64,000 nucleotides of DNA from Pseudomonas sp. GD03919 (GTDB lineage: Bacteria; Pseudomonadota; Gammaproteobacteria; Pseudomonadales; Pseudomonadaceae), in NCBI RefSeq assembly GCF_029814935.1, contig NZ_CP104582.1:1488001-1552000 (forward strand). The letters run 5' to 3'. Within the stretch, counting starts at the first letter, position 1; each line of letters opens with the position of its first letter. The position numbers and the translations under genes were made by a program. This document shows positions 1 through 64,000 of this stretch, piece after piece. Under the pieces are notes generated by a model. It did no database searches. It was not told where the DNA came from and worked only from the letters and a program-made list of their open reading frames with translations.

Positions 1-924
1 GTAGGCGCTTTCGGCCACGCCCAGACCCTGCATGCCGACCATCAGGCGCGCCGAGTTCATCATGGTGAACATGCAGCTCAGGCCCTTGTTCGGTTCGCCG
101 ATCAGCCAGCCTCTGGCGCCCTCGAAATTCATCACGCAGGTGGCCGAGCCCTTGATGCCCATCTTGTGTTCCAAGCCGCCACAGAACACCGGGTTGCGGC
201 TGCCATCCTCGAGGAACTTGGGCACCAGGAACAGGGAGATGCCTTTGACGCTGTCGGGTGCGTCCGGCAGCTTGGCCAGCACCAGATGGACGATGTTGTC
301 GACCAGGTCGTGTTCACCGCCGGTGATCCAGATCTTGGTGCCGGTGATGGCGTAGCTGCCGTCGGCCTGCGGCACGGCGCGGGTGCGGATCAGGCCGAGA
401 TCGGTACCGCATTGCGGTTCGGTCAGGCACATGGTGCCGGTCCACTCGCCGCTGATCAGGCGCGGCAGGTATTGCGCCTGCTGTTCAGGGGTGCCGTGGC
501 TGGTCAGGGCGTTGATGGCGCCGTGGGTCAGGCCCGGGTACATGCCCAGTGACAGGTTGGCCGAACAGGTCATTTCCTCGACCAGCATGTTCAGTACATG
601 TGGCAGACCCTGGCCACCAAACTCGGGTGTACAGGCCAGGGCTGTCCAGCCCCCTTCAGCAAACTGCTTATAGGCGGCCTTGAAGCCATCCGGGGTGCGT
701 ACGCTGCGGCTCTGCGGGTCGTACTGGCAGCCTTGCTTGTCGCCTGGGCCGTTCAGCGGTGCCAGCACGTTCTCGGCCAGCTTGGCAGCTTCTTCGAGAA
801 TCGCACCGCCAAGGTCAGCGCTGAGTTCACGGTGTTCGGGCAGGTTTTGCAGCTGGGTGTAGGCGTCGAGCAGTTCTTCGAACACGAAGTGCATGTCACG
901 CAGCGGAGCACGGTAGGACGGCAT
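1..924 (-). CDS. Acyl-CoA dehydrogenase, DmdC/FadE-like (3' end off window)
   Basis: First 308 codons of an acyl-CoA dehydrogenase; the C-terminal part lies beyond the left edge. It would carry out the FAD-dependent alpha,beta-dehydrogenation of an acyl-CoA. The start MPSYRAPLRDM is typical of the roughly 600-residue group that includes DmdC (3-methylthiopropanoyl-CoA dehydrogenase) and several Pseudomonas fatty acyl-CoA dehydrogenases. The flavin-domain motif CLTEPQCGTD falls near residue 165 and KIWITGGEHD near 200. The ATG at 924 is preceded by an AGGTAA ribosome site. A 10-bp inverted repeat lies just upstream (937-969) and may be an operator. The substrate cannot be told from this part; the family call is firm. 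Confidence 0.9.
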   Translation of the reverse strand, partial: MPSYRAPLRDMHFVFEELLDAYTQLQNLPEHRELSADLGGAILEEAAKLAENVLAPLNGPGDKQGCQYDPQSRSVRTPDGFKAAYKQFAEGGWTALACTPEFGGQGLPHVLNMLVEEMTCSANLSLGMYPGLTHGAINALTSHGTPEQQAQYLPRLISGEWTGTMCLTEPQCGTDLGLIRTRAVPQADGSYAITGTKIWITGGEHDLVDNIVHLVLAKLPDAPDSVKGISLFLVPKFLEDGSRNPVFCGGLEHKMGIKGSATCVMNFEGARGWLIGEPNKGLSCMFTMMNSARLMVGMQGLGVAESAY

Positions 925-1514
925 ATCGATTTACCTAAAGCTGTACAAGGATTTGTTGTGTACAGCTTTTGTATAGCTGTTTTTCTTCCTTTGCAAGCCC
1001 TTTTGAGCACGTTCGTGCAATGACTGCTGCGTCACGCATGGGGTTGTGCAGGCTGTACAGGTTTTGCCCGTCTCGAGGCGATAGTGCCCGACAGCGTCTC
1101 AGGTGTGCCCGGGCTCCCGGGGCGTGAGTGTGATCACCAACCACTGGCAGGTACTCGTTAAGCGTCCCGATTCCAGCCCCGCCATGCAGTACAGGGTTTC
1201 AAGGCCGGCGCCTCTCGCTAGTCAGGGCACGTTGCTACTCAGCTCCATGCGGCTGTCATCTGGCCGTTGAGGAAGGCACGATGGCATCGTCGTTAACCCC
1301 GTATCCCGGCTCGAGACATCACTGCGTCACGCGGATTGTCGATATCCCTGTCATGGGCCAAGGCATGGTTCTGCATGCCCAGGAGACCGCAGCAATTGAT
1401 TGATTGTCGGGCTGCGTGCCAGAACAACGCGCAGCTGTGGATTAAAAGCTGCGCCAGAAACTTGCATTCGGCCAGCCAGCTTCAAGAATGAAGGGACCGG
1501 ATCAGGATTTCAGC
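925..1514. other. Long intergenic region, no gene seen
   Basis: About 590 bases between the divergent acyl-CoA dehydrogenase and EAL genes. Apart from the inverted repeat at 937-969, I see no coding pattern, tRNA or terminator. It presumably holds the promoters of both genes. Confidence 0.5.
937..969. promoter_or_regulatory. Perfect 10-bp inverted repeat, candidate operator
   Basis: AAAGCTGTAC at 937-946 is matched by its exact reverse complement at 960-969 with a 13-base centre. It lies 13 to 45 bases upstream of the acyl-CoA dehydrogenase start. A related half-site (GTATAGCTGT, 971-980) follows. The position suits repressor binding, but no regulator can be named. Confidence 0.45.
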
Positions 1515-2876
1515 ATGCGATCACTCTCGAGCTTCGGCAGACGCTTTCGCCAACTCTGGCAGGGGGCTGACCTCGCGCTGGTCGGCCAGCGCCGTGAGCG
1601 ACGCATGCGCATGCTGGCCAGCCTGGTGATGATCGCGATGGGCTTGCTCTGGGGCGTGTTCTTTTCCTCGCGCGGCTACTGGGCGATTGTTGTCATGGAT
1701 GTTGGGATCATTCTCAGTGGTGTTGCGGTCTTCGCCCTGACCCTTGGCAACCGGGCACGCAGGGCCAACCTGATCCTGTTCAGCGCGCTGATTCTGGTGG
1801 TCGTCGCCTCGACCCTGTTGCTCGATCCCCCGACACTCACGGCGCCGCGTGCCACGCACCTGTATCTGCTGCCGGTGGCCGTGGGTGCCCTGATGGCTTT
1901 TCGTGACGATCCACTGTGGCTGCGGTACGGCGTCTCGCTGCTCTGTCTGCTGCTATTCGTCGCGTTGGCGGCGTCGAACTGGCGGCCAACCGATCTTTAC
2001 GCATTGCCCGATGATGTAAGGCGCATTGGCTCATGGTTGCAGGCAGGCGTAGCCATGGCGCTGTTCTTCCTGCTTTTGCACATTCTGCAGAGTGATACCG
2101 CCGAGCGTTCCGAACTGGACCGTGACTTGCGCGCCGCCATTCGCGAGCAGCAGTTCGTGCTGTATTACCAGCCCCAGCTCAATGCTGCCGGGCAGGTCAT
2201 TGGTGCGGAAACGTTGATCCGCTGGCAGCATCCGCAGCGCGGGCTGCTGGCGCCTGGCGAGTTTATCGATCACGCCGAGAATACCGGGCTGATCATCCCC
2301 ATCGGTCAGTGGGTGCTGGAACAGACGGCCGCGCGCCTGCGACAGTGGCGAGAGGATGTGCTGTTCGGCGACCTGAGTCTGGCGGTCAACATCAGCCAGC
2401 GACAGTTTTCTCAGGGCAGTTTCGTGGCCGAGATTCTTGGCCTGATCGAGCGCCACGGCATCGATGCGCAGCGGCTGGAACTGGAACTGACCGAGACGCT
2501 GATCGTGCGTGACATGGAAGATCTGACGCGCAAGATGAGCGCCCTCGTCGAGCAGGGCGTGCGTTTCTCGCTGGATGACTTCGGCACCGGCTTTTCTTCC
2601 CTGAGTCACCTCAAGCGCCTGCCACTGAGCAAGCTGAAGATCGACCGTTCATTCATCTGCGATGTGCTCACCGATACCAATAGTGAGACCATCGTGCGTA
2701 CGGTCATCGCCCTGGGCCAGAGCATGGGCATGACGGTGATCGCCGAAGGCGTGGAAACCGAGGCGCAACGGCGCTTTCTGGCGAACAACGGCTGCAGCCA
2801 GTTCCAGGGTTACCTGCTCGGTCGGCCGATGCCGTTGACGGATTTCTGCGCCTTCGTGCAGCGCCACAACGGCTGA
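1515..2876 (+). CDS. Membrane-anchored EAL-domain protein (c-di-GMP phosphodiesterase-like)
   Basis: 453 residues. The N-terminal part (about residues 30-190) has several hydrophobic segments, so it is probably a membrane sensor. The rest is an EAL domain that would hydrolyse cyclic di-GMP to pGpG in the cytoplasm. The signature Glu is in ETLIRWQHP (EAL reads ETL). Other recognised EAL elements are [35 protein letters not shown] and VIAEGVET. These keep the metal and catalytic residues, so activity is plausible. No GGDEF domain is present. An in-frame ATG at 1488 exists, but the ATG at 1515 has AGGA at a proper distance and is preferred. It stands alone. Confidence 0.85.
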
Positions 2877-3094
2877 ATCGATCCTCCGTCCATCCAGCGC
2901 CATTGCTTCGAGTGAACTCCGGACAATGGCGCAATGTCTGTCTGCTGTCGGCCCGTACCGACAGGAATAGATGGCTATTGGCCGCTACTGTGGCGTCTTC
3001 GTCGCTGAACCTGTCTGGATCATGCTCATGCATGGGGTCGTCATCGTTCATCCCGTTCGCCGGGTTCGTCTGACTGCCATGTGAAGATCGCCCC

Positions 3095-3751
3095 ATGTTC
3101 TTATCTCCTTACGCTCCACTTCAATCCCGCTTTCTCGGCGCCTGCCTGCTGCTCGGTGGCCTGCTCGGCGGCGCACAATCGACCCTTGCTGAAGAGGCCG
3201 CCAGTAACCAGCGCTGGGTCAGTGACAGCCTCAATACCTACGTGCGCAGCGGCCCTACCGATGGCTACCGGATTGTCGGCACCCTGGTGTCCGGGGAAAA
3301 AGTCGAGCTGTTGCGCACCCAGGGCGACTACAGCCAGGTGCGTGGCGCCAGCGGCAGTACGGTATGGATTCCCAGTCGCGACCTGCAATCGGTACCCGGT
3401 CAGGCCGAGCGACTGCCGCAACTGGAGCAGAAAGTCGCCGACCTCACGGCTGAACTCAAAGGCATCGACGATGCCTGGAAGGCGCGTGTGCAAGGCATGC
3501 AGGAAACCCTCGACACCCGCAAGAAGCTTATCGATGAACTGCAGGCCGCGCGTGGCGCGCTGGATGCCGAACTGACCACCACCCGTTCGCAACTGCGCGA
3601 TGCCCAGGCGCAACTGGGTGAAGAACAGCAGCAGGTGCTGATGCGCTACATGGCCTATGGCGGCAGCATCGCCGGTGCCGGGTTGCTGCTTGGGTTGATT
3701 CTGCCGACCATGCTGCGGGTCAAGCGCAAGCGTAACGATCAGTGGGTGTGA
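3095..3751 (+). CDS. YgiM-like SH3-domain protein (TIGR04211 type)
   Basis: 218 residues. The order is an N-terminal signal peptide (about 1-32, ending near TLAEEA), a bacterial SH3 domain (about 40-105, with YVRSGPTDGYRIVGTL and WIPSRDLQ), a long heptad-like coiled coil (about 108-180), one transmembrane helix (about 187-208) and a basic C-terminal tail (RVKRKRNDQW). This is the layout of E. coli YgiM and the TIGR04211 family, envelope proteins of unproven role. The ATG at 3095 has only a weak ribosome site, but the signal peptide fits this start. Confidence 0.8.
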   Translation: MFLSPYAPLQSRFLGACLLLGGLLGGAQSTLAEEAASNQRWVSDSLNTYVRSGPTDGYRIVGTLVSGEKVELLRTQGDYSQVRGASGSTVWIPSRDLQSVPGQAERLPQLEQKVADLTAELKGIDDAWKARVQGMQETLDTRKKLIDELQAARGALDAELTTTRSQLRDAQAQLGEEQQQVLMRYMAYGGSIAGAGLLLGLILPTMLRVKRKRNDQWV

Positions 3752-3752
3752 T

Positions 3753-4928
3753 TCATCCGGTGCGTGCCGTCAGATGCCGGGCAATGCCCTTCTTCAGTGG
3801 CAGCAGGCCCTGCGCTACGCGCAGCCCGGCGCCGCGCAGCAGGCGGGCGGGCAGGTGATCGCTGGTGTACAGCTCCACCAGCAGGTTGGTGGCCTGATAC
3901 AGCGGCCAGGTGGCCAGTCGCAACTGGCGCTCGTAGCGCGCCAGCGGCGCGCCTGCGCCGATGTCCTGGCCTTTGCCATGCGCGGCGAGCAGCGTGTCGC
4001 TGAGCAACTGCACGCCGGTCAGGCCGAAGTTGAAGCCATGCGCGGTGACCGGATGCATGCCGACCGCAGCATCGCCGAGCAGGGCGCTGCGGTTGCCGAC
4101 CATGCGCCGCGCGTAGGCACCTACCAGCGGATAGGCGTGGCGGCTGCTGACCAGCTGCATGGCGCCCAGGCGGCGCTCGAAGCGCCGTTCCATCTCGCGG
4201 GCGAAGATCGCTGCGTCCAGTTGCTGCAGGCGTTCGATCTCGCGCGGCGGCAGAGTCAGCACCACCGAGGATTGCCGGCCATTGAGCGGCAGCAGGGCCA
4301 GGGTCTGGCCGTAGCCGAACCATTCCCAGGCCACCTGCTGGTGGTCGTGCTCGTGCTGCATGCGGCACACCAGCATGGTCTTGCCGAAGTCCTTGAGCTG
4401 CGCGCCGATGCCGAGCTGGCGGCGCGTCTCCGAGAAACGGCTGTCGGCAGCGACCAGCAGGCGCGGTTGCAGCACCTGGCCGTCCTGCAGCACCAGTTTC
4501 ACCTCGTTCTGGCGTTGCTCGATGGCGCGCACGCTGGTTTCGCACAGCAATTGCACATCGGCGCAGTCGCTGACCGCCTGACAGGCGGCGCGGCGAATGG
4601 CCTGGTTGGCCACCAGATGGCCGAGTCGCTCGGCACCGGCCTGTTCGGCGCGAATCTTCAGGGCGAACAGCGAAGGGCCGTTGAACACCTGGGCGTCGCG
4701 CAGCACGGCGATGTCTTCGCCGGGCAAGCGTGCCCACAGGCCGAGGCGTTCGAGCAGGGCCTGCGAGCCATGGGTGAGGGCGATCTCGCGGCCGTCGAAC
4801 GCCGGTTCGGCCAGGGCCTGCTCGGCCTGACGCTCCAGCACGACGATGGACAGACCCTGCCCGGACAGGGCGCGGGCCAGGCACAGGCCGGCTGGGCCTG
4901 CGCCGACGATGACGATATCGGGTGACAT
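3753..4928 (-). CDS. ubiM: 5-demethoxyubiquinol hydroxylase UbiM (FAD monooxygenase)
   Basis: 391 residues; a flavin monooxygenase of the UbiH/UbiI/Coq6 class that hydroxylates the quinone ring in ubiquinone synthesis. Visible motifs are the FAD dinucleotide fold near the N-terminus (IVIVGAGPAGLCLARAL), FDGREIALTH, VAADSRFSETRRQLG, DFGKTMLVCRM, and the second FAD motif ALLGDAAVGMHPVTAHGFN near residue 280. The wording around FDGREIALTH and SRFSETRR matches UbiM better than UbiH, UbiI or UbiF as I remember them. The ATG at 4928 is chosen because GGAGAG lies seven bases upstream; an ATG 15 bases further up lacks this. A GTAGGGCGGG-type repeat lies in the upstream gap. Its 3' end nearly abuts the convergent SH3 gene. 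Confidence 0.78.
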   Translation of the reverse strand: MSPDIVIVGAGPAGLCLARALSGQGLSIVVLERQAEQALAEPAFDGREIALTHGSQALLERLGLWARLPGEDIAVLRDAQVFNGPSLFALKIRAEQAGAERLGHLVANQAIRRAACQAVSDCADVQLLCETSVRAIEQRQNEVKLVLQDGQVLQPRLLVAADSRFSETRRQLGIGAQLKDFGKTMLVCRMQHEHDHQQVAWEWFGYGQTLALLPLNGRQSSVVLTLPPREIERLQQLDAAIFAREMERRFERRLGAMQLVSSRHAYPLVGAYARRMVGNRSALLGDAAVGMHPVTAHGFNFGLTGVQLLSDTLLAAHGKGQDIGAGAPLARYERQLRLATWPLYQATNLLVELYTSDHLPARLLRGAGLRVAQGLLPLKKGIARHLTARTG

Positions 4929-4954
4929 GCTGCAGCTCTCCATGCGGATGACCA

Positions 4955-4975
4955 GTAGGGCGGGTGAAACCCGCC
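4955..4975. repeat. GTAGGGCGGG-type short palindromic repeat
   Basis: GTAGGGCGGG-TGAAA-CCCGCC, an inverted repeat of the family also seen at 10070, 15648, 27261, 27360 and 32506. Confidence 0.6.
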
Positions 4976-5083
4976 ATGCGCCGGTGCGAGTCTAGGTCGC
5001 AGCAACGCCGCCGATATTGTCCGGGATCATGCCGAGGGCTGAATCTGTTGTGCGGGTCGAGGGCTATGGGTTGGCATTAAATA

Positions 5084-5098
5084 TTGTTGTTATTACAA
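5084..5098. promoter_or_regulatory. HexR-type operator, distal (TTGT-N7-ACAA)
   Basis: TTGTTGTTATTACAA fits the Pseudomonas HexR consensus TTGT-N7/8-ACAA. HexR is the KDPG-responsive repressor of zwf, edd and glk-type operons. A second copy lies 63 bases downstream, ahead of glk. Confidence 0.55.
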
Positions 5099-5146
5099 CT
5101 TTTGCTGGCTTGATAGGCGTTATTTTCGGGTTTAATGTGGTGCGCG

Positions 5147-5161
5147 TTGTCTGAAATACAA
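5147..5161. promoter_or_regulatory. HexR-type operator, proximal (TTGT-N7-ACAA)
   Basis: TTGTCTGAAATACAA, the second match to TTGT-N7-ACAA in the AT-rich glk promoter region. The spacing of 63 bases, about six helical turns, would put both sites on the same DNA face. Confidence 0.55.
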
Positions 5162-5250
5162 AAATAATTCGGGTTTGGAGTCGATGCCATGCATCCTCAC
5201 TTTTCTGCAGTTGCCGATCAGCGAACGGCCTTCGCTCAGGAGACATTCTC

Positions 5251-6237
5251 ATGAAACTGGCTCTGGTCGGCGATATCGGTGGTACCAACGCACGCTTTGC
5301 CCTGTGGCGTGACGAGCAACTGGAGGCGGTGCAGGTTCTGCCGACCGCCGATTTCGCAGGGCCGGAACAGGCCATCGTCGCCTATCTGCAGGCCCATGGG
5401 CTGCCGCTGGGTTCCATCGGTTCAGTGTGCCTGGCCTGCGCCGGGCCGGTCAGCGGTGATCTGTTTCGTTTCACCAACAATCACTGGCGTATCGACCGCA
5501 TGGCGTTCTGCGAGGCGTTGCAGATCGACCGCTTGCTGATGATCAACGACTTCTCAGCCATGGCCCTGGGCATGACCCGTCTGGCCGAGCATGAGCGAGT
5601 GCCGGTATGCCCAGGCGAGGCGCAGGCAGACCGTCCGGTGCTGGTAATCGGTGCCGGTACCGGCCTGGGTGTTGGAACGTTGCTGGAGCAGGCTGACGGG
5701 CGTTGGCTGGTGTTGCCGGGCGAGGGTGGGCATGTCGACCTGCCCATCGGCAGCCCGCGTGAGGCCGAGCTTTGGCAGATTCTTTATCGGCAACTGGGCC
5801 ATGTACGCGCCGAGGACGTGCTCAGCGGCAATGGCCTGCTGGTGCTGTATCGGGCCATCTGTGAGCTGGATGGGCAGCCGCCGCAGCACGATACGCCGGC
5901 TGCGGTCAGTGCTGCCGGCCTGGCCGGCGAGCCGGTGGCTGCCGAGGTGCTGGAGCAGTTCAGCGTCTGGCTCGGGCGCGTTGCCGGCAACAATGTGCTG
6001 ACGCTGGGCGCGCGTGGCGGCGTCTACATCGTCGGCGGTGTGGTGCCGCGTTTTGCCGAGCGTTTTCTCGCCAGTGGTTTTGCCAAGAGTTTGCGCGACA
6101 AGGGCTGCATGAGCCATTACCTTGACGGCATTCCGGTGTGGCTGGTGACGGCCGAGTACCCCGGCCTGATCGGCGCCGGCGTGGCTTTGCAACAGGCGTC
6201 GGAGCGTTGGCCGGATGCAATCCGGGAGAACCCTTGA
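5251..6237 (+). CDS. glk: Glucokinase
   Basis: 328 residues. It phosphorylates cytoplasmic glucose to glucose-6-phosphate for the Entner-Doudoroff route. The ATP/sugar fold motifs are visible: VGDIGGTNARFAL at the start, MINDFSAMALG near residue 95, VIGAGTGLGVG near 132, PGEGGHVDLPIG near 157 and EDVLSGNGL near 185. The start has AGGAGA upstream. In P. aeruginosa and P. putida glk lies between edd and gltR; here edd is missing upstream and glk has its own AT-rich promoter with two HexR-type sites. The last residues (PDAIRENP) are encoded inside an interspersed repeat, so the natural C-terminus has probably been replaced. It is otherwise intact. Confidence 0.92.
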   Translation: MKLALVGDIGGTNARFALWRDEQLEAVQVLPTADFAGPEQAIVAYLQAHGLPLGSIGSVCLACAGPVSGDLFRFTNNHWRIDRMAFCEALQIDRLLMINDFSAMALGMTRLAEHERVPVCPGEAQADRPVLVIGAGTGLGVGTLLEQADGRWLVLPGEGGHVDLPIGSPREAELWQILYRQLGHVRAEDVLSGNGLLVLYRAICELDGQPPQHDTPAAVSAAGLAGEPVAAEVLEQFSVWLGRVAGNNVLTLGARGGVYIVGGVVPRFAERFLASGFAKSLRDKGCMSHYLDGIPVWLVTAEYPGLIGAGVALQQASERWPDAIRENP

Positions 6238-6266
6238 TAGACCCCCCGGATTTCATCCGGGCTGCA
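6211..6266. repeat. GTAGCCCGG-type repeat overlapping the glk 3' end
   Basis: CCGGATGCAATCCGGG and CCCCGGATTTCATCCGGG arms facing each other, as in the copies at 15678, 15850, 17422 and 35581. It supplies the last glk codons and the stop. Confidence 0.75.
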
Positions 6267-6271
6267 CAGCC

Positions 6272-6284
6272 ATAACAACAAAGG
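6272..6284 (+). promoter_or_regulatory. A-rich Hfq/Crc-type motif in the gltR leader
   Basis: ATAACAACAAAGG overlaps the ribosome site of gltR and fits the AANAANAA pattern bound by Hfq with Crc in pseudomonads for catabolite repression. Confidence 0.45.
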
Positions 6285-6293
6285 TGGCGGACC

Positions 6294-7028
6294 ATGAGCC
6301 TGCCCGGCAAATCGATTCTGTTGGTCGATGACGACCAGGAGATTCGCGAACTGCTCGAGACCTACCTGAGCCGCGTCGGCTTTCAGGTGCGCGCCGTGGC
6401 CGACGGCGCCGCCTTCCGCCAGAGCCTGTGTGCGGAATCGGCCGACCTGGTCATCCTCGACGTGATGCTGCCCGACGAGGACGGCTTCAGCCTGTGCCGC
6501 TGGGTGCGTGAACACCAGCGCTTCGCCCAGGTGCCGGTGATCATGCTCACCGCCAGCTCCGACGAGGCCGACCGCGTGATCGGCCTGGAGCTGGGTGCCG
6601 ATGACTACCTCGGCAAGCCGTTCAGCCCGCGCGAATTGCTGGCGCGGATCAAGGCCTTGCTGCGCCGCGCGCAATTCACTCAGGAGCGCAGCGGCGAGGT
6701 GCTGGCCTTCGACGACTGGCGTCTGGACATGGTCAGTCACCGGCTGTTTCACCGTGACGGCGAGGAGGTGATCCTGTCCGGCGCCGACTTCGCCTTGCTC
6801 AAGCTGTTTCTCGATCACCCGCAGCAGATTCTCGACCGTGACACCATCGGCAATGCCACCCGTGGCCCTGAGGTGATGCCGCTGGAGCGCATCGTCGACA
6901 TGGCGGTGAGCCGTCTGCGTTAGCGCCTGCGTGACACCGACAAGCCGCCACGGCTGATTCGCACCGTGCGCGGCAGCGGCTATCAACTGGCGGCCACGGT
7001 CAGCCTGCAGGCCGGCGATGGGCGTTAA
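6294..7028 (+). pseudogene. gltR: Response regulator GltR, interrupted by an amber codon
   Basis: OmpR-type response regulator of the glucose uptake genes. The receiver domain is intact (VDDDQE acidic pocket, phospho-Asp in LVILDVMLPDEDG, Lys in GKPFSPREL). The DNA-binding domain starts near residue 135. Codon 210 (6921-6923) is TAG. Reading on in the same frame gives RLRDTDKPPRLIRTVRGSGY, the standard end of OmpR-family winged helices, up to TAA at 7026. The amber therefore stands where the family usually has a Gln (CAG) and removes 34 residues, including the wing hairpin. The truncated 209-residue product would keep the recognition helix but probably not bind DNA well. The end overlaps gltS by 11 bases, the normal arrangement. 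Confidence 0.85.
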
Positions 7029-8446
7029 CCCGCGGCGCTGGCTGCCGCGCTCGCTGCTGGGGCGCATGCTGCTGCTCACCCTGCTGGCGATCCTCGCGGC
7101 GCAGACCCTGTCCAGCGTCATCTGGCTGTCGCAACTGCGCGCCACCCAGCTCGAAGGCCTGGTGACCACGGCGCGCAGCCTGGCGCATTCGATGTCGGCC
7201 AGCGTGCGTTACTTCCGTTCGCTGCCAGTGAATTATCGGCCGCTGGTGCTCGACCAGTTGCGCAGCATGGGCGGTACGCGCTTCGTAGTCAGCCTCAACG
7301 ACCGACCGCTGCAGATGAAGTTGCTGCCGACCACGCCGCGCAAGCAGGCGGTGACCGAATCGGTGACCGAGGTGCTGCGCCAGGCGCTGGGCAATGCCGC
7401 CGACATTTCGGTGACCTTCGTCAGCCCGGATGATCTGCGCATCTTTAACGGCGGCCTGAAGCTCGACGAACTGCCACGTTCCTGGGCGCACTATGCGCTG
7501 ACCCTGGAGCCGGTCAATCCTCCGGTGCTGGTGACGCAGATCCAGCTGGCACCCGGGGAGTGGCTGTACATCGCCTCGCTGCTGCCGGAGCCTTACACCA
7601 GTCTGGAGGAACCCATCCTGCCTGCCCAGCAGCTGTGGTTCATTCTCCTGACCACGGCCTTCCTGCTGCTGTTCATCGGCTTGCTGGTGCACCTGCAGAG
7701 TCGCCCGCTCAAGCGCCTGGCACGCACCGCGCGGCACCTGTCGCTGGGCGCCGAGGTGGAGCCGGTGGCCGAGGGCGGCGGTCGCGAGGTGGTAGAGGTG
7801 GCCCGCGCGTTCAACGCCATGCGCGAACGCATCAGCCGCTACCTGACCGAGCGCAGCCAGTTGTTCAGCGCCATTTCCCATGACCTGCGCACACCCATCA
7901 CGCGCTTGCGCCTGCGTGTCGAACTGCTCGACGACGAAAGCCTGCAAAGCAAGTTCGGCCGCGACCTGGACGATCTGGAGCTGCTGGTCAAAGGCGCGCT
8001 GCAATGCGTGAAGGACACCGACATCCACGAGAACATCGAGCCGGTTGACCTCAACCACCTGCTGCATGGGTTGACCGAACCCTACCTCAGCTCGGGCCGG
8101 GTCACCCTCGACGGCGCAGCGCGTGATCTGTATCCCGGCAAGCCGCTGTATCGGCAACCTGCTGGACAACGCCCTGAAGTACGGCGAGCGCGCACACCTG
8201 CACATCGAGGACGACGCCGAGGCGTTCGTCCTGCATGTCGATGACGAGGGGCCGGGCGTGCCCGAGCAGAAGCTCGAACAGGTGTTCGAACCGCATTTTC
8301 GCCTGGCCAGCCAGCAGCAGGGCTACGGCATGGGGCTCGGCATTGCACGCAACCTGGCGCACAGCCACGGCGGCGAGCTGAGCCTGCGTAACCTGCGCGA
8401 TGGAGGGCTGCGCGTCACCCTCTGGCTGCCGCGCCAGAGCCGTTGA
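7018..8446 (+). pseudogene. gltS: Sensor kinase GltS/GtrS, frameshifted
   Basis: Membrane histidine kinase partner of GltR. Frame one (from 7018) encodes two transmembrane segments around a periplasmic domain, a HAMP region and the phospho-acceptor helix FSAISHDLRTPITRLR. After YPGKPL near 8140 this frame runs into nonsense and ends at 8244. The ATPase half continues in another frame: RCIGNLLDNALKYG (N box), DDEGPGVPEQKLEQVFE (G1), GYGMGLGIARNLAHSHGG (G2), ending at 8446. The frame change equals loss of 14 bases (mod 3) between two CGCTG-like repeats, if the ancestor read PGKPLALKRCIGN as expected. The H-box and ATPase domain are separated, so no active kinase can be made from one frame. Confidence 0.85.
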
Positions 8447-8586
8447 GAACCTATTCACGATCTGCTGCGCGTCGGCTCTGCTGCGTTAAAAACAGGCTCG
8501 GACTGCTCATTTACAGCGCGTAAACTCCGCGTCCTCGCCTGTTTTTGCCTTGCATAGCTCTAGCTCGCGAGATCGTGAACAGGCTC
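8447..8586. repeat. 140-bp palindromic element, MITE-like
   Basis: It begins directly after the gltS stop. The ends form a 17-bp imperfect inverted repeat (GAACCTATTCACGATCT with AGATCGTGAACAGGCTC). Inside are AAAAACAGGC/GCCTGTTTTT (8488-8497 and 8537-8546) and a small TTTAC/GTAAA stem. No coding potential. Confidence 0.65.
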
Positions 8587-8758
8587 TGCGCGCACCCGTG
8601 AGCACTGCGGCCAAAGCGCAGCGCGCGCCGCTGCGCTGCATGTCACCGGCTCGCGGCGCTTTGTAACGACCTGGTGACTTTCCAATACCCTTTGTTACCC
8701 CTGCCACATTGGGGGCTGGGTAGACTCGTTCGCAATGCAAGCACCACGACTTGCTCGC

Positions 8759-8774
8759 AAATAACAACAACAAG
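8759..8774 (+). promoter_or_regulatory. A-rich Hfq/Crc-type motif in the gtsA leader
   Basis: AAATAACAACAACAAGG-like run ending in the AAGG ribosome site of gtsA. It fits the AANAANAA catabolite-repression motif; sugar transporter leaders are known Crc/Hfq targets in Pseudomonas. Confidence 0.5.
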
Positions 8775-8786
8775 GTATCCGTTCCC

Positions 8787-10040
8787 ATGAAAGCGATCTC
8801 TCGCCTGACCACTGCCGTTTCCCTTGCCGCCCTGTTGCCCCTGTCCGCCACTGCCGGTGAAGTCGAAGTGCTGCACTGGTGGACCTCCGGTGGTGAAAAA
8901 CGCGCTGCCGATACCCTGCAAAAACTGGTCGAAACCCAGGGCCACAAATGGAAGGATTTCGCCGTGGCCGGTGGTGGCGGTGAAGCGGCCATGACCGTGC
9001 TGAAGACCCGCGCCGTATCCGGCAACCCGCCCGCCGCGGCGCAGATCAAGGGCCCGGATATCCAGGAGTGGGGCGAACTGGGCCTGCTCGCCGATCTCAA
9101 CGACATCGCTGCCGAGCAGAACTGGGACGGCCTGCTGCTGCCGCAGGTGATCGAAGTCATGAAGTACCAGGGCGACTACGTGGCGGTGCCGGTCAACGTG
9201 CACCGGGTCAACTGGTTGTGGATCAACCCACAAGTGTTCGAAAAGGCTGGCGCCACGCCGCTGACCACCCTCGACGAATTCTTCGCTGCCGCCGACAAGC
9301 TCAAGGCGGCCGGCTTCATCGCCATCGCCCATGGCGGGCAGCCCTGGCAGGACGGCACCGTGTTCGAAGACCTGGCCATCAGCATTCTCGGCCCCGAGGG
9401 CTTTCGCAAGGCCTTCGTCGAGCAGGATCGCGCCACCCTGACCGGCGACAAGATGGTCGAGGTATTCGCCGCCCTGCAGAAACTGCGTGGCTATATCGAT
9501 GCCGACGCCGCCGGGCGCGACTGGAACAGCGCCACCGGCCTGGTGATCGACGGCAAGGCCGGCATGCAGATCATGGGCGACTGGGCCAAGAGCGAGTGGA
9601 CCGCCGCCGGCAAGGTCGCCGGCAAGGACTACGAATGCCTGGCCTTCCCCGGCACCCAGGGCAGCTTCGCCTTCAACATCGACTCGCTGGCGATGTTCAA
9701 GCTGAACGACGCCGACAACCGCAAGGCCCAGGAAGACCTGGCGCGCACGGTGATGGGCAACGAGTTCCAGGAATTTTTCAACCAGAACAAGGGTTCGATC
9801 CCGGTGCGCATGGACCAGGACATGAGCAGCTTCGACGCCTGCGCGCAGAAGTCCATGGCCGACTTCAAGGAGGCCGCCGCCGATGGCGGTCTGCAGCCGA
9901 GCCTGGCCCACGGCATGGCCGCGTCCAGCTACGTGCAGGGTGCGGTGTTCGACGTGGTGACCAACTTCTTCAACGACCCCAAGGCCGACCCCAAGCGCGC
10001 CGCCCAGCAACTGGCGGCGGCGATTCAGGCGGTGCAGTGA
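8787..10040 (+). CDS. gtsA: Glucose ABC transporter, periplasmic binding protein
   Basis: 417 residues, extracellular solute-binding protein family 1. It captures glucose in the periplasm and delivers it to GtsB/GtsC. The signal peptide runs to about residue 22 ([15 protein letters not shown]), followed by [17 protein letters not shown], the hallmark start of the mature glucose-binding proteins. The ORF extends 12 codons upstream, but the ATG at 8787 has the ribosome site and signal peptide. It is intact. In related genomes it follows gltS directly; here a 140-bp palindromic element lies in between. The partner permease GtsC is frameshifted, so the protein may have no working transporter. Confidence 0.9.
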
Positions 10041-10069
10041 GTGACGAGGCCGCATAGCCGGCCCTTACC

Positions 10070-10089
10070 GTAGGGCGGGGCAACCCGCC
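10070..10089. repeat. GTAGGGCGGG-type short palindromic repeat
   Basis: GTAGGGCGGGGCAACCCGCC, directly after gtsA; same family as at 4955. Confidence 0.6.
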
Positions 10090-10133
10090 GCTTTCAAGCC
10101 TTCTATCCCTGGCGCATGCCCTTAGCTTGAAAA

Positions 10134-10203
10134 TCGCGCAGCGATGCCCTCCTTGATGCCTTCTCCCTTCGGGAGAAGGTGGCGCGAAGCGCCGGATGAG
10201 GGC
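10134..10203. repeat. 70-bp dispersed repeat, copy A
   Basis: TCGCGCAGCGA, 16 variable bases, then TTCTCCC..GGGAGAAGG and GGCGCGAAGCGCCGGATGAG. Copy B (11344-11413) has the same layout and spacing. Confidence 0.7.
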
Positions 10204-10426
10204 GGCCTGCGCCACGGGATCGGCCGCACCGCGCTTTTCTCCCCTCTCCCTTTGGGAGACGACTGCATGGATGCAGGAGGTAGGGCGACGCAGGATGCCA
10301 AAGCCGAGGGGCCGGGGGTGAGGGATACGGGCAACTCGGATTTTTCGGTGCGCCGCTGCCCCTCACCCCAACCCTCTCCCGAGGGAGAGGGGGCCGACCA
10401 TGCAACCCGTAACAACGGAGTCAACC

Positions 10427-11335
10427 ATGAGTTCAAACGCAGTCATCACCAAAGCCTCACCGCTGGATGTCCTGCAGCGCTGGCTGCCCAAGCTGGTGCT
10501 GGCGCCGAGCATGGTCATCGTGCTGGTGGGCTTCTACGGCTATATCGGCTGGACCTTCCTGCTGGCATTCACCAACTCGCGCTTCATGCCCAGCTACAAC
10601 TTCGTCGGGCTGCAGCAGTACGCGCGGCTGTGGGACAACGACCGCTGGTGGGTGGCGAGCCAGAACCTGCTGGTGTTCGGTGGGCTGTTCATCGCCATCA
10701 GCCTGGCCATCGGCGTGCTGCTGGCGGTGCTGCTGGACCAGCGCATCCGCCGCGAAGGCTTTATCCGCACCATCTTTCTCTACCCCATGGCACTGTCGAT
10801 GATTGTCACCGGCACCGCCTGGAAGTGGCTGCTCAACCCCGGTCTGGGTCTGGACAAGCTGCTGCGCGACTGGGGCTGGGAAGGCTTTCGCTTCGACTGG
10901 CTGGTGGACCCGGATCGCGTCGTCTACTGCCTGGTGATGGCCGCCGTGTGGCAGTCCTCGGGCTTCGTCATGGCGCTGTTCCTCGCCGGGCTGCGCAGCG
11001 TCGATCAGTCGATCATCCGCGCCGCCCAGGTCGATGGCGCCAGCCTGCCGAGCATCTACCTGCGCATCGTGCTGCCGAGCCTGGGCCCGGTGTTCTTCAG
11101 CGCGCTGATGATCCTCGCCCATATCGCCATCAAGAGCTTCGACCTGGTCGCCTCGATGACCGCCGGCGGCCCCGGCTACGCCTCCGACCTGCCGGCGATG
11201 TTCATGTACGCCCACACCTTTACCCGTGGCCAGATGGGCCTCGGCGCCGCCAGCGCGATGCTGATGCTCGGCGCGGTGCTGGCGATCCTGGTGCCGTATC
11301 TGTATTCCGAACTGCGAGGCAAACGCCATGAATGA
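10427..11335 (+). CDS. gtsB: Glucose ABC transporter permease 1
   Basis: 302 residues, MalF-type inner-membrane permease with about six transmembrane helices. It forms the glucose channel with GtsC. The hydrophobic segment LVLAPSMVIVLVGFYGYIGW opens the protein. The cytoplasmic EAA loop that docks on the ATPase lies near residue 200 (IIRAAQVDGASLPSIYLRI). The ATG at 10427 has ACGGAG eight bases upstream; an upstream in-frame ATG lies in repeat sequence. The stop overlaps the gtsC start (ATGAATGA). The gene looks intact. Confidence 0.9.
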   Translation: MSSNAVITKASPLDVLQRWLPKLVLAPSMVIVLVGFYGYIGWTFLLAFTNSRFMPSYNFVGLQQYARLWDNDRWWVASQNLLVFGGLFIAISLAIGVLLAVLLDQRIRREGFIRTIFLYPMALSMIVTGTAWKWLLNPGLGLDKLLRDWGWEGFRFDWLVDPDRVVYCLVMAAVWQSSGFVMALFLAGLRSVDQSIIRAAQVDGASLPSIYLRIVLPSLGPVFFSALMILAHIAIKSFDLVASMTAGGPGYASDLPAMFMYAHTFTRGQMGLGAASAMLMLGAVLAILVPYLYSELRGKRHE

Positions 11336-12232
11336 TGCAAGCGTCGCGCAGCGACGATCTGCCGATGTCCTTCTCCCCCTGGGAGAAGGTGGCGCGAAGC
11401 GCCGGATGAGGGCATTCAGCTTCAGCCGTATAGCCATCTACACCACCCTGATCCTGGCATGCGCGGTGTACCTGGTGCCGCTGCTGGTGATGCTGCTGAC
11501 CAGCTTCAAGACCCCCGACGACATCCGCAGCGGCAACCTGCTGTCGATCCCGGATGTGTTCACCGTCATCGGCTGGGTCAAGGCCTGGGACGGCGTCGGC
11601 GGCTATTTCTGGAACTCGGTGAAGATCACCATTCCGGCCGTGCTGATCTCCACGCTGCTCGGCGCGCTGAACGGCTACGTGCTGGCCATGTGGCGTTTTC
11701 GCGGCTCGCAGCTGTTCTTCGGCCTGCTGCTGTTCGGCTGCTTCCTCCGTTCCAGGTGATCCTGTTGCCGGCGTCCTTCCCCCTCGGCCAGCTCGGCCTG
11801 GCCAATACCACTGAAGGCCTGGTGCTGGTGCACGTGGTCTATGGCCTGGCCTTCACCACGCTGTTCTTCCGCTACTTCTACGTGAGCATTCCCGAGGCGC
11901 TGGTGCGCGCGGCGCGTCTGGATGGCGCCGGCTTCTTCACCATCTTCGGACGCATCCTGCTGCCGATGTCGGTGCCGATCATCATGGTCTGCCTGATCTG
12001 GCAGTTCACCCAGATCTGGAACGACTTCCTGTTCGGCGTGGTGTTCGCCAGCGGCGACACCCAGCCAATAACCGTGGCGCTGAACAACCTGGTCAACACC
12101 AGCACCGGGGCCAAGGAATACAACGTCGACATGGCCGCGTCGATGATCGCCGGGCTGCCCACGCTGCTGGTCTACATCCTGGCCGGCAAATATTTTCTGC
12201 GCGGTCTCACCGCCGGCGCCGTCAAAGGTTGA
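11328..12232 (+). pseudogene. gtsC: Glucose ABC transporter permease 2, -1 frameshift
   Basis: MalG-type partner of GtsB. Two lesions are visible. First, codons 6-29 are made by copy B of a 70-bp dispersed repeat (peptide LLPLGEGGAKRRMR); the native protein resumes at about FSFSRIAIYTTL. Second, after LLLFGCFL the frame breaks at 11745-11746, where CT-CCG replaces an expected CTNCCG. The original frame stops at 11759, while FQVILLPASFPLGQLGLAN continues one frame over, through the EAA loop (EALVRAARLDGAGFF) to 12232. The expected sequence FLPFQVILLP is a conserved permease motif, so a single-base deletion is likely. A sequencing error cannot be excluded for this lesion alone. Confidence 0.82.
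11344..11413. repeat. 70-bp dispersed repeat, copy B, inside gtsC
   Basis: Same layout as copy A at 10134-10203. It is read through in frame at the beginning of gtsC and also offers an alternative ATG at 11406. Confidence 0.7.
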
Positions 12233-12242
12233 GGTAATAACC

Positions 12243-13388
12243 ATGGCTATCCTCGAACTGCGCAACGTCAACAAATCCTACGGCAGCGGCCTGGCGGACA
12301 CCCTGAAGAACATCGAACTGGCCATCGACTCCGGCGAGTTCCTGATCCTGGTCGGCCCCTCCGGCTGCGGCAAGTCCACCCTGATGAACTGCATCGCCGG
12401 CTTGGAGGACATCAGCGGCGGGGCGATTCTGGTGGACGGCGCCGACATCAGCGGCATGAGCCCGAAGGATCGCGACATCGCCATGGTGTTCCAGTCCTAC
12501 GCGCTGTACCCGACCATGACGGTGAAGGACAACATCGCCTTCGGCCTGAAGATGCGCAAGCTGCCGCCTGCCGAGATCGAGGCCGAGGTGGCGCGCGTGG
12601 CCAAGCTGCTGCAGATCGAGCATCTGCTGTCGCGCAAGCCCGGCCAGCTCTCCGGTGGCCAGCAGCAGCGCGTGGCCATGGGCCGGGCGTTGGCGCGGCG
12701 ACCGAAGATCTACCTGTTCGACGAGCCGCTGTCGAACCTCGACGCCAAGCTGCGCGTGGAGATGCGCACCGAAATCAAGCTGATGCACCAGCGCCTGAAG
12801 ACCACCACGGTGTACGTCACCCACGACCAGATCGAGGCCATGACCCTGGGCGACAAGGTGGCGGTGATGAAGGACGGCATCATTCAGCAGTTCGGCACCC
12901 CGCAGGAAATCTACAACGACCCGGCCAACCAGTTTGTCGCCAGCTTTATCGGTTCGCCGCCGATGAACTTCATCCCGCTGCGCACGCAGGTACGCGATGG
13001 CCAGTGCTTCGGTTTGCTCGACTCCGGGCAGGCGCGCTGCGAGCTGCCGCTTGGCGCGGCGGCGGAGCTGGAAGGGCGTGAGCTGATCCTCGGCGTGCGT
13101 CCCGAGCAGATCCAGCTGGCCGGCGCCGGCTTGACGCTGCCGAGCCTGCGTGCCGAGGTCGAGGTGGTCGAGCCCACCGGCCCGGAGACCCTGGTGTTCG
13201 TCAGCCTCAACCAGACCAAGGTGTGCTGCCGCCTGGCCCCGGACGCCGCGCCGCAGGCTGGCAGCAGCCTCGACCTGCAGTTCGATCCGGCGCGCGTGCT
13301 GCTGTTCGACGCCACCAGCGGCGAGCGCCTGCGCCCGGGAAAGCGCCAGGCCACTGACAACAAGGTGGCCCAGTTCAAGCTCGGTTAG
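12243..13388 (+). CDS. gtsD: Glucose ABC transporter ATP-binding protein
   Basis: 381 residues, MalK/UgpC-type ATPase that powers GtsBC. Walker [10 protein letters not shown] is near residue 37, the Q-loop [10 protein letters not shown] near 82, the signature [19 protein letters not shown] near 135, Walker [15 protein letters not shown] near 157 and the switch His in [11 protein letters not shown] near 192. The C-terminal third (from about 235) is the OB-fold/TOBE regulatory region. The gene is intact and has GAGGTAATAACC upstream. It is the last gts gene before the inserted IS5-family element. Confidence 0.92.
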
Positions 13389-13393
13389 CCGCG

Positions 13394-13450
13394 AAGCCCG
13401 GATGAAATCCGGGGGCTGCCCAATACCCCCTCGGATTGCTTCCGAGCTAC
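13394..13450. repeat. GTAGCCCGG-type repeat after gtsD
   Basis: AGCCCGGATGAAATCCGGG facing CTCGGATTGCTTCCGAGCTAC; a diverged copy of the repeat at 15678 and elsewhere. Confidence 0.65.
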
Positions 13451-13500
13451 AGGGTGCATCAAGGCAATGAAAACAACCGTCGCTGCGGCGGTTATCGGTA

Positions 13501-14355
13501 GGGTCTGTTGCCGTTTCGCGCTAACCAATTGATTTATAAGAGCAAGCTCGTATCGTTGAAGCTCTAACCCGACATCGATACGAGCTTGCAATGCCCCGAT
13601 TACTACTCAACGACGAGCATTGGTCGAAGCTGCGGGAAATTCTCCTGCACAAGGCCATCTACAACAAGCGTGATCTACGAATGACCGTGGAGGGCATGCT
13701 GTACCGCATGCGCACGGGATGTCCCTGGAGAGACCTGCCCAAGGAGTTTGGTAACTGGAATAAGGTCTACAAACGCTTCAACGCATGGTCTGCTGCCGGC
13801 AAATGGTTCAAGGTCTTCAAGATGCTGGTGGAGGAGCCCGACATGGAGTGGGTGTTCATTGATGGCAGCTATGCCAAGGCTCACCAGCACAGCGCAGGTG
13901 CTGCCAGCGCAAACGATGAAGCTATAGGGAAAAGCCGAGCCGGCAATACCAGCAAGATTCATCTGGCGGTGGACGCCCATGGCTTGCCCATCGAGTTTGA
14001 AATCACGGGAGGCCAAATCAATGACTGCACTCAGGCACCCGCATTGATTTCCAAGCTCCCAGCGGCAGAAACCATCGTTGCGGATAAGGGCTATGACAGC
14101 GAGAGAATCCGAGAGCAAGTTGAGCGACAAGGGGCCAAGGCCGTGATCCCGAGGAAGCGTAACTCTGTGAAAGGCAACGCGAATCTGGACAGAGGTCTGT
14201 ACCGCAATCGCCACCTGGTGGAAAACGCTTTCGCCCGGCTGAAGCACTACCGGGCGGTGGCCTCTCGATTCGACAAGCTCAAGAGAAATTACGAGAGCGT
14301 GGTGGCCATGGCCTGCGCCTTCCTATGGTTGCCCATGTAAAACGGCAACAGGCCC
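13501..14355 (+). mobile_element. IS5-family insertion sequence, complete (855 bp)
   Basis: Terminal inverted repeats are GGGTCTGTTGCCGTTT at the left and, reversed, GGGCCTGTTGCCGTTT at the right (one mismatch in 16). TA flanks both ends (13499-13500 and 14356-14357), the 2-bp target duplication of the IS427-like subgroup of IS5. One transposase gene fills the element. It separates gtsD from the lamB-type porin and leaves only 32 bases between the right TA copy and the porin start codon. Confidence 0.88.
13591..14340 (+). CDS. IS5-family transposase
   Basis: 249 residues, single uninterrupted frame. DDE catalytic residues can be placed: Asp in VFIDGSYAKAHQHS, Asp in IVADKGYDSERIR, and Glu in RHLVENAFARLKHYR. 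The N-terminal RMRTGCPWRDLPKEFGNW is typical of the IS427/IS1031-like subgroup. Many relatives need a programmed frameshift to make the full protein; this one does not. The stop codon overlaps the right inverted repeat. The element therefore looks competent to move. Confidence 0.92.
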   Translation: MPRLLLNDEHWSKLREILLHKAIYNKRDLRMTVEGMLYRMRTGCPWRDLPKEFGNWNKVYKRFNAWSAAGKWFKVFKMLVEEPDMEWVFIDGSYAKAHQHSAGAASANDEAIGKSRAGNTSKIHLAVDAHGLPIEFEITGGQINDCTQAPALISKLPAAETIVADKGYDSERIREQVERQGAKAVIPRKRNSVKGNANLDRGLYRNRHLVENAFARLKHYRAVASRFDKLKRNYESVVAMACAFLWLPM

Positions 14356-14365
14356 TAGCATCGCT

Positions 14366-15640
<1,275 letters not shown>

Positions 15641-15647
15641 TCTGAAG

Positions 15648-15671
15648 GTAGGGTGCGTCGCCGTGCGCACC
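15648..15671. repeat. GTAGGGTGCG-type short palindromic repeat
   Basis: GTAGGGTGCG-TCGC-CGTGCGCACC directly after the porin gene; related to the repeats at 27261 and 32506. Confidence 0.55.
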
Positions 15672-15677
15672 AAGACC

Positions 15678-15736
15678 GTAGCCCGGATGCAATCCGGGGC
15701 GATTGCTGCACCTGCCCCGGATTTCATCCGGGCTAC
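15678..15736. repeat. GTAGCCCGG-type repeat
   Basis: Near-perfect copy: GTAGCCCGGATGCAATCCGG, spacer, CCCCGGATTTCATCCGGGCT and AC. A second copy follows 114 bases on. Confidence 0.85.
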
Positions 15737-15849
15737 AACAGCGCGTAAGGTGCGCTGTGCGCACCGGGCGTCAGAGCAATCCCGCAACCAAGCGCCCGAA
15801 CACTTCCATAGCCTGTTCGCTGCGCGGGCTGCATGGGTGGCCGTAGGCC

Positions 15850-15909
15850 GTAGCCCGGATGCAATCCGGGGCGATTCCCGCTCCGGCTCCCGGATTTCAT
15901 CCGGGCTAC
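15850..15909. repeat. GTAGCCCGG-type repeat overlapping the MocR gene end
   Basis: Same arms as at 15678. Its right arm contains the stop codon (15906-15908) of the regulator gene on the minus strand. Confidence 0.85.
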
Positions 15910-17381
15910 AACAACCCCGCCACCAGGCGCCCGAGCACTTCCATGGCCTGCTCGCTGCGCGGGTTCCACGGATGGCCGTAGTTCAGTCGCGCGCAGTGGC
16001 GAAAGCCTTGGCTGGCGGAGAAAATCGGCCCCGGCGCCAGGCTGATGCCCTGGGCCAGCGCCAGGCGCAGCAGTTGCAGAGAGTCCAGGCGCTCGGGGAA
16101 CTCGAACCAGAGGAAATAGCCGCCCGAAGGCCTTGTGACCCGCGTGCTGGCGGGAAAGTGTCGGGCGGCGGAGGCGAGCATCGCGCTCTGCTGCATTTCC
16201 AGGGCGTGGCGCAGTTTGCGCAGGTGACGGTCATAGCCGCCGTGCTGCAGGTAGTCGGCCAGCGCCGCCTGGGCTGGCACCGACGGGGAGATGGTGGTCA
16301 TCAGCTTCAGTCGGGCGATCTGCTCGGCATAGCGCCCGCCGGCCACCCAGCCGATGCGATAGCCCGGCGCCAGGCTCTTGGAGAAGGAGCTGCAATGCAT
16401 CACCAGCCCCTCACGGTCAAAGCTCTTCACCGGCTTGGGTGGGTGGCTGCCGAAGTACAGCTCGGCGTACACGTCGTCTTCGATCAACGGCACCTGATGT
16501 TCGACCAGCAGGTCGTACAGCGCCTGCTTCTTGGTCTCGCTCATGCTGGCGCCGAGCGGGTTCTGCAGGCTGCTCATGAACCAGCAGGCCTTGATCGGCA
16601 GTTGCTTCAGACTCGCCGACAGGGCGCCCAGGTCGATGCCTTCGCGCGGGTGCACGGGGATTTCCACCGCCTTGAGCTGCAAGCGCTCCAGCACCTGCAG
16701 GCAGGCGTAGAAGGTCGGTGACTCGATGGCCACCAGGTCGCCTGGTTGAGTCACGCACTGCAGGCAGAGGTTGAGCGCCTCCATGGCGCCGTTGCTGATC
16801 ACCAGCTCCTCCATCGGCAGCATCACGCCGCTGACCATGTAGCGCAGGGCGATCTGCCGGCGCAGGTCGGCGTTGCCGGCGGTCATGTCGGCGATGATCT
16901 CGTGCGGCGAGAGCATGCGCAGCGCGTGCGCCATGCTCTTGGCCAGACGCGGTAGCGGGAACAGGTCGGGGCTGGGGAACGCCGAGCCGAAGGGCACGGT
17001 ATGCGGGTCCTTCAGCGAGGCGAGTACCGAGAACACCAGCTCGCTGACGTCGACCTCGGTGGTTTGCGCCGCGTGGGTGGTCAGCTCCGGTTCGTGCAGC
17101 GGGCGTTTGGCGTGTTCGCGCACGAAATAGCCGGAGCGCGCGCGTGCCTGGATCAGGCCGCGATCCTCCAGCAGGTAGTAGGCCTGGAACACGGTGGAGG
17201 GGCTGACGCCATAGGTGCGGCTGGCATGGCGCACCGAGGGCACCTTCTCGCCGGGGCCGAGCACGCCGGTACGGATCAGCTCGGCGATCTCGTCGGCAAA
17301 TTTTTCGTAGCGTTTCATCCTGTCCTGGTTCACCGCCGCAAAGGGTACGGGCGAATACTTTACGGGGTGAGCGGCAGACAT
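15906..17381 (-). CDS. MocR-type regulator (GntR DNA-binding plus aminotransferase fold)
   Basis: 491 residues. An N-terminal GntR winged helix (about 25-90, ELIRTGVLGPGEKVPSVRH and YGVSPSTVFQAYYLLEDRGL) is joined to a class I aminotransferase-like domain that binds pyridoxal phosphate. The PLP lysine is in SSFSKSLAPGYRIGW near residue 340. Such proteins act as PLP- or amino-acid-responsive transcription regulators, not as enzymes. The start at 17381 has GAGG eight bases upstream; an inner ATG (MKRYEKFADE) is a fair alternative. The final codons fall in an interspersed repeat, so the C-terminus may have been altered. The neighbours do not reveal its target. Confidence 0.85.
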   Translation of the reverse strand: MSAAHPVKYSPVPFAAVNQDRMKRYEKFADEIAELIRTGVLGPGEKVPSVRHASRTYGVSPSTVFQAYYLLEDRGLIQARARSGYFVREHAKRPLHEPELTTHAAQTTEVDVSELVFSVLASLKDPHTVPFGSAFPSPDLFPLPRLAKSMAHALRMLSPHEIIADMTAGNADLRRQIALRYMVSGVMLPMEELVISNGAMEALNLCLQCVTQPGDLVAIESPTFYACLQVLERLQLKAVEIPVHPREGIDLGALSASLKQLPIKACWFMSSLQNPLGASMSETKKQALYDLLVEHQVPLIEDDVYAELYFGSHPPKPVKSFDREGLVMHCSSFSKSLAPGYRIGWVAGGRYAEQIARLKLMTTISPSVPAQAALADYLQHGGYDRHLRKLRHALEMQQSAMLASAARHFPASTRVTRPSGGYFLWFEFPERLDSLQLLRLALAQGISLAPGPIFSASQGFRHCARLNYGHPWNPRSEQAMEVLGRLVAGLL

Positions 17382-17421
17382 GGCAGTGCCTCGTGAATTG
17401 TTCAGGGGGGACCTGACTCAT

Positions 17422-17480
17422 GTAGCCCGGATGAAATCCGGGGAACGACCTCGAACCGCCCCGGATTGCATCCGGGCTAC
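17422..17480. repeat. GTAGCCCGG-type repeat
   Basis: GTAGCCCGGATGAAATCCGG facing CCCGGATTGCATCCGGGCTA and C, between the MocR and ccoG genes. Confidence 0.85.
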
Positions 17481-17495
17481 GGCTCTGGTGGCCCA

Positions 17496-17561
17496 TTCGC
17501 CGCGGGGCGCGGCTCCTACACGGATTTGAGAGCAACTGTAGGAGCCCCGCCTCGGGGCGAA
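17496..17561. repeat. Pair of REP-like sequences (GTAGGAGCC type)
   Basis: TTCGCCGCGGGGCGCGGCTC..TACA and TGTAGGAGCCCCGCCTCGGG..GAA face each other with a 16-base gap. These are classic Pseudomonas REP units in inverted orientation, just downstream of ccoG, where they may act as a transcript end or barrier. Confidence 0.7.
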
Positions 17562-17564
17562 GCG

Positions 17565-18977
17565 CTAGCGCAGCGGCGCCAGGAAGGTGCTCTGGGTGCT
17601 GACGCGGCTGCCCGCATCGGCCTGGTCGCGTACCTCGAAATGCAGGGTTTGCGGGCCGGCAGCGTTGTGCGAAGCCGTCAGCGCGACGCTGACCGGCAGG
17701 TCACGAATCTCGCCCGGTGCCAGGTTCAGCGTGCGTGGGCCATGCAGCTCGAAGTCGCCGGGCTCGACCAGGCTGATGGCGTAGCTGCGCGCTTGTTGGG
17801 TCTTGTTGATGATCTTCAGGCTGTAGATGTTCTCGATCTGGCCCAGGGCATTCTCGCGGAACAGGCCACGGTCACGGGTTACGTCCAGGGAGATCAGCGG
17901 GCGTTCGGCCAGCGCCCAGACGAAGGCGCCGATCATCACTGCCAGCATCGCCGCGTAGCCGATCAGGCGCGGGCGCAACCAGTGGGTCTTGCCGCCGGCC
18001 AGCTCGTTCTCCGAGGTGTAGCGCACCAGACCACGGTCATAGCCGAGCTTGTCCATGATGCTGTCACAGGCATCGACGCAGGCGCCGCAGCCGATGCACT
18101 CCAGTTGCAGGCCGTCGCGGATGTCGATTCCAGTGGGGCAGACCTGCACGCACATGGTGCAGTCGATGCAATCGCCCAGGCCTTCGGCCTTGTAGTCGGC
18201 GTCCTTGCGGCGCGGGCCACGGTTCTCGCCGCGGGCGGCGTCGTAGGAGATGACCAGCGTATCGCTGTCGAACATCACGCTCTGGAAGCGCGAGTAGGGG
18301 CACATGTCGCGGCACACCTTCTCGCGCAGCCAGCCGGCGTTGATATAGGTGGCGGCAGTGAAGAACAGCACCCAGAACGCAGTGGTGGCGCCGACTTCGA
18401 AGGTCGCCAGGTCCACCGTCAACTGGCGCACCGGGGTGAAGTAGCCGACGAAGGCCAGCGCGGTGACCAGGCTCACCGCCAGCCAAAGGCCGTGCTTGGC
18501 GCTGCGCCGGGCCAGTTTCTGCAGCGACCAGGGCGCGGCATCGAGCTTGATGCGCTGGCCACGGTCGCCTTCAGTGATCTGCTCCACACGCATGAAGATC
18601 CAGGTCCACACGCTCTGCGGGCAGGCGTAGCCACACCATACCCGGCCGGCCAGCACGGTGATGAAGAACAGGCCGAAGGCGGCGATGATCAGGATCGCCG
18701 AGAGCAGGATGAAATCCTGTGGCCAGAAGGTCGCGCCGAAGATATGGAACTGGCGATTCTCCAGGTCCCAAAGCACGGCCTGGCGGCCGTTCCAATCGAT
18801 CCAGGCGGTGCCGAAGAACAGCAGAAACAGCAGGCCGGCACCGAGCAGGCGCAGGTTACGAAAGCGCCCGGTGAAGCTGCGTGTGTGGATCGGGCCGCCG
18901 GCCTGGGCCGGTGTCAGGTGGATGGGCTTGGCCGGGTCGATGCTCTCGACGGCGCGCACGGGGATCAGATCGGTCAT
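17565..18977 (-). CDS. ccoG: Cytochrome cbb3 oxidase accessory protein CcoG (FixG/RdxA)
   Basis: 470 residues. Membrane iron-sulfur protein needed for copper handling during assembly of cbb3-type cytochrome c oxidase. About five transmembrane helices are visible. The cytoplasmic part has two ferredoxin-type [4Fe-4S] motifs, CIDCTMCVQVCPTG and CIGCGACVDACD, near residues 265-310. The membrane-proximal motif VWCGYACPQSVW and the later CRDMCPYSRFQ are also typical. The C-terminal 120 residues form an Ig-like FixG domain. Usually it follows the ccoNOPQ genes; here it is alone, facing cysI across a 342-base gap. Confidence 0.93.
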   Translation of the reverse strand: MTDLIPVRAVESIDPAKPIHLTPAQAGGPIHTRSFTGRFRNLRLLGAGLLFLLFFGTAWIDWNGRQAVLWDLENRQFHIFGATFWPQDFILLSAILIIAAFGLFFITVLAGRVWCGYACPQSVWTWIFMRVEQITEGDRGQRIKLDAAPWSLQKLARRSAKHGLWLAVSLVTALAFVGYFTPVRQLTVDLATFEVGATTAFWVLFFTAATYINAGWLREKVCRDMCPYSRFQSVMFDSDTLVISYDAARGENRGPRRKDADYKAEGLGDCIDCTMCVQVCPTGIDIRDGLQLECIGCGACVDACDSIMDKLGYDRGLVRYTSENELAGGKTHWLRPRLIGYAAMLAVMIGAFVWALAERPLISLDVTRDRGLFRENALGQIENIYSLKIINKTQQARSYAISLVEPGDFELHGPRTLNLAPGEIRDLPVSVALTASHNAAGPQTLHFEVRDQADAGSRVSTQSTFLAPLR

Positions 18978-19319
18978 GTCGTTGCCCTCATCAGGCGTTT
19001 ATTCAGGCTGGCGGCATGATCCGAGTGGGGCTGTTTACAAAACAGACTCAGGTTTTCGATAAAAAAGCGAATCAGATGATTACGTCGAACGCAGGGAGAA
19101 GTGCCACGCAGGCCGCCAGGCCGCGCCATTTCTGAGGTCATGAGCCTTCATGTCGAGCGATCCAGATACCGCCCTGCGACATCGCGCCACGCCAATCAGT
19201 GTCCTGTGCAGGACACTGTCGTACCTATCTGATCCGGTTTTTTAAGGCTTTTCTGGCGCTGTTTTCGGTGCACGCCCGGCAGGCATAGTCGACGCCCCGT
19301 GATCAGGAGGCCTGCCGGC
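18978..19319. other. Divergent ccoG/cysI promoter region
   Basis: 342 bases without a gene. No exact Anr box (TTGAT-N4-ATCAA) could be found. A 22-bp near-perfect palindrome (19197-19218) is listed separately. Confidence 0.5.
19197..19218. promoter_or_regulatory. 22-bp palindrome upstream of cysI
   Basis: CAGTGTCCTG-TG-CAGGACACTG: both 10-base arms match perfectly. It lies about 100 bases before the cysI start. It has no T-tract, so an operator is likelier than a terminator. Confidence 0.45.
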
Positions 19320-20987
19320 ATGTACCAATACGACGATTATGACCGCGCGCTGGTGCGCGAGCGCGTCGCCCAGTTCCGCGACCAGGTCCAGCGGCGCCTG
19401 GCTGGTGAACTGAGCGAAGAGGAGTTCCTGCCGCTGCGCCTGCAGAACGGCCTTTACCTGCAGAAGCATGCCTACATGCTGCGTGTGGCGATCCCCTACG
19501 GCACCCTGTCGGCCAAGCAGATGCGCGCCCTGGCGCATATCGCCCGCGAGTACGACCGTGGTTACGGGCACTTCACCACACGACAGAACATCCAGTTCAA
19601 CTGGGTCGAGCTCGAACGCGTGCCGGACATCCTCGACTGGCTGGCCGAGCACGATATGCATGCCATCCAGACTTCGGGTAACTGCGTGCGCAACATCACC
19701 ACCGAGGCTTTCGCCGGGGTCGCCGCCGACGAGTACCTCGATCCGCGTCCGCTGGCCGAGATCCTGCGCCAGTGGTCGACGGTCAACCCGGAATTCCTCT
19801 TCCTGCCGCGCAAGTTCAAGATCGCCCTGTGCGCCGCCGAGCAGGATCGCGCTGCGGTGCAGGTGCATGACATCGGCCTGCAGCTGTACCGTGACGAAGC
19901 AGGCGAGTTGCGCCTGCGTGTGCTGGTCGGCGGCGGCCTGGGGCGCACGCCGATCATCGCCCAGACCCTGCGCGAGGGCCTGCACTGGCAGGACTGCCTG
20001 CCCTACGTCGAGGCCATCCTGCGCGTGTACAACCGCCATGGTCGGCGCGACAACAAGTACAAGGCGCGCATCAAGATCCTGGTCAAGGCCCTCGGCATCG
20101 AGGCCTTCGCGGCCGAGGTGGAGCGCGAGTGGCAGCCGATCAAGGACGGCCCGGCGCAACTGACCGAGGACGAGTACCAGCGTGTGGCCGCCTCCTTCCA
20201 CAAGCCTGCCTACGTGCCGCAGGACGCCCTCGATCTCGACTTCGGCACCCACCTGGCGCGCGACGAGGCCTTCGCCCGCTGGGTGTCGCGCAACGTCATG
20301 GCACATCAGGTGCCCGGTTACCTCAGCGTGGTGCTGTCGACCAAGCCGGGCATCAGTGCGCCACCCGGCGACGTCACTGCCGAGCAGATGGAGGCGCTGG
20401 CGGACTGGAGCGAGCGCTATGGCTTCGGCGAGATTCGCGTAGCCCACGAGCAGAACCTGGTACTGCCCGATGTACGCAAGGCCGACATCTACGCGCTATG
20501 GCGGGAGGCCGAAGCGGCTGGGTTGGGCACGGCCAACGCCGGCCTGCTAACCGACATCATCGCCTGCCCCGGTGGCGACTTCTGCGCGCTGGCCAACGCC
20601 AAGTCGATCCCCATCGCCCAGGCCATCCAGCAGCGTTTCGACGATCTCGACTACCTGCACGATCTGGGTGAGCTGAGCCTGAACATCTCTGGCTGCATGA
20701 ACGCCTGCGGCCACCACCATATCGGCAACATCGGCATCCTCGGCGTCGACAAGAACGGCAGTGAGTGGTACCAGCTCACCCTCGGCGGCAGCCAGGGCCA
20801 GCAGGCGGCGCTGGGCAAGGTGATCGGCCCGTCGTTCGCTGCCGAGCAGGTGCCCGAGGTGATCGAGCGCATCGTGCGCACCTATGTCGATCAGCGGGAG
20901 GTCAATGAAGGCTTTCTCGACACCTTTCAGCGCATCGGCCTGGAGCCATTCAAGGCGAGCGTGTACAGCCGCGAGGAGGTGGCATGA
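19320..20987 (+). CDS. cysI: Assimilatory sulfite/nitrite reductase hemoprotein
   Basis: 555 residues. Siroheme and [4Fe-4S] enzyme reducing sulfite to sulfide in cysteine synthesis. The ferredoxin-like repeats are visible (GHFTTRQNIQFNWVELE near 80 and EIRVAHEQNLVLPDV near 375). The cluster/siroheme cysteines are in DIIACPGGDFCALA near 420 and NISGCMNACGHHHIGNIG near 460, giving the C-X5-C and C-X3-C pattern. The ATG at 19320 follows AGGAGG. The stop overlaps the DUF934 start (ATGA), as is usual for the Pseudomonas cysI-DUF934 pair. Confidence 0.92.
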   Translation: MYQYDDYDRALVRERVAQFRDQVQRRLAGELSEEEFLPLRLQNGLYLQKHAYMLRVAIPYGTLSAKQMRALAHIAREYDRGYGHFTTRQNIQFNWVELERVPDILDWLAEHDMHAIQTSGNCVRNITTEAFAGVAADEYLDPRPLAEILRQWSTVNPEFLFLPRKFKIALCAAEQDRAAVQVHDIGLQLYRDEAGELRLRVLVGGGLGRTPIIAQTLREGLHWQDCLPYVEAILRVYNRHGRRDNKYKARIKILVKALGIEAFAAEVEREWQPIKDGPAQLTEDEYQRVAASFHKPAYVPQDALDLDFGTHLARDEAFARWVSRNVMAHQVPGYLSVVLSTKPGISAPPGDVTAEQMEALADWSERYGFGEIRVAHEQNLVLPDVRKADIYALWREAEAAGLGTANAGLLTDIIACPGGDFCALANAKSIPIAQAIQQRFDDLDYLHDLGELSLNISGCMNACGHHHIGNIGILGVDKNGSEWYQLTLGGSQGQQAALGKVIGPSFAAEQVPEVIERIVRTYVDQREVNEGFLDTFQRIGLEPFKASVYSREEVA

Positions 20988-21502
20988 ACAACCTGATTCG
21001 CCTGGTCGAGGGCCAGGCCTGCATCGTCAGTGATGATCCCTGGCAACTCGACGCTGAAGGGGACGCGCCGCTGATCCTGCCACTGACGGCCTGGCGCGAG
21101 CGGCAGCCTGCTGCGGTGCTGGAGGGCAGGGCGATGAGTGCCGACGGCCTGCTGTTGCAGGTGGATGACGAGCCGGAGGCGCTGCAGCCGTTTCTCGCCA
21201 GCCTGCCGCTGATCGCCATCGACTTCCCCAGCTTTCGCGATGGCCGTGGCTACAGCCAGGCCTACCTGCTGCGTACCCGACTGGGCTGGCGCGGTGAGTT
21301 GCGTGCGGTGGGCGATGTGCTGCGCGACCAGTTGGCGCACATGCGCCAGTGCGGCTTCGATGCCTTCGCCGTGCGCGCCGACAAATCGCTGGACGATGCA
21401 CTCAAGGGCCTGCAAGGGCTCAGTGTGTTGTATGGTCGCTCGGTTATCGAGCCGCGCCCGCTGTTTCGTCGGGGACGCCATAAGGAGGAGTCGAGATCAT
21501 GA
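20984..21502 (+). CDS. DUF934 protein, sulfite reductase partner
   Basis: 172 residues. DUF934 proteins sit next to cysI or cysH in many proteobacteria and are thought to help sulfate assimilation; the reaction is unknown. Conserved features are the central IDFPSFRDGRGYSQAYLLR and LGWRGELRAVGDVLRDQLAHM, followed by CGFDAFAV. It is translationally coupled at both ends (overlaps of four bases with cysI and with the LrgA gene). Confidence 0.88.
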   Translation: MNNLIRLVEGQACIVSDDPWQLDAEGDAPLILPLTAWRERQPAAVLEGRAMSADGLLLQVDDEPEALQPFLASLPLIAIDFPSFRDGRGYSQAYLLRTRLGWRGELRAVGDVLRDQLAHMRQCGFDAFAVRADKSLDDALKGLQGLSVLYGRSVIEPRPLFRRGRHKEESRS

Positions 21503-21852
21503 TGGTGCGTGGCCTGTTCTGGCTGGTATTGCTGCAGTTGTTTGGCGTGGCGCTCAATCACTGGCTGTTGCCGATGCTGCCGGCCTCGATCATTGGCCTG
21601 CTGCTGCTCTCGGTCTGGCTGATGTGGCGCGGCGCCGTGCCTGAGCCGCTGCAGCAGGCCGCCGGTGGTTTACTGCCGTATCTGCCGCTGCTGCTGGCCG
21701 TGCCGGCCTCGGGGATCATGACCAGCAGCGATTTGCTGCTCGGTGAGCTGCCGGTGATCGCCACGGCGCTGGTGCTGTCGCTGCTGGTTACCGTGCCCTT
21801 CTGCGGCTGGTTGCTGCAGACGCTGATCCGCCGTCAGGAGCGCAAGGGATGA
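21499..21852 (+). CDS. CidA/LrgA-family holin-like membrane protein
   Basis: 117 residues, four hydrophobic segments. The family signature LNHWLLPMLPASIIGLLLLS is at residues 17-36 and the tail is positively charged. CidA/LrgA proteins are holin-like and influence murein hydrolase activity or act in metabolite export together with an LrgB partner. AAGGAGGAG precedes the start, and the start overlaps the DUF934 stop. Its coupling to cysI-DUF934 is noteworthy. Cid or Lrg cannot be told apart by sequence alone. Confidence 0.85.
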   Translation: MMVRGLFWLVLLQLFGVALNHWLLPMLPASIIGLLLLSVWLMWRGAVPEPLQQAAGGLLPYLPLLLAVPASGIMTSSDLLLGELPVIATALVLSLLVTVPFCGWLLQTLIRRQERKG

Positions 21853-22532
21853 CGCTGCTGACTCATCATCCGCTGTTCGCCATCGCCCTGACGCTGGCCG
21901 CTTTTCTGATCGCCGCCTGGCTCTATCGCCGCAGCGGCTGGCTGCTGCTGCAGCCGGTGCTGGTATCGGTAACGCTGATCGTCGCCACCTTGCTGCTGTG
22001 CGGGGTGGATTACGCCACCTACCGCGCCGGCGCCGAGCCCGTTGCCTGGCTGCTGGGGCCGGCCACCGTCGCCCTGGCGGTGCCGCTGCAGCACAACATC
22101 AAGCGCATCCGCCAGTTGTTCTGGCCGGTGATGATCACCCTCACGGCCGGCGGCGTGCTGTCGGTGGCGCTGACCCTGGCCATCGGCTGGGCGCTGGGCG
22201 CCGACTGGAGCGTGGTGATGAGCCTGGCGCCGAAGTTCGTGACCATGCCGATTGCCATGCCGGTGGCCGAGCAGATCGGCGGCGTCGCTTCGCTGGCGGC
22301 GGTGATGGTGATGCTCACCGGTGTGATTGGTACGGCCATGGGGCCGCTGCTGCTGCGCTGGGCGGGTGTCGATCACCCCGCGGCCCGTGGCCTGAGCTAC
22401 GGCATCAATGCCCATGCCATCGGCACCGCGCATGCCTTGCAGGAAGGTGAGGAGTGCGGCGCCTTCGCCGCCCTGGCGATGAGCCTGCTGGGCATCGGCA
22501 CCGCCTTGCTGCTGCCATTGTTGCTGGCCTGA
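21849..22532 (+). CDS. CidB/LrgB-family membrane protein
   Basis: 227 residues with about seven hydrophobic segments; partner of the CidA/LrgA protein, overlapping it by four bases. Family motifs: LLGPATVALAVPL near residue 70, APKFVTMPIAMPVAEQIGG near 127, and GLSYGINAHAIGTAHALQEG near 180. The last gene of the coupled cysI-DUF934-LrgA-LrgB set. Usual length for the family is about 230 residues, so it is complete. Confidence 0.88.
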   Translation: MTLLTHHPLFAIALTLAAFLIAAWLYRRSGWLLLQPVLVSVTLIVATLLLCGVDYATYRAGAEPVAWLLGPATVALAVPLQHNIKRIRQLFWPVMITLTAGGVLSVALTLAIGWALGADWSVVMSLAPKFVTMPIAMPVAEQIGGVASLAAVMVMLTGVIGTAMGPLLLRWAGVDHPAARGLSYGINAHAIGTAHALQEGEECGAFAALAMSLLGIGTALLLPLLLA

Positions 22533-22829
22533 GGCGGGCGGGATCCCGCCACTTCCTCCGGCCTGCTCGCCGCCATCTGGCGAGTTTCCGCCAGCCCTTG
22601 ATCTCTATGTGTGGCAGAAAGCCGCATAAGGGCTGCTGAATCCTTTCAGCGGCACGCATATTGCCTTGCCCGCGGCGCGATCGGAATACGCCCGCCAAGA
22701 GGCCTGGAAATACCCTTCCTCCCGCCGCGCCGCAGATCTGCGGCTATCGCCCATATGCGCCCCAAACGGCCGCTGCCCGAAACCTTGCCTGCACGGCTGT
22801 TGTCGTCGTGCGATGAACTGGACTATCCC
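22533..22829. other. Gap between lrgB and mqo
   Basis: About 297 bases, open in the mqo frame but without protein similarity I recognise. It presumably holds the mqo promoter. No clear operator seen. Confidence 0.4.
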
Positions 22830-24437
22830 ATGAAAAAAATCCTGCTGACGCTGCTTTGTCTCAGCGTGATCGGTTGCTCCAAGCCCCGCGAGCCCGAGAA
22901 AACCGTCGACGTGCTGCTGATCGGCGCTGGCGTGATGAGCGCCACCCTCGGCACCTACCTCCACGAGCTGCAGCCGGACTGGAGCATCGAAATCTACGAG
23001 CGCCTCGACCAGGTAGCCGCCGAAAGCTCCAATGGCTGGAACAATGCCGGCACCGGCCACTCGGCCTTCTGCGAGCTGAACTACACCCCGGAAACCGCCG
23101 ACGGTGGCATCGACATCAGCAAGGCGATCGCGATCAACGAGTCGTTCGAGATCTCCAAGCAGTTCTGGGCCACCCAGGTCGAGCGCGAGGTGCTGAGCAA
23201 GCCCAAGAGCTTCATCAACATCACCCCGCACATGAGCTTCGTCTGGGGCGACGACAACGTCGAATACCTGCGCAAGCGCCATGCTGCGCTGCAGCACAGC
23301 AACCTGTTCCGCGGCATGGAGTTCACCGAGGACCACACGCAGATCGCCCAGTGGGTACCGCTGGTCATGCAAGGTCGTGATCCGCAGCAGAAGGTCGCCG
23401 CCACCCGCATGGCCATCGGCACCGACGTCAACTTCGGCGAGATCACCCGTCAATTGATCGACTCGCTGATCGGCAAGGAGCAGGCCAGCCTGCACCTGGA
23501 ACACGAAGTTCGCGACCTCAAGCGCAACGATGACGGCACCTGGCGGGTGATCGTCGCCGACCTGGCCAAGGACGGCGCCGAGCAGAGCATCAACGCGCGC
23601 TTCGTCTTCATCGGCGCTGGTGGTGGCGCGCTCAAGCTGTTGCAGAAATCCGGTATCGAAGAAGCCAAGGGCTACGCCGGCTTCCCGGTCGGTGGCCAGT
23701 TCCTCATGACCCGCAACCAAGACGTGGTTGCCCAGCACCTGGCCAAGGTCTACGGCAAGGCGTCGGTCGGCTCGCCGCCCATGTCCGTGCCGCACCTGGA
23801 CACTCGCGTGATCGACGGCGAGAACGTGCTGCTGTTCGGCCCGTTCGCCACCTTCTCCACCAAGTACCTGAAGAACGGCTCGCTGCTCGATATGTTCAGC
23901 AGCATGACCACAGACAACTTCATGCCGATGGTCAACGCCGGCATGGACAACTGGTCGCTAAGCACCTACCTGATGGGCCAGCTGATGCTCAGTCAGGAAG
24001 ACCGCATGGCCTCGCTGCGCGAGTACTTCCCGCAGGCGCAGGACGCCGATTGGGAGCTGATCAATGCTGGCCAGCGCGTGCAGATCATCAAGAAGGATGC
24101 CGAGAAGGGCGGCGTACTGCAGTTCGGTACCGAGGTGGTGACCGCTGCCGATGGCAGCATCAGCGCGCTGCTGGGCGCCTCGCCGGGTGCTTCCACCGCT
24201 GCACCGATCATGCTGCACCTGATCGAGAAGGCCTTCGCCGACAAGGTCGCCACCCCGGAGTGGCAGGAGCGCCTGAGGGAGATCATCCCGTCCTACGGGC
24301 AGAAGCTGAACGACGACCTGGCGCTGACCAACCGCATTCGCCAGTGGAGCAGCGAGCGTCTCGAGCTACAGCACATCGAAGTGGCGCCGGACGTGGAAAT
24401 GGCCGCCGAGCCCGAGCCGGCTGCCGTGACCCTGTAA
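22830..24437 (+). CDS. mqo: Malate:quinone oxidoreductase with lipoprotein-like N-terminus
   Basis: 535 residues. FAD enzyme that oxidises malate to oxaloacetate and passes electrons to ubiquinone. FAD fold [24 protein letters not shown] starts near residue 28; [24 protein letters not shown] follows, as do [14 protein letters not shown] and the C-terminal [15 protein letters not shown]. The N-terminus [20 protein letters not shown] is a good lipoprotein signal with lipobox VIGC, unlike the plain cytoplasmic start of most Mqo enzymes. The frame is open 73 codons further up, but only the start at 22830 gives this signal and family length. A terminator follows. Confidence 0.9.
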
Positions 24438-24455
24438 GGCTGAGCCGCGTTAGAG

Positions 24456-24491
24456 AAACCCGCCCTGCGTGATGCGCACGGCGGGTTTTTT
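24456..24491 (+). terminator. Rho-independent terminator of mqo
   Basis: AAACCCGCC, 15-base loop, GGCGGGTTTTTT. The A-tract on the left also makes it usable for plsB from the other strand. Confidence 0.85.
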
Positions 24492-24534
24492 CATCTGGCT
24501 GCATCATCCATGTGCAACACCTCTCGTCCGGCAA

Positions 24535-27018
24535 TCACGGCGCTGCTGGCTCATCCTCGTTGCGATCCAGCGCCACCTGGCGGATAGACAGGCGAATCTC
24601 GGCCGGCAGCACGCGCTTGGCAGCGCCTTCGGCCAGCTCGCTGAGCAGCGGGTGATGGCTGAGCTTGCCAGCTTCGTCCTGGCGCAGCACGCCCTGATCC
24701 AAGAGGCTCTGGATGAAGTGGCGGAACAGGCTCTTGTCGAAGAACTCCGGCGCATTCAGGCCATGCAGGATCGACAGGCGCTGGGCCATGACCGTACACA
24801 GGTCTTCCAACTCCTCGGCGCTGATCGCGTTCTGCCCGGCGTTGAGCAGCAGGGCGATGGCCATGTAGAAGCGCTGCAGGGTCTGCGCCACCGAGCGCGA
24901 CAGCAAGGTCAGCAGCACGAACTGGCGCGAGCTGGGCGCCGGGCGCACGTACACGTCGCCCTCGACCTTGAGCAGGCCCTGTTCGACGAAGGCCGCCAGC
25001 CACTGGTCGATCACGCCTTGCAGCTCGCTCTGCTCCCAGCGGATGAACAGCTCGGACTGCAGATAGGGATAAAGCGCACCGGCGTAGCGCAGGATCTGCT
25101 CGCGGCTGATCCGCGCGCTGCTCTGGAAGAAGCTGGCCAGCAGCGCCGGCAGGGCGAAGATGTGCAGCACGTTGTTGCGGTAGTAGGTCATCAGGACGGC
25201 GTTCTGCTCGTCCAGATAGAGAATCTTGCCCAGCGCGTCCTTCTGCTCGGCCAGCAGGTCCATGCCCTTGACGTGCTCGATCAGCGCCGCGCCGTCGCCT
25301 TCCGGCAATGTGGTGTGCGGCGAGTAGGGCACGGCGCGCAGCAGGGCCAGGTACAGATCGAGCACACGGGCCAAGGCGCGGTCGTCCAGCGCCAGCTTGC
25401 TGGTGGACAGCAGCGCCAGGGCCACCAGGTTGACCGGGTTGATTGACGCCGCCTCGTTGATGTGACGCGCCACGCGCTCGCCGAGGCGATTGGTGGTTTC
25501 ATTGAGCCAGGCCGGGCGGTACTGCGGGGCCAGCTCCTGCTGGCGCCAGCCGGGCTGCTGCTGGTCGAGGAATTCCGCCAGCTTGATCGGCTCGCCGAAG
25601 TTCACCGAGACCTGGCCAAAGCGCTGCTTGAGCGCGCCGAGCACCTTGAACAGGTCGAAGATCGACTCCTTCTTCTTGCTCGCGCCACGCAGTTCGCCCA
25701 GGTAGGTGCGGCCTTCCAGCACGCGCTCGTAGCCGATGTACACCGGCACGAAGACGATGGGCAGGCGATTGCTGCGCAGGAAGCTGCGCAGGGTGATGGC
25801 CAGCATGCCGGTCTTCGGCCGCAGCATGCGCCCGGTGCGCGAGCGGCCGCCCTCGACGAAGTACTCGACCGGGAAGCCCTTGCTGAACAGGGTGTGCAGG
25901 TATTCGTTGAACACCGCCGTATACAGCGGGTTGCCCTTGAAGGTGCGGCGCATGAAGAAGGCGCCGCCACGGCGCAGCAGGCCGCCAATCACCGGCATGT
26001 TGAGGTTGATGCCGGCGGCGATGTGCGGCGGCGTCAGGCCATTGCGGAACAGCAGGTAGGACAGCAGCAGGTAGTCGATGTGGCTGCGGTGACAGGGCAC
26101 GTAGATCACCTCGTGGCCCTGGGCGATGTCACGCACGCCTTCGACGTTGTGCACCTTTATGCCGTCGTAGATTTTGTTCCAGAACCAGCTCAGCACCAGT
26201 TCGAGGAAGCGGATCACCGTGTAGGTGTAGTCCGAGGCGATCTCGTTGCCGTAGCGCAGCGCCTGGGCTTCGGCTTTTTCCAGACTGATCTTCTCGCGCT
26301 CGGCTTCCTCGGCAATCGCCTGGCGCACCATCGGGTCGTGCACCAGGCCCTTGACCAGGTTGCGTCGGTGTGACACGTCCGGGCCGATCACCGCGGCCTT
26401 CTGGTTGCGGAAGTGCACACGCAGGATGCGGTGCACCATGCGCAGGGTGCGCTCCTGGCCCTTGTCCTGCTCGACCAGTTCGCGCAGGTGAATCGGCGTG
26501 GAGAACTGCACGCGGGTCTTGCGCCCGAGAATCAGGATGCTGATCAGCCGGCGCAGGCGCCCGGTTACCGCCCAACTGTCGGCGAACAGCAGCTTCCAGG
26601 CGCTGGTCTCGCGATCCGGCGATTGGCCCCAGAATACGCTGACTGGCACGATCTGCGCGTCGTCCACAGCATGCTGGCTGAGGGCTCTGACCACGCGATC
26701 GAGCGTCGGCGAAATGCCGCGCTTATCCTGCCGGCCGAACCAGTCCGGCTCCGGCGTCAGGTAGAAGAAGGCAGCGGGTTCGATGTGTTCCCCGACCGCT
26801 ACCGGCAACACCGGGCGCGGCAGGCCGGCCTTGGTGCACTCGCGGTCGACCACCGCCAAGTCGCTCACCGAGGGCTGCTGCAGCACGTAGAACACCGGCT
26901 TGCTGCGGTCGAGCTTGAGGGTGAAGGCGGACTGGTTGATGGTTTCCGAGCGTACCCAGAGGTACAGCAGGCGGCGCAGCGCGCTAAAGGCCATGCGGCG
27001 GAAGGGGGAGCGGGTCAT
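24535..27018 (-). CDS. plsB: Glycerol-3-phosphate 1-O-acyltransferase
   Basis: 827 residues. Membrane-bound enzyme that puts the first acyl chain on glycerol-3-phosphate in phospholipid synthesis. The acyltransferase blocks are visible: block [16 protein letters not shown] near residue 310 (HX4D catalytic pair), block [15 protein letters not shown] near 355, block [21 protein letters not shown] near 388 and block [15 protein letters not shown] near 420. Length matches E. coli PlsB (807). The ATG at 27018 begins [11 protein letters not shown]. It converges with mqo at the terminator. Confidence 0.93.
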
Positions 27019-27260
27019 ACGGACTCTTGAACAGTTAAACGAGCGGATGCTCGGGAAGGGCGCTAGTGTGCCGCAAGCCGCATATGGCGGGCAAAAAACT
27101 TCCGGCTCCAGGCGCTCAGCTCGACCAGCATGCTTGCGGCGTATGACGAAAAAACGGTCAGTGACTCCGCCCCCGTTGCTAAGCAGAACTGCAAACCGGG
27201 CCTAGGGTTCCCGAACGGAATACCGAGTCAGCTTCGAGGGGGCTTGCCGGGCACAGTCAC
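27019..27260. other. plsB upstream region
   Basis: No gene seen. It should contain the plsB promoter on the minus strand. It leads into two direct repeats and an IS66 fragment. Confidence 0.4.
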
Positions 27261-27287
27261 GTAGGGTGGGCTTCAGCCCACCACCTG
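27261..27287. repeat. Direct repeat 1, GTAGGGTGGGC type
   Basis: GTAGGGTGGGCTTCAGCCCA and CCACCTG. The 27 bases recur identically at 27360, and weaker similarity extends about 30 bases further. Confidence 0.8.
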
Positions 27288-27359
27288 CTCCAACACGCCC
27301 CCTCACGCCAACTTCATTACCACCACGCCGGATGCGATCACCACGCACGCCACCAGGGC

Positions 27360-27386
27360 GTAGGGTGGGCTTCAGCCCACCACCTG
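27360..27386. repeat. Direct repeat 2, GTAGGGTGGGC type
   Basis: Identical 27-bp copy of the repeat at 27261, 99 bases downstream; itself palindromic (GTGGGC-TTCA-GCCCAC). Confidence 0.8.
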
Positions 27387-27492
27387 TGCCACCGCAATCC
27401 CTTACGCCAACGTATCCGCTCCATAACCCCCACCTACCCATAGCCCGCAGATCATTGGAAGCTGATCTCCCGTTTTCACCGGAGTTCATCCC

Positions 27493-27798
27493 ATGATGCG
27501 TCCCGACGCCAAGGTGCAGAAGGTCTATCTCTACCTAAAGCCCGTCGATTTCCGCAAATCCATCAACGGCCTGGCCGCTCTGGTCGAGCTGGACATCAAG
27601 GTGGAAGTGTTCAACCCCGTGCTGTTCGTGTTCCTCAATCGCACCCGCAGCCAGGTCAAGATCCTCTACTGGGAGCGCAATGGCTTCTGCCTGTGGTTCA
27701 AGCGCCTGGAGGCCGAGCGCTTCAAGACCAAGCCCGATGCTGGCGACGAGGCCATCGAACTGACGGTCAATGAACTGAACTGGCTGCTCGACGGCTTC
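27493..27798 (+). pseudogene. tnpB: IS66-family TnpB (accessory protein) fragment
   Basis: The first 102 codons match IS66 TnpB: VQKVYLYLKPVDFRKSINGL, VLFVFLNRTRSQVKILYWER and NGFCLWFKRLEAERF. Homology stops after ELNWLLDGF at 27798; the usual last 10-15 residues are replaced by unrelated sequence and the frame runs on to 28008. The large TnpC gene is missing. The upstream open frame ending SPEFIP at about 27490 may be the tail of the IS66 TnpA gene. This is a remnant left by deletion, not an active element. Confidence 0.8.
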
Positions 27799-27816
27799 TG
27801 CTCCTGCTTCCTGAAA

Positions 27817-27842
27817 ATAAATCCCGTCCTGGCGGGGTTTAT
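27817..27842 (+). terminator. Palindrome resembling a terminator at the IS66 junction
   Basis: ATAAATCCCG-TCCTGG-CGGGGTTTAT forms a 10-bp stem. It sits between the IS66 fragment and the hvfA-like remnant. Confidence 0.5.
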
Positions 27843-27844
27843 GA

Positions 27845-28018
27845 CTGACTGCCAGCCTGGGCGCTGCACTGCTGAGTTACATGGCGTTCACTGCCCACGC
27901 CGCCAGCAACCCCTCCGCTACGCAGGAGCTGGCCAGCGGCTACAGCCTGGCCGCTGCCGAGAATGCGCAGGAAGGCTCCTTTGTCGAAGGCACGTGCAGT
28001 GGCGATAAGAACGAGTAA
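27845..28018 (+). pseudogene. Truncated HvfA-like metallophore precursor
   Basis: Read from 27845, the frame gives LTASLGAALLSYMAFTAHAA, then SNPSATQELASGYSLAAAEN and a short tail ending TCSGDKNE before TAA at 28016. This resembles HvfA-type precursors: a signal peptide, a Dxx-x-SGY-x-LAAAE stretch, then an EGKCGEGKCG-rich core. Here the N-terminal codons are lost (TGA at 27842 directly upstream) and the core is reduced to a single Cys in EGTCSG. In intact loci the core cysteines are converted to thioamide/oxazolone copper ligands. It is therefore probably dead. The assignment is from remembered family patterns. Confidence 0.55.
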
Positions 28019-28037
28019 AGGCGACGGGAGGACTGAT

Positions 28038-28076
28038 ATGCCATTGGCAAACCTTACCGGCGCCGGCCGTGGCTGC
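28038..28076 (+). pseudogene. Possible start of an hvfB-like (DUF692) gene
   Basis: ATG after GGGAGGACTGAT encodes MPLANLTGAGRGC. DUF692/HvfB proteins often start with a short lead followed by GAGLGLR. Similarity ends after about 12 codons, so only the gene front would remain. It lies 19 bases after the hvfA-like stop, the usual order. Weak evidence because of its shortness. Confidence 0.35.
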
Positions 28077-28158
28077 GCCGTGGCGCTTTTCATCAGCGGG
28101 GCAGGGCGATTGTTTGGCGGCGATTACTGGCGGGAACGACGTTTCCGGCCATATCGCG

Positions 28159-29193
28159 CTAGCCCAGCGGATTGTCCCGGCGCCGGCTCTCGCGAAACTC
28201 GCCCGGCGTCTGCCCGGTCCAGCTCTTGAAACTGCGGTGAAACGAGCGTGATTCGGTGAAGCCCAGGTAGCAGGCGATGTCCTGGATCGCCAGGTCGCTG
28301 CGCAGCAGGTAGTGCTCGGCCAGTTCCTGGCGCAGCTCGTCGAGAATCTGCTGGTAGCTGGTGCCGGCCTGCTGCAGGTGGCGCTGCAGGGTGCGCACGG
28401 TCATGTCGAACTTCTCCGCCACCCGTTCCTTGCGTGGCAGGCCGTCCTTGAGCAGCAGGCGCAGGGCGTTCTTGACCCGGCGCGGCAGCGGCTCGTCCTC
28501 GTCCAGCCCGGCCATCAGCGCCAGAGCGTGCTCCTCCAGGGTGCGCAGCAGGTTCGCATCGGCCTGGCGCAGCGGCACGCCGAGGTAGTCCAGCGGCACC
28601 AGCAGGGCGTTGCAGCTTTGTTCGAATCGCACCGGGCAGCCAAACAGTTGCTGGTATTCGGCCTGTTCGGTGCCTGCCGGTTGCGCATGCTCGAACCACA
28701 CCTCACGCGGTGAATGTTCGGAGTCGGCGATCCAGCGGGCGTACAGCAGCCAGGAGGCGAGCACGTTCTCGACCATATGGCGGCGCACGTCCGGCGCTTG
28801 ATGGCGGCAGCTCCAGATCAGCCGCACGTGATCTTCGGCTGCTTCGATACGGCTGGTGCCCATGTCGCCCACCAGCTTCTCGTAAGGCACGATGCGGCCC
28901 ATGGCTTCGCCGAGGGTGGCGCAGTTCATGGCGATATAGCCGAGCACGCTCCACGAGCCGGGCTGGACGAAACGCGCCGAGTGCAGGCCGAACAGCGGGT
29001 CGCCGGACACCTCGATCAGATGCGCCAGCAGGCGCTCATGTACTTCGCTGGGCATGCGCTTGCCGTTGTCGGCCAGGTCCTGCGCCTGGATACCGGCTGC
29101 CGCGAGCGCGCGGTCGATATCCAGGCCGAGCTGTTCGGCCTGGCGCAGGTACTTGAGCAGGGCGGGAACCGAGGTATAGCCGAGGTTTTCCAT
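28159..29193 (-). CDS. AraC-family regulator (PF12625-type N-terminal domain)
   Basis: 344 residues. The N-terminal arabinose-operon-regulator-like domain covers about residues 15-210 (VPALLKYLRQAEQLGLDIDR, GDPLFGLHSARFVQPGSWSV). The C-terminal AraC DNA-binding domain has two helix-turn-helix motifs, the second in IQDIACYLGFTESRSFHRSF, followed by KSWTGQTPGEFR. The ATG at 29193 (MENLGYTS) has AAGAAG upstream and is preferred over an ATG 33 codons further up. It is divergent from the FAD oxidase/G3P dehydrogenase-like pair and probably controls it. Its 3' end abuts the hvfB-like remnant. Confidence 0.87.
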   Translation of the reverse strand: MENLGYTSVPALLKYLRQAEQLGLDIDRALAAAGIQAQDLADNGKRMPSEVHERLLAHLIEVSGDPLFGLHSARFVQPGSWSVLGYIAMNCATLGEAMGRIVPYEKLVGDMGTSRIEAAEDHVRLIWSCRHQAPDVRRHMVENVLASWLLYARWIADSEHSPREVWFEHAQPAGTEQAEYQQLFGCPVRFEQSCNALLVPLDYLGVPLRQADANLLRTLEEHALALMAGLDEDEPLPRRVKNALRLLLKDGLPRKERVAEKFDMTVRTLQRHLQQAGTSYQQILDELRQELAEHYLLRSDLAIQDIACYLGFTESRSFHRSFKSWTGQTPGEFRESRRRDNPLG

Positions 29194-29318
29194 GGATTCT
29201 TCTTGTTCGGGGGTGCCTGTCTTGATTGGCGATAGCGCCTGTCTCGATTCGACAGTGACGGAAATCGGCGGCTGGCTAGTATAGGCAGCCATAAGTGCTG
29301 ATCGGAATGGGGGATGCG

Positions 29319-30914
29319 ATGCGACGCTGGAACGGATGGGGTGACGAGGCGACCGAAGTGGAACTGCCGGCTCATGGCGAGGCCTTTCTCGCCGAGCTGG
29401 TCGGGCCGGGTCAGCGTTTGGCCGACGCCAGCCTGCAGGATGTGCTGGCGCGTGTGCCGGCCTCGCGCCTGGCCCCCAACCCGCTGATCAGCCAGGATGC
29501 CGAAGTGCGCGTGCGCCATGCCCGTGGTCAGAGCCTGCCGGACTGGCTGGCGATGCGCTCCGGTGACTTCGGCCTGTTTCCCGATGGCGTCGCCTGCCCG
29601 GAAAGTGCCGAGCAGATCCGCGAGCTGCTGGCCTGGGCGCAACAGCATGACGTGACCCTGATCCCCTACGGCGGCGGCACCTCGGTGGCCGGCCATATCA
29701 ACCCGCAAGTTGGCCAGCGCCCGGTGCTGACCCTGTCGCTGGAGCGCATGACGCGCCTGCTGGATATCGACGAGGACAGCCTGATCGCCACCTTCGGCCC
29801 TGGCGCCAATGGCCCGCAGGTGGAAAGCCAGCTGCGCGCGCGTGGCTATACGCTTGGCCATTTTCCGCAGTCCTGGGAGCTGTCGACCCTCGGTGGCTGG
29901 GTCGCCAGCCGCTCCAGCGGCCAGCAGTCGCTGCGCTACGGGCGCATCGAGCAACTGTTCGCCGGCGGCAAGCTGGAAACTTTCGCCGGTACCCTGGAGA
30001 TTCCCACCTTCCCGGCGTCGGCCGCCGGGCCCGACCTGCGCGAGCTGGTAATGGGTTCGGAAGGGCGCTTCGGGGTGATCTCCGAGGTGCGCGTGCGCAT
30101 CAGTCGCCTGGCCGAGCAGGAGCGTTTCTATGCGGTGTTTTTGCCCAACTGGCAGCAGGCGCTGAGCGCCATTCGCAGCCTGGCCCAGGCGCGCGTGCCG
30201 CTGTCCATGCTGCGCCTGTCCAACGCCATCGAAACCCGTACCCAACTGGCCCTGGCCGGTCACCCGCAGCAGATCGAGCTGCTGGAAAAATACCTGGCCC
30301 TGCGCGGCGCCCGCGACGGCAAGTGCATGCTGACGTTCGGCGTTACTGGCAGCCGGGTGCAGAACGCCGCCTCGCTGAAACAGGCGCGGCGCCTGCTCAA
30401 AGGCTTTGGCGGCGTGTTCACCGGCACCCTGCTGGGCAAGAAATGGGAGCGCAACCGTTTCCGTTTCCCCTATCTGCGTCACGGTCTGTGGGAGCGCGGC
30501 TACCTGGTGGACACCCTGGAAACCGCCACTGACTGGTCCAACGTCGATAACCTGCTGAACAAGGTCGAGGCCAGCCTGCGTGACGAACTGGCCGCCGACG
30601 GCGAGCGGGTGCACGTGTTCACCCACCTGTCGCACGTTTACGGCGAAGGTTCGAGCATCTACACCACCTACGTATTCCGCCCCGGCAGCGACTACGCTGA
30701 GGCCATGGCGCGCTGGCAGCGCTTGAAGGCAGCGGCCAGCCGCACCATCGCTGAGAATCGCGGCACCATCAGCCACCAACACGGTGTGGGTCGCGACCAT
30801 GCGCCTTACCTAGCCGCAGAGAAGGGCGAGTTGGGCATGGCCACGCTGCGCAGCCTGGCCACGCATTTCGACCCCGACCAGCGCCTGGCGCCTGGCGTGT
30901 TGCTGCAGGACTGA
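29319..30914 (+). CDS. FAD-binding oxidase, AGPS-like
   Basis: 531 residues, FAD-linked oxidase of the vanillyl-alcohol oxidase/D-lactate dehydrogenase fold. The FAD loop IPYGGGTSVAGHIN lies near residue 115, QSWELSTLGGWVASRSSGQQ near 190, GSEGRFGVISEVRVRI near 245, and the C-terminal GTISHQHGVGRDHAPYL near 490. Overall it resembles alkyldihydroxyacetone-phosphate synthase (AGPS), which forms ether-lipid precursors, but the true reaction is unknown. Of three nearby ATGs, 29319 has GGGGGA eight bases upstream. It is followed two bases later by the G3P dehydrogenase-like gene, so they form an operon. Confidence 0.82.
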   Translation: MRRWNGWGDEATEVELPAHGEAFLAELVGPGQRLADASLQDVLARVPASRLAPNPLISQDAEVRVRHARGQSLPDWLAMRSGDFGLFPDGVACPESAEQIRELLAWAQQHDVTLIPYGGGTSVAGHINPQVGQRPVLTLSLERMTRLLDIDEDSLIATFGPGANGPQVESQLRARGYTLGHFPQSWELSTLGGWVASRSSGQQSLRYGRIEQLFAGGKLETFAGTLEIPTFPASAAGPDLRELVMGSEGRFGVISEVRVRISRLAEQERFYAVFLPNWQQALSAIRSLAQARVPLSMLRLSNAIETRTQLALAGHPQQIELLEKYLALRGARDGKCMLTFGVTGSRVQNAASLKQARRLLKGFGGVFTGTLLGKKWERNRFRFPYLRHGLWERGYLVDTLETATDWSNVDNLLNKVEASLRDELAADGERVHVFTHLSHVYGEGSSIYTTYVFRPGSDYAEAMARWQRLKAAASRTIAENRGTISHQHGVGRDHAPYLAAEKGELGMATLRSLATHFDPDQRLAPGVLLQD

Positions 30915-30916
30915 GC

Positions 30917-32488
30917 ATGGAACCCTGGAACGCCACCTGGCGCGCACGCGCGCTGCCTGATTTGGCCGCGCGCGACTGGGATCTGCTAGTGATAGGCGGC
31001 GGCATCTGCGGCGCCGGCATCCTGCGTGAGGCGGCGCGGCGTGGTTGGCGCTGCCTGTTGCTGGAGCAACGCGACTTCGCCTGGGGTACATCCAGCCGCT
31101 CGTCGAAGATGGTGCATGGCGGCCTGCGCTACGTTGCCAAGGGCCAACTGGGGCTGACCCGCGACTCGGTGCGCGAGCGCCAGCGCCTGCTCGGCGAGGC
31201 ACCGGGGTTGGTGGAACCGCTGAGTTTCGTTATGCCGCATTACCGGGGTGGCTTCCCTGGACCCAAGGTTTTCGGCGGCTTGCTCAGCCTGTACGACGCG
31301 CTGGCCGGCAAGCGCAATCACCTGTTCTATCCGCTGCAGCAACTGCGTTACCTGGCGCCCGGTATTCGCGAGGATGGCCTGCTCGGAGGCACGCGCTTCT
31401 TCGATGCAGTGACCGACGATGCCCGCCTGGTGCAGCGCGTGCTGGGCGAAGCACGCGCCGATGGCGGCGAGGCGCTCAATGGCATGCGCGTGGTCGAGTT
31501 GTTGCGCGAGGCGGGGCAGGTGGTCGGTGTGCTTGCCGAGGATGTGGAAACGGGCGAGCAATACCGCCTACGCAGCTGCGCCGTGGCGCAAGCCACTGGT
31601 GCCTGGGCCGATCGCCTGCGCCAGCCTGGCAATGGTCGCATCCGCCCGCTGCGTGGCAGCCATCTGCTGCTGCCGAGCTGGCGCCTGCCGGTGGCACATG
31701 CCTTCAGTTTTATGCACGCGGCCGATGGGCGGCCGGTGTTCGTCTTCCCCTGGGAAGGCGCAACGGTGATCGGCACCACCGATCTGGATCATGCGGACGA
31801 CCTGGACACCGAGGCGGCGATCAGTAACGAGGAGGTCGACTATCTGCTGGCCGCCTGTGCCCAGCAATTTCCGTGCGCCGAAGTGATGCGCGGCGATGTG
31901 CTGTCGACCTGGGCCGGCGTGCGCCCTGTGGTGAGCGATGGTGGCAGTGCACTGAAACCCTCCGACGAGAAGCGCGAGCATGCGCTGTGGATCGAGCCGG
32001 GCAGCGTGACCCTGGCCGGCGGCAAGCTGACCACCTTTCGTCTGCTGGCGCTGGAGGTGCTGCGAGCCTGTGCCGGGTTCGTCGGCAAGCCGGTGGATGA
32101 TCAGGGCGGTGCGGTCTTCGCTTCAAATATGCCGACACCGATGCCGACCTTGAGCCCGGCGCAGCAACGCCGTCTGGCCGGGCGCCATGGTCGCCAGTTG
32201 GGCGAGGTGCTGCGCGTGATCGGCGAGGTGGGCAGCGATTGCGTCGCGGGTACGAACACCTTCTGGGCCGAGCTGGCCTGGGCCGCCGAGGGCGAGCTGG
32301 TGTTGCATCTGGACGACCTGTTGCTACGCCGCACGCGCCTGGGTCTGCTGCTGGCCGAAGGCGGCCGCGCCGAACTGTCGCGTATCCGCGTGCTGTGCCA
32401 ACCGCGCATGGGCTGGAGCGATGCGCGCTGGCTGCAGGAGGAGACGGATTACCTGGCGTTGTGGCGGCGCTGTTACAGCCTGCCATGA
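30917..32488 (+). CDS. Glycerol-3-phosphate dehydrogenase-like FAD enzyme
   Basis: 523 residues, GlpD/GlpA family. FAD motif DLLVIGGGICGAGILREAARRG is near residue 20, then FAWGTSSRSSKMVHGGLRYV near 55, and a substrate/FAD part VFVFPWEGATVIGTTDLDHA near 275. The C-terminal domain (DAO_C) is shorter than in E. coli GlpD. It would oxidise a glycerol-phosphate-like compound at the membrane and feed the quinone pool. Genomic context (AGPS-like oxidase, FGGY kinase, AraC regulator) differs from the glpFKRD operon, so the substrate may be a modified glycerol phosphate. The next gene of the set is now 1.5 kb away because of an IS1111-type insertion. Confidence 0.85.
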   Translation: MEPWNATWRARALPDLAARDWDLLVIGGGICGAGILREAARRGWRCLLLEQRDFAWGTSSRSSKMVHGGLRYVAKGQLGLTRDSVRERQRLLGEAPGLVEPLSFVMPHYRGGFPGPKVFGGLLSLYDALAGKRNHLFYPLQQLRYLAPGIREDGLLGGTRFFDAVTDDARLVQRVLGEARADGGEALNGMRVVELLREAGQVVGVLAEDVETGEQYRLRSCAVAQATGAWADRLRQPGNGRIRPLRGSHLLLPSWRLPVAHAFSFMHAADGRPVFVFPWEGATVIGTTDLDHADDLDTEAAISNEEVDYLLAACAQQFPCAEVMRGDVLSTWAGVRPVVSDGGSALKPSDEKREHALWIEPGSVTLAGGKLTTFRLLALEVLRACAGFVGKPVDDQGGAVFASNMPTPMPTLSPAQQRRLAGRHGRQLGEVLRVIGEVGSDCVAGTNTFWAELAWAAEGELVLHLDDLLLRRTRLGLLLAEGGRAELSRIRVLCQPRMGWSDARWLQEETDYLALWRRCYSLP

Positions 32489-32505
32489 CCCGGATCGCAC
32501 TCCCC

Positions 32506-32526
32506 GTAGGGTGCGCCGCGCGCATC
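32506..32526. repeat. GTAGGGTGCG-type short palindromic repeat
   Basis: GTAGGGTGCGCCGCGCGCATC after the dehydrogenase gene; related to 15648. Confidence 0.5.
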
Positions 32527-32557
32527 AGCAATCCCTCGATACTCAGGTCTGCCAGTT

Positions 32558-32610
32558 GTCGCCCGGATGTAATCCGGGGATGAGTGAAGATGCCGCTCCC
32601 GGATTTCATC
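32558..32610. repeat. Left part of a GTAGCCCGG-type repeat split by the IS
   Basis: GTCGCCCGGATGTAATCCGG, spacer, CTCCCGGATTTCATC. It breaks off at 32610 and resumes as CGGGCTAC at 34007. Confidence 0.8.
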
Positions 32611-32713
32611 TGATGGGATGGACTCCTCCTCCCACGGACGGCATCGCAATGTGCCAGATTGTCTATACCTGAGAAGGGTCACCGACAAACGCTGTAGAGA
32701 GGAGGAGTCCGCC

Positions 32714-33769
32714 ATGAATCGTAGCGCACCTACCCACTGTCCGTTGTATTGCGTGGATCTGGCCAAGCATAAATTTCAGGTTCATGGTTATTCGGCCGAC
32801 GGCCATCGCCAACAATGCCTGACGCTGAGTCGCAGCCAGTTCGACAGGCTATTTTGTGAAGAGTCCAATAGTGATTGCCTTGTGGTGATGGAAGCCTGCG
32901 CCAGCAGCAATTATTGGTGCCGACGTCTTTTGGCGTTGGGTTATCGGGTTAAACGAGTTCCCGCTCAATTTGTCGACAAACAGCGCATCGGCAACAAGAC
33001 CGATGGCAATGATGCCGATGCGATCTTTGCCGTCCACCAGGATCGGCGAGTAGGTGCTGTTGCGGTCAAAACGGTTGAGCAGCAGGATTTGTGCGCTCAG
33101 CACCGGCTGCGGGAACTGCTGGTTGGTCAGCGCACCCAGTTACTCAATCAGGCCCGGAGTCTGCTGGCCGAGCGTGGTCAGATAGCGCCACAGGGGCGTG
33201 TTGCGCTGGAGGCGTTGATCCGCCTGGTATGCCAGGAGGAGCCCAATCAAGAGGTGAGCGCCGGCCTGATCGAGCTACTTGAACAGATCACATGCCAAGT
33301 CGCCGGTATCGACGCGCAGATCCAGAGCATCGAAGGCCGACTCAAAGCTGCCAGCCAAGCATCCGTCTTGATTCGGCAGGTACAGAGCATCCACGGTGTG
33401 GGGCTGATCACTGCCACAGCAGTGGTTGCCGAGTACGGTAACAACATCAGCCACTTTGCCGATGCCCGTCAGTTCGCCGCGAGCTTGGGGGTGACCCCCA
33501 GTGAGCGCTCTTCAGGTCAGCAGCGACGATTGGGGGGGATCACTCGGCGTGGCAATCCCTACCTGCGAACGCTGCTGGTACAGGGTGCCCAATCGGTGCT
33601 CAATCACTGCCAGAGACGTGAGGATGCCATTAGCCAGGTGGCTCGACGCTTGCTGGAGAGTAAACGACGCACGGTAGCCGTTATCGCCATAGCCAACCGT
33701 TTGGCGCGGATCATCTATGCCGTGATCAAACACAACACCCCTTATCGGGCTCAGCCACAGCAGGCCTGA
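32714..33769 (+). CDS. IS110-family transposase (DEDD recombinase)
   Basis: 351 residues. N-terminal RuvC-like DEDD domain: Asp in YCVDLAKHKFQVHG, Glu in VVMEACASSNYW, and the Asp pair in NKTDGNDADAIFAVH. The C-terminal transposase_20 domain has QVQSIHGVGLITATAVVAEY and the catalytic-Ser region in FAASLGVTPSERSSGQQRRL with ITRRGNPYLRTLLVQGA. AGGAGGAG precedes the ATG at 32714; interestingly that stretch repeats part of the subterminal inverted repeat. The gene is complete, so the element may be active. Recombinases of this group use a structured RNA to choose their target. Confidence 0.92.
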   Translation: MNRSAPTHCPLYCVDLAKHKFQVHGYSADGHRQQCLTLSRSQFDRLFCEESNSDCLVVMEACASSNYWCRRLLALGYRVKRVPAQFVDKQRIGNKTDGNDADAIFAVHQDRRVGAVAVKTVEQQDLCAQHRLRELLVGQRTQLLNQARSLLAERGQIAPQGRVALEALIRLVCQEEPNQEVSAGLIELLEQITCQVAGIDAQIQSIEGRLKAASQASVLIRQVQSIHGVGLITATAVVAEYGNNISHFADARQFAASLGVTPSERSSGQQRRLGGITRRGNPYLRTLLVQGAQSVLNHCQRREDAISQVARRLLESKRRTVAVIAIANRLARIIYAVIKHNTPYRAQPQQA

Positions 33770-33995
33770 GCCTTAACCCAACAAGGAGGTACAACCGACA
33801 GCGCAACGGAAGATGGAATAAGGATCAGATCCGGCTGGAGAAAAGCCGAGTAGCCCGCAGCCCCATGATAGGGTCGCTCATCCGATAGGCACTCCAGCAG
33901 CGAACGCCCCATCTAGGCTCGGGAGCAACGGCTCCCTTTACGAAGTCGAATATACGGTCGCGTTGATCACCATCTTGCTACTTGCGCCAGAGGAG
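33770..33995 (+). ncRNA. Candidate bridge RNA / seekRNA of the IS1111-type element
   Basis: Non-coding 3' region where IS1111-group elements encode their guide RNA. Stem-loops are visible: CGGCT-GGAGAA-AAGCCG (about 33832-33848) and GGGAGC-CAAC-GGCTCCC (about 33921-33936). Between and after them are short segments matching the target and the element ends. GTAGCCCG at 33850-33857 is the reverse complement of the right flank CGGGCTAC. TCATCCG at 33878-33884 equals the top strand across the target junction. CCCATC at 33908-33913 is complementary to the left end GATGGG, and ATATA at 33950-33954 equals the right end. Inference; RNA ends are not known. Confidence 0.6.
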
Positions 33996-34006
33996 GAGTC
34001 CATATA

Positions 34007-34014
34007 CGGGCTAC
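34007..34014. repeat. Right fragment of the split GTAGCCCGG-type repeat
   Basis: CGGGCTAC, the remainder of the repeat arm interrupted at 32610. Confidence 0.75.
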
Positions 34015-34048
34015 GCATGGGCATAGGTATAACAAGAAGGATCACACC

Positions 34049-35569
34049 TTGAGCGAACCAAGCTACCTGCTGAGCATCGACAACGGCACCCAGAGCGTCC
34101 GAGCGCTGCTGTTCGATACCAACGGCAACCTGCTGGCCAAGGGCAAGGTCGAGCTGGACCCCGAGTACTACTGGGCCAGTCTCGGCGAGGCCTGCCGTCT
34201 GCTGTGGCAGCAGGTGGATATCGACCGCAGCCAGATCAAAGGCGTTGCCGTCACCACCCAGCGCGGCAGCATCATTCATGTCGACGAGCAGGGCGCGCCG
34301 CTGCGCCCGGCGATTCTCTGGCTCGATCAGCGTCGTGCCGAGGTGGTAGGGCGGATCAAGGGGCTGTGGGGCTGGCTGTTCAAACTGGCGCGTGCCGAAG
34401 AGGCGGTCGATCACTTTCGTGGTCAGGCCGAAGTCAACTGGGTTGCCCAGCACCAACCGGACATTGCGGCACGCACGCACAAGGTGCTGTTGCTTTCGGG
34501 TTTTCTCACCCATCGCCTGTGTGGTCGCTTCGTCGATTCGACCAGCAGTTGCGTGGCCTACCTGCCGTTCGACTACAAGCGCCTGCGCTGGGCGGCGCCG
34601 GGCGACTGGAAATGGCAAGCGCTTAAGGTGCGCCGTGAGCAACTGCCCGAGCTGTTCAAACCGGGGGAACGACTGGGTCAGATCAGCGCCGAGGCCAGCC
34701 GCCATACCGGTATTCCTGAAGGTCTGCCGCTGATTGCTGCTGGCGCCGACAAGGCCTGCGAGGTGCTGGGTTCTGGCGCACTGCAGCCTGGCACGGCCTG
34801 TCTGTCCTACGGCACCACCGCGACCATCAACACCACGCGCAGCCGTTATCTGGAAACCATCCCGCTGATTCCGCCCTATCCGGCGGCGCTGCCGGATCAC
34901 TTCAATACCGAAGTGATGATCTACCGCGGTTTCTGGATGGTCAGTTGGTTCAAGCGCGAGTTCGGCCTACGCGAGATGCAGCGTGCCGAGGCGCTGGGTG
35001 TAGCGCCCGAGGTGCTGTTCGACGAGCTGGTCAACGCCGTGCCGCCTGGCTCCATGGGGCTGATGCTGCAGCCGTATTGGACGCCGGGCATTCGAGAGCC
35101 GGGCCTGGAGGCCAAGGGCTCGATTATCGGTTTTGGCGACGTGCACACCCGCGCGCATCTGTATCGGGCGATTCTCGAAGGCCTGGCGTATGCGTTGCGT
35201 CAGGGTAAGGAACGCATCGAAAAACGCTCCGGTACGCGCATCGAGCGTCTACGTGTTTCCGGTGGCGGGTCACAAAGCGATGCGGCGATGCAACTGACGG
35301 CCGACATTTTCGGCTTGCCGGCTGAGCGACCGCACCTGTACGAAACCAGCGGGCTGGGGGCTGCGATCAACTGCGCGGTAGGTCTGGGCTTGCACCCGGA
35401 TTACCCGAGCGCCATCGCCGCCATGACTCGGGTTGGTCAGGTGTTCCAGCCGAACCCAGAGGCCCAGCGCGTTTATCAGCAGCTCTACGGGCAGGTCTAT
35501 CAGCGCATGTACCGCCAGCTAAAGCCGCTGTACCAGCGCATTCGCAAGATCACCGGCTATCCGGCGTAG
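34049..35569 (+). CDS. FGGY-family carbohydrate kinase (TTG start)
   Basis: 506 residues. FGGY kinases phosphorylate sugars, polyols or glycerol. The N-terminal ATPase motif LSIDNGTQSVRALLFD is at residues 5-20, VAVTTQRGSIIHVDEQG near 68, and the C-terminal domain carries GADKACEVLGSGALQPGTA near 230 and RLRVSGGGSQSDAAMQLTAD near 400. The reading frame starts with TTG at 34049, with AAGAAGG upstream; no ATG fits. It was probably the third gene after the oxidase and the G3P dehydrogenase-like gene before the IS1111-type insertion. The substrate is unknown; glycerol, dihydroxyacetone or a sugar are options. Confidence 0.83.
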   Translation: MSEPSYLLSIDNGTQSVRALLFDTNGNLLAKGKVELDPEYYWASLGEACRLLWQQVDIDRSQIKGVAVTTQRGSIIHVDEQGAPLRPAILWLDQRRAEVVGRIKGLWGWLFKLARAEEAVDHFRGQAEVNWVAQHQPDIAARTHKVLLLSGFLTHRLCGRFVDSTSSCVAYLPFDYKRLRWAAPGDWKWQALKVRREQLPELFKPGERLGQISAEASRHTGIPEGLPLIAAGADKACEVLGSGALQPGTACLSYGTTATINTTRSRYLETIPLIPPYPAALPDHFNTEVMIYRGFWMVSWFKREFGLREMQRAEALGVAPEVLFDELVNAVPPGSMGLMLQPYWTPGIREPGLEAKGSIIGFGDVHTRAHLYRAILEGLAYALRQGKERIEKRSGTRIERLRVSGGGSQSDAAMQLTADIFGLPAERPHLYETSGLGAAINCAVGLGLHPDYPSAIAAMTRVGQVFQPNPEAQRVYQQLYGQVYQRMYRQLKPLYQRIRKITGYPA

Positions 35570-35580
35570 GGTGCCAATTT

Positions 35581-35639
35581 GTAGCCCGGATGAAATCCGG
35601 GGCAGCGTATCCAGCTTTCCCGGATTTCATCCGGGCTAC
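35581..35639. repeat. GTAGCCCGG-type repeat, intact reference copy
   Basis: GTAGCCCGGATGAAATCCGG, spacer, TTCCCGGATTTCATCCGGGC and TAC. It shows the uninterrupted form of the site used by the IS1111-type element. Confidence 0.88.
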
Positions 35640-35690
35640 TTCATACGGAAACCAGTCGCCCTCCAGAGCGGAGGGCGACTGGTTTGTGTA

Positions 35691-36389
35691 TCAGGAGACG
35701 TCTACCAGCACGATCTCGCTGTCTTCTGTTGCCTCGATACGGATCAGCGCTTCATCGGCAATGGCCACGCCATCGCGGGCCTTGGCCGCTACGCCGTTGA
35801 CCGTGAAGGCGCCGGTGGCGCCCACCAGATAGGCCTTGCGACCGGGCTGCAGCGCATACTCGGCGCTTTGCCCAGCCTTGACCGTAGCGGCCACCAGGCG
35901 TGCATCGGTACGGATACGCAATGCATCGACATCCTCCTCGTAACCGCTGGCCAGGGTGACGAAAGCCCCGGCGCGATCCCCTTTGGGGAACGGTTTGGCG
36001 CCCCAGGACGGCGGCAGGCCGGCCTGGTTCGGCTGAATCCAGATCTGGAAGATCTTGGTGGTTGCGTCCTCCAGGTTGTACTCGCTGTGGGCGATGCCGG
36101 TGCCGGCGCTCATCACCTGCACATCGCCGGCCTCGGTACGGCCCTTGTTGCCCAGGTTGTCCTCATGGCTGATGGCCCCTTCGCGAACGTAGGTGATGAT
36201 CTCCATGTCACGATGCGGGTGCGGCGGGAAGCCCGAATGTGGGGCGATCTCGTCGTCGTTCCAGACGCGCAGGCGGCCCCAGTTCATCCGCTTGGCGTCA
36301 TGGTAGTCGGCGAAGGAAAAATGGTGGCGCGCGTTGAGCCAGCCGTGGTGGGCACTGCCGAGTTGTTCGAACGGACGTACATCGATCAT
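35691..36389 (-). CDS. Pirin family protein (YhhW-like cupin)
   Basis: 232 residues, two-domain cupin. The metal site is visible in HSGFPPHPHRDMEIITYV (His-X-His and following residues, about 55-72) and in MSAGTGIAHSEYN near 98 (third His) with Glu. Pirins of the YhhW type have quercetin 2,3-dioxygenase activity in vitro; their role in the cell is unclear. The ATG at 36389 has AGGAGA seven bases upstream. It is divergent from yegS across an AT-rich 177-base promoter region. Confidence 0.87.
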   Translation of the reverse strand: MIDVRPFEQLGSAHHGWLNARHHFSFADYHDAKRMNWGRLRVWNDDEIAPHSGFPPHPHRDMEIITYVREGAISHEDNLGNKGRTEAGDVQVMSAGTGIAHSEYNLEDATTKIFQIWIQPNQAGLPPSWGAKPFPKGDRAGAFVTLASGYEEDVDALRIRTDARLVAATVKAGQSAEYALQPGRKAYLVGATGAFTVNGVAAKARDGVAIADEALIRIEATEDSEIVLVDVS

Positions 36390-36566
36390 GGTCAATTCTC
36401 CTGTCGTGCAGGGGCTCAGTCCCGTGCAGCATCGATGTGCGCATGATTCATGTGGTCTGATCGATTTAAAAGCGCAATATTTTTGAATTTAATATCTATT
36501 TATTTGATTAATTTTTGCGAGGGCCACGCACTAGGCTTTCGCGGGTTCGTTTCAAGGAGCACTGCA

Positions 36567-37484
36567 ATGCGCGAACGCAAAGCCTGGCTGATACTGCATG
36601 GCAAGCAGGCGCTGAACGCTGATGTGAGGGCCGCCGTGAACCGCCTGCGCGAGCACGGCTGGGAGCTGGCCGTGCGCTTGACCTGGGAGGGCGGTGATGC
36701 CGAACGGCTGGTGCATGAGGGGCTGGCAGCCGGTTATCCGACGCTGATCGCCGGCGGCGGCGATGGCACCCTGCGTGATGTGGTCGAGGCCATGGTCAAG
36801 GCCCGCAGCGACGCCAGCCTGGCACTGCTGCCGCTGGGGACGGCCAATGACTTTGCGCACGCGGCAGGTGTGCCGCTGACCCCGGCTGCCGCACTGGCAT
36901 TGCTCGAGACGCAAGCGCATGCGGTGGATATCGGCATGGCCGGCGAGCGTGCTTTCCTCAATATGGCGACGGGAGGTTTTGGTTCCAGCGTCACGGCCAA
37001 TACGTCGGAAGACCTCAAGAAAGTCCTCGGTGGCGCCGCCTATCTGCTGACCGGGCTCAGCCGCTTTGCCGAAGTGCGCGCGGCAGCCGGTCATTTTCAT
37101 GGGCCTGGCTTCGAGTGGCAGGGGGAATTTCTTGCCCTTGGTATTGGCAATGGCCGCCAGGCCGGCGGCGGGCATGTGCTGTGTCCGAATGCCGTCATCA
37201 ATGATGGCCTGCTCGATGTCTGTATCGTGCCCGCCGCGCAGGATGTGGTGGGCACCTTGGGCACGCTGTTGTCTGGCGGTATGCTGGGTTTGCAGAGCGT
37301 GGCCATCACTGCACGGCTGTCCTGGCTGGAAGTCGAGGCGTTGGAGGGGCTGGATCTGAATCTCGACGGCGAACCCATGGCAAGCACGCGCCTGCGTTTC
37401 TGCGCCGAGCCGGCTTGCTTGCGCCTGCATCTGCCGGCGCACTCGCCCTTGCTCGCTGGCCAGGGGCATGGGGCTGATGCATGA
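36567..37484 (+). CDS. yegS: YegS-like lipid kinase
   Basis: 305 residues, diacylglycerol-kinase catalytic fold. The nucleotide-binding motif LIAGGGDGTLRDVVEAM is near residue 60, LPLGTANDFAHAAGVP near 90 and VDIGMAGERAFLNMATGGFG near 122. The C-terminal NDGLLDVCIVP and NLDGEP motifs are standard. YegS phosphorylates lipids such as phosphatidylglycerol in vitro. The ATG at 36567 has AAGGAG upstream; the open frame extends further up through AT-rich sequence that is not coding. Length matches E. coli YegS (299). Confidence 0.88.
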   Translation: MRERKAWLILHGKQALNADVRAAVNRLREHGWELAVRLTWEGGDAERLVHEGLAAGYPTLIAGGGDGTLRDVVEAMVKARSDASLALLPLGTANDFAHAAGVPLTPAAALALLETQAHAVDIGMAGERAFLNMATGGFGSSVTANTSEDLKKVLGGAAYLLTGLSRFAEVRAAAGHFHGPGFEWQGEFLALGIGNGRQAGGGHVLCPNAVINDGLLDVCIVPAAQDVVGTLGTLLSGGMLGLQSVAITARLSWLEVEALEGLDLNLDGEPMASTRLRFCAEPACLRLHLPAHSPLLAGQGHGADA

Positions 37485-37634
37485 TGGCGCGATAATGGCA
37501 GGCTTCAGTTTGCCTACCCTGTGCCGATAGAGCAGGCAGAACCAAGTCCGTCTGACGTTTTGCAACACCGTACAACGAGCGCTGGCACTTCCTATAGATG
37601 GCCTAGACTCAATACATACACCCTGGAGTACATG

Positions 37635-38567
37635 ATGGCCAGCATCCTCGATTCAGTAGATCAACGTACGCAACTGGTCGGCGAGAACCGCCTGGAAATT
37701 CTCATGTTCCGCCTGGTCGGCCGGCAGTTGTTCGCCATCAACGTGTTCAAGGTGCAGGAAGTGCTGCAGATGCCCAAGCTGACGCTGATGCCGCAGCGTC
37801 ACCGCTTCGTCTGCGGTGTGGTCAACCTGCGTGGTCAGACCCTGCCAGTGATCGACCTGTCCCAGGCCATCGGCATGCGTCCGCTGGTACCGGATGAGCG
37901 CAGCACCATCATCGTCACCGAGTACAACCGCTCCGTGCAGGCCTTTCTGGTCGGCAGCGTCGACCGCATCCTCAACCTCAACTGGGAGTCGATCCAGCCA
38001 CCCCCCGGTGGCGCCGGGCGTCAGCATTACCTGACCGCCATCACCAAGGTCGACGAGCAGATCGTCGAGGTCATCGATGTGGAAAAAGTCCTGGCCGAGA
38101 TCGTGCCGATGAGCACCAAGGTCTCCGAGGAAAAACTCGCCGATCCGCTGCTGGAGAGGGCGCGCGGCCGTGAAGTGCTGCTGGTGGACGACTCCAGCGT
38201 GGCGCTGACTCAATTACGCGACACCCTCTCGCAACTGGGTATTCGCCCTCATATGGCCAGTGACGGCCTGAAGGCACTCAACCTGCTGAAAAGCTGGGCT
38301 GATACCGGCGAGGTGATGACCGACAAGCTGTTGATGATCTTCACCGATGCCGAAATGCCCGAGATGGACGGTTATCGCCTGACCAGCGAGATTCGCAACG
38401 ACCCGCGCCTCGAGGACCTCCACGTCGTCCTGCATACCTCGCTGTCGGGCAGCTTCAACGAGGCCATGGTGAAGAAAGTCGGTTGCGACAACTTTCTCTC
38501 CAAGTTTCAGCCGGACAAGCTGGTTGACGTGGTGCGGCAGCGTCTGGCTCTGGACGAACCCAGCTAA
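37635..38567 (+). CDS. cheV: Chemotaxis protein CheV (CheW fused to receiver)
   Basis: 310 residues. The N-terminal CheW domain (about 10-165: RLEILMFRLVGRQLFAINVF, VCGVVNLRGQTLPVIDLS) couples receptors to CheA. The C-terminal receiver domain (about 180-305) has the acidic pair VDDSS, the phospho-acceptor Asp in MIFTDAEMPEMDG and Thr/Lys positions in VVLHTS and NFLSKFQP. MASILDSVDQRTQLVGENRL is the usual CheV start; GGAG precedes it. An adjacent ATG one codon up is equally possible. It stands away from other che genes, as common for CheV. Confidence 0.92.
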   Translation: MASILDSVDQRTQLVGENRLEILMFRLVGRQLFAINVFKVQEVLQMPKLTLMPQRHRFVCGVVNLRGQTLPVIDLSQAIGMRPLVPDERSTIIVTEYNRSVQAFLVGSVDRILNLNWESIQPPPGGAGRQHYLTAITKVDEQIVEVIDVEKVLAEIVPMSTKVSEEKLADPLLERARGREVLLVDDSSVALTQLRDTLSQLGIRPHMASDGLKALNLLKSWADTGEVMTDKLLMIFTDAEMPEMDGYRLTSEIRNDPRLEDLHVVLHTSLSGSFNEAMVKKVGCDNFLSKFQPDKLVDVVRQRLALDEPS

Positions 38568-38641
38568 CCCCATCATCCCGAGTGCTTGTGAGCATCACCA
38601 TCAGCTCGTATAACGGCATTTTGCCGACAGGAAGCTGACCC

Positions 38642-39448
38642 ATGCCGAGTCTCTCGGGGCTGTACCGTTATCCGCTCAAGTCTGGCCGTGGCGAGATTCT
38701 GCAGCGCAGCGCCGTCGATGGCCTAGGCCTGCAGGGCGACAGGCGCTGGATGCTGGTCGATACCGACAGTGGGCGCTTCATCACCCAGCGCCTGTTGCCG
38801 CAGATGAGCCAGTTGAGCGCGCTGTACGATGCGCGTGGTGGCCTGACGCTCAGCGCACCTGGCCGTGACGATTTGTCCGTGGCGCTGCCTGACCCCGAGC
38901 AAAACCTGCGTGGCGTCATCGTCTGGCGCGACACCCTGCGCGTGCCGGATGCCGGTGATGAAGCCGCTGAGTGGCTCAGTGCTCTGCTCGGCAAGCCCTG
39001 TCGTCTGGTGCAGGTGCCGGAAGGGCGTACCCGCCAGGTCGATACTGCCTATGCCCGGCCCGGTGACCGCGTGGCCTTTGCCGATGGCTTCCCGTTGTTG
39101 CTGATCAGCCAGGCCTCGCTGGACGATCTGTCTCAGCGTGTGGGGCAGCCGCTGTCAATGCTGCGTTTCCGCCCCAACCTGGTCGTCACCGGCACCGAGC
39201 CCTATGCCGAAGACAACTGGCAGCGCATTCGCATCGGTGACGTGGAGTTCGAGGTGGCCAAAGGCTGCTCGCGTTGCATCCTCACCACCATCGACCCACA
39301 GACCGGCGAGCGCAACGCCGAGCGCGAGCCGTTGGCCACGCTCAAGACCTATCGGGAACGCGACGGTGATGTGTTTTTCGGACAGAACCTGTTGCCGCGC
39401 GGTGTCGGCGAGTTGCAGCTGGGCATGACGGTGGAAGTGCTGGAATAG
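38642..39448 (+). CDS. MOSC-domain protein (YcbX-like)
   Basis: 268 residues. An N-terminal MOSC beta-barrel domain (LSGLYRYPLKSGRGEILQR, GLGLQGDRRWMLVD) precedes the MOSC domain with the conserved cysteine in EVAKGCSRCILTTIDPQTGE near residue 205. Such proteins bind the molybdenum cofactor and reduce N-hydroxylated compounds (YcbX, mARC type). YcbX of E. coli has an extra ferredoxin domain that is absent here. A bidirectional terminator follows. Confidence 0.85.
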   Translation: MPSLSGLYRYPLKSGRGEILQRSAVDGLGLQGDRRWMLVDTDSGRFITQRLLPQMSQLSALYDARGGLTLSAPGRDDLSVALPDPEQNLRGVIVWRDTLRVPDAGDEAAEWLSALLGKPCRLVQVPEGRTRQVDTAYARPGDRVAFADGFPLLLISQASLDDLSQRVGQPLSMLRFRPNLVVTGTEPYAEDNWQRIRIGDVEFEVAKGCSRCILTTIDPQTGERNAEREPLATLKTYRERDGDVFFGQNLLPRGVGELQLGMTVEVLE

Positions 39449-39464
39449 CGGGGCGGATTTCATA

Positions 39465-39501
39465 GAAAGCCCCGATCAGACGCTGTCTGATCGGGGCTTT
39501 C
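39465..39501. terminator. Bidirectional terminator between the MOSC gene and slt
   Basis: GAAAGCCCCGATCAGA-CGCTG-TCTGATCGGGGCTTTC, a perfect 16-bp stem with A and T tracts; it serves both convergent genes. Confidence 0.9.
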
Positions 39502-39504
39502 GTT

Positions 39505-41433
39505 TTACTGGTCGTCGAAGAAACGCTCGTTCCACGCCACCAGCGGATGGGGTGCGCCCAGCTTCTGGCTGTAGATCACCGAGTAGGACAGCACGTTCTG
39601 CACGTACTGGCGGGTTTCGTCGAAGGGAATGTTTTCCACCCAGACGTCGTAACTCAGGTGATTGGCGCCGCGTAGCCACTGGCGCACACGACCGGGGCCG
39701 GCGTTGTAGGCAGCCGAGGCGAGCACGCGGTTGCCGTTGAACTGGCCGTATACCTGGCTCAGGTAGGCGGCGCCCAGCTGGATGTTGGTGTCCGGGTTGA
39801 GCGCCTGCTGCGGTGAGGCCAGGGGAATGCCGAACCTGCGTGCAGTTTCCTTGGCGGTGGCTGGCATCAGTTGCATCAGGCCCATGGCGCCGGCATGCGA
39901 GCGTGCGTCGGCCATGAAGGCACTTTCCTGGCGGGTGATGGCGAACACCCAGCTCGAGTGCAGATCACGGCGCTTGGCTTCGCGCACCAGCTCGTTGCGG
40001 TGGGCCATGGGGAAGCGCACTTCCAGATCGTCCCAGTACTGGGCCTGGCTGATGGTGCGGATAGCCGGGAAATACCACTCCATTTCGTAAGCCAGGCGCG
40101 CCTGGGCGACCAGTTCGTCACGGCTGAACAGGCGGCTGACGTGATACCACTCGCGGCGCCCGTCGACGATCTGGCCACGTGCGTGAAACTCCATGGCGCG
40201 CTTGATGCCGGCGGTATTACGGACTTTTTGCACCACCCTGGAATCGAGGGCCAGAGGCTGGTTGTTCAGTGCATAAGGCGCATTGACCTTGTCAGCCGCC
40301 ATGAAGCCGTAGAAGTCTCGCTCCTTGGCCAGCGCCTGGAACAGCGCCGCCGGCTGCTGACTGTTGGGTTGCGCCAGTTGCAGGCTACGTGCATTCCAGT
40401 AGCGCCAGCGGTTGCTGCTGGCCAGGTCGGCAGGCATGCGTTGGGTCAGCTGATGGGCTTCATCCCAGCGGCCATGGCGCAGCAACAGACGCGCACGCCA
40501 CTCGCTGACGGTGTTGTCACGCAACTGCGGGTCATACTTGGCCATGACCTGCAAGCCGCGCAGGTCGAAGCGCTGTGCCAGGCGCAGGCCGATCTGGCGG
40601 GCAATGGCGACTTGTTCATCCGCAGAAAACTGCATGCGCTGGGCATAGCCATCGAGCAGGGCCAGAGCATCTTCCGGGCTCTGCCGGGCCAGGCGACGCA
40701 GACCCAGGCCGACCACGTCGCTCATGGCCGCATCGGCGGGCGCGAAGCGTGCGGTGTTTTTCAGCAGTTGCGGCTTCTGCGCCACTTCGACCATCAGCTT
40801 GCCGCGTTCAGCGAGCGTCGGCATGCCTTTGATCAGGAAGTTGGCCAGGCCGTAGTTGCCGCTTTCCACCGCCAGCTTGGTGCGTTGCCAGCGACGCTGC
40901 TCGGTAAGCTGGCCATTGGCGGCCCAGCGTTCGAACAACGGATCACAGGCATTGGGCTGGGACTTGCCAACCAGCCAGAGCTTTTCGGCAGTGGCGTTGC
41001 CTTCGGCGGTCAGGCCGTGACTCATCTGATACTGACCATACAGGCAGTCCAGTTCGGTGAAGTTGAGCGCCGGGTCGTAATGGTCGAGAAAGGGTTTCCA
41101 TTCGCCACGCTCGGCCAGCCAGCGTAGCCAACGCAGTTTCATCCAGTTGGCCTGGGGCAGGTCGCCATGCTCGGCAAGAAACTTCTCGATTTCGGCGTTG
41201 CTGGCCGACTTGAGACGGTTGGTCAACTCGTCGTAGGCCAGATGTGGAGTCAGCGGGTAGTCGCGCAGGGCGCTGGCGTACTGGCGGTAAGGGCCGCTAT
41301 CGCCCTTGGCCAGGGCACGCTTGGCCTCATCGTAGTACTGACGCTGTTGGGCGAGGCTGGCGGCTTCGACACTGGTGATACCGGTGGCGGTAAGAATCAG
41401 GCAGGAAACTACAGAGAGAAAGCGACTACGCAT
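39505..41433 (-). CDS. slt: Soluble lytic murein transglycosylase
   Basis: 642 residues. Periplasmic enzyme cleaving peptidoglycan glycan strands to 1,6-anhydro-muropeptides. The signal peptide is MRSRFLSVVSCLILTATGIT to about residue 28. A long alpha-superhelical ring domain covers roughly 30-440, and the C-terminal lysozyme-like domain has the catalytic Glu in FAITRQESAFMADARSHAGA near 490, then GLMQLMPATAKETARRFG and YNAGPGRVRQWL. The ATG at 41433 gives the signal peptide directly and has GGAA upstream. Length matches E. coli Slt70 (645). Confidence 0.92.
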   Translation of the reverse strand: MRSRFLSVVSCLILTATGITSVEAASLAQQRQYYDEAKRALAKGDSGPYRQYASALRDYPLTPHLAYDELTNRLKSASNAEIEKFLAEHGDLPQANWMKLRWLRWLAERGEWKPFLDHYDPALNFTELDCLYGQYQMSHGLTAEGNATAEKLWLVGKSQPNACDPLFERWAANGQLTEQRRWQRTKLAVESGNYGLANFLIKGMPTLAERGKLMVEVAQKPQLLKNTARFAPADAAMSDVVGLGLRRLARQSPEDALALLDGYAQRMQFSADEQVAIARQIGLRLAQRFDLRGLQVMAKYDPQLRDNTVSEWRARLLLRHGRWDEAHQLTQRMPADLASSNRWRYWNARSLQLAQPNSQQPAALFQALAKERDFYGFMAADKVNAPYALNNQPLALDSRVVQKVRNTAGIKRAMEFHARGQIVDGRREWYHVSRLFSRDELVAQARLAYEMEWYFPAIRTISQAQYWDDLEVRFPMAHRNELVREAKRRDLHSSWVFAITRQESAFMADARSHAGAMGLMQLMPATAKETARRFGIPLASPQQALNPDTNIQLGAAYLSQVYGQFNGNRVLASAAYNAGPGRVRQWLRGANHLSYDVWVENIPFDETRQYVQNVLSYSVIYSQKLGAPHPLVAWNERFFDDQ

Positions 41434-41668
41434 GGCATTTCCAAGAGAAGCAGAGGTAAGGGGCAACACGATCCGTGTCGTTGCATACCTCTAGCTTAGC
41501 CCTTCACAAGGGCGCGGTGAATGCCGTCGGAGCAGATGGACACATGCGGCAAAAATGCGCCTGCCTGCACCGATGGGGGTGTTGGCGCTGCACCTGCTGC
41601 CTCGGCGGAAACGGCAACAGCCGGTTTGCATCTCGGGTAGAATGCGCCGCCTGTTTCCGGAGATGCCC

Positions 41669-43594
41669 ATGACCCTGCTCAAGTTTGCCGATGTTTCCCT
41701 CGCCTATGGCGCCATGCCCCTGCTCGATGGAGTGTCCTGGCAGATCGCACGGGGTGAGCGGGTGTGCATCATCGGCCGCAATGGCACCGGTAAATCGAGC
41801 ATGCTCAAGCTGGTCAAGGGCGAGCAGATGGCCGATGACGGCGAAATCTGGCGTGCGCCCGGGCTGAAGATCGGTGAGTTGCCGCAGGAACTGCCGCGTG
41901 CCGACGAGCGCACCGTATTCGACGTGGTGGCCGAAGGCCTGGCTGGTGTTGGCGAGTTGCTGGCGCGCTATCACCACCTGGCGCAGAACATTCACGGCGA
42001 TGATGACCTCGAACAACTGATGCACGTGCAGCAGGAGCTGGAAGCTAAAGACGGCTGGCGCCTGCAGCAACTGGTCGACAGCACCCTCAGTCGCCTGCAG
42101 TTGCCGGCCGACAAGACCCTGGCCGAACTCTCCGGGGGCTGGCGCCGCCGCGTGCTGCTGGCTCAGGCGCTGGTGTCCGAGCCGGATTTGCTGCTGCTCG
42201 ATGAGCCCACCAACCACCTGGACATCGGTGCCATCGCCTGGCTGGAAGAGGCGCTGAAGGACTTTGGCGGCGCCGTGCTGTTCATCACCCACGACCGCTC
42301 CTTCCTGCAGAACCTGGCCACGCGCATCCTCGAACTGGATCGCGGCGGCCTGATCGACTGGAACGGCGACTACGCCAGCTTCCTGGTGCACAAGGAGCAG
42401 CAACTGGCTGCCGAGGAAACTGCCAACGCCTTGTTCGACAAGCGTCTGGCCCAGGAAGAAGTGTGGATTCGTCAGGGCATCAAGGCCCGTCGCACCCGTA
42501 ACGAAGGGCGCGTACGCGCGCTCAAGGCCATGCGCGCCGAACGTGCCGAGCGCCGTGAACGCCAGGGCAAGGCGACCATCGCCCTGGAAACCGCGGACAA
42601 GTCCGGCAAGCAGGTGATGGTGGCAGAGAACGTCAGCTTCGCTCACGCCGGTGGCCCCTTCCTGGTCAAGGACTTCTCCATGGTCCTGCAGCGTGGTGAC
42701 CGTATCGGCCTGCTTGGCGCCAACGGTACCGGCAAGACCACCCTGCTCAAGCTGTTGCTCGGTGACCTGCAGCCCACCAGCGGCAGCATCGAGGTGGGCA
42801 CCAAACTGGAAGTGGCGTATTTCGACCAATTACGTCACCAGCTCGAGCCGGAAAAGACAGTGATCGACAACGTCGCCGAAGGCCGCGATTTCATCACTAT
42901 CGACGGCCAGAACCGTCATGTACTGAGCTATCTGGGCGATTTCCTGTTCAGCCCGCAGCGTGCGCGTACACCGGTCAAGGCGCTGTCCGGCGGAGAGCGG
43001 GCACGACTATTGCTCGCCAAGTTGTTCAGCAAGCCGGCCAACCTGCTGGTGCTGGACGAACCGACCAACGACCTGGACGTAGAAACCTTAGAACTGCTCG
43101 AAGAGGTGCTGCTCAACTTCCCTGGCACCGTGCTGATGGTCAGCCACGACCGTGCCTTCCTCGACAACGTGGTCACCAGTACGCTGGTCTTCGAGGGTGA
43201 CGGCAAGGTGCGCGAGTATGTCGGCGGTTATCAGGACTGGCTGCGCCAGGGCGGTTCGCCGCGCCTGCTCGGCGTGGGTGAGAGCAAATCCGGCAAGGCC
43301 GAGCTGGCCACGGCCATCGTCGAAGTGCCGGCCCCGGCCGCAGTGGCTCCCGTTCAGGAGAACGCAGAGCCTGCGAAGAAGAAACTAAGCTACAAGCTGC
43401 AGCGCGAACTGGAAGCGATCCCAGGGCAGATCGATGCCCTGGAGCAGGAAATGGCCTCGGTACAGGAGCAGGTGTCCGATCCTGCCTTCTATCAGCAGCC
43501 GGTGCAGGTCACCACGCAAGTATTGGCGCGTCTCGAGCGCTTGCAGAAGGAAATGGACGCGTTGCTCGAGCGCTGGGCAGAGCTGGAAGACTGA
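41669..43594 (+). CDS. uup: ABC-F ATPase Uup
   Basis: 641 residues, soluble ABC-F protein with two ATPase domains and no membrane part; Uup acts on ribosomes or DNA intermediates and lowers precise transposon excision in E. coli. Walker A motifs are GRNGTGKSSMLK and GANGTGKTTLLK; signatures are LSGGWRRRVLLAQAL and LSGGERARLLLAKL; Walker B motifs are LLLLDEPTNHLDI and LLVLDEPTNDLDV. The linker holds charged RRTRNEGRVRALKAMRAER, and the C-terminal coiled coil (from about 565) is typical of Uup. The ATG at 41669 has GGAG upstream. Confidence 0.9.
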   Translation: MTLLKFADVSLAYGAMPLLDGVSWQIARGERVCIIGRNGTGKSSMLKLVKGEQMADDGEIWRAPGLKIGELPQELPRADERTVFDVVAEGLAGVGELLARYHHLAQNIHGDDDLEQLMHVQQELEAKDGWRLQQLVDSTLSRLQLPADKTLAELSGGWRRRVLLAQALVSEPDLLLLDEPTNHLDIGAIAWLEEALKDFGGAVLFITHDRSFLQNLATRILELDRGGLIDWNGDYASFLVHKEQQLAAEETANALFDKRLAQEEVWIRQGIKARRTRNEGRVRALKAMRAERAERRERQGKATIALETADKSGKQVMVAENVSFAHAGGPFLVKDFSMVLQRGDRIGLLGANGTGKTTLLKLLLGDLQPTSGSIEVGTKLEVAYFDQLRHQLEPEKTVIDNVAEGRDFITIDGQNRHVLSYLGDFLFSPQRARTPVKALSGGERARLLLAKLFSKPANLLVLDEPTNDLDVETLELLEEVLLNFPGTVLMVSHDRAFLDNVVTSTLVFEGDGKVREYVGGYQDWLRQGGSPRLLGVGESKSGKAELATAIVEVPAPAAVAPVQENAEPAKKKLSYKLQRELEAIPGQIDALEQEMASVQEQVSDPAFYQQPVQVTTQVLARLERLQKEMDALLERWAELED

Positions 43595-43612
43595 CGAAGG
43601 AACGACCGGGCA

Positions 43613-44299
43613 ATGGCCATCGAGTACCGCATTACTCTCGACGACAATCATCAGTTCAGCTACCGGATCGAGCTGAATCGCGAATATGACCCCGCGCAGG
43701 CGCAACAGGCTCCGGCCTGGACGCGCCTCGGGCATCAGCAATGCAGCAATTGTCCGCTGAGCCGCGAGCAGTTCAGCCATTGTCCGGCTGCTGTGGATCT
43801 GCATCGGGTAATCGAGGATTTTCGTGGCTTGCCGGCGTTCAAGAAAGCCAGCGTCTGGGTGCGCACGCCAGAGCGTGAGTACACCAAGCATGTCGGTCTG
43901 GAAGAGGGGCTGCGTGCGCTGCTCGGAGTGATCATGGCTACCAGCGCCTGCCCGGTGCTGGCACGCCTGAAACCCATGGCGCAGCAGCATCTGCCGTTTG
44001 CCAATAATCAGGAATTCATCCTGCGTGCAGTGTCGCTGTATCTCACACGACAGTATTTCAACATGCGTGAGGGGCGCTTGGCCGATTGGGAGTTGAAGGG
44101 ACTGGTACGTCTGTTTCAGCAACTGAAGCTGGTCAATCAGGCTTTCTGGCAGCGCATTCACGATACCTGTGAAGGCGACTCCAATCTCAAGGCCTTTCTC
44201 ACCTTCTTTTCGATGTCGTCGAGCATGACGGTGTCGCTGGAGACCCAGCTGCAGAAGATTCGCCCGCAAGTCATGAGCGCGGGCGATTCCTTCGAGTAA
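43613..44299 (+). CDS. Conserved protein of unknown function with Cys cluster
   Basis: 228 residues, no signal peptide or membrane segment. A possible metal site near residue 44 reads QQCSNCPLSREQFSHCP (C-X2-C-X8-C). The rest is predicted mostly helical with no motif I recognise. It follows uup by 18 bases, so they are likely co-transcribed. The family seems common next to uup in Pseudomonas, but I cannot name a function. Confidence 0.75.
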   Translation: MAIEYRITLDDNHQFSYRIELNREYDPAQAQQAPAWTRLGHQQCSNCPLSREQFSHCPAAVDLHRVIEDFRGLPAFKKASVWVRTPEREYTKHVGLEEGLRALLGVIMATSACPVLARLKPMAQQHLPFANNQEFILRAVSLYLTRQYFNMREGRLADWELKGLVRLFQQLKLVNQAFWQRIHDTCEGDSNLKAFLTFFSMSSSMTVSLETQLQKIRPQVMSAGDSFE

Positions 44300-44377
44300 G
44301 ACAATGGCGACCTGCGCAGGGGCGCCGTGCGCAGGGAGTCGCCAGGCTGCCCGTGCCCTGTCCGGTGCGTTTGGCTT

Positions 44378-44818
44378 TTAAACGCCTTTCTTCAGGCGTA
44401 CTGCGAGCACATCGCAGGGCGCGCCGTGCAGTACGTCATTGGCGGTCGAGCCCAGCAACAGCGCCAGGCCGTGGCGGCCATGGCTGCCGACCACGATCAG
44501 GTCGCAACCCTGTTCTTCGGTCAGTCGGTGAATTTCCTGGCGCGGTTGCCCGTAGGCCAGGTGACGCTGATCAGCGGTGAGTTCCGGGTACTTGTCGGTA
44601 AAGCTGTCCAGGCGCTCGCGTGCCTGCTCGAACTGTTGTTGCTGCAGCATCGACAGATCCATCGGCACGTCACCACCGAAGGCCATGGCCATGGGTTCGA
44701 CGATATGCACCAGAGACATCTTGGCGCCACTGGCCTTCGCCAGCTTCTGCGCACGTGTCACGACAGGGTCGCATTCCTCGGTCAGGTCGACGGCGACCAG
44801 AATGTGCTGGTAGGGCAT
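44378..44818 (-). CDS. Universal stress protein (UspA family)
   Basis: 146 residues, one Usp domain. The N-terminal strand HILVAVDLTEECDPVVTRAQ and the C-terminal ATP-binding loop VVGSHGRHGLALLLGSTAND (G-X2-G-X8/9-G-S/T pattern) are clear, so it is of the ATP-binding kind. The ribosome site AAGGAGGAG lies upstream of 44818. It stands alone between convergent and tandem neighbours. Confidence 0.9.
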   Translation of the reverse strand: MPYQHILVAVDLTEECDPVVTRAQKLAKASGAKMSLVHIVEPMAMAFGGDVPMDLSMLQQQQFEQARERLDSFTDKYPELTADQRHLAYGQPRQEIHRLTEEQGCDLIVVGSHGRHGLALLLGSTANDVLHGAPCDVLAVRLKKGV

Positions 44819-44902
44819 GGGGAACTCCTCCTTAAGGGGGCAAATGGCTCTGTCTCAAGTATGGCCCCATTGTGTGGGATAGGGCGACTGGTCGTGAAAA
44901 AG

Positions 44903-44932
44903 GCAAAGAAAAGCCCGGTGCTAGCACCGGGC
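44903..44932 (-). terminator. Terminator downstream of the secreted protein gene
   Basis: GCCCGGTGCTAGCACCGGGC, a perfect palindrome; read on the minus strand it is followed by TTTTCTTTG. Confidence 0.8.
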
Positions 44933-44967
44933 AAGAGTTGGGCCAGGCAGGCCGGAAACATGGAGCA

Positions 44968-45789
44968 TCAGTGTTGGTTGGTGGCGTACTGGGCGGCAAC
45001 GGCTTCCAGGCCTTCGATGATGCTGTCGGAATACTTGCTGATCAGGAAAGGTACGGTGTTTTCGTTGTAGTTGCGCAGGGATTTCTCGATGTAACGCCAT
45101 TTGGTGCCGATGGAGTTCAGGGCCGCATTGATCTCCGGGGTGTTCTGCTGGGCGGCGCTGAGGTTGTTCAGCTTGCTGGCGAATTCGCCGGCAAGCTCGT
45201 CGATGGCGCGTTCTTCACCGCCGCCGAAGAAGCTGGCGCCGACCGAGGCACTGCGTGAAGCGTAGTCCAGAGCGATATTCTGCATCAGCAGGCTCTGCTC
45301 ACGGCTCTTCTGCGTCAGCTGCGGTACGCTGAAACCGCTTTCTTGCTGAATCTTCTGATACAGCTCCTGACCAATGGCCATGATGCGTTGGTTGTTCTCG
45401 GCCAGATCGGCGACGGGTTGCAGGTCGGTGAAGCCCTGGCTGCGCATGGCTTCCATCAGTGCCTGGAGCCCGCTGCGATAACTTTGCCAATTGGTTTGCA
45501 GCTGCGCGCGTAGCGCCTTGCTTGCATCGCCGGGCATTTCGCCCAGGCCGTCCAGGTGCGATTGGCCTTCCTGAAGGGACTCGCTAATCATTCGTGCGTA
45601 GCGCTGATCGCCTTCCATGCCGTTATACATGTAGAAGTGGCCCAGGCTTTTCTGGGTTGCCAGGCGCAGTTGGTGCAGACGCAGCAGATCATCGGCTGGC
45701 GCAGCGCTGAGCAAGGTGGAGGAGAGCGACGTGAAGACGAAAAGGAGCAGGGCGCTCAGGGGAAATGCAAGCGAACGGCGGCTCGACAT
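44968..45789 (-). CDS. Secreted helical protein of unknown function (PilJ-N-like?)
   Basis: 273 residues. The signal peptide runs to about residue 30 (ALLLFVFTSLSSTLLSA), the rest is strongly helical without Cys pairs or a membrane helix. The arrangement of helices (LLRLHQLRLATQKSLGHFY, NWQSYRSGLQALMEAM) recalls periplasmic four-helix sensing domains such as PilJ-N, but no motif proves it. GGAG precedes the ATG at 45789; an ATG seven codons up is less likely. It has its own terminator and is unlinked to its neighbours. Confidence 0.7.
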   Translation of the reverse strand: MSSRRSLAFPLSALLLFVFTSLSSTLLSAAPADDLLRLHQLRLATQKSLGHFYMYNGMEGDQRYARMISESLQEGQSHLDGLGEMPGDASKALRAQLQTNWQSYRSGLQALMEAMRSQGFTDLQPVADLAENNQRIMAIGQELYQKIQQESGFSVPQLTQKSREQSLLMQNIALDYASRSASVGASFFGGGEERAIDELAGEFASKLNNLSAAQQNTPEINAALNSIGTKWRYIEKSLRNYNENTVPFLISKYSDSIIEGLEAVAAQYATNQH

Positions 45790-46257
45790 TGGCGACTCCG
45801 TGTGGCCCATCGTGGGGCTCGATTTGTTTTTGTATTGCCTTCAGGTGGCGCTGTGCCAGCTGAAAGTGAGACGACTGTACCCGCAGCGGGGCGATTTGGC
45901 TAGGCGCCTTGGCGTGTCTATACCAAGCAGGAAGACCCTCGCAATGGTGCGTTATTGACGCTGTTTATCGGATCCTGCTGGAGGCCACGAATGACCGGGC
46001 CTGCAGAAAAAGTCGGGAAATCGACGAAAAGAGGCTAATTGACAAGCGCAGGGTTTTCCCTGAAGGTGTGCACACCCAAATCAAACGGGCGTATGAATTG
46101 AGCGTTTGCCTTGTTAGGCGCGCCATTACAGCCCGAATATCGCGTCGGTGGGTGTGTCGTACCGATTGGGGCTATGCTTGTGCGGCGCTGCCGCGGGCTG
46201 GCCTGCCGGTTGGCTCCGATGTGTACTGTTCAGCTTCCATACCGTGGAGATCAGTTG
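45790..46257. other. Upstream region of fadB
   Basis: 468 bases between divergent genes. It holds a PsrA-like box (46082-46095). A 15-codon open frame at 45991-46038 with GGAGG upstream is the only small coding candidate. No other structure seen. Confidence 0.5.
46082..46095. promoter_or_regulatory. PsrA-like operator upstream of fadB
   Basis: CAAAC-GGGC-GTATG matches the PsrA pattern (C/G)AAAC-N4-GTTT(G/C) with one mismatch, 163 bases before the fadB start. fadBA is a known PsrA target in P. aeruginosa, and psrA itself lies 9 kb downstream. Confidence 0.45.
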
Positions 46258-48405
46258 ATGATTTACGAAGGTAAAGCCATCACGGTTAAGGCTCTTGAGA
46301 GCGGCATCGTCGAATTGAATTTCGACCTCAAGGGTGAGTCCGTCAACAAATTCAACCGTCTTACCCTCAACGAGCTGCGCGCCTCCGTCGACGCGATCAA
46401 GGCTGACGGTTCGATCAAGGGCGTGATTGTCACCAGTGGCAAGGACGTGTTCATCGTCGGCGCCGATATCACCGAGTTCGTCGACAACTTCAAGCTGCCC
46501 GACGCAGAGCTGGTGGCTGGCAACCTGGAAGCCAACAAGATCTTCAGTGATTTCGAAGACCTCGCCGTGCCGACCGTCGTTGCCATCAACGGCATCGCCC
46601 TGGGTGGCGGTTTCGAGATGTGCCTGGCTGCCGACTACCGCGTCATGAGCGCCAGCGCCAAGATCGGTCTGCCGGAAGTCAAGCTGGGCATCTACCCGGG
46701 CTTCGGCGGTACCGTGCGTCTGCCGCGTGTGATCGGTACCGACAACGCTATCGAGTGGATCGCCTCCGGCAAGGAAAACCGTGCCGAAGACGCGCTGAAA
46801 GTGGGCGCCGTCGATGCCGTGGTCAGCGCAGATAAACTGCAGGCCGCTGCGCTGGATCTGGTCAAGCGCGCCATTTCCGGCGAGCTGGACTACAAGGCCA
46901 AGCGCCAGCCCAAGCTGGAAAAGCTCAAGCTCAACGCCATCGAGCAGATGATGTGCTTCGAGACCGCCAAGGGCTTCGTCGCTGGTCAGGCCGGCCCGAA
47001 CTACCCGGCGCCGGTCGAGGCGATCAAGACCATTCAGAAAGCCGCCAACTTCGGCCGTGACAAGGCGCTGGAAGTCGAAGCTGCCGGCTTCGTCAAACTG
47101 GCCAAGACTTCGGTTGCCGAGAGCCTGATCGGCCTGTTCCTCAACGATCAGGAGCTGAAAAAGAAAGCCAAGCACCACGACGAAATCGCCCGCGACGTGA
47201 AACTGGCTGCCGTGCTCGGCGCCGGCATCATGGGTGGTGGTATCGCCTACCAGTCGGCTTCCAAAGGTACGCCGATCCTGATGAAGGATATCCGTGAAGA
47301 GGGTATCCAGATGGGCTTGAACGAGGCTTCCAAGCTGCTCGGCAAGCGCGTCGAGAAGGGTCGCATGACCCCGGCGAAGATGGCTGAAGCCCTCAACGCC
47401 ATCCGTCCGACCATGTCCTACGGTGATTTCGGCAACGTCGACATCGTCGTCGAAGCCGTGGTCGAGAACCCCAAGGTCAAGCAGATCGTGCTGGCCGAAG
47501 TGGAAGAAGTCGTGCGTGAAGACGCCATCCTGGCCTCCAACACCTCGACCATCTCCATCTCCCTGCTGGCCCAGGCGCTCAAGCGTCCGGAAAACTTCGT
47601 CGGCATGCACTTCTTCAACCCGGTACACATGATGCCGCTGGTGGAAGTCATTCGTGGCGAGAAGTCCAGCGAAGTGGCCGTGGCCACTACCGTTGCCTAC
47701 GCCAAGAAAATGGGCAAGAACCCGATCGTGGTCAACGACTGCCCGGGCTTTTTGGTCAACCGCGTGCTGTTCCCGTACTTCGGCGGCTTCTCCAAGCTGC
47801 TGGGCTTCGGCGTCGACTTCGTGCGCATCGACAAGGTCATGGAGAAGTTCGGCTGGCCCATGGGCCCGGCTTATCTGTCCGACGTGGTCGGCATCGACAC
47901 CGGCCACCACGGCCGTGACGTGATGGCCGAAGGCTTCCCGGATCGCATGGCCGTGGAAGGCAAGACCGCCGTCGACGTGATGTACGAAGCCAACCGCCTG
48001 GGCCAGAAGAATGGCAAAGGCTTCTACGCCTACGAAACCGACAAGCGCGGCAAGCCGAAGAAGGTCTCCGACCCGGCGGCTTATGAGCTGCTCAAGTCCA
48101 TCGTGGTCGAAGAGCGCGAAGTCACCGACGAGGACATCATCAACTTCATGATGATCCCGCTGTGCATGGAAACCGTTCGTTGCCTGGAAGACGGCATCGT
48201 CGAAACCGCAGCCGAGGCCGACATGGGCCTGATCTACGGTATCGGCTTCCCTCCCTTCCGTGGCGGTGCGCTGCGCTACATCGATTCCATCGGTGTGGCT
48301 GAATTCGTCGCCCTGGCTGACAAGTATGCCGAGCTGGGCGCCCTGTACCACCCGACCGCAAAACTTCGCGAAATGGCCGCCAAGGGCCAGAAGTTCTTCG
48401 GTTAA
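46258..48405 (+). CDS. fadB: Fatty acid oxidation complex alpha subunit
   Basis: 715 residues. Multifunctional beta-oxidation enzyme: enoyl-CoA hydratase/isomerase in the N-terminal part ([20 protein letters not shown] near 115 with the oxyanion-hole loop) and 3-hydroxyacyl-CoA dehydrogenase in the C-terminal part (NAD fold [16 protein letters not shown] near 320, [18 protein letters not shown] near 450). Length equals that of E. coli FadB (729) and Pseudomonas FaoA (715). The ATG at 46258 follows GGAGA; an upstream extension of the frame is not coding. It precedes fadA by 30 bases; the two form the alpha2beta2 complex. Confidence 0.95.
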
Positions 48406-49611
<1,206 letters not shown>

Positions 49612-49625
49612 GCGTCAGCGGACAG

Positions 49626-49657
49626 AAACCGGGGCCCAGTGCCCCGGTTTTGCTTTT
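49626..49657 (+). terminator. Terminator of fadBA
   Basis: AAACCGGGGC-CCAGT-GCCCCGGTTT followed by TGCTTTTT. Confidence 0.85.
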
Positions 49658-49684
49658 TACGGCTTTTTATATCGGGAACCGCTC

Positions 49685-49927
49685 ATGCAGTTGCAGCCAG
49701 GACTCTATCGTCACTACAAAGGCCCGCAGTACCGTGTATTCGGTGTTGCACGCCATTCCGAGAATGAAGAAGAGGTAGTGGTCTATCAGGCGCTGTATGG
49801 CGAGTTTGGCTTATGGGTACGGCCACTCGGCATGTTCTGCGAAGAGGTCGAGGTGGACGGCAAGCGCGTTCCGCGCTTTGCTTTGATTCAGGCCGAAGTC
49901 AGCCCTATCGGCGGTTCGCACGCCTGA
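49685..49927 (+). CDS. DUF1653 small protein
   Basis: 80 residues. DUF1653 is a small beta-rich domain of unknown function. The pattern LQPGLYRHYKGPQYRVFGVA, VVYQALYGEFGLWVRPLGMF and the C-terminal RFALIQ is typical. The ATG at 49685 is preceded by GGGAACCGCTC, a modest ribosome site. It lies between the fadBA terminator and topA. Confidence 0.85.
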   Translation: MQLQPGLYRHYKGPQYRVFGVARHSENEEEVVVYQALYGEFGLWVRPLGMFCEEVEVDGKRVPRFALIQAEVSPIGGSHA

Positions 49928-50034
49928 CTGCGCAGCCCCCTGCGCTTGACCTTCGCTTGGTCACCACTATATATAGCGGGGCCTCAAGGCTTTCCGCCTT
50001 CTATATTTCGCAATTTTTAGGAATTCTCTGATCC

Positions 50035-52641
50035 ATGGGCAAATCGCTGGTCATCGTGGAATCCCCGGCCAAGGCCAAGACCATCAACAAGTACCTGGGC
50101 AGCCAGTACGTGGTGAAGTCGAGCATCGGCCACATCCGTGACCTGCCTACCAGCGGCTCGGCAAGTGCCAGCAAGGAACCGGCCAAACGCGGCAAGGCCG
50201 CTGCCGAGGCGCCTGCACTGTCGCCCAAGGAAAAGGCCAAGCGTCAGCTATTCGCGCGCATGGGTGTCGATCCCGAGCACGGCTGGAAAGCCAAGTACGA
50301 GATCCTGCCCGGCAAGGAAAAGGTGATCGAAGAGCTGCGCCGTCTGGCCAAGGATGCCGACACCATCTATCTCGCAACCGACTTGGATCGCGAAGGGGAA
50401 GCCATTGCCTGGCACCTGCGCGAATCCATCGGCGGTGATGACAGCCGCTACAAGCGCGTGGTGTTCAACGAGATCACCAAGAAGGCGATTCAGGAAGCCT
50501 TCTCCAAACCCGGTGAACTGGACATCAACCGCGTCAACGCACAGCAGGCGCGGCGTTTTCTCGATCGTGTGGTGGGCTACATGGTCTCGCCGCTGCTGTG
50601 GGCGAAGATCGCTCGCGGGCTGTCTGCCGGTCGCGTGCAGTCGGTGGCGGTGAAGCTGGTCGTTGCGCGTGAGAAAGAAATCCGCGCCTTCGTCCCGGAA
50701 GAATACTGGGAAGTGCACGCCGACCTCGGCACCGCGAAGAACGCCAAGGTGCGCTTCGAGGTGGTGCGCGAGGGCGGTGCTGCCTTCAAGCCGGTCAACG
50801 AAGCACAGGCCATGGCGGCGCTGGAGAAGCTCAAGGCGTCCAGCTACAGCGTGGTCAAGCGTGAAGACCGCCCGACCAGCAGCAAGCCTTCGGCGCCTTT
50901 CATTACCTCCACCCTGCAGCAGGCCGCGAGCAACCGCCTGGGCTTCGGCGTGAAGAAAACCATGATGATGGCCCAGCGTCTCTACGAGGCCGGCTACATC
51001 ACCTATATGCGTACCGACTCGACCAACCTGTCCAGCGACGCGGTGGAGATGGTGCGTGGTTTCATCGGCAGTGAGTACGGCGACCAGTACCTGCCGGGCA
51101 AGCCGAATCAGTATTCGAGCAAGGAAGGCGCGCAGGAGGCGCACGAAGCGATTCGTCCGTCCGACGTCAACCTGCGTCCGACCCAGCTGTCCGGCATGGA
51201 ACGTGACGCCGAGCGCCTGTATGACCTGATCTGGCGCCAGTTCGTCGCTTGCCAGATGCCACCGGCCGAATACCTGTCCACCAGTGTCACCGTGGCCGCG
51301 GGCGATTTCGAGCTGCGCGTCAAGGGGCGCATCCTCAAGTTCGACGGTTACACCCGCGTGCTGCCGCAGCAGAGCAAGCCAGGCGAGGACGACGTCCTCC
51401 CGGAAATGAAGGAAGGCGAGGGCCTCAAGCTGATCCAGCTCGACCCCAGCCAGCACTTCACCAAGCCGCCGGCGCGCTACTCCGAAGCCAGCCTGGTCAA
51501 GGAACTGGAAAAGCGCGGCATCGGTCGCCCGTCCACCTACGCGGCGATCATCTCCACCATCCAGGATCGCGGCTACGTCACGGTGCACAACCGCCGTTTC
51601 TATGCCGAGAAAATGGGCGAGATCGTCACCGAGCGTCTCGACGAGAGCTTCGCCAACCTGATGGACTACAGCTTCACCGCCACCATGGAAGAGCATCTCG
51701 ATGATGTGGCCCAAGGCGAGCGTGAGTGGAAGCACCTGCTCGATGAGTTCTACGGCGACTTCAAGAAGAAGCTTGAGGCTGCCGAAGCAGGCGAGGGCGG
51801 CATGCGCGCCAACCAGCCGACCCTGACCGATATTCCCTGCCGCGACTGCGGCCGGCCGATGATGATTCGTACCGCCTCCACTGGCGTGTTCCTCGGCTGC
51901 TCCGGCTATGCGCTGCCGCCGAAGGAGCGCTGCAAGGCCACCATCAACCTGGTGCCGGGCGATGAGATCGCCGCCGATGACGAGGGTGAGTCCGAGTCTC
52001 TGGTACTGCTCGGCAAGCATCGCTGCCCGATCTGTTCCACGGCCATGGATGCCTACCTGCTGGACGAAACTCGCAAGCTACACATATGCGGCAATAACCC
52101 GGACTGCACCGGCTACGAGATCGAGCAGGGCCAGTACCGCATCAAGGGCTACGAAGGGCCGAGCCTGGAGTGCGACAAGTGCGGCAGTCAGATGCAGCTC
52201 AAGACCGGCCGTTTCGGCAAGTTCTTTGGTTGCACCAATGCCAGCTGCAAGAACACCCGCAAGTTGCTCAAGAACGGTGAAGCGGCGCCGCCGAAGATGG
52301 ACAAGGTGGAAATGCCAGAGCTCAAGTGCGAGAAGGTGGATGACACCTACGTGCTGCGCGACGGCGCATCGGGCTTGTTCCTCGCTGCCAGCCAGTTCCC
52401 CAAGAACCGTGAGACGCGTGCGCCGCTGGTACTGGAAATCGTCCCGCACAAGCATGAGATCGATCCCAAGTACCACTTCCTCTGCGATGCCCCGCAGAAG
52501 GATCCGGATGGGCGTCCGGCCGTGATTCGCTACAGCCGCAAGACCAAGGACCAGTACGTGCAGTCCGAGGTCGATGGCAAGCCGACCGGCTGGCGCGCGT
52601 TCTACGATGGCAGCAAGTGGAAGGTCGAAGACAAGCGTTGA
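50035..52641 (+). CDS. topA: DNA topoisomerase I
   Basis: 868 residues. Type IA topoisomerase that relaxes negative supercoils. The Toprim domain starts [20 protein letters not shown], with the acidic motif [16 protein letters not shown] near residue 112. The catalytic Tyr is in [14 protein letters not shown] near 325. The C-terminal region has several zinc-ribbon units ([49 protein letters not shown]) for binding single-stranded DNA. AATTTTTAGGAATTC upstream gives an AGGA ribosome site. Length agrees with E. coli TopA (865). Confidence 0.96.
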
Positions 52642-52722
52642 TCTCGGCGCTCTGACGAGATGCGCGTCTGACTTTGGTGCGATGCGCGTATCATGACCCG
52701 GTCTGCTGTGGAGGTCGCCGTA

Positions 52723-53241
52723 ATGGCCAAAGAAATCTACACCCGTACCAATCAGAAGATCTTCTTCGCCGGTATTGCCCTGGATAACTGGCGCAAGGCC
52801 GAGGCTTCCAGCGCATTCAATGTGCAGGCGCTGGTGCAGGCCGAGCGCGAGGCTGCGCTGTTTCACCTGTACGGTGGGCTGCTCGGGCTGTGTCATGAGA
52901 TCGCCGGCTACTACCGCATGAGCGATGCCGCGCCTTCGCGTGTCGAGGCCTACGTGCAGCAGGCGGTTCTCGAGGGCTCGCCCAGCCCTGAGCTGGCTGA
53001 ACTGGTGGAGTTGGCGCAGCAGCGTGAGACCTGGCTGGCCGAGTTACTGGCCGCCTATGCTGCGCTGTTCCAGCCGCCGCGCGAGGAGCGCAAGGCCAAG
53101 GTCGACCCATCCATGCCCTTGATCACGGCCGTCAGTGTTGGCGAGGAGCCAGTCGAGCTGAGCCTCGATGATATCGATGCCTGGCGCCAGCAGCTCAAGG
53201 CCCTGGTATTGCGCTTCCGTGAGGGGCTCAGCGAGTGCTGA
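52723..53241 (+). CDS. Conserved Pseudomonas protein of unknown function (DUF6586-like)
   Basis: 172 residues, helical, cytoplasmic. It begins MAKEIYTRTNQKIFFAGIAL and contains QAEREAALFHLYGGLLGLCH, a pattern I associate with the DUF6586 family found next to topA in pseudomonads. GGAGG precedes the ATG at 52723; a longer frame upstream is less likely. Eighty bases separate it from topA. No function is known to me. Confidence 0.8.
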   Translation: MAKEIYTRTNQKIFFAGIALDNWRKAEASSAFNVQALVQAEREAALFHLYGGLLGLCHEIAGYYRMSDAAPSRVEAYVQQAVLEGSPSPELAELVELAQQRETWLAELLAAYAALFQPPREERKAKVDPSMPLITAVSVGEEPVELSLDDIDAWRQQLKALVLRFREGLSEC

Positions 53242-53321
53242 TTGGATTTAACTGGACCAGTGGGCTGGGGATGACCTCGGCGGGCTGTTACAATGTCGTG
53301 TTTTTGCACAGAGACTGAGCC

Positions 53322-53558
53322 ATGCCTACATCCTTTCTGGAAATCGTCGAACTGCCCGATGGACGTATTGCCCTGCGCCGTGCAGAGGATGAAGAGGCAC
53401 TGGTGACTCTGGACTTCTCCGCCGATGCCAAGGCCTTCCTGCAGGGCCAGCATATTGAAGTGGCCAAGGCCATGCTCAATGTCGGCGTGCAGATGGCCGG
53501 CCGCATGGCTGAAGGTGATTTCAGCAGCGAGGAAGAAGGGCCGCGCGTCCTGCACTGA
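53322..53558 (+). CDS. Small conserved protein of unknown function
   Basis: 78 residues, acidic, no signal or membrane segment. It begins MPTSFLEIVELPDGRIALRR, with beta-strands followed by a helix (AKAMLNVGVQMAGRM). A strong terminator directly after the stop supports it as a real gene. The position between topA and sulA-lexA is conserved in Pseudomonas as far as I recall. Confidence 0.78.
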   Translation: MPTSFLEIVELPDGRIALRRAEDEEALVTLDFSADAKAFLQGQHIEVAKAMLNVGVQMAGRMAEGDFSSEEEGPRVLH

Positions 53559-53577
53559 CGTTGCTACGGCACAAAGC

Positions 53578-53607
53578 AAAACGGGGCTCCAGTGGAGCCC
53601 CGTTTTC
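53578..53607. terminator. Bidirectional terminator between the small gene and sulA
   Basis: AAAACGGGGCTCC-AGT-GGAGCCCCGTTTT, a perfect stem between convergent genes. Confidence 0.9.
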
Positions 53608-53625
53608 ATTTGCGAGAATGCACTT

Positions 53626-54096
53626 TTAGCCCAGGCTGATATTCAGGCTTTGCGCGCTGCCGAGATTTGCGGCGTGCGCCAGGCGTTGGCGCGTGCTGTG
53701 CTCGACCGGGTGCAGCCAACTGACCACAGTATGGCTGCGGCCCAGTTTGAGTGCCTCCTCAGCCAGCTCCAGAGCGCTTTGCCCTTGTCGCGGCTGCAGC
53801 AGTAGGATGCGTTCACGATTCAGGCCGGCATCGCGCAGCCAGCTTTGTGTGAGGCTGGCAGGTGGCGCCACCAGGGTCAACCAGCGTGCATCCTGATTCT
53901 GGCTCAGCTCACGCAGAATCGGCGCCAGCAGGTGCAGGCAGTGGCCGGCGGCGCCGCGCAGAGCCAATTCGCTGAAAGCCTGATCATCCTCGCTGTGGGC
54001 GATGCCATCGGCAATCAGTGGCTCGCTCGACGCGCCAGCAAGGAAGGCGTCGAAAAGTGGGAGTTGTGGGCGCTCGAACGACTGCTGCACTTGCAT
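53626..54096 (-). CDS. sulA: SOS cell-division inhibitor SulA
   Basis: 156 residues. SulA binds FtsZ and stops septation during DNA damage. The family core is visible: LLAPILRELSQNQDARWLTL, LTQSWLRDAGLNRERILLLQ and the C-terminal helix ALKLGRSHTVVSWL. It follows lexA by nine bases on the same strand with GAGGAAA upstream, so both are made from the SOS-controlled lexA promoter, the usual Pseudomonas arrangement. Confidence 0.88.
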   Translation of the reverse strand: MQVQQSFERPQLPLFDAFLAGASSEPLIADGIAHSEDDQAFSELALRGAAGHCLHLLAPILRELSQNQDARWLTLVAPPASLTQSWLRDAGLNRERILLLQPRQGQSALELAEEALKLGRSHTVVSWLHPVEHSTRQRLAHAANLGSAQSLNISLG

Positions 54097-54105
54097 GGCG
54101 TTTCC

Positions 54106-54720
54106 TCAGCGGCGGATTACACCGACACTCAAACCTTCGATGACCAGATCCTGATGTTCCAGATCCACTTCGATCGGGGCGAACTCAGGGTTCTCGGCGA
54201 TCAGCCAGACCTTGTTGCCCTCGCGCTTGAAGCGCTTGACCGTCACTTCATCGTCGATACGCGCGACGACGATCTGGCCGTTGCGTGCTTCGCGGGTGGT
54301 ATGTACGGCGAGCAGATCACCATCGAAAATACCGATGTCCTTCATGCTCATGCCGCGCACGCGCAGCAGATAGTCGGCCTTGGGCTGAAAGAACGCCGGG
54401 TTGATCTGGCAGGATTCCTCGACATGTTGCTGTGCAAGGATAGGGGCACCCGCTGCGACACGGCCGATCACCGGCAGGCCTTCATCCTCGTTCGCCGCGC
54501 CAGCTTCGAAGCCGGGAATACGGATGCCGCGCGAAGCGCCTGGCGTCATCTCGATGGCACCCTTGCGGGCGAGGGCCTTGAGGTGTTCTTCTGCGGCGTT
54601 GGGCGACTTGAACCCCAGTTCCTGAGCGATTTCCGCACGGGTGGGAGGGTAGCCGTTGTCTTCCAGGCAGCGTTTGATGAAAGCGAGAATCTCGGCTTGG
54701 CGTGGCGTCAGTTTCAGCAT
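54106..54720 (-). CDS. lexA: SOS repressor LexA
   Basis: 204 residues. N-terminal winged helix ([43 protein letters not shown]). The autocleavage site is AAGAP near residue 90; the catalytic Ser is in [16 protein letters not shown] near 124 and Lys in [11 protein letters not shown] near 161. Under DNA damage RecA filaments trigger self-cleavage. The promoter has two LexA boxes. The gene overlaps nothing and is followed by sulA. Confidence 0.96.
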
Positions 54721-54729
54721 GGCTGGGCT

Positions 54730-54745
54730 CTGTCTTTTTATACAG
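54730..54745. promoter_or_regulatory. LexA box, lexA-proximal
   Basis: CTGTCTTTTTATACAG fits CTGT-N8-ACAG. Confidence 0.8.
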
Positions 54746-54748
54746 TGA

Positions 54749-54764
54749 CTGGGATTATATACAG
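54749..54764. promoter_or_regulatory. LexA box, lexA-distal, over the -10 element
   Basis: CTGGGATTATATACAG fits CTG-N10-CAG with one mismatch to CTGT-N8-ACAG and covers the -10 element of lexA. Confidence 0.75.
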
Positions 54765-54781
54765 TAAAGAGTGCTTGGCAA
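54754..54781 (-). promoter_or_regulatory. lexA promoter (-35 TTGCCA, -10 TATAAT)
   Basis: On the minus strand TTGCCA (54776-54781) and TATAAT (54754-54759) are separated by 16 bases, with the SOS boxes on and after the -10. Confidence 0.7.
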
Positions 54782-54889
54782 CGACCATTTTTCAAGCCTA
54801 TGCCGTTTACTGTGTTACCTGTTGCGGCTAATCGGCGTCTTTGCTTGCTGTAAGCTGTGACCGGCCAGCCAAAAGACGGCTCATGCGGC

Positions 54890-54919
54890 TTGACAATCAA
54901 GCAGGCTGAAACGTATGTT
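54890..54919 (+). promoter_or_regulatory. psrA promoter (-35 TTGACA, -10 TATGTT)
   Basis: TTGACA at 54890-54895 and TATGTT at 54914-54919, spacer 18. The -10 lies inside the PsrA boxes, which suits autorepression. Confidence 0.55.
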
Positions 54920-54934
54920 TCAAACAAGTGTTTG
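54908..54934. promoter_or_regulatory. Two adjoining PsrA operators
   Basis: GAAAC-GTAT-GTTTC (54908-54921) and CAAAC-AAGT-GTTTG (54921-54934) share one base. Both fit (C/G)AAAC-N4-GTTT(G/C), the PsrA recognition pattern. Confidence 0.75.
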
Positions 54935-54948
54935 TCAGGTGAGAACTC

Positions 54949-55656
54949 ATGGCCCAGTCGGAAACCGTTGAACGCATTCTCGATGCTGCGGAACAGCTGT
55001 TCGCGGAAAAAGGCTTCGCCGAGACCTCGCTGCGTCTGATTACCAGCAAGGCTGGGGTCAATCTGGCAGCCGTCAATTACCACTTCGGTTCGAAGAAGGC
55101 GCTGATTCAGGCAGTCTTCTCGCGTTTTCTCGGGCCATTTTGCGCCAGCCTGGAAAAGGAACTCGATCGTCGTCAGGCCAAGTCCGACACGCAGTTCTCT
55201 CTGGAGGAGTTGCTCGAGTTGCTGGTCGAGCAGGCGCTGGCGGTGAAGCCGCGCAGTGGCAACGATCTGTCCATCTTCATGCGCTTGCTGGGTCTGGCCT
55301 TCAGTCAGAGTCAGGGGCACCTGCGCAAGTACCTCGAAGAGGTGTATGGCAAGGTTTTCCGCCGTTACATGCTGCTGGTACACGACGCCGCGCCGCGTAT
55401 TCCTCCGCTTGAGCTGTTCTGGCGCGTGCACTTCATGCTCGGCGCTGCAGCATTCAGCATGTCCGGCATCAAGGCTCTGCGTGCGATGTCCGAAACCGAT
55501 TTTGGCGTCAACACCTCGATCGAGCAGGTGATGCGCATGATGGTGCCGTTCCTGGCAGCCGGTATGCGTTCGGAAACCGGGGTCAACGACCCGGCGCTGG
55601 CCACTGCGCAACTCAAGCCGCGTAGCAAGACGCCAGGCACGGTGCCCAAGGTCTGA
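54949..55656 (+). CDS. psrA: TetR-family regulator PsrA
   Basis: 235 residues. N-terminal TetR helix-turn-helix ([40 protein letters not shown]) and an acyl-ligand-binding C-terminal domain. PsrA senses long-chain fatty acids, represses beta-oxidation genes such as fadBA and activates rpoS in Pseudomonas. Two palindromic boxes in its own promoter support autorepression. AGGTGAG precedes the ATG. It is divergent from lexA, the standard Pseudomonas order. Confidence 0.93.
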
Positions 55657-55705
55657 GCGATCAGCCGGTGGGCTTGGGTGCAGCCTTCGGCTAAGCTAGC
55701 GGCCC

Positions 55706-56233
55706 ATGGCCGAACTCGATCTCCTGCATATCTCCATCGCCGATCAGACGCTCTACGGTTTCACTGGCGGGCAACTGGTGCTGCGCTTGTCCGTATCCAC
55801 CGCACGTAACGGCGCGGGCGAGCGCAATGGCTCGGGTTGCACTCCGCGTGGACTGCATCAGGTGCGCGCAAAGGTCGGCGCTGGCTTGCCGCTGGCTGCG
55901 GTGCTGCGCGGCCGTCGCTGGACGGGCGAGGTCTGGTCGCCGCAGTTGCACGAGCAGTTTCCAGGCCGCGACTGGATTCTCACCCGCATTCTCTGGTTAA
56001 GCGGTCTCGAGCCCGGGCGCAACCGTATGGGTGAGGTCGATACCTTCCGCCGCTACATCTATCTGCATGGCACGCCGGATACGGAACCCATGGGCGAGCC
56101 GTTGTCCCATGGCTGCATTCGTTTGCGTAACGCGGACATGCTGGCGCTCTTCGAGCGCGTCCCGCATCACTGCAAGGTGCGCATCGATGAGGCGCCGTGT
56201 CCGCAGTGGGCGGCAAACCAGGATTTCAAATAA
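55706..56233 (+). CDS. L,D-transpeptidase (YkuD domain)
   Basis: 175 residues. YkuD catalytic motif HGTPDTEP..SHGCIRLRNADM (His, then Ser-His-Gly-Cys) near residues 118-140; the Cys forms the acyl intermediate in peptidoglycan 3-3 cross-linking or lipoprotein attachment. No signal peptide is visible: it starts MAELDLLHISIADQTLYGF, so the protein may be cytoplasmic like other single-domain relatives beside nagZ. Only 11 bases separate it from nagZ, so they form an operon. Confidence 0.88.
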   Translation: MAELDLLHISIADQTLYGFTGGQLVLRLSVSTARNGAGERNGSGCTPRGLHQVRAKVGAGLPLAAVLRGRRWTGEVWSPQLHEQFPGRDWILTRILWLSGLEPGRNRMGEVDTFRRYIYLHGTPDTEPMGEPLSHGCIRLRNADMLALFERVPHHCKVRIDEAPCPQWAANQDFK

Positions 56234-56244
56234 GGAATAGCTTC

Positions 56245-57243
56245 ATGCAAGGCTCTTTGATGATGGACATCGCCGGTACCTGGCTGACTGCCGAGGATCG
56301 CCAGATGCTGCGCCAGCCCGAAGTGGGCGGTCTGATCATTTTTGCCCGCAATATCGAATCGCCGCGCCAGGTGCGCGAGCTGTGCCAGAGCATTCGCGCC
56401 GTGCGCCCGGATCTGCTGCTGGCGGTGGATCAGGAGGGCGGCCGAGTGCAGCGGCTGCGTCAGGGTTTTCTGCGGCTGCCGGCGATGCGCGCGATTGCTG
56501 ACAACCACAATGCCGAAGCGCTGGCCGAGCAGTGCGGCTGGCTGATGGCGACCGAGGTGCTGGCGGTTGGGCTGGATCTGAGTTTCGCCCCGGTGCTGGA
56601 TCTCGACCACCAGCGCAGTGCGGTGGTTGGCAGCCGCGCCTTCGAGGGTGATCCGCAGCGGGCCACCACGCTGGCTGCCGCGTTCATTCGTGGCATGCAT
56701 CAGGCGGGTATGGCGGCGACCGGCAAGCACTTCCCTGGGCATGGTTGGGCCGAGGCCGATTCCCACGTGGCCATTCCGGTCGACGAGCGCAGTCTCGATG
56801 AGATTCGTGCCAGCGACATGCTGCCATTCAAGCGCCTGGCGAGCATGCTCGATGCGGTGATGCCGGCGCATGTCATCTATCCGCAGGTCGATGAGCAGCC
56901 AGCGGGCTTCTCCCGTCGCTGGCTGCAGGACATCCTGCGCGGTGAGTTGGGTTTCGACGGCGTGATCTTCAGCGATGACCTGTCCATGGCTGGAGCGCAT
57001 GTGGCCGGCGATGCCGGCAAGCGTATCGAGGCGGCCCTTGCAGCCGGCTGTGACATGGGCCTGGTGTGCAACGATCGCGCTGCCGCCGAGCTGGCCCTCA
57101 GCGCACTGCAGCGCCTGCAGGTCAGGCCAGCTGAGCGTCTGCAGCGCATGCGCGGGCGTGGTCATGCCTGTACTGATTACCGCCAGGCACCGCGCTGGTC
57201 GGCGGCTGTGGCGGCGCTCAGAGCTGCGCAGCTGATCGACTGA
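56245..57243 (+). CDS. nagZ: Beta-N-acetylhexosaminidase NagZ
   Basis: 332 residues. Cytoplasmic glycoside hydrolase family 3 enzyme removing GlcNAc from anhydro-muropeptides in cell-wall recycling; its products induce AmpC in pseudomonads. Motifs: GGLIIFARNIESPRQ near residue 28, AVDQEGGRVQRLR near 60, AATGKHFPGHGWAEADSH near 160 with the catalytic His, and FDGVIFSDDLSMAGA near 240 with the nucleophile Asp. AAGGAA precedes the ATG at 56245. Standard length. Confidence 0.94.
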   Translation: MQGSLMMDIAGTWLTAEDRQMLRQPEVGGLIIFARNIESPRQVRELCQSIRAVRPDLLLAVDQEGGRVQRLRQGFLRLPAMRAIADNHNAEALAEQCGWLMATEVLAVGLDLSFAPVLDLDHQRSAVVGSRAFEGDPQRATTLAAAFIRGMHQAGMAATGKHFPGHGWAEADSHVAIPVDERSLDEIRASDMLPFKRLASMLDAVMPAHVIYPQVDEQPAGFSRRWLQDILRGELGFDGVIFSDDLSMAGAHVAGDAGKRIEAALAAGCDMGLVCNDRAAAELALSALQRLQVRPAERLQRMRGRGHACTDYRQAPRWSAAVAALRAAQLID

Positions 57244-57269
57244 GGGGCAAGGGATGCCCTGCGGCCCGC

Positions 57270-57794
57270 TCAAAGCGGGCTGATACGTACCAGTGCGCCC
57301 AGGCTGCCATGATCCAGATAGGTCAGGCTGTTGTCCTTCAGGCGCTGGGCGACTTTCATGTGCTCGCTGCTTTCCAGCAGGCCGTCAGCGCTGAAGCGAT
57401 TGATCCACAGTTCCAGATCCAGATCGGCGAAGCGATCCTGGGTGAAGGTGAGGGTGCCTTCGACCGGATAGTGGCCCAGGTGCGCCTCGCCACTACTGAC
57501 CGCGACGCGGCTTGGCGTGCTGCTCAGTGTCTGGCTCCAGGCCTTGTGCAGCAGCACCTGATAGCCGTTGCCCGGATTGAGTTTGGCCGCTTCATTGTCG
57601 AGGCTGGTGGGGCGTTCGCTGCCGGCGATTGGCAGTGCCGTGCCGGCCCAGTCGTCCGGGGCGATTTTCGGCGCAATGACCGCATCCCCGGCCTGGCGGA
57701 ATACCAGCAGTTCGACCTGGTACAGGCGTTCGGCGAAGGCGCTCGGGGCGAGCAGGCAAAGCAGCAGGGCGATCAGGTGCAATGGGCGCGTCAT
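57270..57794 (-). CDS. csiV: CsiV-family envelope protein
   Basis: 174 residues. Signal peptide MTRPLHLIALLLCLLAPSAF to about residue 21, then RLYQVELLVFRQAGDAV, the CsiV hallmark. In Vibrio CsiV binds peptidoglycan and activates LpoA/PBP1A; in Pseudomonas the gene follows mfd. The C-terminal part has beta-rich repeats (HLGHYPVEGTLTFTQDRF). It lies 11 bases after mfd and is probably co-transcribed. Confidence 0.78.
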   Translation of the reverse strand: MTRPLHLIALLLCLLAPSAFAERLYQVELLVFRQAGDAVIAPKIAPDDWAGTALPIAGSERPTSLDNEAAKLNPGNGYQVLLHKAWSQTLSSTPSRVAVSSGEAHLGHYPVEGTLTFTQDRFADLDLELWINRFSADGLLESSEHMKVAQRLKDNSLTYLDHGSLGALVRISPL

Positions 57795-57805
57795 GGGAGA
57801 GTCCT

Positions 57806-60800
57806 TCAGGTGGTGGGCGCGAGGCGCTCGAACAGGGCTTCCAGGGTGTTGAAGCGTTCTTCCGCGCGCTCCATCGGTACCTGGATCTTGAAGACGGTGG
57901 CGCCTTCGAACTTGTAGCGTTTCGGCTGGGCCTGGATCAGCTTGATCAGCGTCAGCGGGTCGACGCAGGTTTCTGCGGCGAACTCGATGCGCCCGCCCTG
58001 CGGGCCGGCGTCGACCTTGGTGATGCCCAGCTTGTCCGCCTGCAGCTTGAGCAGGGTCAGGCGCATCAGGTTTTTGGTTGGCTCCGGCAGCAAGCCGAAG
58101 CGGTCGATCATCTCGACCTGCAGCTCCTTCAGGCCATCCTCGTCGCTGGCGTTGGCGATGCGTTTGTAGAGAATCAGGCGCGCATGCACGTCGGGCAGGT
58201 AGTCCTCGGGGATCAGTGCCGGCACGCGCAGGTTGATCTCCGGGCCGCCGCCCAGCGGCTGGTCGAGGTTGGGTTGTTCGCCTTTCTGGATGGCCTTGAC
58301 CGCGCGCTCGAGCATTTCCATGTACAGGGTGAAGCCGACGGCCTGGATCTGCCCGCTCTGGCCGTCACCGAGCAATTCGCCGGCGCCGCGGATTTCCAGG
58401 TCATGGGTGGCGAGGATGAAGCCGGCGCCGAGATCCTGCGCGCCGGCAATCGCCTCCAGGCGCTTCTGTGCATCTTCGGTCATGCTCTTGCGTGGCGGCG
58501 TGAGCAGGTAAGCGTAGGCTTGGTGGTGGCTACGGCCGACGCGGCCGCGCAGTTGGTGCAACTGGGCCAGGCCGAACTTGTCGGCGCGCTCGATGATGAT
58601 GGTGTTGGCGCTGGGCACGTCGATACCGGTTTCGATGATGGTCGAGGCCACCAGCACGTTGAAACGCTTGTGGTAGAAGTCGCTCATCACCTGTTCGAGA
58701 TCGCGCTCGCGCATCTGCCCGTGGCCAATACCGATGCGTGCCTCGGGCACCAGTTCGGCCAGATCGGCGGCGCATTTCTCGATGGTCTTCACGTCGTTGT
58801 GCAGGTAATACACCTGGCCGCCACGCAACAGCTCGCGCAGCAGCGCTTCCTTGATGGTCGGCTTGTTTTCTTCCATGACGAAGGTGCGCACCGACAGGCG
58901 CCGCGCCGGTGGCGTGGCGATGATCGACAGGTCGCGCATGCCGGCCACGGCCATGTTCAGGGTGCGCGGGATCGGCGTAGCGGTGAGGGTGAGGATGTCC
59001 ACCTCGCTGCGCAGCGCCTTGAGCTGCTCCTTCTGGCGTACGCCGAAGCGGTGTTCCTCGTCGATGATCACCAGGCCCAGGTTGTGGAACTTGACGTCCT
59101 CCTGCAGCAGCTTGTGCGTGCCGATGACGATGTCCACCTTGCCTTCTGCCAGTTGCTGCACGGCGCCTTCGACTTCCTTGGCGCTCTTGAAGCGGCTCAT
59201 CACCTCGACCTTCACCGGCCAGTCGGCGAAGCGGTCGCGGAAGCTGTTGTAGTGCTGCTGGGCGAGCAGGGTGGTGGGCACCAGCACTGCCACCTGCTTG
59301 CCGCTGTGTACGGCGATGAAGGCGGCGCGCATGGCCACTTCGGTCTTGCCGAAACCGACGTCGCCGCATACCAGGCGATCCATCGGCTTGCCGGCGAGCA
59401 TATCGCTGCGCACGGCATCGATGGCGGCCTGCTGGTCCGGGGTTTCCTCGAAGGGGAAGCCGGCACTGAAGGTGGCGTAGTCCACGGCCGGGTCCTGGAA
59501 GGCGAAGCCTTCGCGGGCGGCGCGGCGGGCGTAGATGTCGAGCAGTTCGGCGGCGACGTCGCGCACCTGTTCGGCGGCCTTGCGTTTGGCCTTCTGCCAG
59601 GTTTCCGAGCCGAGCCGGTGCAGCGGCGCCAGGGCGTCGTCGCTGCCGCTGTAGCGGGCGATCAGGTGCAGGCTGGCCACCGGCACGTAGAGCTTGGCCT
59701 CGTCGGCGTACTGCAGCGCGAGGAACTCGGCCGCCTGGCCGTCGAACTCCATGGTCACCAGGCCCAGGTAGCGGCCGACACCGTGATCGATATGCACCAC
59801 CGGCGCGCCTTCGCGCAGTTCGGTGAGGTTCTTGATCACGTTGTCGCCGCCGTCACGACCCTTCTCGCGCCGACGACGCTGCATCACGCGCTGGCCGAAC
59901 AGCGGGTTTTCCGGGATGAGCGCCAGGTCATCGAGCAGCAGGCCTTCATCCAGGGGCGCGATGCAGATGTTCAGGCGTTCGCCGCTTTCGACGAACGCCG
60001 GCCAGCCGTCGACCTCCTTCGGCTTGAGCTTGAGGCGGGCGAGCAGTTCCAGCAGCACTTCGCGGCGACCGGCGGATTCGGCGCAGAACAGCACGCGGCC
60101 CTGGTAGTCCTCGATGAAGCGGCGTAGCGCCGCCAGCGGCTCGCCGGCCTTGGCCTGGATCGCCAGGTCGGGCAAGGCGCGCGCATCGAAACGGGTCTGG
60201 CCGACGCCGGGTTCGATATCCGCCTGATTGACCACCACACGCGGCCAGCTCTTCAGGCGGGCGAAGCAGTCTTCCACCGGCAGGAAAATATCCGCAGGTG
60301 GCAGCAGCGGACGCTCGGGGTCGACTCGGCGGTCTTCATAACGGTTGCGCGCATCCAGCCAGAACTGCTCGGCGGCCTTTTCGATGCCGGGCAGGGAAAA
60401 TACCTGGGTATCGCCCGGCAGGTAGTCGAACAGGGTGCCGGTTTCCTCGAAAAACAGCGGCAGGTAGTACTCGATGCCGGCCGGGGTGATGCCCGAGGAC
60501 AGGTCCTGATAGATCGGGCAGCGGCGGAAATCCACGTCGAAGCGCTCGCGAAAGCGCCCGCGGAAATCGGTGACGGCCTTCTTCTCTAGGGGGAACTCGC
60601 GTGCCGGCAGCAGGCGTATCGACTCCACCTTGTCCACCGAGCGCTGGGTTTCCGGGTCGAAGGTGCGCAGGGTTTCGATCTCGTCATCGAACAGGTCGAT
60701 GCGGTAGGGCGTGTCGCTGCCCATGGGGAACAGGTCGATCAGCGCGCCGCGCACGGCGAACTCACCGTGCTCGTACACCGTATCGACGCAGCGATAGCCG

Positions 60801-61243
60801 GCCGCTTCCAGGCGCGTGCGCATCTGTTCCACATCAAGCGTCTGGCCGACATCCAGCACCAGGCTGCTGCCGAGCAGAAAGCGTTTCGGCGCCAGGCGGT
60901 GTAGGGCCGTGGCGATGGGCACTACGAGAATGCCACGGCTCAGTTGCGGCAGTTGGTAAAGGGCCGCGATGCGTTGGGAAATGATGTCCTGGTGTGGCGA
61001 GAACACGTCGTAGGGCAGGGTTTCCCAGTCGGGAAAATGCAGTACGGGCAGGTTCGGGGCAAAGAAGGCCAGCTCTTCCTGCAGGCGTTCCGCGCTCTGG
61101 CTGCCCTCGGTCAGAACCAGGGTGAAACGCCCGGCATTGCTGGCTGCTTCGGCGATGGCCAGGGACAGGGCAGCACTGGGCAAGTTGCCCCATTGCTGTT
61201 TGCCGGCGTTGGCCGGCAGAGACGGAAGACGCAGTACGGACAC
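57806..61243 (-). CDS. mfd: Transcription-repair coupling factor Mfd
   Basis: 1145 residues. Mfd releases stalled RNA polymerase and recruits UvrA. N-terminal UvrB-like domain (LPVLHFPDWETLPYDVFSPH), RNA-polymerase-interacting domain near 480 (HIDHGVGRYLGL), then RecG-like translocase motifs: Walker A VCGDVGFGKTEVAMRAAF near 620, DEEH-type IIDEEHRFGVRQKEQ near 720, and the TRG-like region LHQLRGRVGRSHHQAYAYLL near 900. The C-terminal domain closes the protein. Full length (E. coli 1148). It is divergent from the GAPDH gene. Confidence 0.97.
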   Translation of the reverse strand: MSVLRLPSLPANAGKQQWGNLPSAALSLAIAEAASNAGRFTLVLTEGSQSAERLQEELAFFAPNLPVLHFPDWETLPYDVFSPHQDIISQRIAALYQLPQLSRGILVVPIATALHRLAPKRFLLGSSLVLDVGQTLDVEQMRTRLEAAGYRCVDTVYEHGEFAVRGALIDLFPMGSDTPYRIDLFDDEIETLRTFDPETQRSVDKVESIRLLPAREFPLEKKAVTDFRGRFRERFDVDFRRCPIYQDLSSGITPAGIEYYLPLFFEETGTLFDYLPGDTQVFSLPGIEKAAEQFWLDARNRYEDRRVDPERPLLPPADIFLPVEDCFARLKSWPRVVVNQADIEPGVGQTRFDARALPDLAIQAKAGEPLAALRRFIEDYQGRVLFCAESAGRREVLLELLARLKLKPKEVDGWPAFVESGERLNICIAPLDEGLLLDDLALIPENPLFGQRVMQRRRREKGRDGGDNVIKNLTELREGAPVVHIDHGVGRYLGLVTMEFDGQAAEFLALQYADEAKLYVPVASLHLIARYSGSDDALAPLHRLGSETWQKAKRKAAEQVRDVAAELLDIYARRAAREGFAFQDPAVDYATFSAGFPFEETPDQQAAIDAVRSDMLAGKPMDRLVCGDVGFGKTEVAMRAAFIAVHSGKQVAVLVPTTLLAQQHYNSFRDRFADWPVKVEVMSRFKSAKEVEGAVQQLAEGKVDIVIGTHKLLQEDVKFHNLGLVIIDEEHRFGVRQKEQLKALRSEVDILTLTATPIPRTLNMAVAGMRDLSIIATPPARRLSVRTFVMEENKPTIKEALLRELLRGGQVYYLHNDVKTIEKCAADLAELVPEARIGIGHGQMRERDLEQVMSDFYHKRFNVLVASTIIETGIDVPSANTIIIERADKFGLAQLHQLRGRVGRSHHQAYAYLLTPPRKSMTEDAQKRLEAIAGAQDLGAGFILATHDLEIRGAGELLGDGQSGQIQAVGFTLYMEMLERAVKAIQKGEQPNLDQPLGGGPEINLRVPALIPEDYLPDVHARLILYKRIANASDEDGLKELQVEMIDRFGLLPEPTKNLMRLTLLKLQADKLGITKVDAGPQGGRIEFAAETCVDPLTLIKLIQAQPKRYKFEGATVFKIQVPMERAEERFNTLEALFERLAPTT

Positions 61244-61392
61244 GGGCGGCTCACGGTCGTGAAGGGAGGCCGTGAATTGTAGCGGGGCTTGCTGGTCAAT
61301 GTCAGTCGCGACAGGCGCGCATTGCTCATGCTCGCGCGCACCGTCATAATGTAGCCCCTTTTTTCAGCCCCTACATGTGGAAGGTACTGCCC

Positions 61393-62841
61393 GTGACTCA
61401 GAAGCCCGACCAGTGTCTCGGTGAATGGATCGATCGTGAAGCCCTTGCGGAAGCAATGATTCCGCTGATTGGTCAGCTCTATCGCAACAACAATGTGGTG
61501 ACCTCGATCTACGGCCGTGGCCTGATCAACCGTTCGGTCATCGACATCCTCAAGGCTCACCGTTTTGCCCGTCACCGCCTGGCTGACGAAACCGAGCTGT
61601 CGGTGCACGACACCTTCCCCATGCTTAAGGCCATGAGCGAGCTCAAGCTGGGCGCTGCCTCCGTGGATCTGGGCAAGCTGGTTGCCAAGTTCAAGGCTGA
61701 AGGCGCAGGTCGCGGCGTCGAGCAGTTCGTCAAGGACGAGCTGGCCGATGTGGTTGGCAAGCAGAATGGTTCGGCCCGTGAAGGCACTGACGTGGTGCTG
61801 TACGGTTTCGGTCGTATCGGCCGCCTGCTGGCGCGCATCCTGATCGAGAAGACCGGTGGCGGTGACGGCCTGCGTCTGCGTGCCATCGTCGTGCGCAAGG
61901 GCGCCAGCAATGACCTGGTCAAGCGTGCCAGCCTGTTGCGCCGTGACTCGGTGCATGGCAAGTTCAACGGCACCATCACCATCGATGAAGAGAACAACAC
62001 CCTGACGGCCAACGGCAACCTGATCCAGGTGATCTATGCCAAGGATCCGAAGGAAGTCGACTACACCCAGTACGGCATCAAGAACGCACTGCTGGTGGAC
62101 AACACCGGTGTGTGGCGTGATGCCGAGGGTCTGGGTCAGCACCTGGCCTGCCCGGGCGTCGATCGTGTCGTGCTCACCGCACCTGGCAAGGGCGCGCTGA
62201 AGAATATCGTGCACGGCATCAACCACAGTGAAATCACCGCCGAGGACAAGATCATCTCTGCGGCTTCCTGCACCACCAACGCCATCGTGCCGGTGCTCAA
62301 GGCGGTCAATGATCAGTACGGCATCGTCAACGGTCACGTCGAGACCGTTCACTCCTACACCAACGACCAGAACCTGATCGACAACTTCCACAAGGGCAGT
62401 CGTCGTGGTCGTAGTGCCGCGCTGAACATGGTCATCACCGAAACCGGCGCGGCTACCGCTGCGGCCAAGGCGCTGCCGGTGCTGAAGGGCAAGCTGACCG
62501 GCAACGCCATTCGTGTGCCGACGCCGAACGTGTCCATGGCCATCCTCAATCTGAACCTGGAGAAGGCCACCACCCGCGAAGAGATCAACGAGTACCTGCG
62601 CCAGATGGCCATGCACTCGGATCTGCAGAAGCAGATCGACTTCGTCAGCTCGCAGGAAGTGGTATCGACCGACTTCGTCGGCTCGCGTCACGCCGGTGTG
62701 GTCGATGCCGAAGCCACCATCGCCAACGATAACCGCGTCGTGCTGTACGTCTGGTACGACAACGAGTTCGGTTACAGCTGCCAGGTGGTGCGCGTGATGG
62801 AAGACATGGCTGGGGTCAACCCGCCGGCGTTCCCGCGTTAA
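61393..62841 (+). CDS. gapB: Glyceraldehyde-3-phosphate dehydrogenase, long form (GTG start)
   Basis: 482 residues, about 150 longer than classical GAPDH. The N-terminal extension (DQCLGEWIDREALAEAMIPL, YRNNNVVTSIYGRGLINRS) is typical of the long Pseudomonas form. The NAD fold is VVLYGFGRIGRLLARILIEK near residue 135, the catalytic Cys in ISAASCTTNAIVPVLKAV near 297, and YVWYDNEFGYSCQVVRV lies near the end. The GTG at 61393 (then TQKPDQCLGE) has AAGG eight bases upstream and matches the family start; an ATG six codons up is possible. It probably works in gluconeogenesis. A terminator and then a group II intron follow. Confidence 0.88.
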   Translation: MTQKPDQCLGEWIDREALAEAMIPLIGQLYRNNNVVTSIYGRGLINRSVIDILKAHRFARHRLADETELSVHDTFPMLKAMSELKLGAASVDLGKLVAKFKAEGAGRGVEQFVKDELADVVGKQNGSAREGTDVVLYGFGRIGRLLARILIEKTGGGDGLRLRAIVVRKGASNDLVKRASLLRRDSVHGKFNGTITIDEENNTLTANGNLIQVIYAKDPKEVDYTQYGIKNALLVDNTGVWRDAEGLGQHLACPGVDRVVLTAPGKGALKNIVHGINHSEITAEDKIISAASCTTNAIVPVLKAVNDQYGIVNGHVETVHSYTNDQNLIDNFHKGSRRGRSAALNMVITETGAATAAAKALPVLKGKLTGNAIRVPTPNVSMAILNLNLEKATTREEINEYLRQMAMHSDLQKQIDFVSSQEVVSTDFVGSRHAGVVDAEATIANDNRVVLYVWYDNEFGYSCQVVRVMEDMAGVNPPAFPR

Positions 62842-62860
62842 GCGTCGGGTTTGCATGCAA

Positions 62861-62887
62861 AGCGGGAGCTTCGGCTCCCGTTTTTTA
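62861..62887 (+). terminator. Terminator of the GAPDH gene, intron insertion site
   Basis: AGCGGGAGC-TTCG-GCTCCCGTTTTTT. The group II intron starts directly after its T-tract and one A. Confidence 0.85.
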
Positions 62888-63272
62888 GTGCGCCCGGCAC
62901 GGGCGCACTCCTGGAGGTGCAAGTCCTCCCGTGAGCTGGCCACAGCGAACGGAGCGAAGCGCAACTGCGGAAGGGCGACCGACCGTGGGGAGGAAGCGTG
63001 GAGCGTAAACCGTGAGCCGATGAACAAGAATCGGATACGAGGCACTGCCAAGCAGGGCGAGCGGGCTAGAAGCCGCGAAGCTCTTGTGGCCAAGGCGAGG
63101 TGGTGTAAATCCGGCGGTTGTGCGGTGAAGGAGTGTGTTCTTACCCGGGGAGATCTCGCCTCATGCCTGAAAGGGCGACGTGGAAGCACGGAGCGAGAAG
63201 TCAGCAGAAGCCATAGTAGCTGCTTGGTCAGGGCGAAGGGCTGAACGAGAAGGAGCGTCAAACGCCTTGTCG
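62888..63272 (+). ncRNA. Group II intron ribozyme, 5' domains
   Basis: 385 non-coding bases rich in paired G/C runs, for example GTGCGCCC-GGCAC-GGGCGCAC at the very start. This is the ribozyme part before the reverse-transcriptase gene. Confidence 0.75.
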
Positions 63273-64000
63273 ATGAGCGCTGTAACGCATCAGATGCCCG
63301 CGCCAGCGGGGCGGGTCGCGGAACGGGAAGGTGAAGCCTTACCGAATGCGATCAGCGATGAAACAGGGCTCCCGCGGCGAGAACCGGAGGGCGCAGGGCG
63401 AAGCCTGCTTGAGCAGGCGTTCGCACGAGAGAATATGCAGCGGGCATGGAAGCGCGTGAAGTCCAACAAGGGATCGGCAGGTGTGGACGGGCTGGATATT
63501 GCCCAGACTGCCGAACACCTGCGATGGGTGTGGCCGGAGCTTCGCCAGCAACTGCTGAGCGGCTCCTACCAACCACAACCCGTTCGTCGGGTAGGCATCC
63601 CGAAACCGGACGGCAGTGAGCGGGAACTGGGTATCCCCACCGTCACCGACCGTCTGATTCAACAGGCACTGCTGCAAGTGCTGCAACCTCTGATTGATCC
63701 CACCTTCAGCGAGCACAGCCACGGCTTCCGCCCGGGCCGCCGGGCCCACGATGCGGTGTTGGCTGCGCAACGCTATGCCCAACAGGGCCGCCACATCGTG
63801 GTGGATGTCGACCTATCGAAGTTCTTCGACCGGGTTAACCACGACATCCTGATCGACCGCCTGAAGAGGCGCATAAACGATCCTGGAGTCATCCGGCTGG
63901 TTCGTGCGTACCTGAACGCGGGCATCATGGACGGCGGTGTGGTCATGGATCGGCATGAGGGCACGCCGCAAGGCGGGCCGCTCTCGCCGTTGCTGGCCAA
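63273..64000 (+). CDS. ltrA: Group II intron reverse transcriptase/maturase (partial)
   Basis: First 242 codons; the rest is beyond the right edge. After a variable leader the RT domain starts at about residue 47 (LLEQAFARENMQRAWKRVKS, NKGSAGVDGLDI). RRVGIPKPDGSERELGIPTV, DRLIQQALLQVLQPLIDPTF and SEHSHGFRPGRRAHDAV follow, then the first catalytic Asp in VVDVDLSKFFDRVNHD, and HEGTPQGGPLSPLLA at the edge. The YADD box lies outside. The ATG at 63273 has AAGGAG rather far upstream (about 16 bases). It promotes splicing and mobility of its intron. Confidence 0.88.
   Translation, partial: MSAVTHQMPAPAGRVAEREGEALPNAISDETGLPRREPEGAGRSLLEQAFARENMQRAWKRVKSNKGSAGVDGLDIAQTAEHLRWVWPELRQQLLSGSYQPQPVRRVGIPKPDGSERELGIPTVTDRLIQQALLQVLQPLIDPTFSEHSHGFRPGRRAHDAVLAAQRYAQQGRHIVVDVDLSKFFDRVNHDILIDRLKRRINDPGVIRLVRAYLNAGIMDGGVVMDRHEGTPQGGPLSPLLA

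Follow-up and report, generated by a model that had tools for sequence, protein, structure and literature searches.

Results

An IS1111-group element in the window

The window, a stretch of 64,000 nucleotides from Pseudomonas sp. GD03919, contains an insertion sequence of the IS110 family, IS1111 group, at positions 32611-34006 (1396 bp). It interrupts a REP sequence. The neighbouring genes on its two sides resemble GlpD and FGGY-kinase genes, each scoring below its NCBIfam cut-off. Its features are as follows.

32598-32610, + strand: left half of the REP target split by the element, CCCGGATTTCATC, identical in 4/4 copies
32611-34006, + strand: whole IS1111-group element, 1396 bp, four copies in the genome
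32611-32617, + strand: left terminal extension TGATGGG, 7 bp, the right donor half
32618-32631, + strand: left subterminal inverted repeat ATGGACTCCTCCTC, 14 bp, 14/14 pairs
32714-33769, + strand: transposase/recombinase gene, 351 aa (PF01548, PF02371, NF033542)
33770-33989, + strand: 3' non-coding region, putative source of a guide RNA, from the published IS1111-group position and covariation
33990-34003, + strand: right subterminal inverted repeat GAGGAGGAGTCCAT, 14 bp
34004-34006, + strand: right terminal extension ATA, 3 bp
34007-34014, + strand: right half of the REP target split by the element, CGGGCTAC, identical in 4/4 copies

The transposase has both IS110 domains, PF01548 (the DEDD N-terminal domain) and PF02371 (C-terminal), each above its cut-off, and scores 261 bits against the NCBIfam model NF033542, 'IS110 family RNA-guided transposase' (cut-off 140). 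The SG motif of the C-terminal domain (G..P....SG) is present as GVTPSERSSG at residue 259. The solved chains that match the protein are those of the IS621 and ISCro4 transposases only, the nearest being PDB 8wt6 (IS621).

The ends are typical of the IS1111 group, with 14-bp subterminal inverted repeats carrying extensions of 7 bp on the left and 3 bp on the right. A right extension of 3 bp is the figure for the IS1111 family. The long non-coding stretch 3' of the gene is also characteristic of the group: counted from the stop codon through the right subterminal repeat it spans 234 bases, as against 97 bases between the left repeat and the gene. There is no target duplication, since the empty sites opposite copies L001 and L003 in G623, a genome of the same species, have the summed length of the two flanks. 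Family domains, ends and layout therefore all agree with the initial annotation, which had proposed an IS110/IS1111-group element with a guide region in its 3' non-coding part.

Copies, target and genomic setting

The host genome (4.66 Mb in one contig, here G000) contains four copies of the element, the other three each differing from the window copy by one base. All four are inserted at a single point of the REP, CCCGGATTTCATC|CGGGCTAC. This REP is abundant in the genome: GTAGCCCGGATG occurs 187 times, compared to twice for the reversed control, and there are 39 exact occurrences of TTCATCCGGGCTAC. A closely similar REP, GTAGCCCGGATGCAATCCGGG, accompanied by a REP-associated tyrosine transposase, is described for P. 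mendocina ymp (PMC2817692). The REP may act as a safe site for insertion, as the initial annotation had proposed.

G623 has an empty site of unchanged length opposite both the window copy (CCCGGATTTCATTCGGGCTAC) and copy L003 (CCCGGATTTCATCCGGGCTAC). In P. mendocina EF27, one contig ends in a truncated copy with one difference in 350 bases and a left flank identical to that in the window; G623 has this contig end as well, identical over the 1700 bases compared, which makes P. mendocina the most likely host species. No further close copies were found among 199 and 398 genomes of the genus or 369 genomes of the class, and the only match in a class-wide search at E 1e-70 was the window's own genome. 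A single-protein scan gave no match in viral contigs and one in genome contigs, namely the truncated copy. The window's genome also carries a second IS1111 element, L070 (G000:C1:906061-908880), whose protein is 35% identical and which sits in a different REP type (TAGGAGCCGG...).

Guide segments in the non-coding region

Four candidate guide segments and three predicted helical elements were located in the 3' non-coding region.

33832-33900, + strand: target-binding loop, outer stem arms 33832-33840 / 33892-33900, from arm pairing in 40 elements
33850-33857, + strand: right target guide GTAGCCCG, complement of CGGGCTAC, 8/8, fixed-register covariation
33860-33875, + strand: apical helix of the target loop, arms 33860-33863 / 33872-33875, two-sided changes in relatives
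33878-33884, + strand: left target guide TCATC followed by the target core CG, 7/7, fixed-register covariation
33908-33912, + strand: right donor guide CCCAT, complement of left-end ATGGG, 5/5, fixed-register covariation
33916-33947, + strand: donor multiloop helix, arms 33916-33919 / 33944-33947, around hairpin 33921-33936, pairs kept in 40/40
33950-33956, + strand: left donor guide ATATA followed by the target core CG, fixed-register covariation (ATATA 5/5)

Three of the segments in the initial annotation, GTAGCCCG as the complement of the right flank, TCATCCG and CCCATC (33908-33913), can be read directly in the sequence as it gave them. The fourth, ATATA at 33950-33954, is correctly placed, but the match is longer than had been noticed: ATATACG(G) continues from the right end of the element into the first bases of the target. 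In the predicted RNA the segment at 33850 precedes that at 33878, which is the order seen in IS1111 seekRNAs (top-strand match 5' of the bottom-strand match).

When the non-coding region was shuffled 200,000 times with its dinucleotides preserved, 0.48% of the shuffles contained GTAGCCCG and 2.1% contained TCATCCG. The ordered target pair was obtained in 0.0015% (1.5e-5) and the donor pair in 0.5%; no shuffle had both pairs. The shuffle test is not blind, as its motifs came from the initial annotation, and the independent test is covariation across relatives.

Covariation across relatives

A protein search at E 1e-45 gave matches in 57 of 398 genus genomes, including the window's own. Hits other than the element itself are 34-41% identical in protein. 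Together with the window, 114 loci (L001-L114) were considered; 15 were without clean ends, and the remaining 100 were sorted into 24 groups by their non-coding region. The grouped relatives have many different flanks, including other REPs and attC-like sites. Plasmid relatives (661 records) were all less than 60% identical and were left out of the analysis.

Guide matches were scored initially at free positions, using 41 representatives of the 93 elements that remained when six duplicate copies and L044 (wrong repeat) were dropped. With each element's own flanks the score was 539, whereas permuted flanks averaged 363 and never exceeded 422 in 20,000 permutations. The own flank ranked first of 41 for 14 of the representatives, with ties counted against and with several groups sharing a target.

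In a second test, two conserved helices served as reference points, and each of the four guides was read at a set distance from them in 40 elements from 20 of the 24 groups (those of L044, L054, L090 and L110 were left out), the relatives among them being 33-40% identical in protein. A one-base shift was permitted, for foreign flanks as well as for own ones; this register was chosen after the data had been seen. Taking one element per group, the right target guide matched at 137 of 160 positions (permuted mean 71.6, maximum 106) and the left target guide with its core at 124 of 140 (mean 60.2, maximum 92). The corresponding figures were 94 of 100 for the right donor guide (69.3 and 85) and 100 of 100 for the left donor guide (87.3 and 95). 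For none of the four guides did any of 20,000 permutations reach the own-flank value. The window element itself scores 8/8, 7/7, 5/5 and 5/5.

The two RNA bases that follow the left donor guide (33955-33956 in the window) are the same as the first two bases of the target at 40 of 40 positions when one element per group is taken, and at 74 of 80 across all 40 elements. They equal the element's own left-end dinucleotide at only 27 of 40 positions. These bases thus track the target and not the element's own left end, which suggests that what the second loop reads is the right junction of the inserted element, target bases included.

The guides therefore covary with target flanks and element ends in 20 groups with many targets, which is the test that the initial annotation had called for. 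Identical guides beside different flanks, which it had named as evidence to the contrary, are not the general pattern, although L026 and L100 fit their flanks poorly: both have a right target guide of 4/8, and they rank 21 and 15 of 41 in the free search. The match between guide and flank can thus fail in single elements. The right target guide is also poor in the fixed register in L065 (2/8) and in L099, L111 and L112 (3/8 each), but all four have matches of 7-9 bases in another register, which L026 and L100 do not. The right donor guide of L070 matches its own left end at 3/5.

Two further observations were made on individual relatives. L065, in which the right target guide lies several bases away from the common register, has AG at the junction in its left end, its target and both RNA loops. 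A related group (L006, L014, L015, L017, L019, L020, L039 and L040) is found at sites resembling GGCCARAAG|CGGNCATTC, and some of its guide bases vary together with single-base changes in the flank (AAAAG/AGAAG).

Predicted RNA structure

The two successive loops proposed in the initial annotation, target guides in one and donor guides in the next, are supported by conserved helices together with the guide covariation in 20 groups. For the outer stem of the target loop, the pairing score in 40 elements was 285 with each element's own arms, compared to a mean of 177 and a maximum of 203.5 in 2000 permutations. RNAalifold, run on the 40-element alignment, predicted 10 pairs, of which 6 show two-sided changes. 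In the target loop, the apical helix pairs in 39-40 of the 40 elements, the window element having a C-U mismatch at the second pair. The pairs of the donor multiloop helix are formed in all 40, with two-sided changes at two of the four; the hairpin it encloses (33921-33936) was read from the sequence. The donor guides flank this helix, within the pairs 33900-33901/33960-33961, and this is the donor-multiloop arrangement of IS1111 RNAs. The outer pairs are invariant and so carry no covariation support. The predicted structure fits the published remark that the donor-binding bases of many IS1111 RNAs are predicted to lie in a multiloop (PMC11208160).

Folded alone, the window RNA is no more stable than its shuffles (z -0.76). 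Inspection by eye, with no count made, gave no pattern of the IS621-type 'handshake', in which guide-adjacent bases pair with the incoming strands. No guide-RNA family was recognised between 31000 and 36000 when Rfam was searched with a permissive threshold. The search did give two sub-threshold hits at 35582-35684, to ncr1175 and to Pseudomonas sRNA P6, over an inverted REP pair, which is probably the cause of these weak matches.

Junction variants in REP sites

REP sites were scanned with the pattern CGGATTTCA-gap-CGGGCTAC in the two carriers, G000 and G623, and in G012, a relative without the element. In G000, 36 of 42 sites are canonical, and the others have lost the C (2) or have A (2), TG (1) or T (1) at the junction. 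In G623, 33 of 45 are canonical, with A in 5, lost C in 3, ATA in 2, TGA in 1 and T in 1. In G012, 51 of 52 are canonical, and the single change is one base away from the junction base. Thirteen further genus genomes without a close copy have 125 canonical sites among the 130 matches listed, the others being T (3), G (1) and the single site of G045, a long chance match that was left out. The non-carrier count is therefore 181 sites from 13 genomes, made up of 129 of these 130 listed sites from 12 genomes and all 52 of G012; the listed matches cover 13 of 23 other genomes with matches, at up to about 20 sites each. The T variant was kept out of the footprint classes, because it is also present in genomes without the element (3/181 listed).

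On this basis, footprints exactly at the insertion point are present at 16 of 87 carrier sites and at none of the 181 sites listed for non-carriers (p 5.5e-9). Two events are common to both carriers, leaving 14 distinct ones (p 5.3e-8 against the sites listed). Length-changing footprints number 9/87 compared to 0/181 listed (p 3.0e-5). The footprint classes were fixed after the data had been seen, and the carriers are two genomes, of which G623 is a 250-contig assembly with 3% contamination. A control window placed 3 bases to the right has substitutions at 7/43, 4/37 and 2/53 sites in G000, G623 and G012, and length changes at 0/133; single-base substitutions at the junction itself number 3/42, 6/45 and 1/52. 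Substitutions alone consequently prove nothing, and the case is carried by the length changes (9/87 vs 0/80 in the control window of the same two carriers, p 0.0033) and by the element-end bases.

The bases left at the junction are ATA or A, the last bases of the right end, and TG or TGA, the first bases of the left end; in the remaining class a C is lost. Several of the joins permit 1-3 bases of microhomology (CAT, AT, A). REP sites reading TTCAT-ATA-CGGGCTAC occur in one of 398 genus genomes, at L131/L134 (G623:C6:1334-1354) and L135 (G623:C197:9679-9699). One of the ATA sites is on contig C6 of G623, which is there only 85% identical to the window. The counterpart of the G623 site CCCGGATTTCAT-ATA-CGGGCTAC carries copy L004 in the window genome, and in G012 it is intact.

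Synteny allowed nine of the 14 distinct events to be polarised. For eight, the corresponding position in G012 or G000 is canonical (at L158/L185 the stretch from G012 ends just past the junction); for the ninth, an A at L171, G000 has the element at this site. Opposite its four occupied sites, G623 reads T, A, intact and ATA, the T being at the window's own site and uninformative. Of 16 unoccupied canonical G000 sites with a partner in G623, 14 are canonical there, one has A and one is unreadable. Variants are thus enriched opposite occupied sites with a Fisher p of 0.013 with T and 0.088 without (calculated by hand), or 0.052 and 0.25 by the hypergeometric test, and with four occupied sites this is suggestive only.

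Discussion

The gene family, the ends, the target, the empty sites in another strain, the covariation of guides with DNA and the conserved helices were all observed here. They point to an IS1111-group element whose own two-loop guide RNA directs its insertion into REP, with imprecise closure of vacated sites as a less certain addition; we place the probability of this reading at roughly 0.93. The 3' non-coding region would give rise to a two-loop guide RNA (seekRNA or bridge RNA), of which the first loop would pair with both strands of the REP target CCCGGATTTCATC|CGGGCTAC, and the second with the left extension and with the right end running into the first two bases of the target. Guided by this RNA, the DEDD recombinase would choose and join the sites without target duplication. 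Transcription, the RNA-protein complex, the circle intermediate and strand exchange are expected by analogy with the published family. As the initial annotation had suggested, the element appears to be programmed by its RNA for the abundant REP, to judge from four copies of four at one REP point and from guides that covary with flanks.

The REP might instead be read by the recombinase itself, the matches in the non-coding region being leftovers or chance. Single matches are indeed short, one 7-mer turning up in 2% of shuffles, and the RNA is a predicted one. Four guides at fixed structural positions nevertheless track flanks and ends across 20 groups, and the RNA is required by published IS1111 relatives (PMC11187229), so that we regard this explanation as very improbable.

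Departure of the element may sometimes be followed by imprecise closure of the old site, which would keep 1-3 end bases or lose one; the footprints may thus be end-joining closures of vacated sites. Alternatively, the junction variants may have no connection with the element, having arisen by ordinary mutation or as variant REPs that the REP transposase copied. Substitutions are at least as common in the shifted control window as at the junction, the T variant is found in non-carriers too, the enrichment opposite occupied sites is based on four sites, and there are only two carrier genomes. Mutation of this kind is nonetheless unlikely, given that length changes are confined to the junction and, among the sites listed, to the two carriers, that the inserted bases equal the element ends, and that eight of nine polarised events have an intact counterpart at the corresponding position of another genome and the ninth is opposite an occupied site, which indicates that they arose in place. 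Failed insertions, in which the target was cut and left unjoined, are a possible though rather doubtful source: the A and lost-C alleles require no element end at the site, but ATA, TG and TGA include element-end bases, and one ATA site of G623 is occupied in the window genome and intact in G012. On balance we slightly favour the view that departure of IS1111 elements is not always clean, the open donor site after circle formation sometimes being sealed with small footprints, which in this lineage mark former insertion sites across the REP family. The commoner footprint classes remove the last left base of the target, and could make the site less recognisable to the guide.

No published report of such footprints for IS110 or IS1111 excision was found, in a search whose scope did not extend to preprints and most subscription papers. 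IS110 excision is termed scarless in the bridge-RNA paper (PMC11208160). For IS4321, an IS1111 member, a mobilome study gave 5248 circle-junction reads and zero deletion-junction reads (PMC5001619), and the authors of the seekRNA study left open the question of how circles form without a rejoined target (PMC11187229).

The RNA-guided mechanism and REP targeting are already known in the IS1111 group (PMC11187229), to which this element adds one case. In that study, IS1111 elements, among them the REP-targeting ISPa11 of Pseudomonas aeruginosa, were shown to use a downstream RNA in which the top-strand match comes before the bottom-strand one; it also documents cases in which related elements were naturally reprogrammed. 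ISPa11 is thus alike in its target, its 3' seekRNA and the order of its matches; its insertion point is that described for the P. aeruginosa REP, and the comparison is by description. ISEc11, ISKpn4 and ISPst6 have the same anatomy, with a seekRNA shown by experiment (PMC11187229), but their targets are a short linear site or an integron attC. The 82-nt short seekRNA of ISEc11 is sufficient for movement (PMC11187229), which implies that the donor loop may be dispensable for some steps. Insertion into REPs has been reported for 6/6 copies of ISPa11 and for 7/7 copies each of ISPpu9 and ISPpu10 in P. putida KT2440 (PMC1525189). The latter two belong to the IS110 family and occur only in REPs there, although the REP is another one and they too are likened by description and not by sequence. 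The bridge RNA of IS621 (IS110 group) likewise has two loops, for target and donor (PMC11208160, PMC11208158), but lies upstream with the order of its guides reversed, and IS621 has a CT core at both ends, whereas the window element has TG as its left-end dinucleotide and CG as its target core.

As a natural example of a guide RNA fitted to a target present in many copies, the element is a clean one, and covariation supports each of its four guides. The footprints are relevant to the question of circle formation without a rejoined target (PMC11187229). If they prove to be general, damage to the donor site would be a cost of this class of genome-writing tool and a limit on it, and the footprints could mark past insertions.
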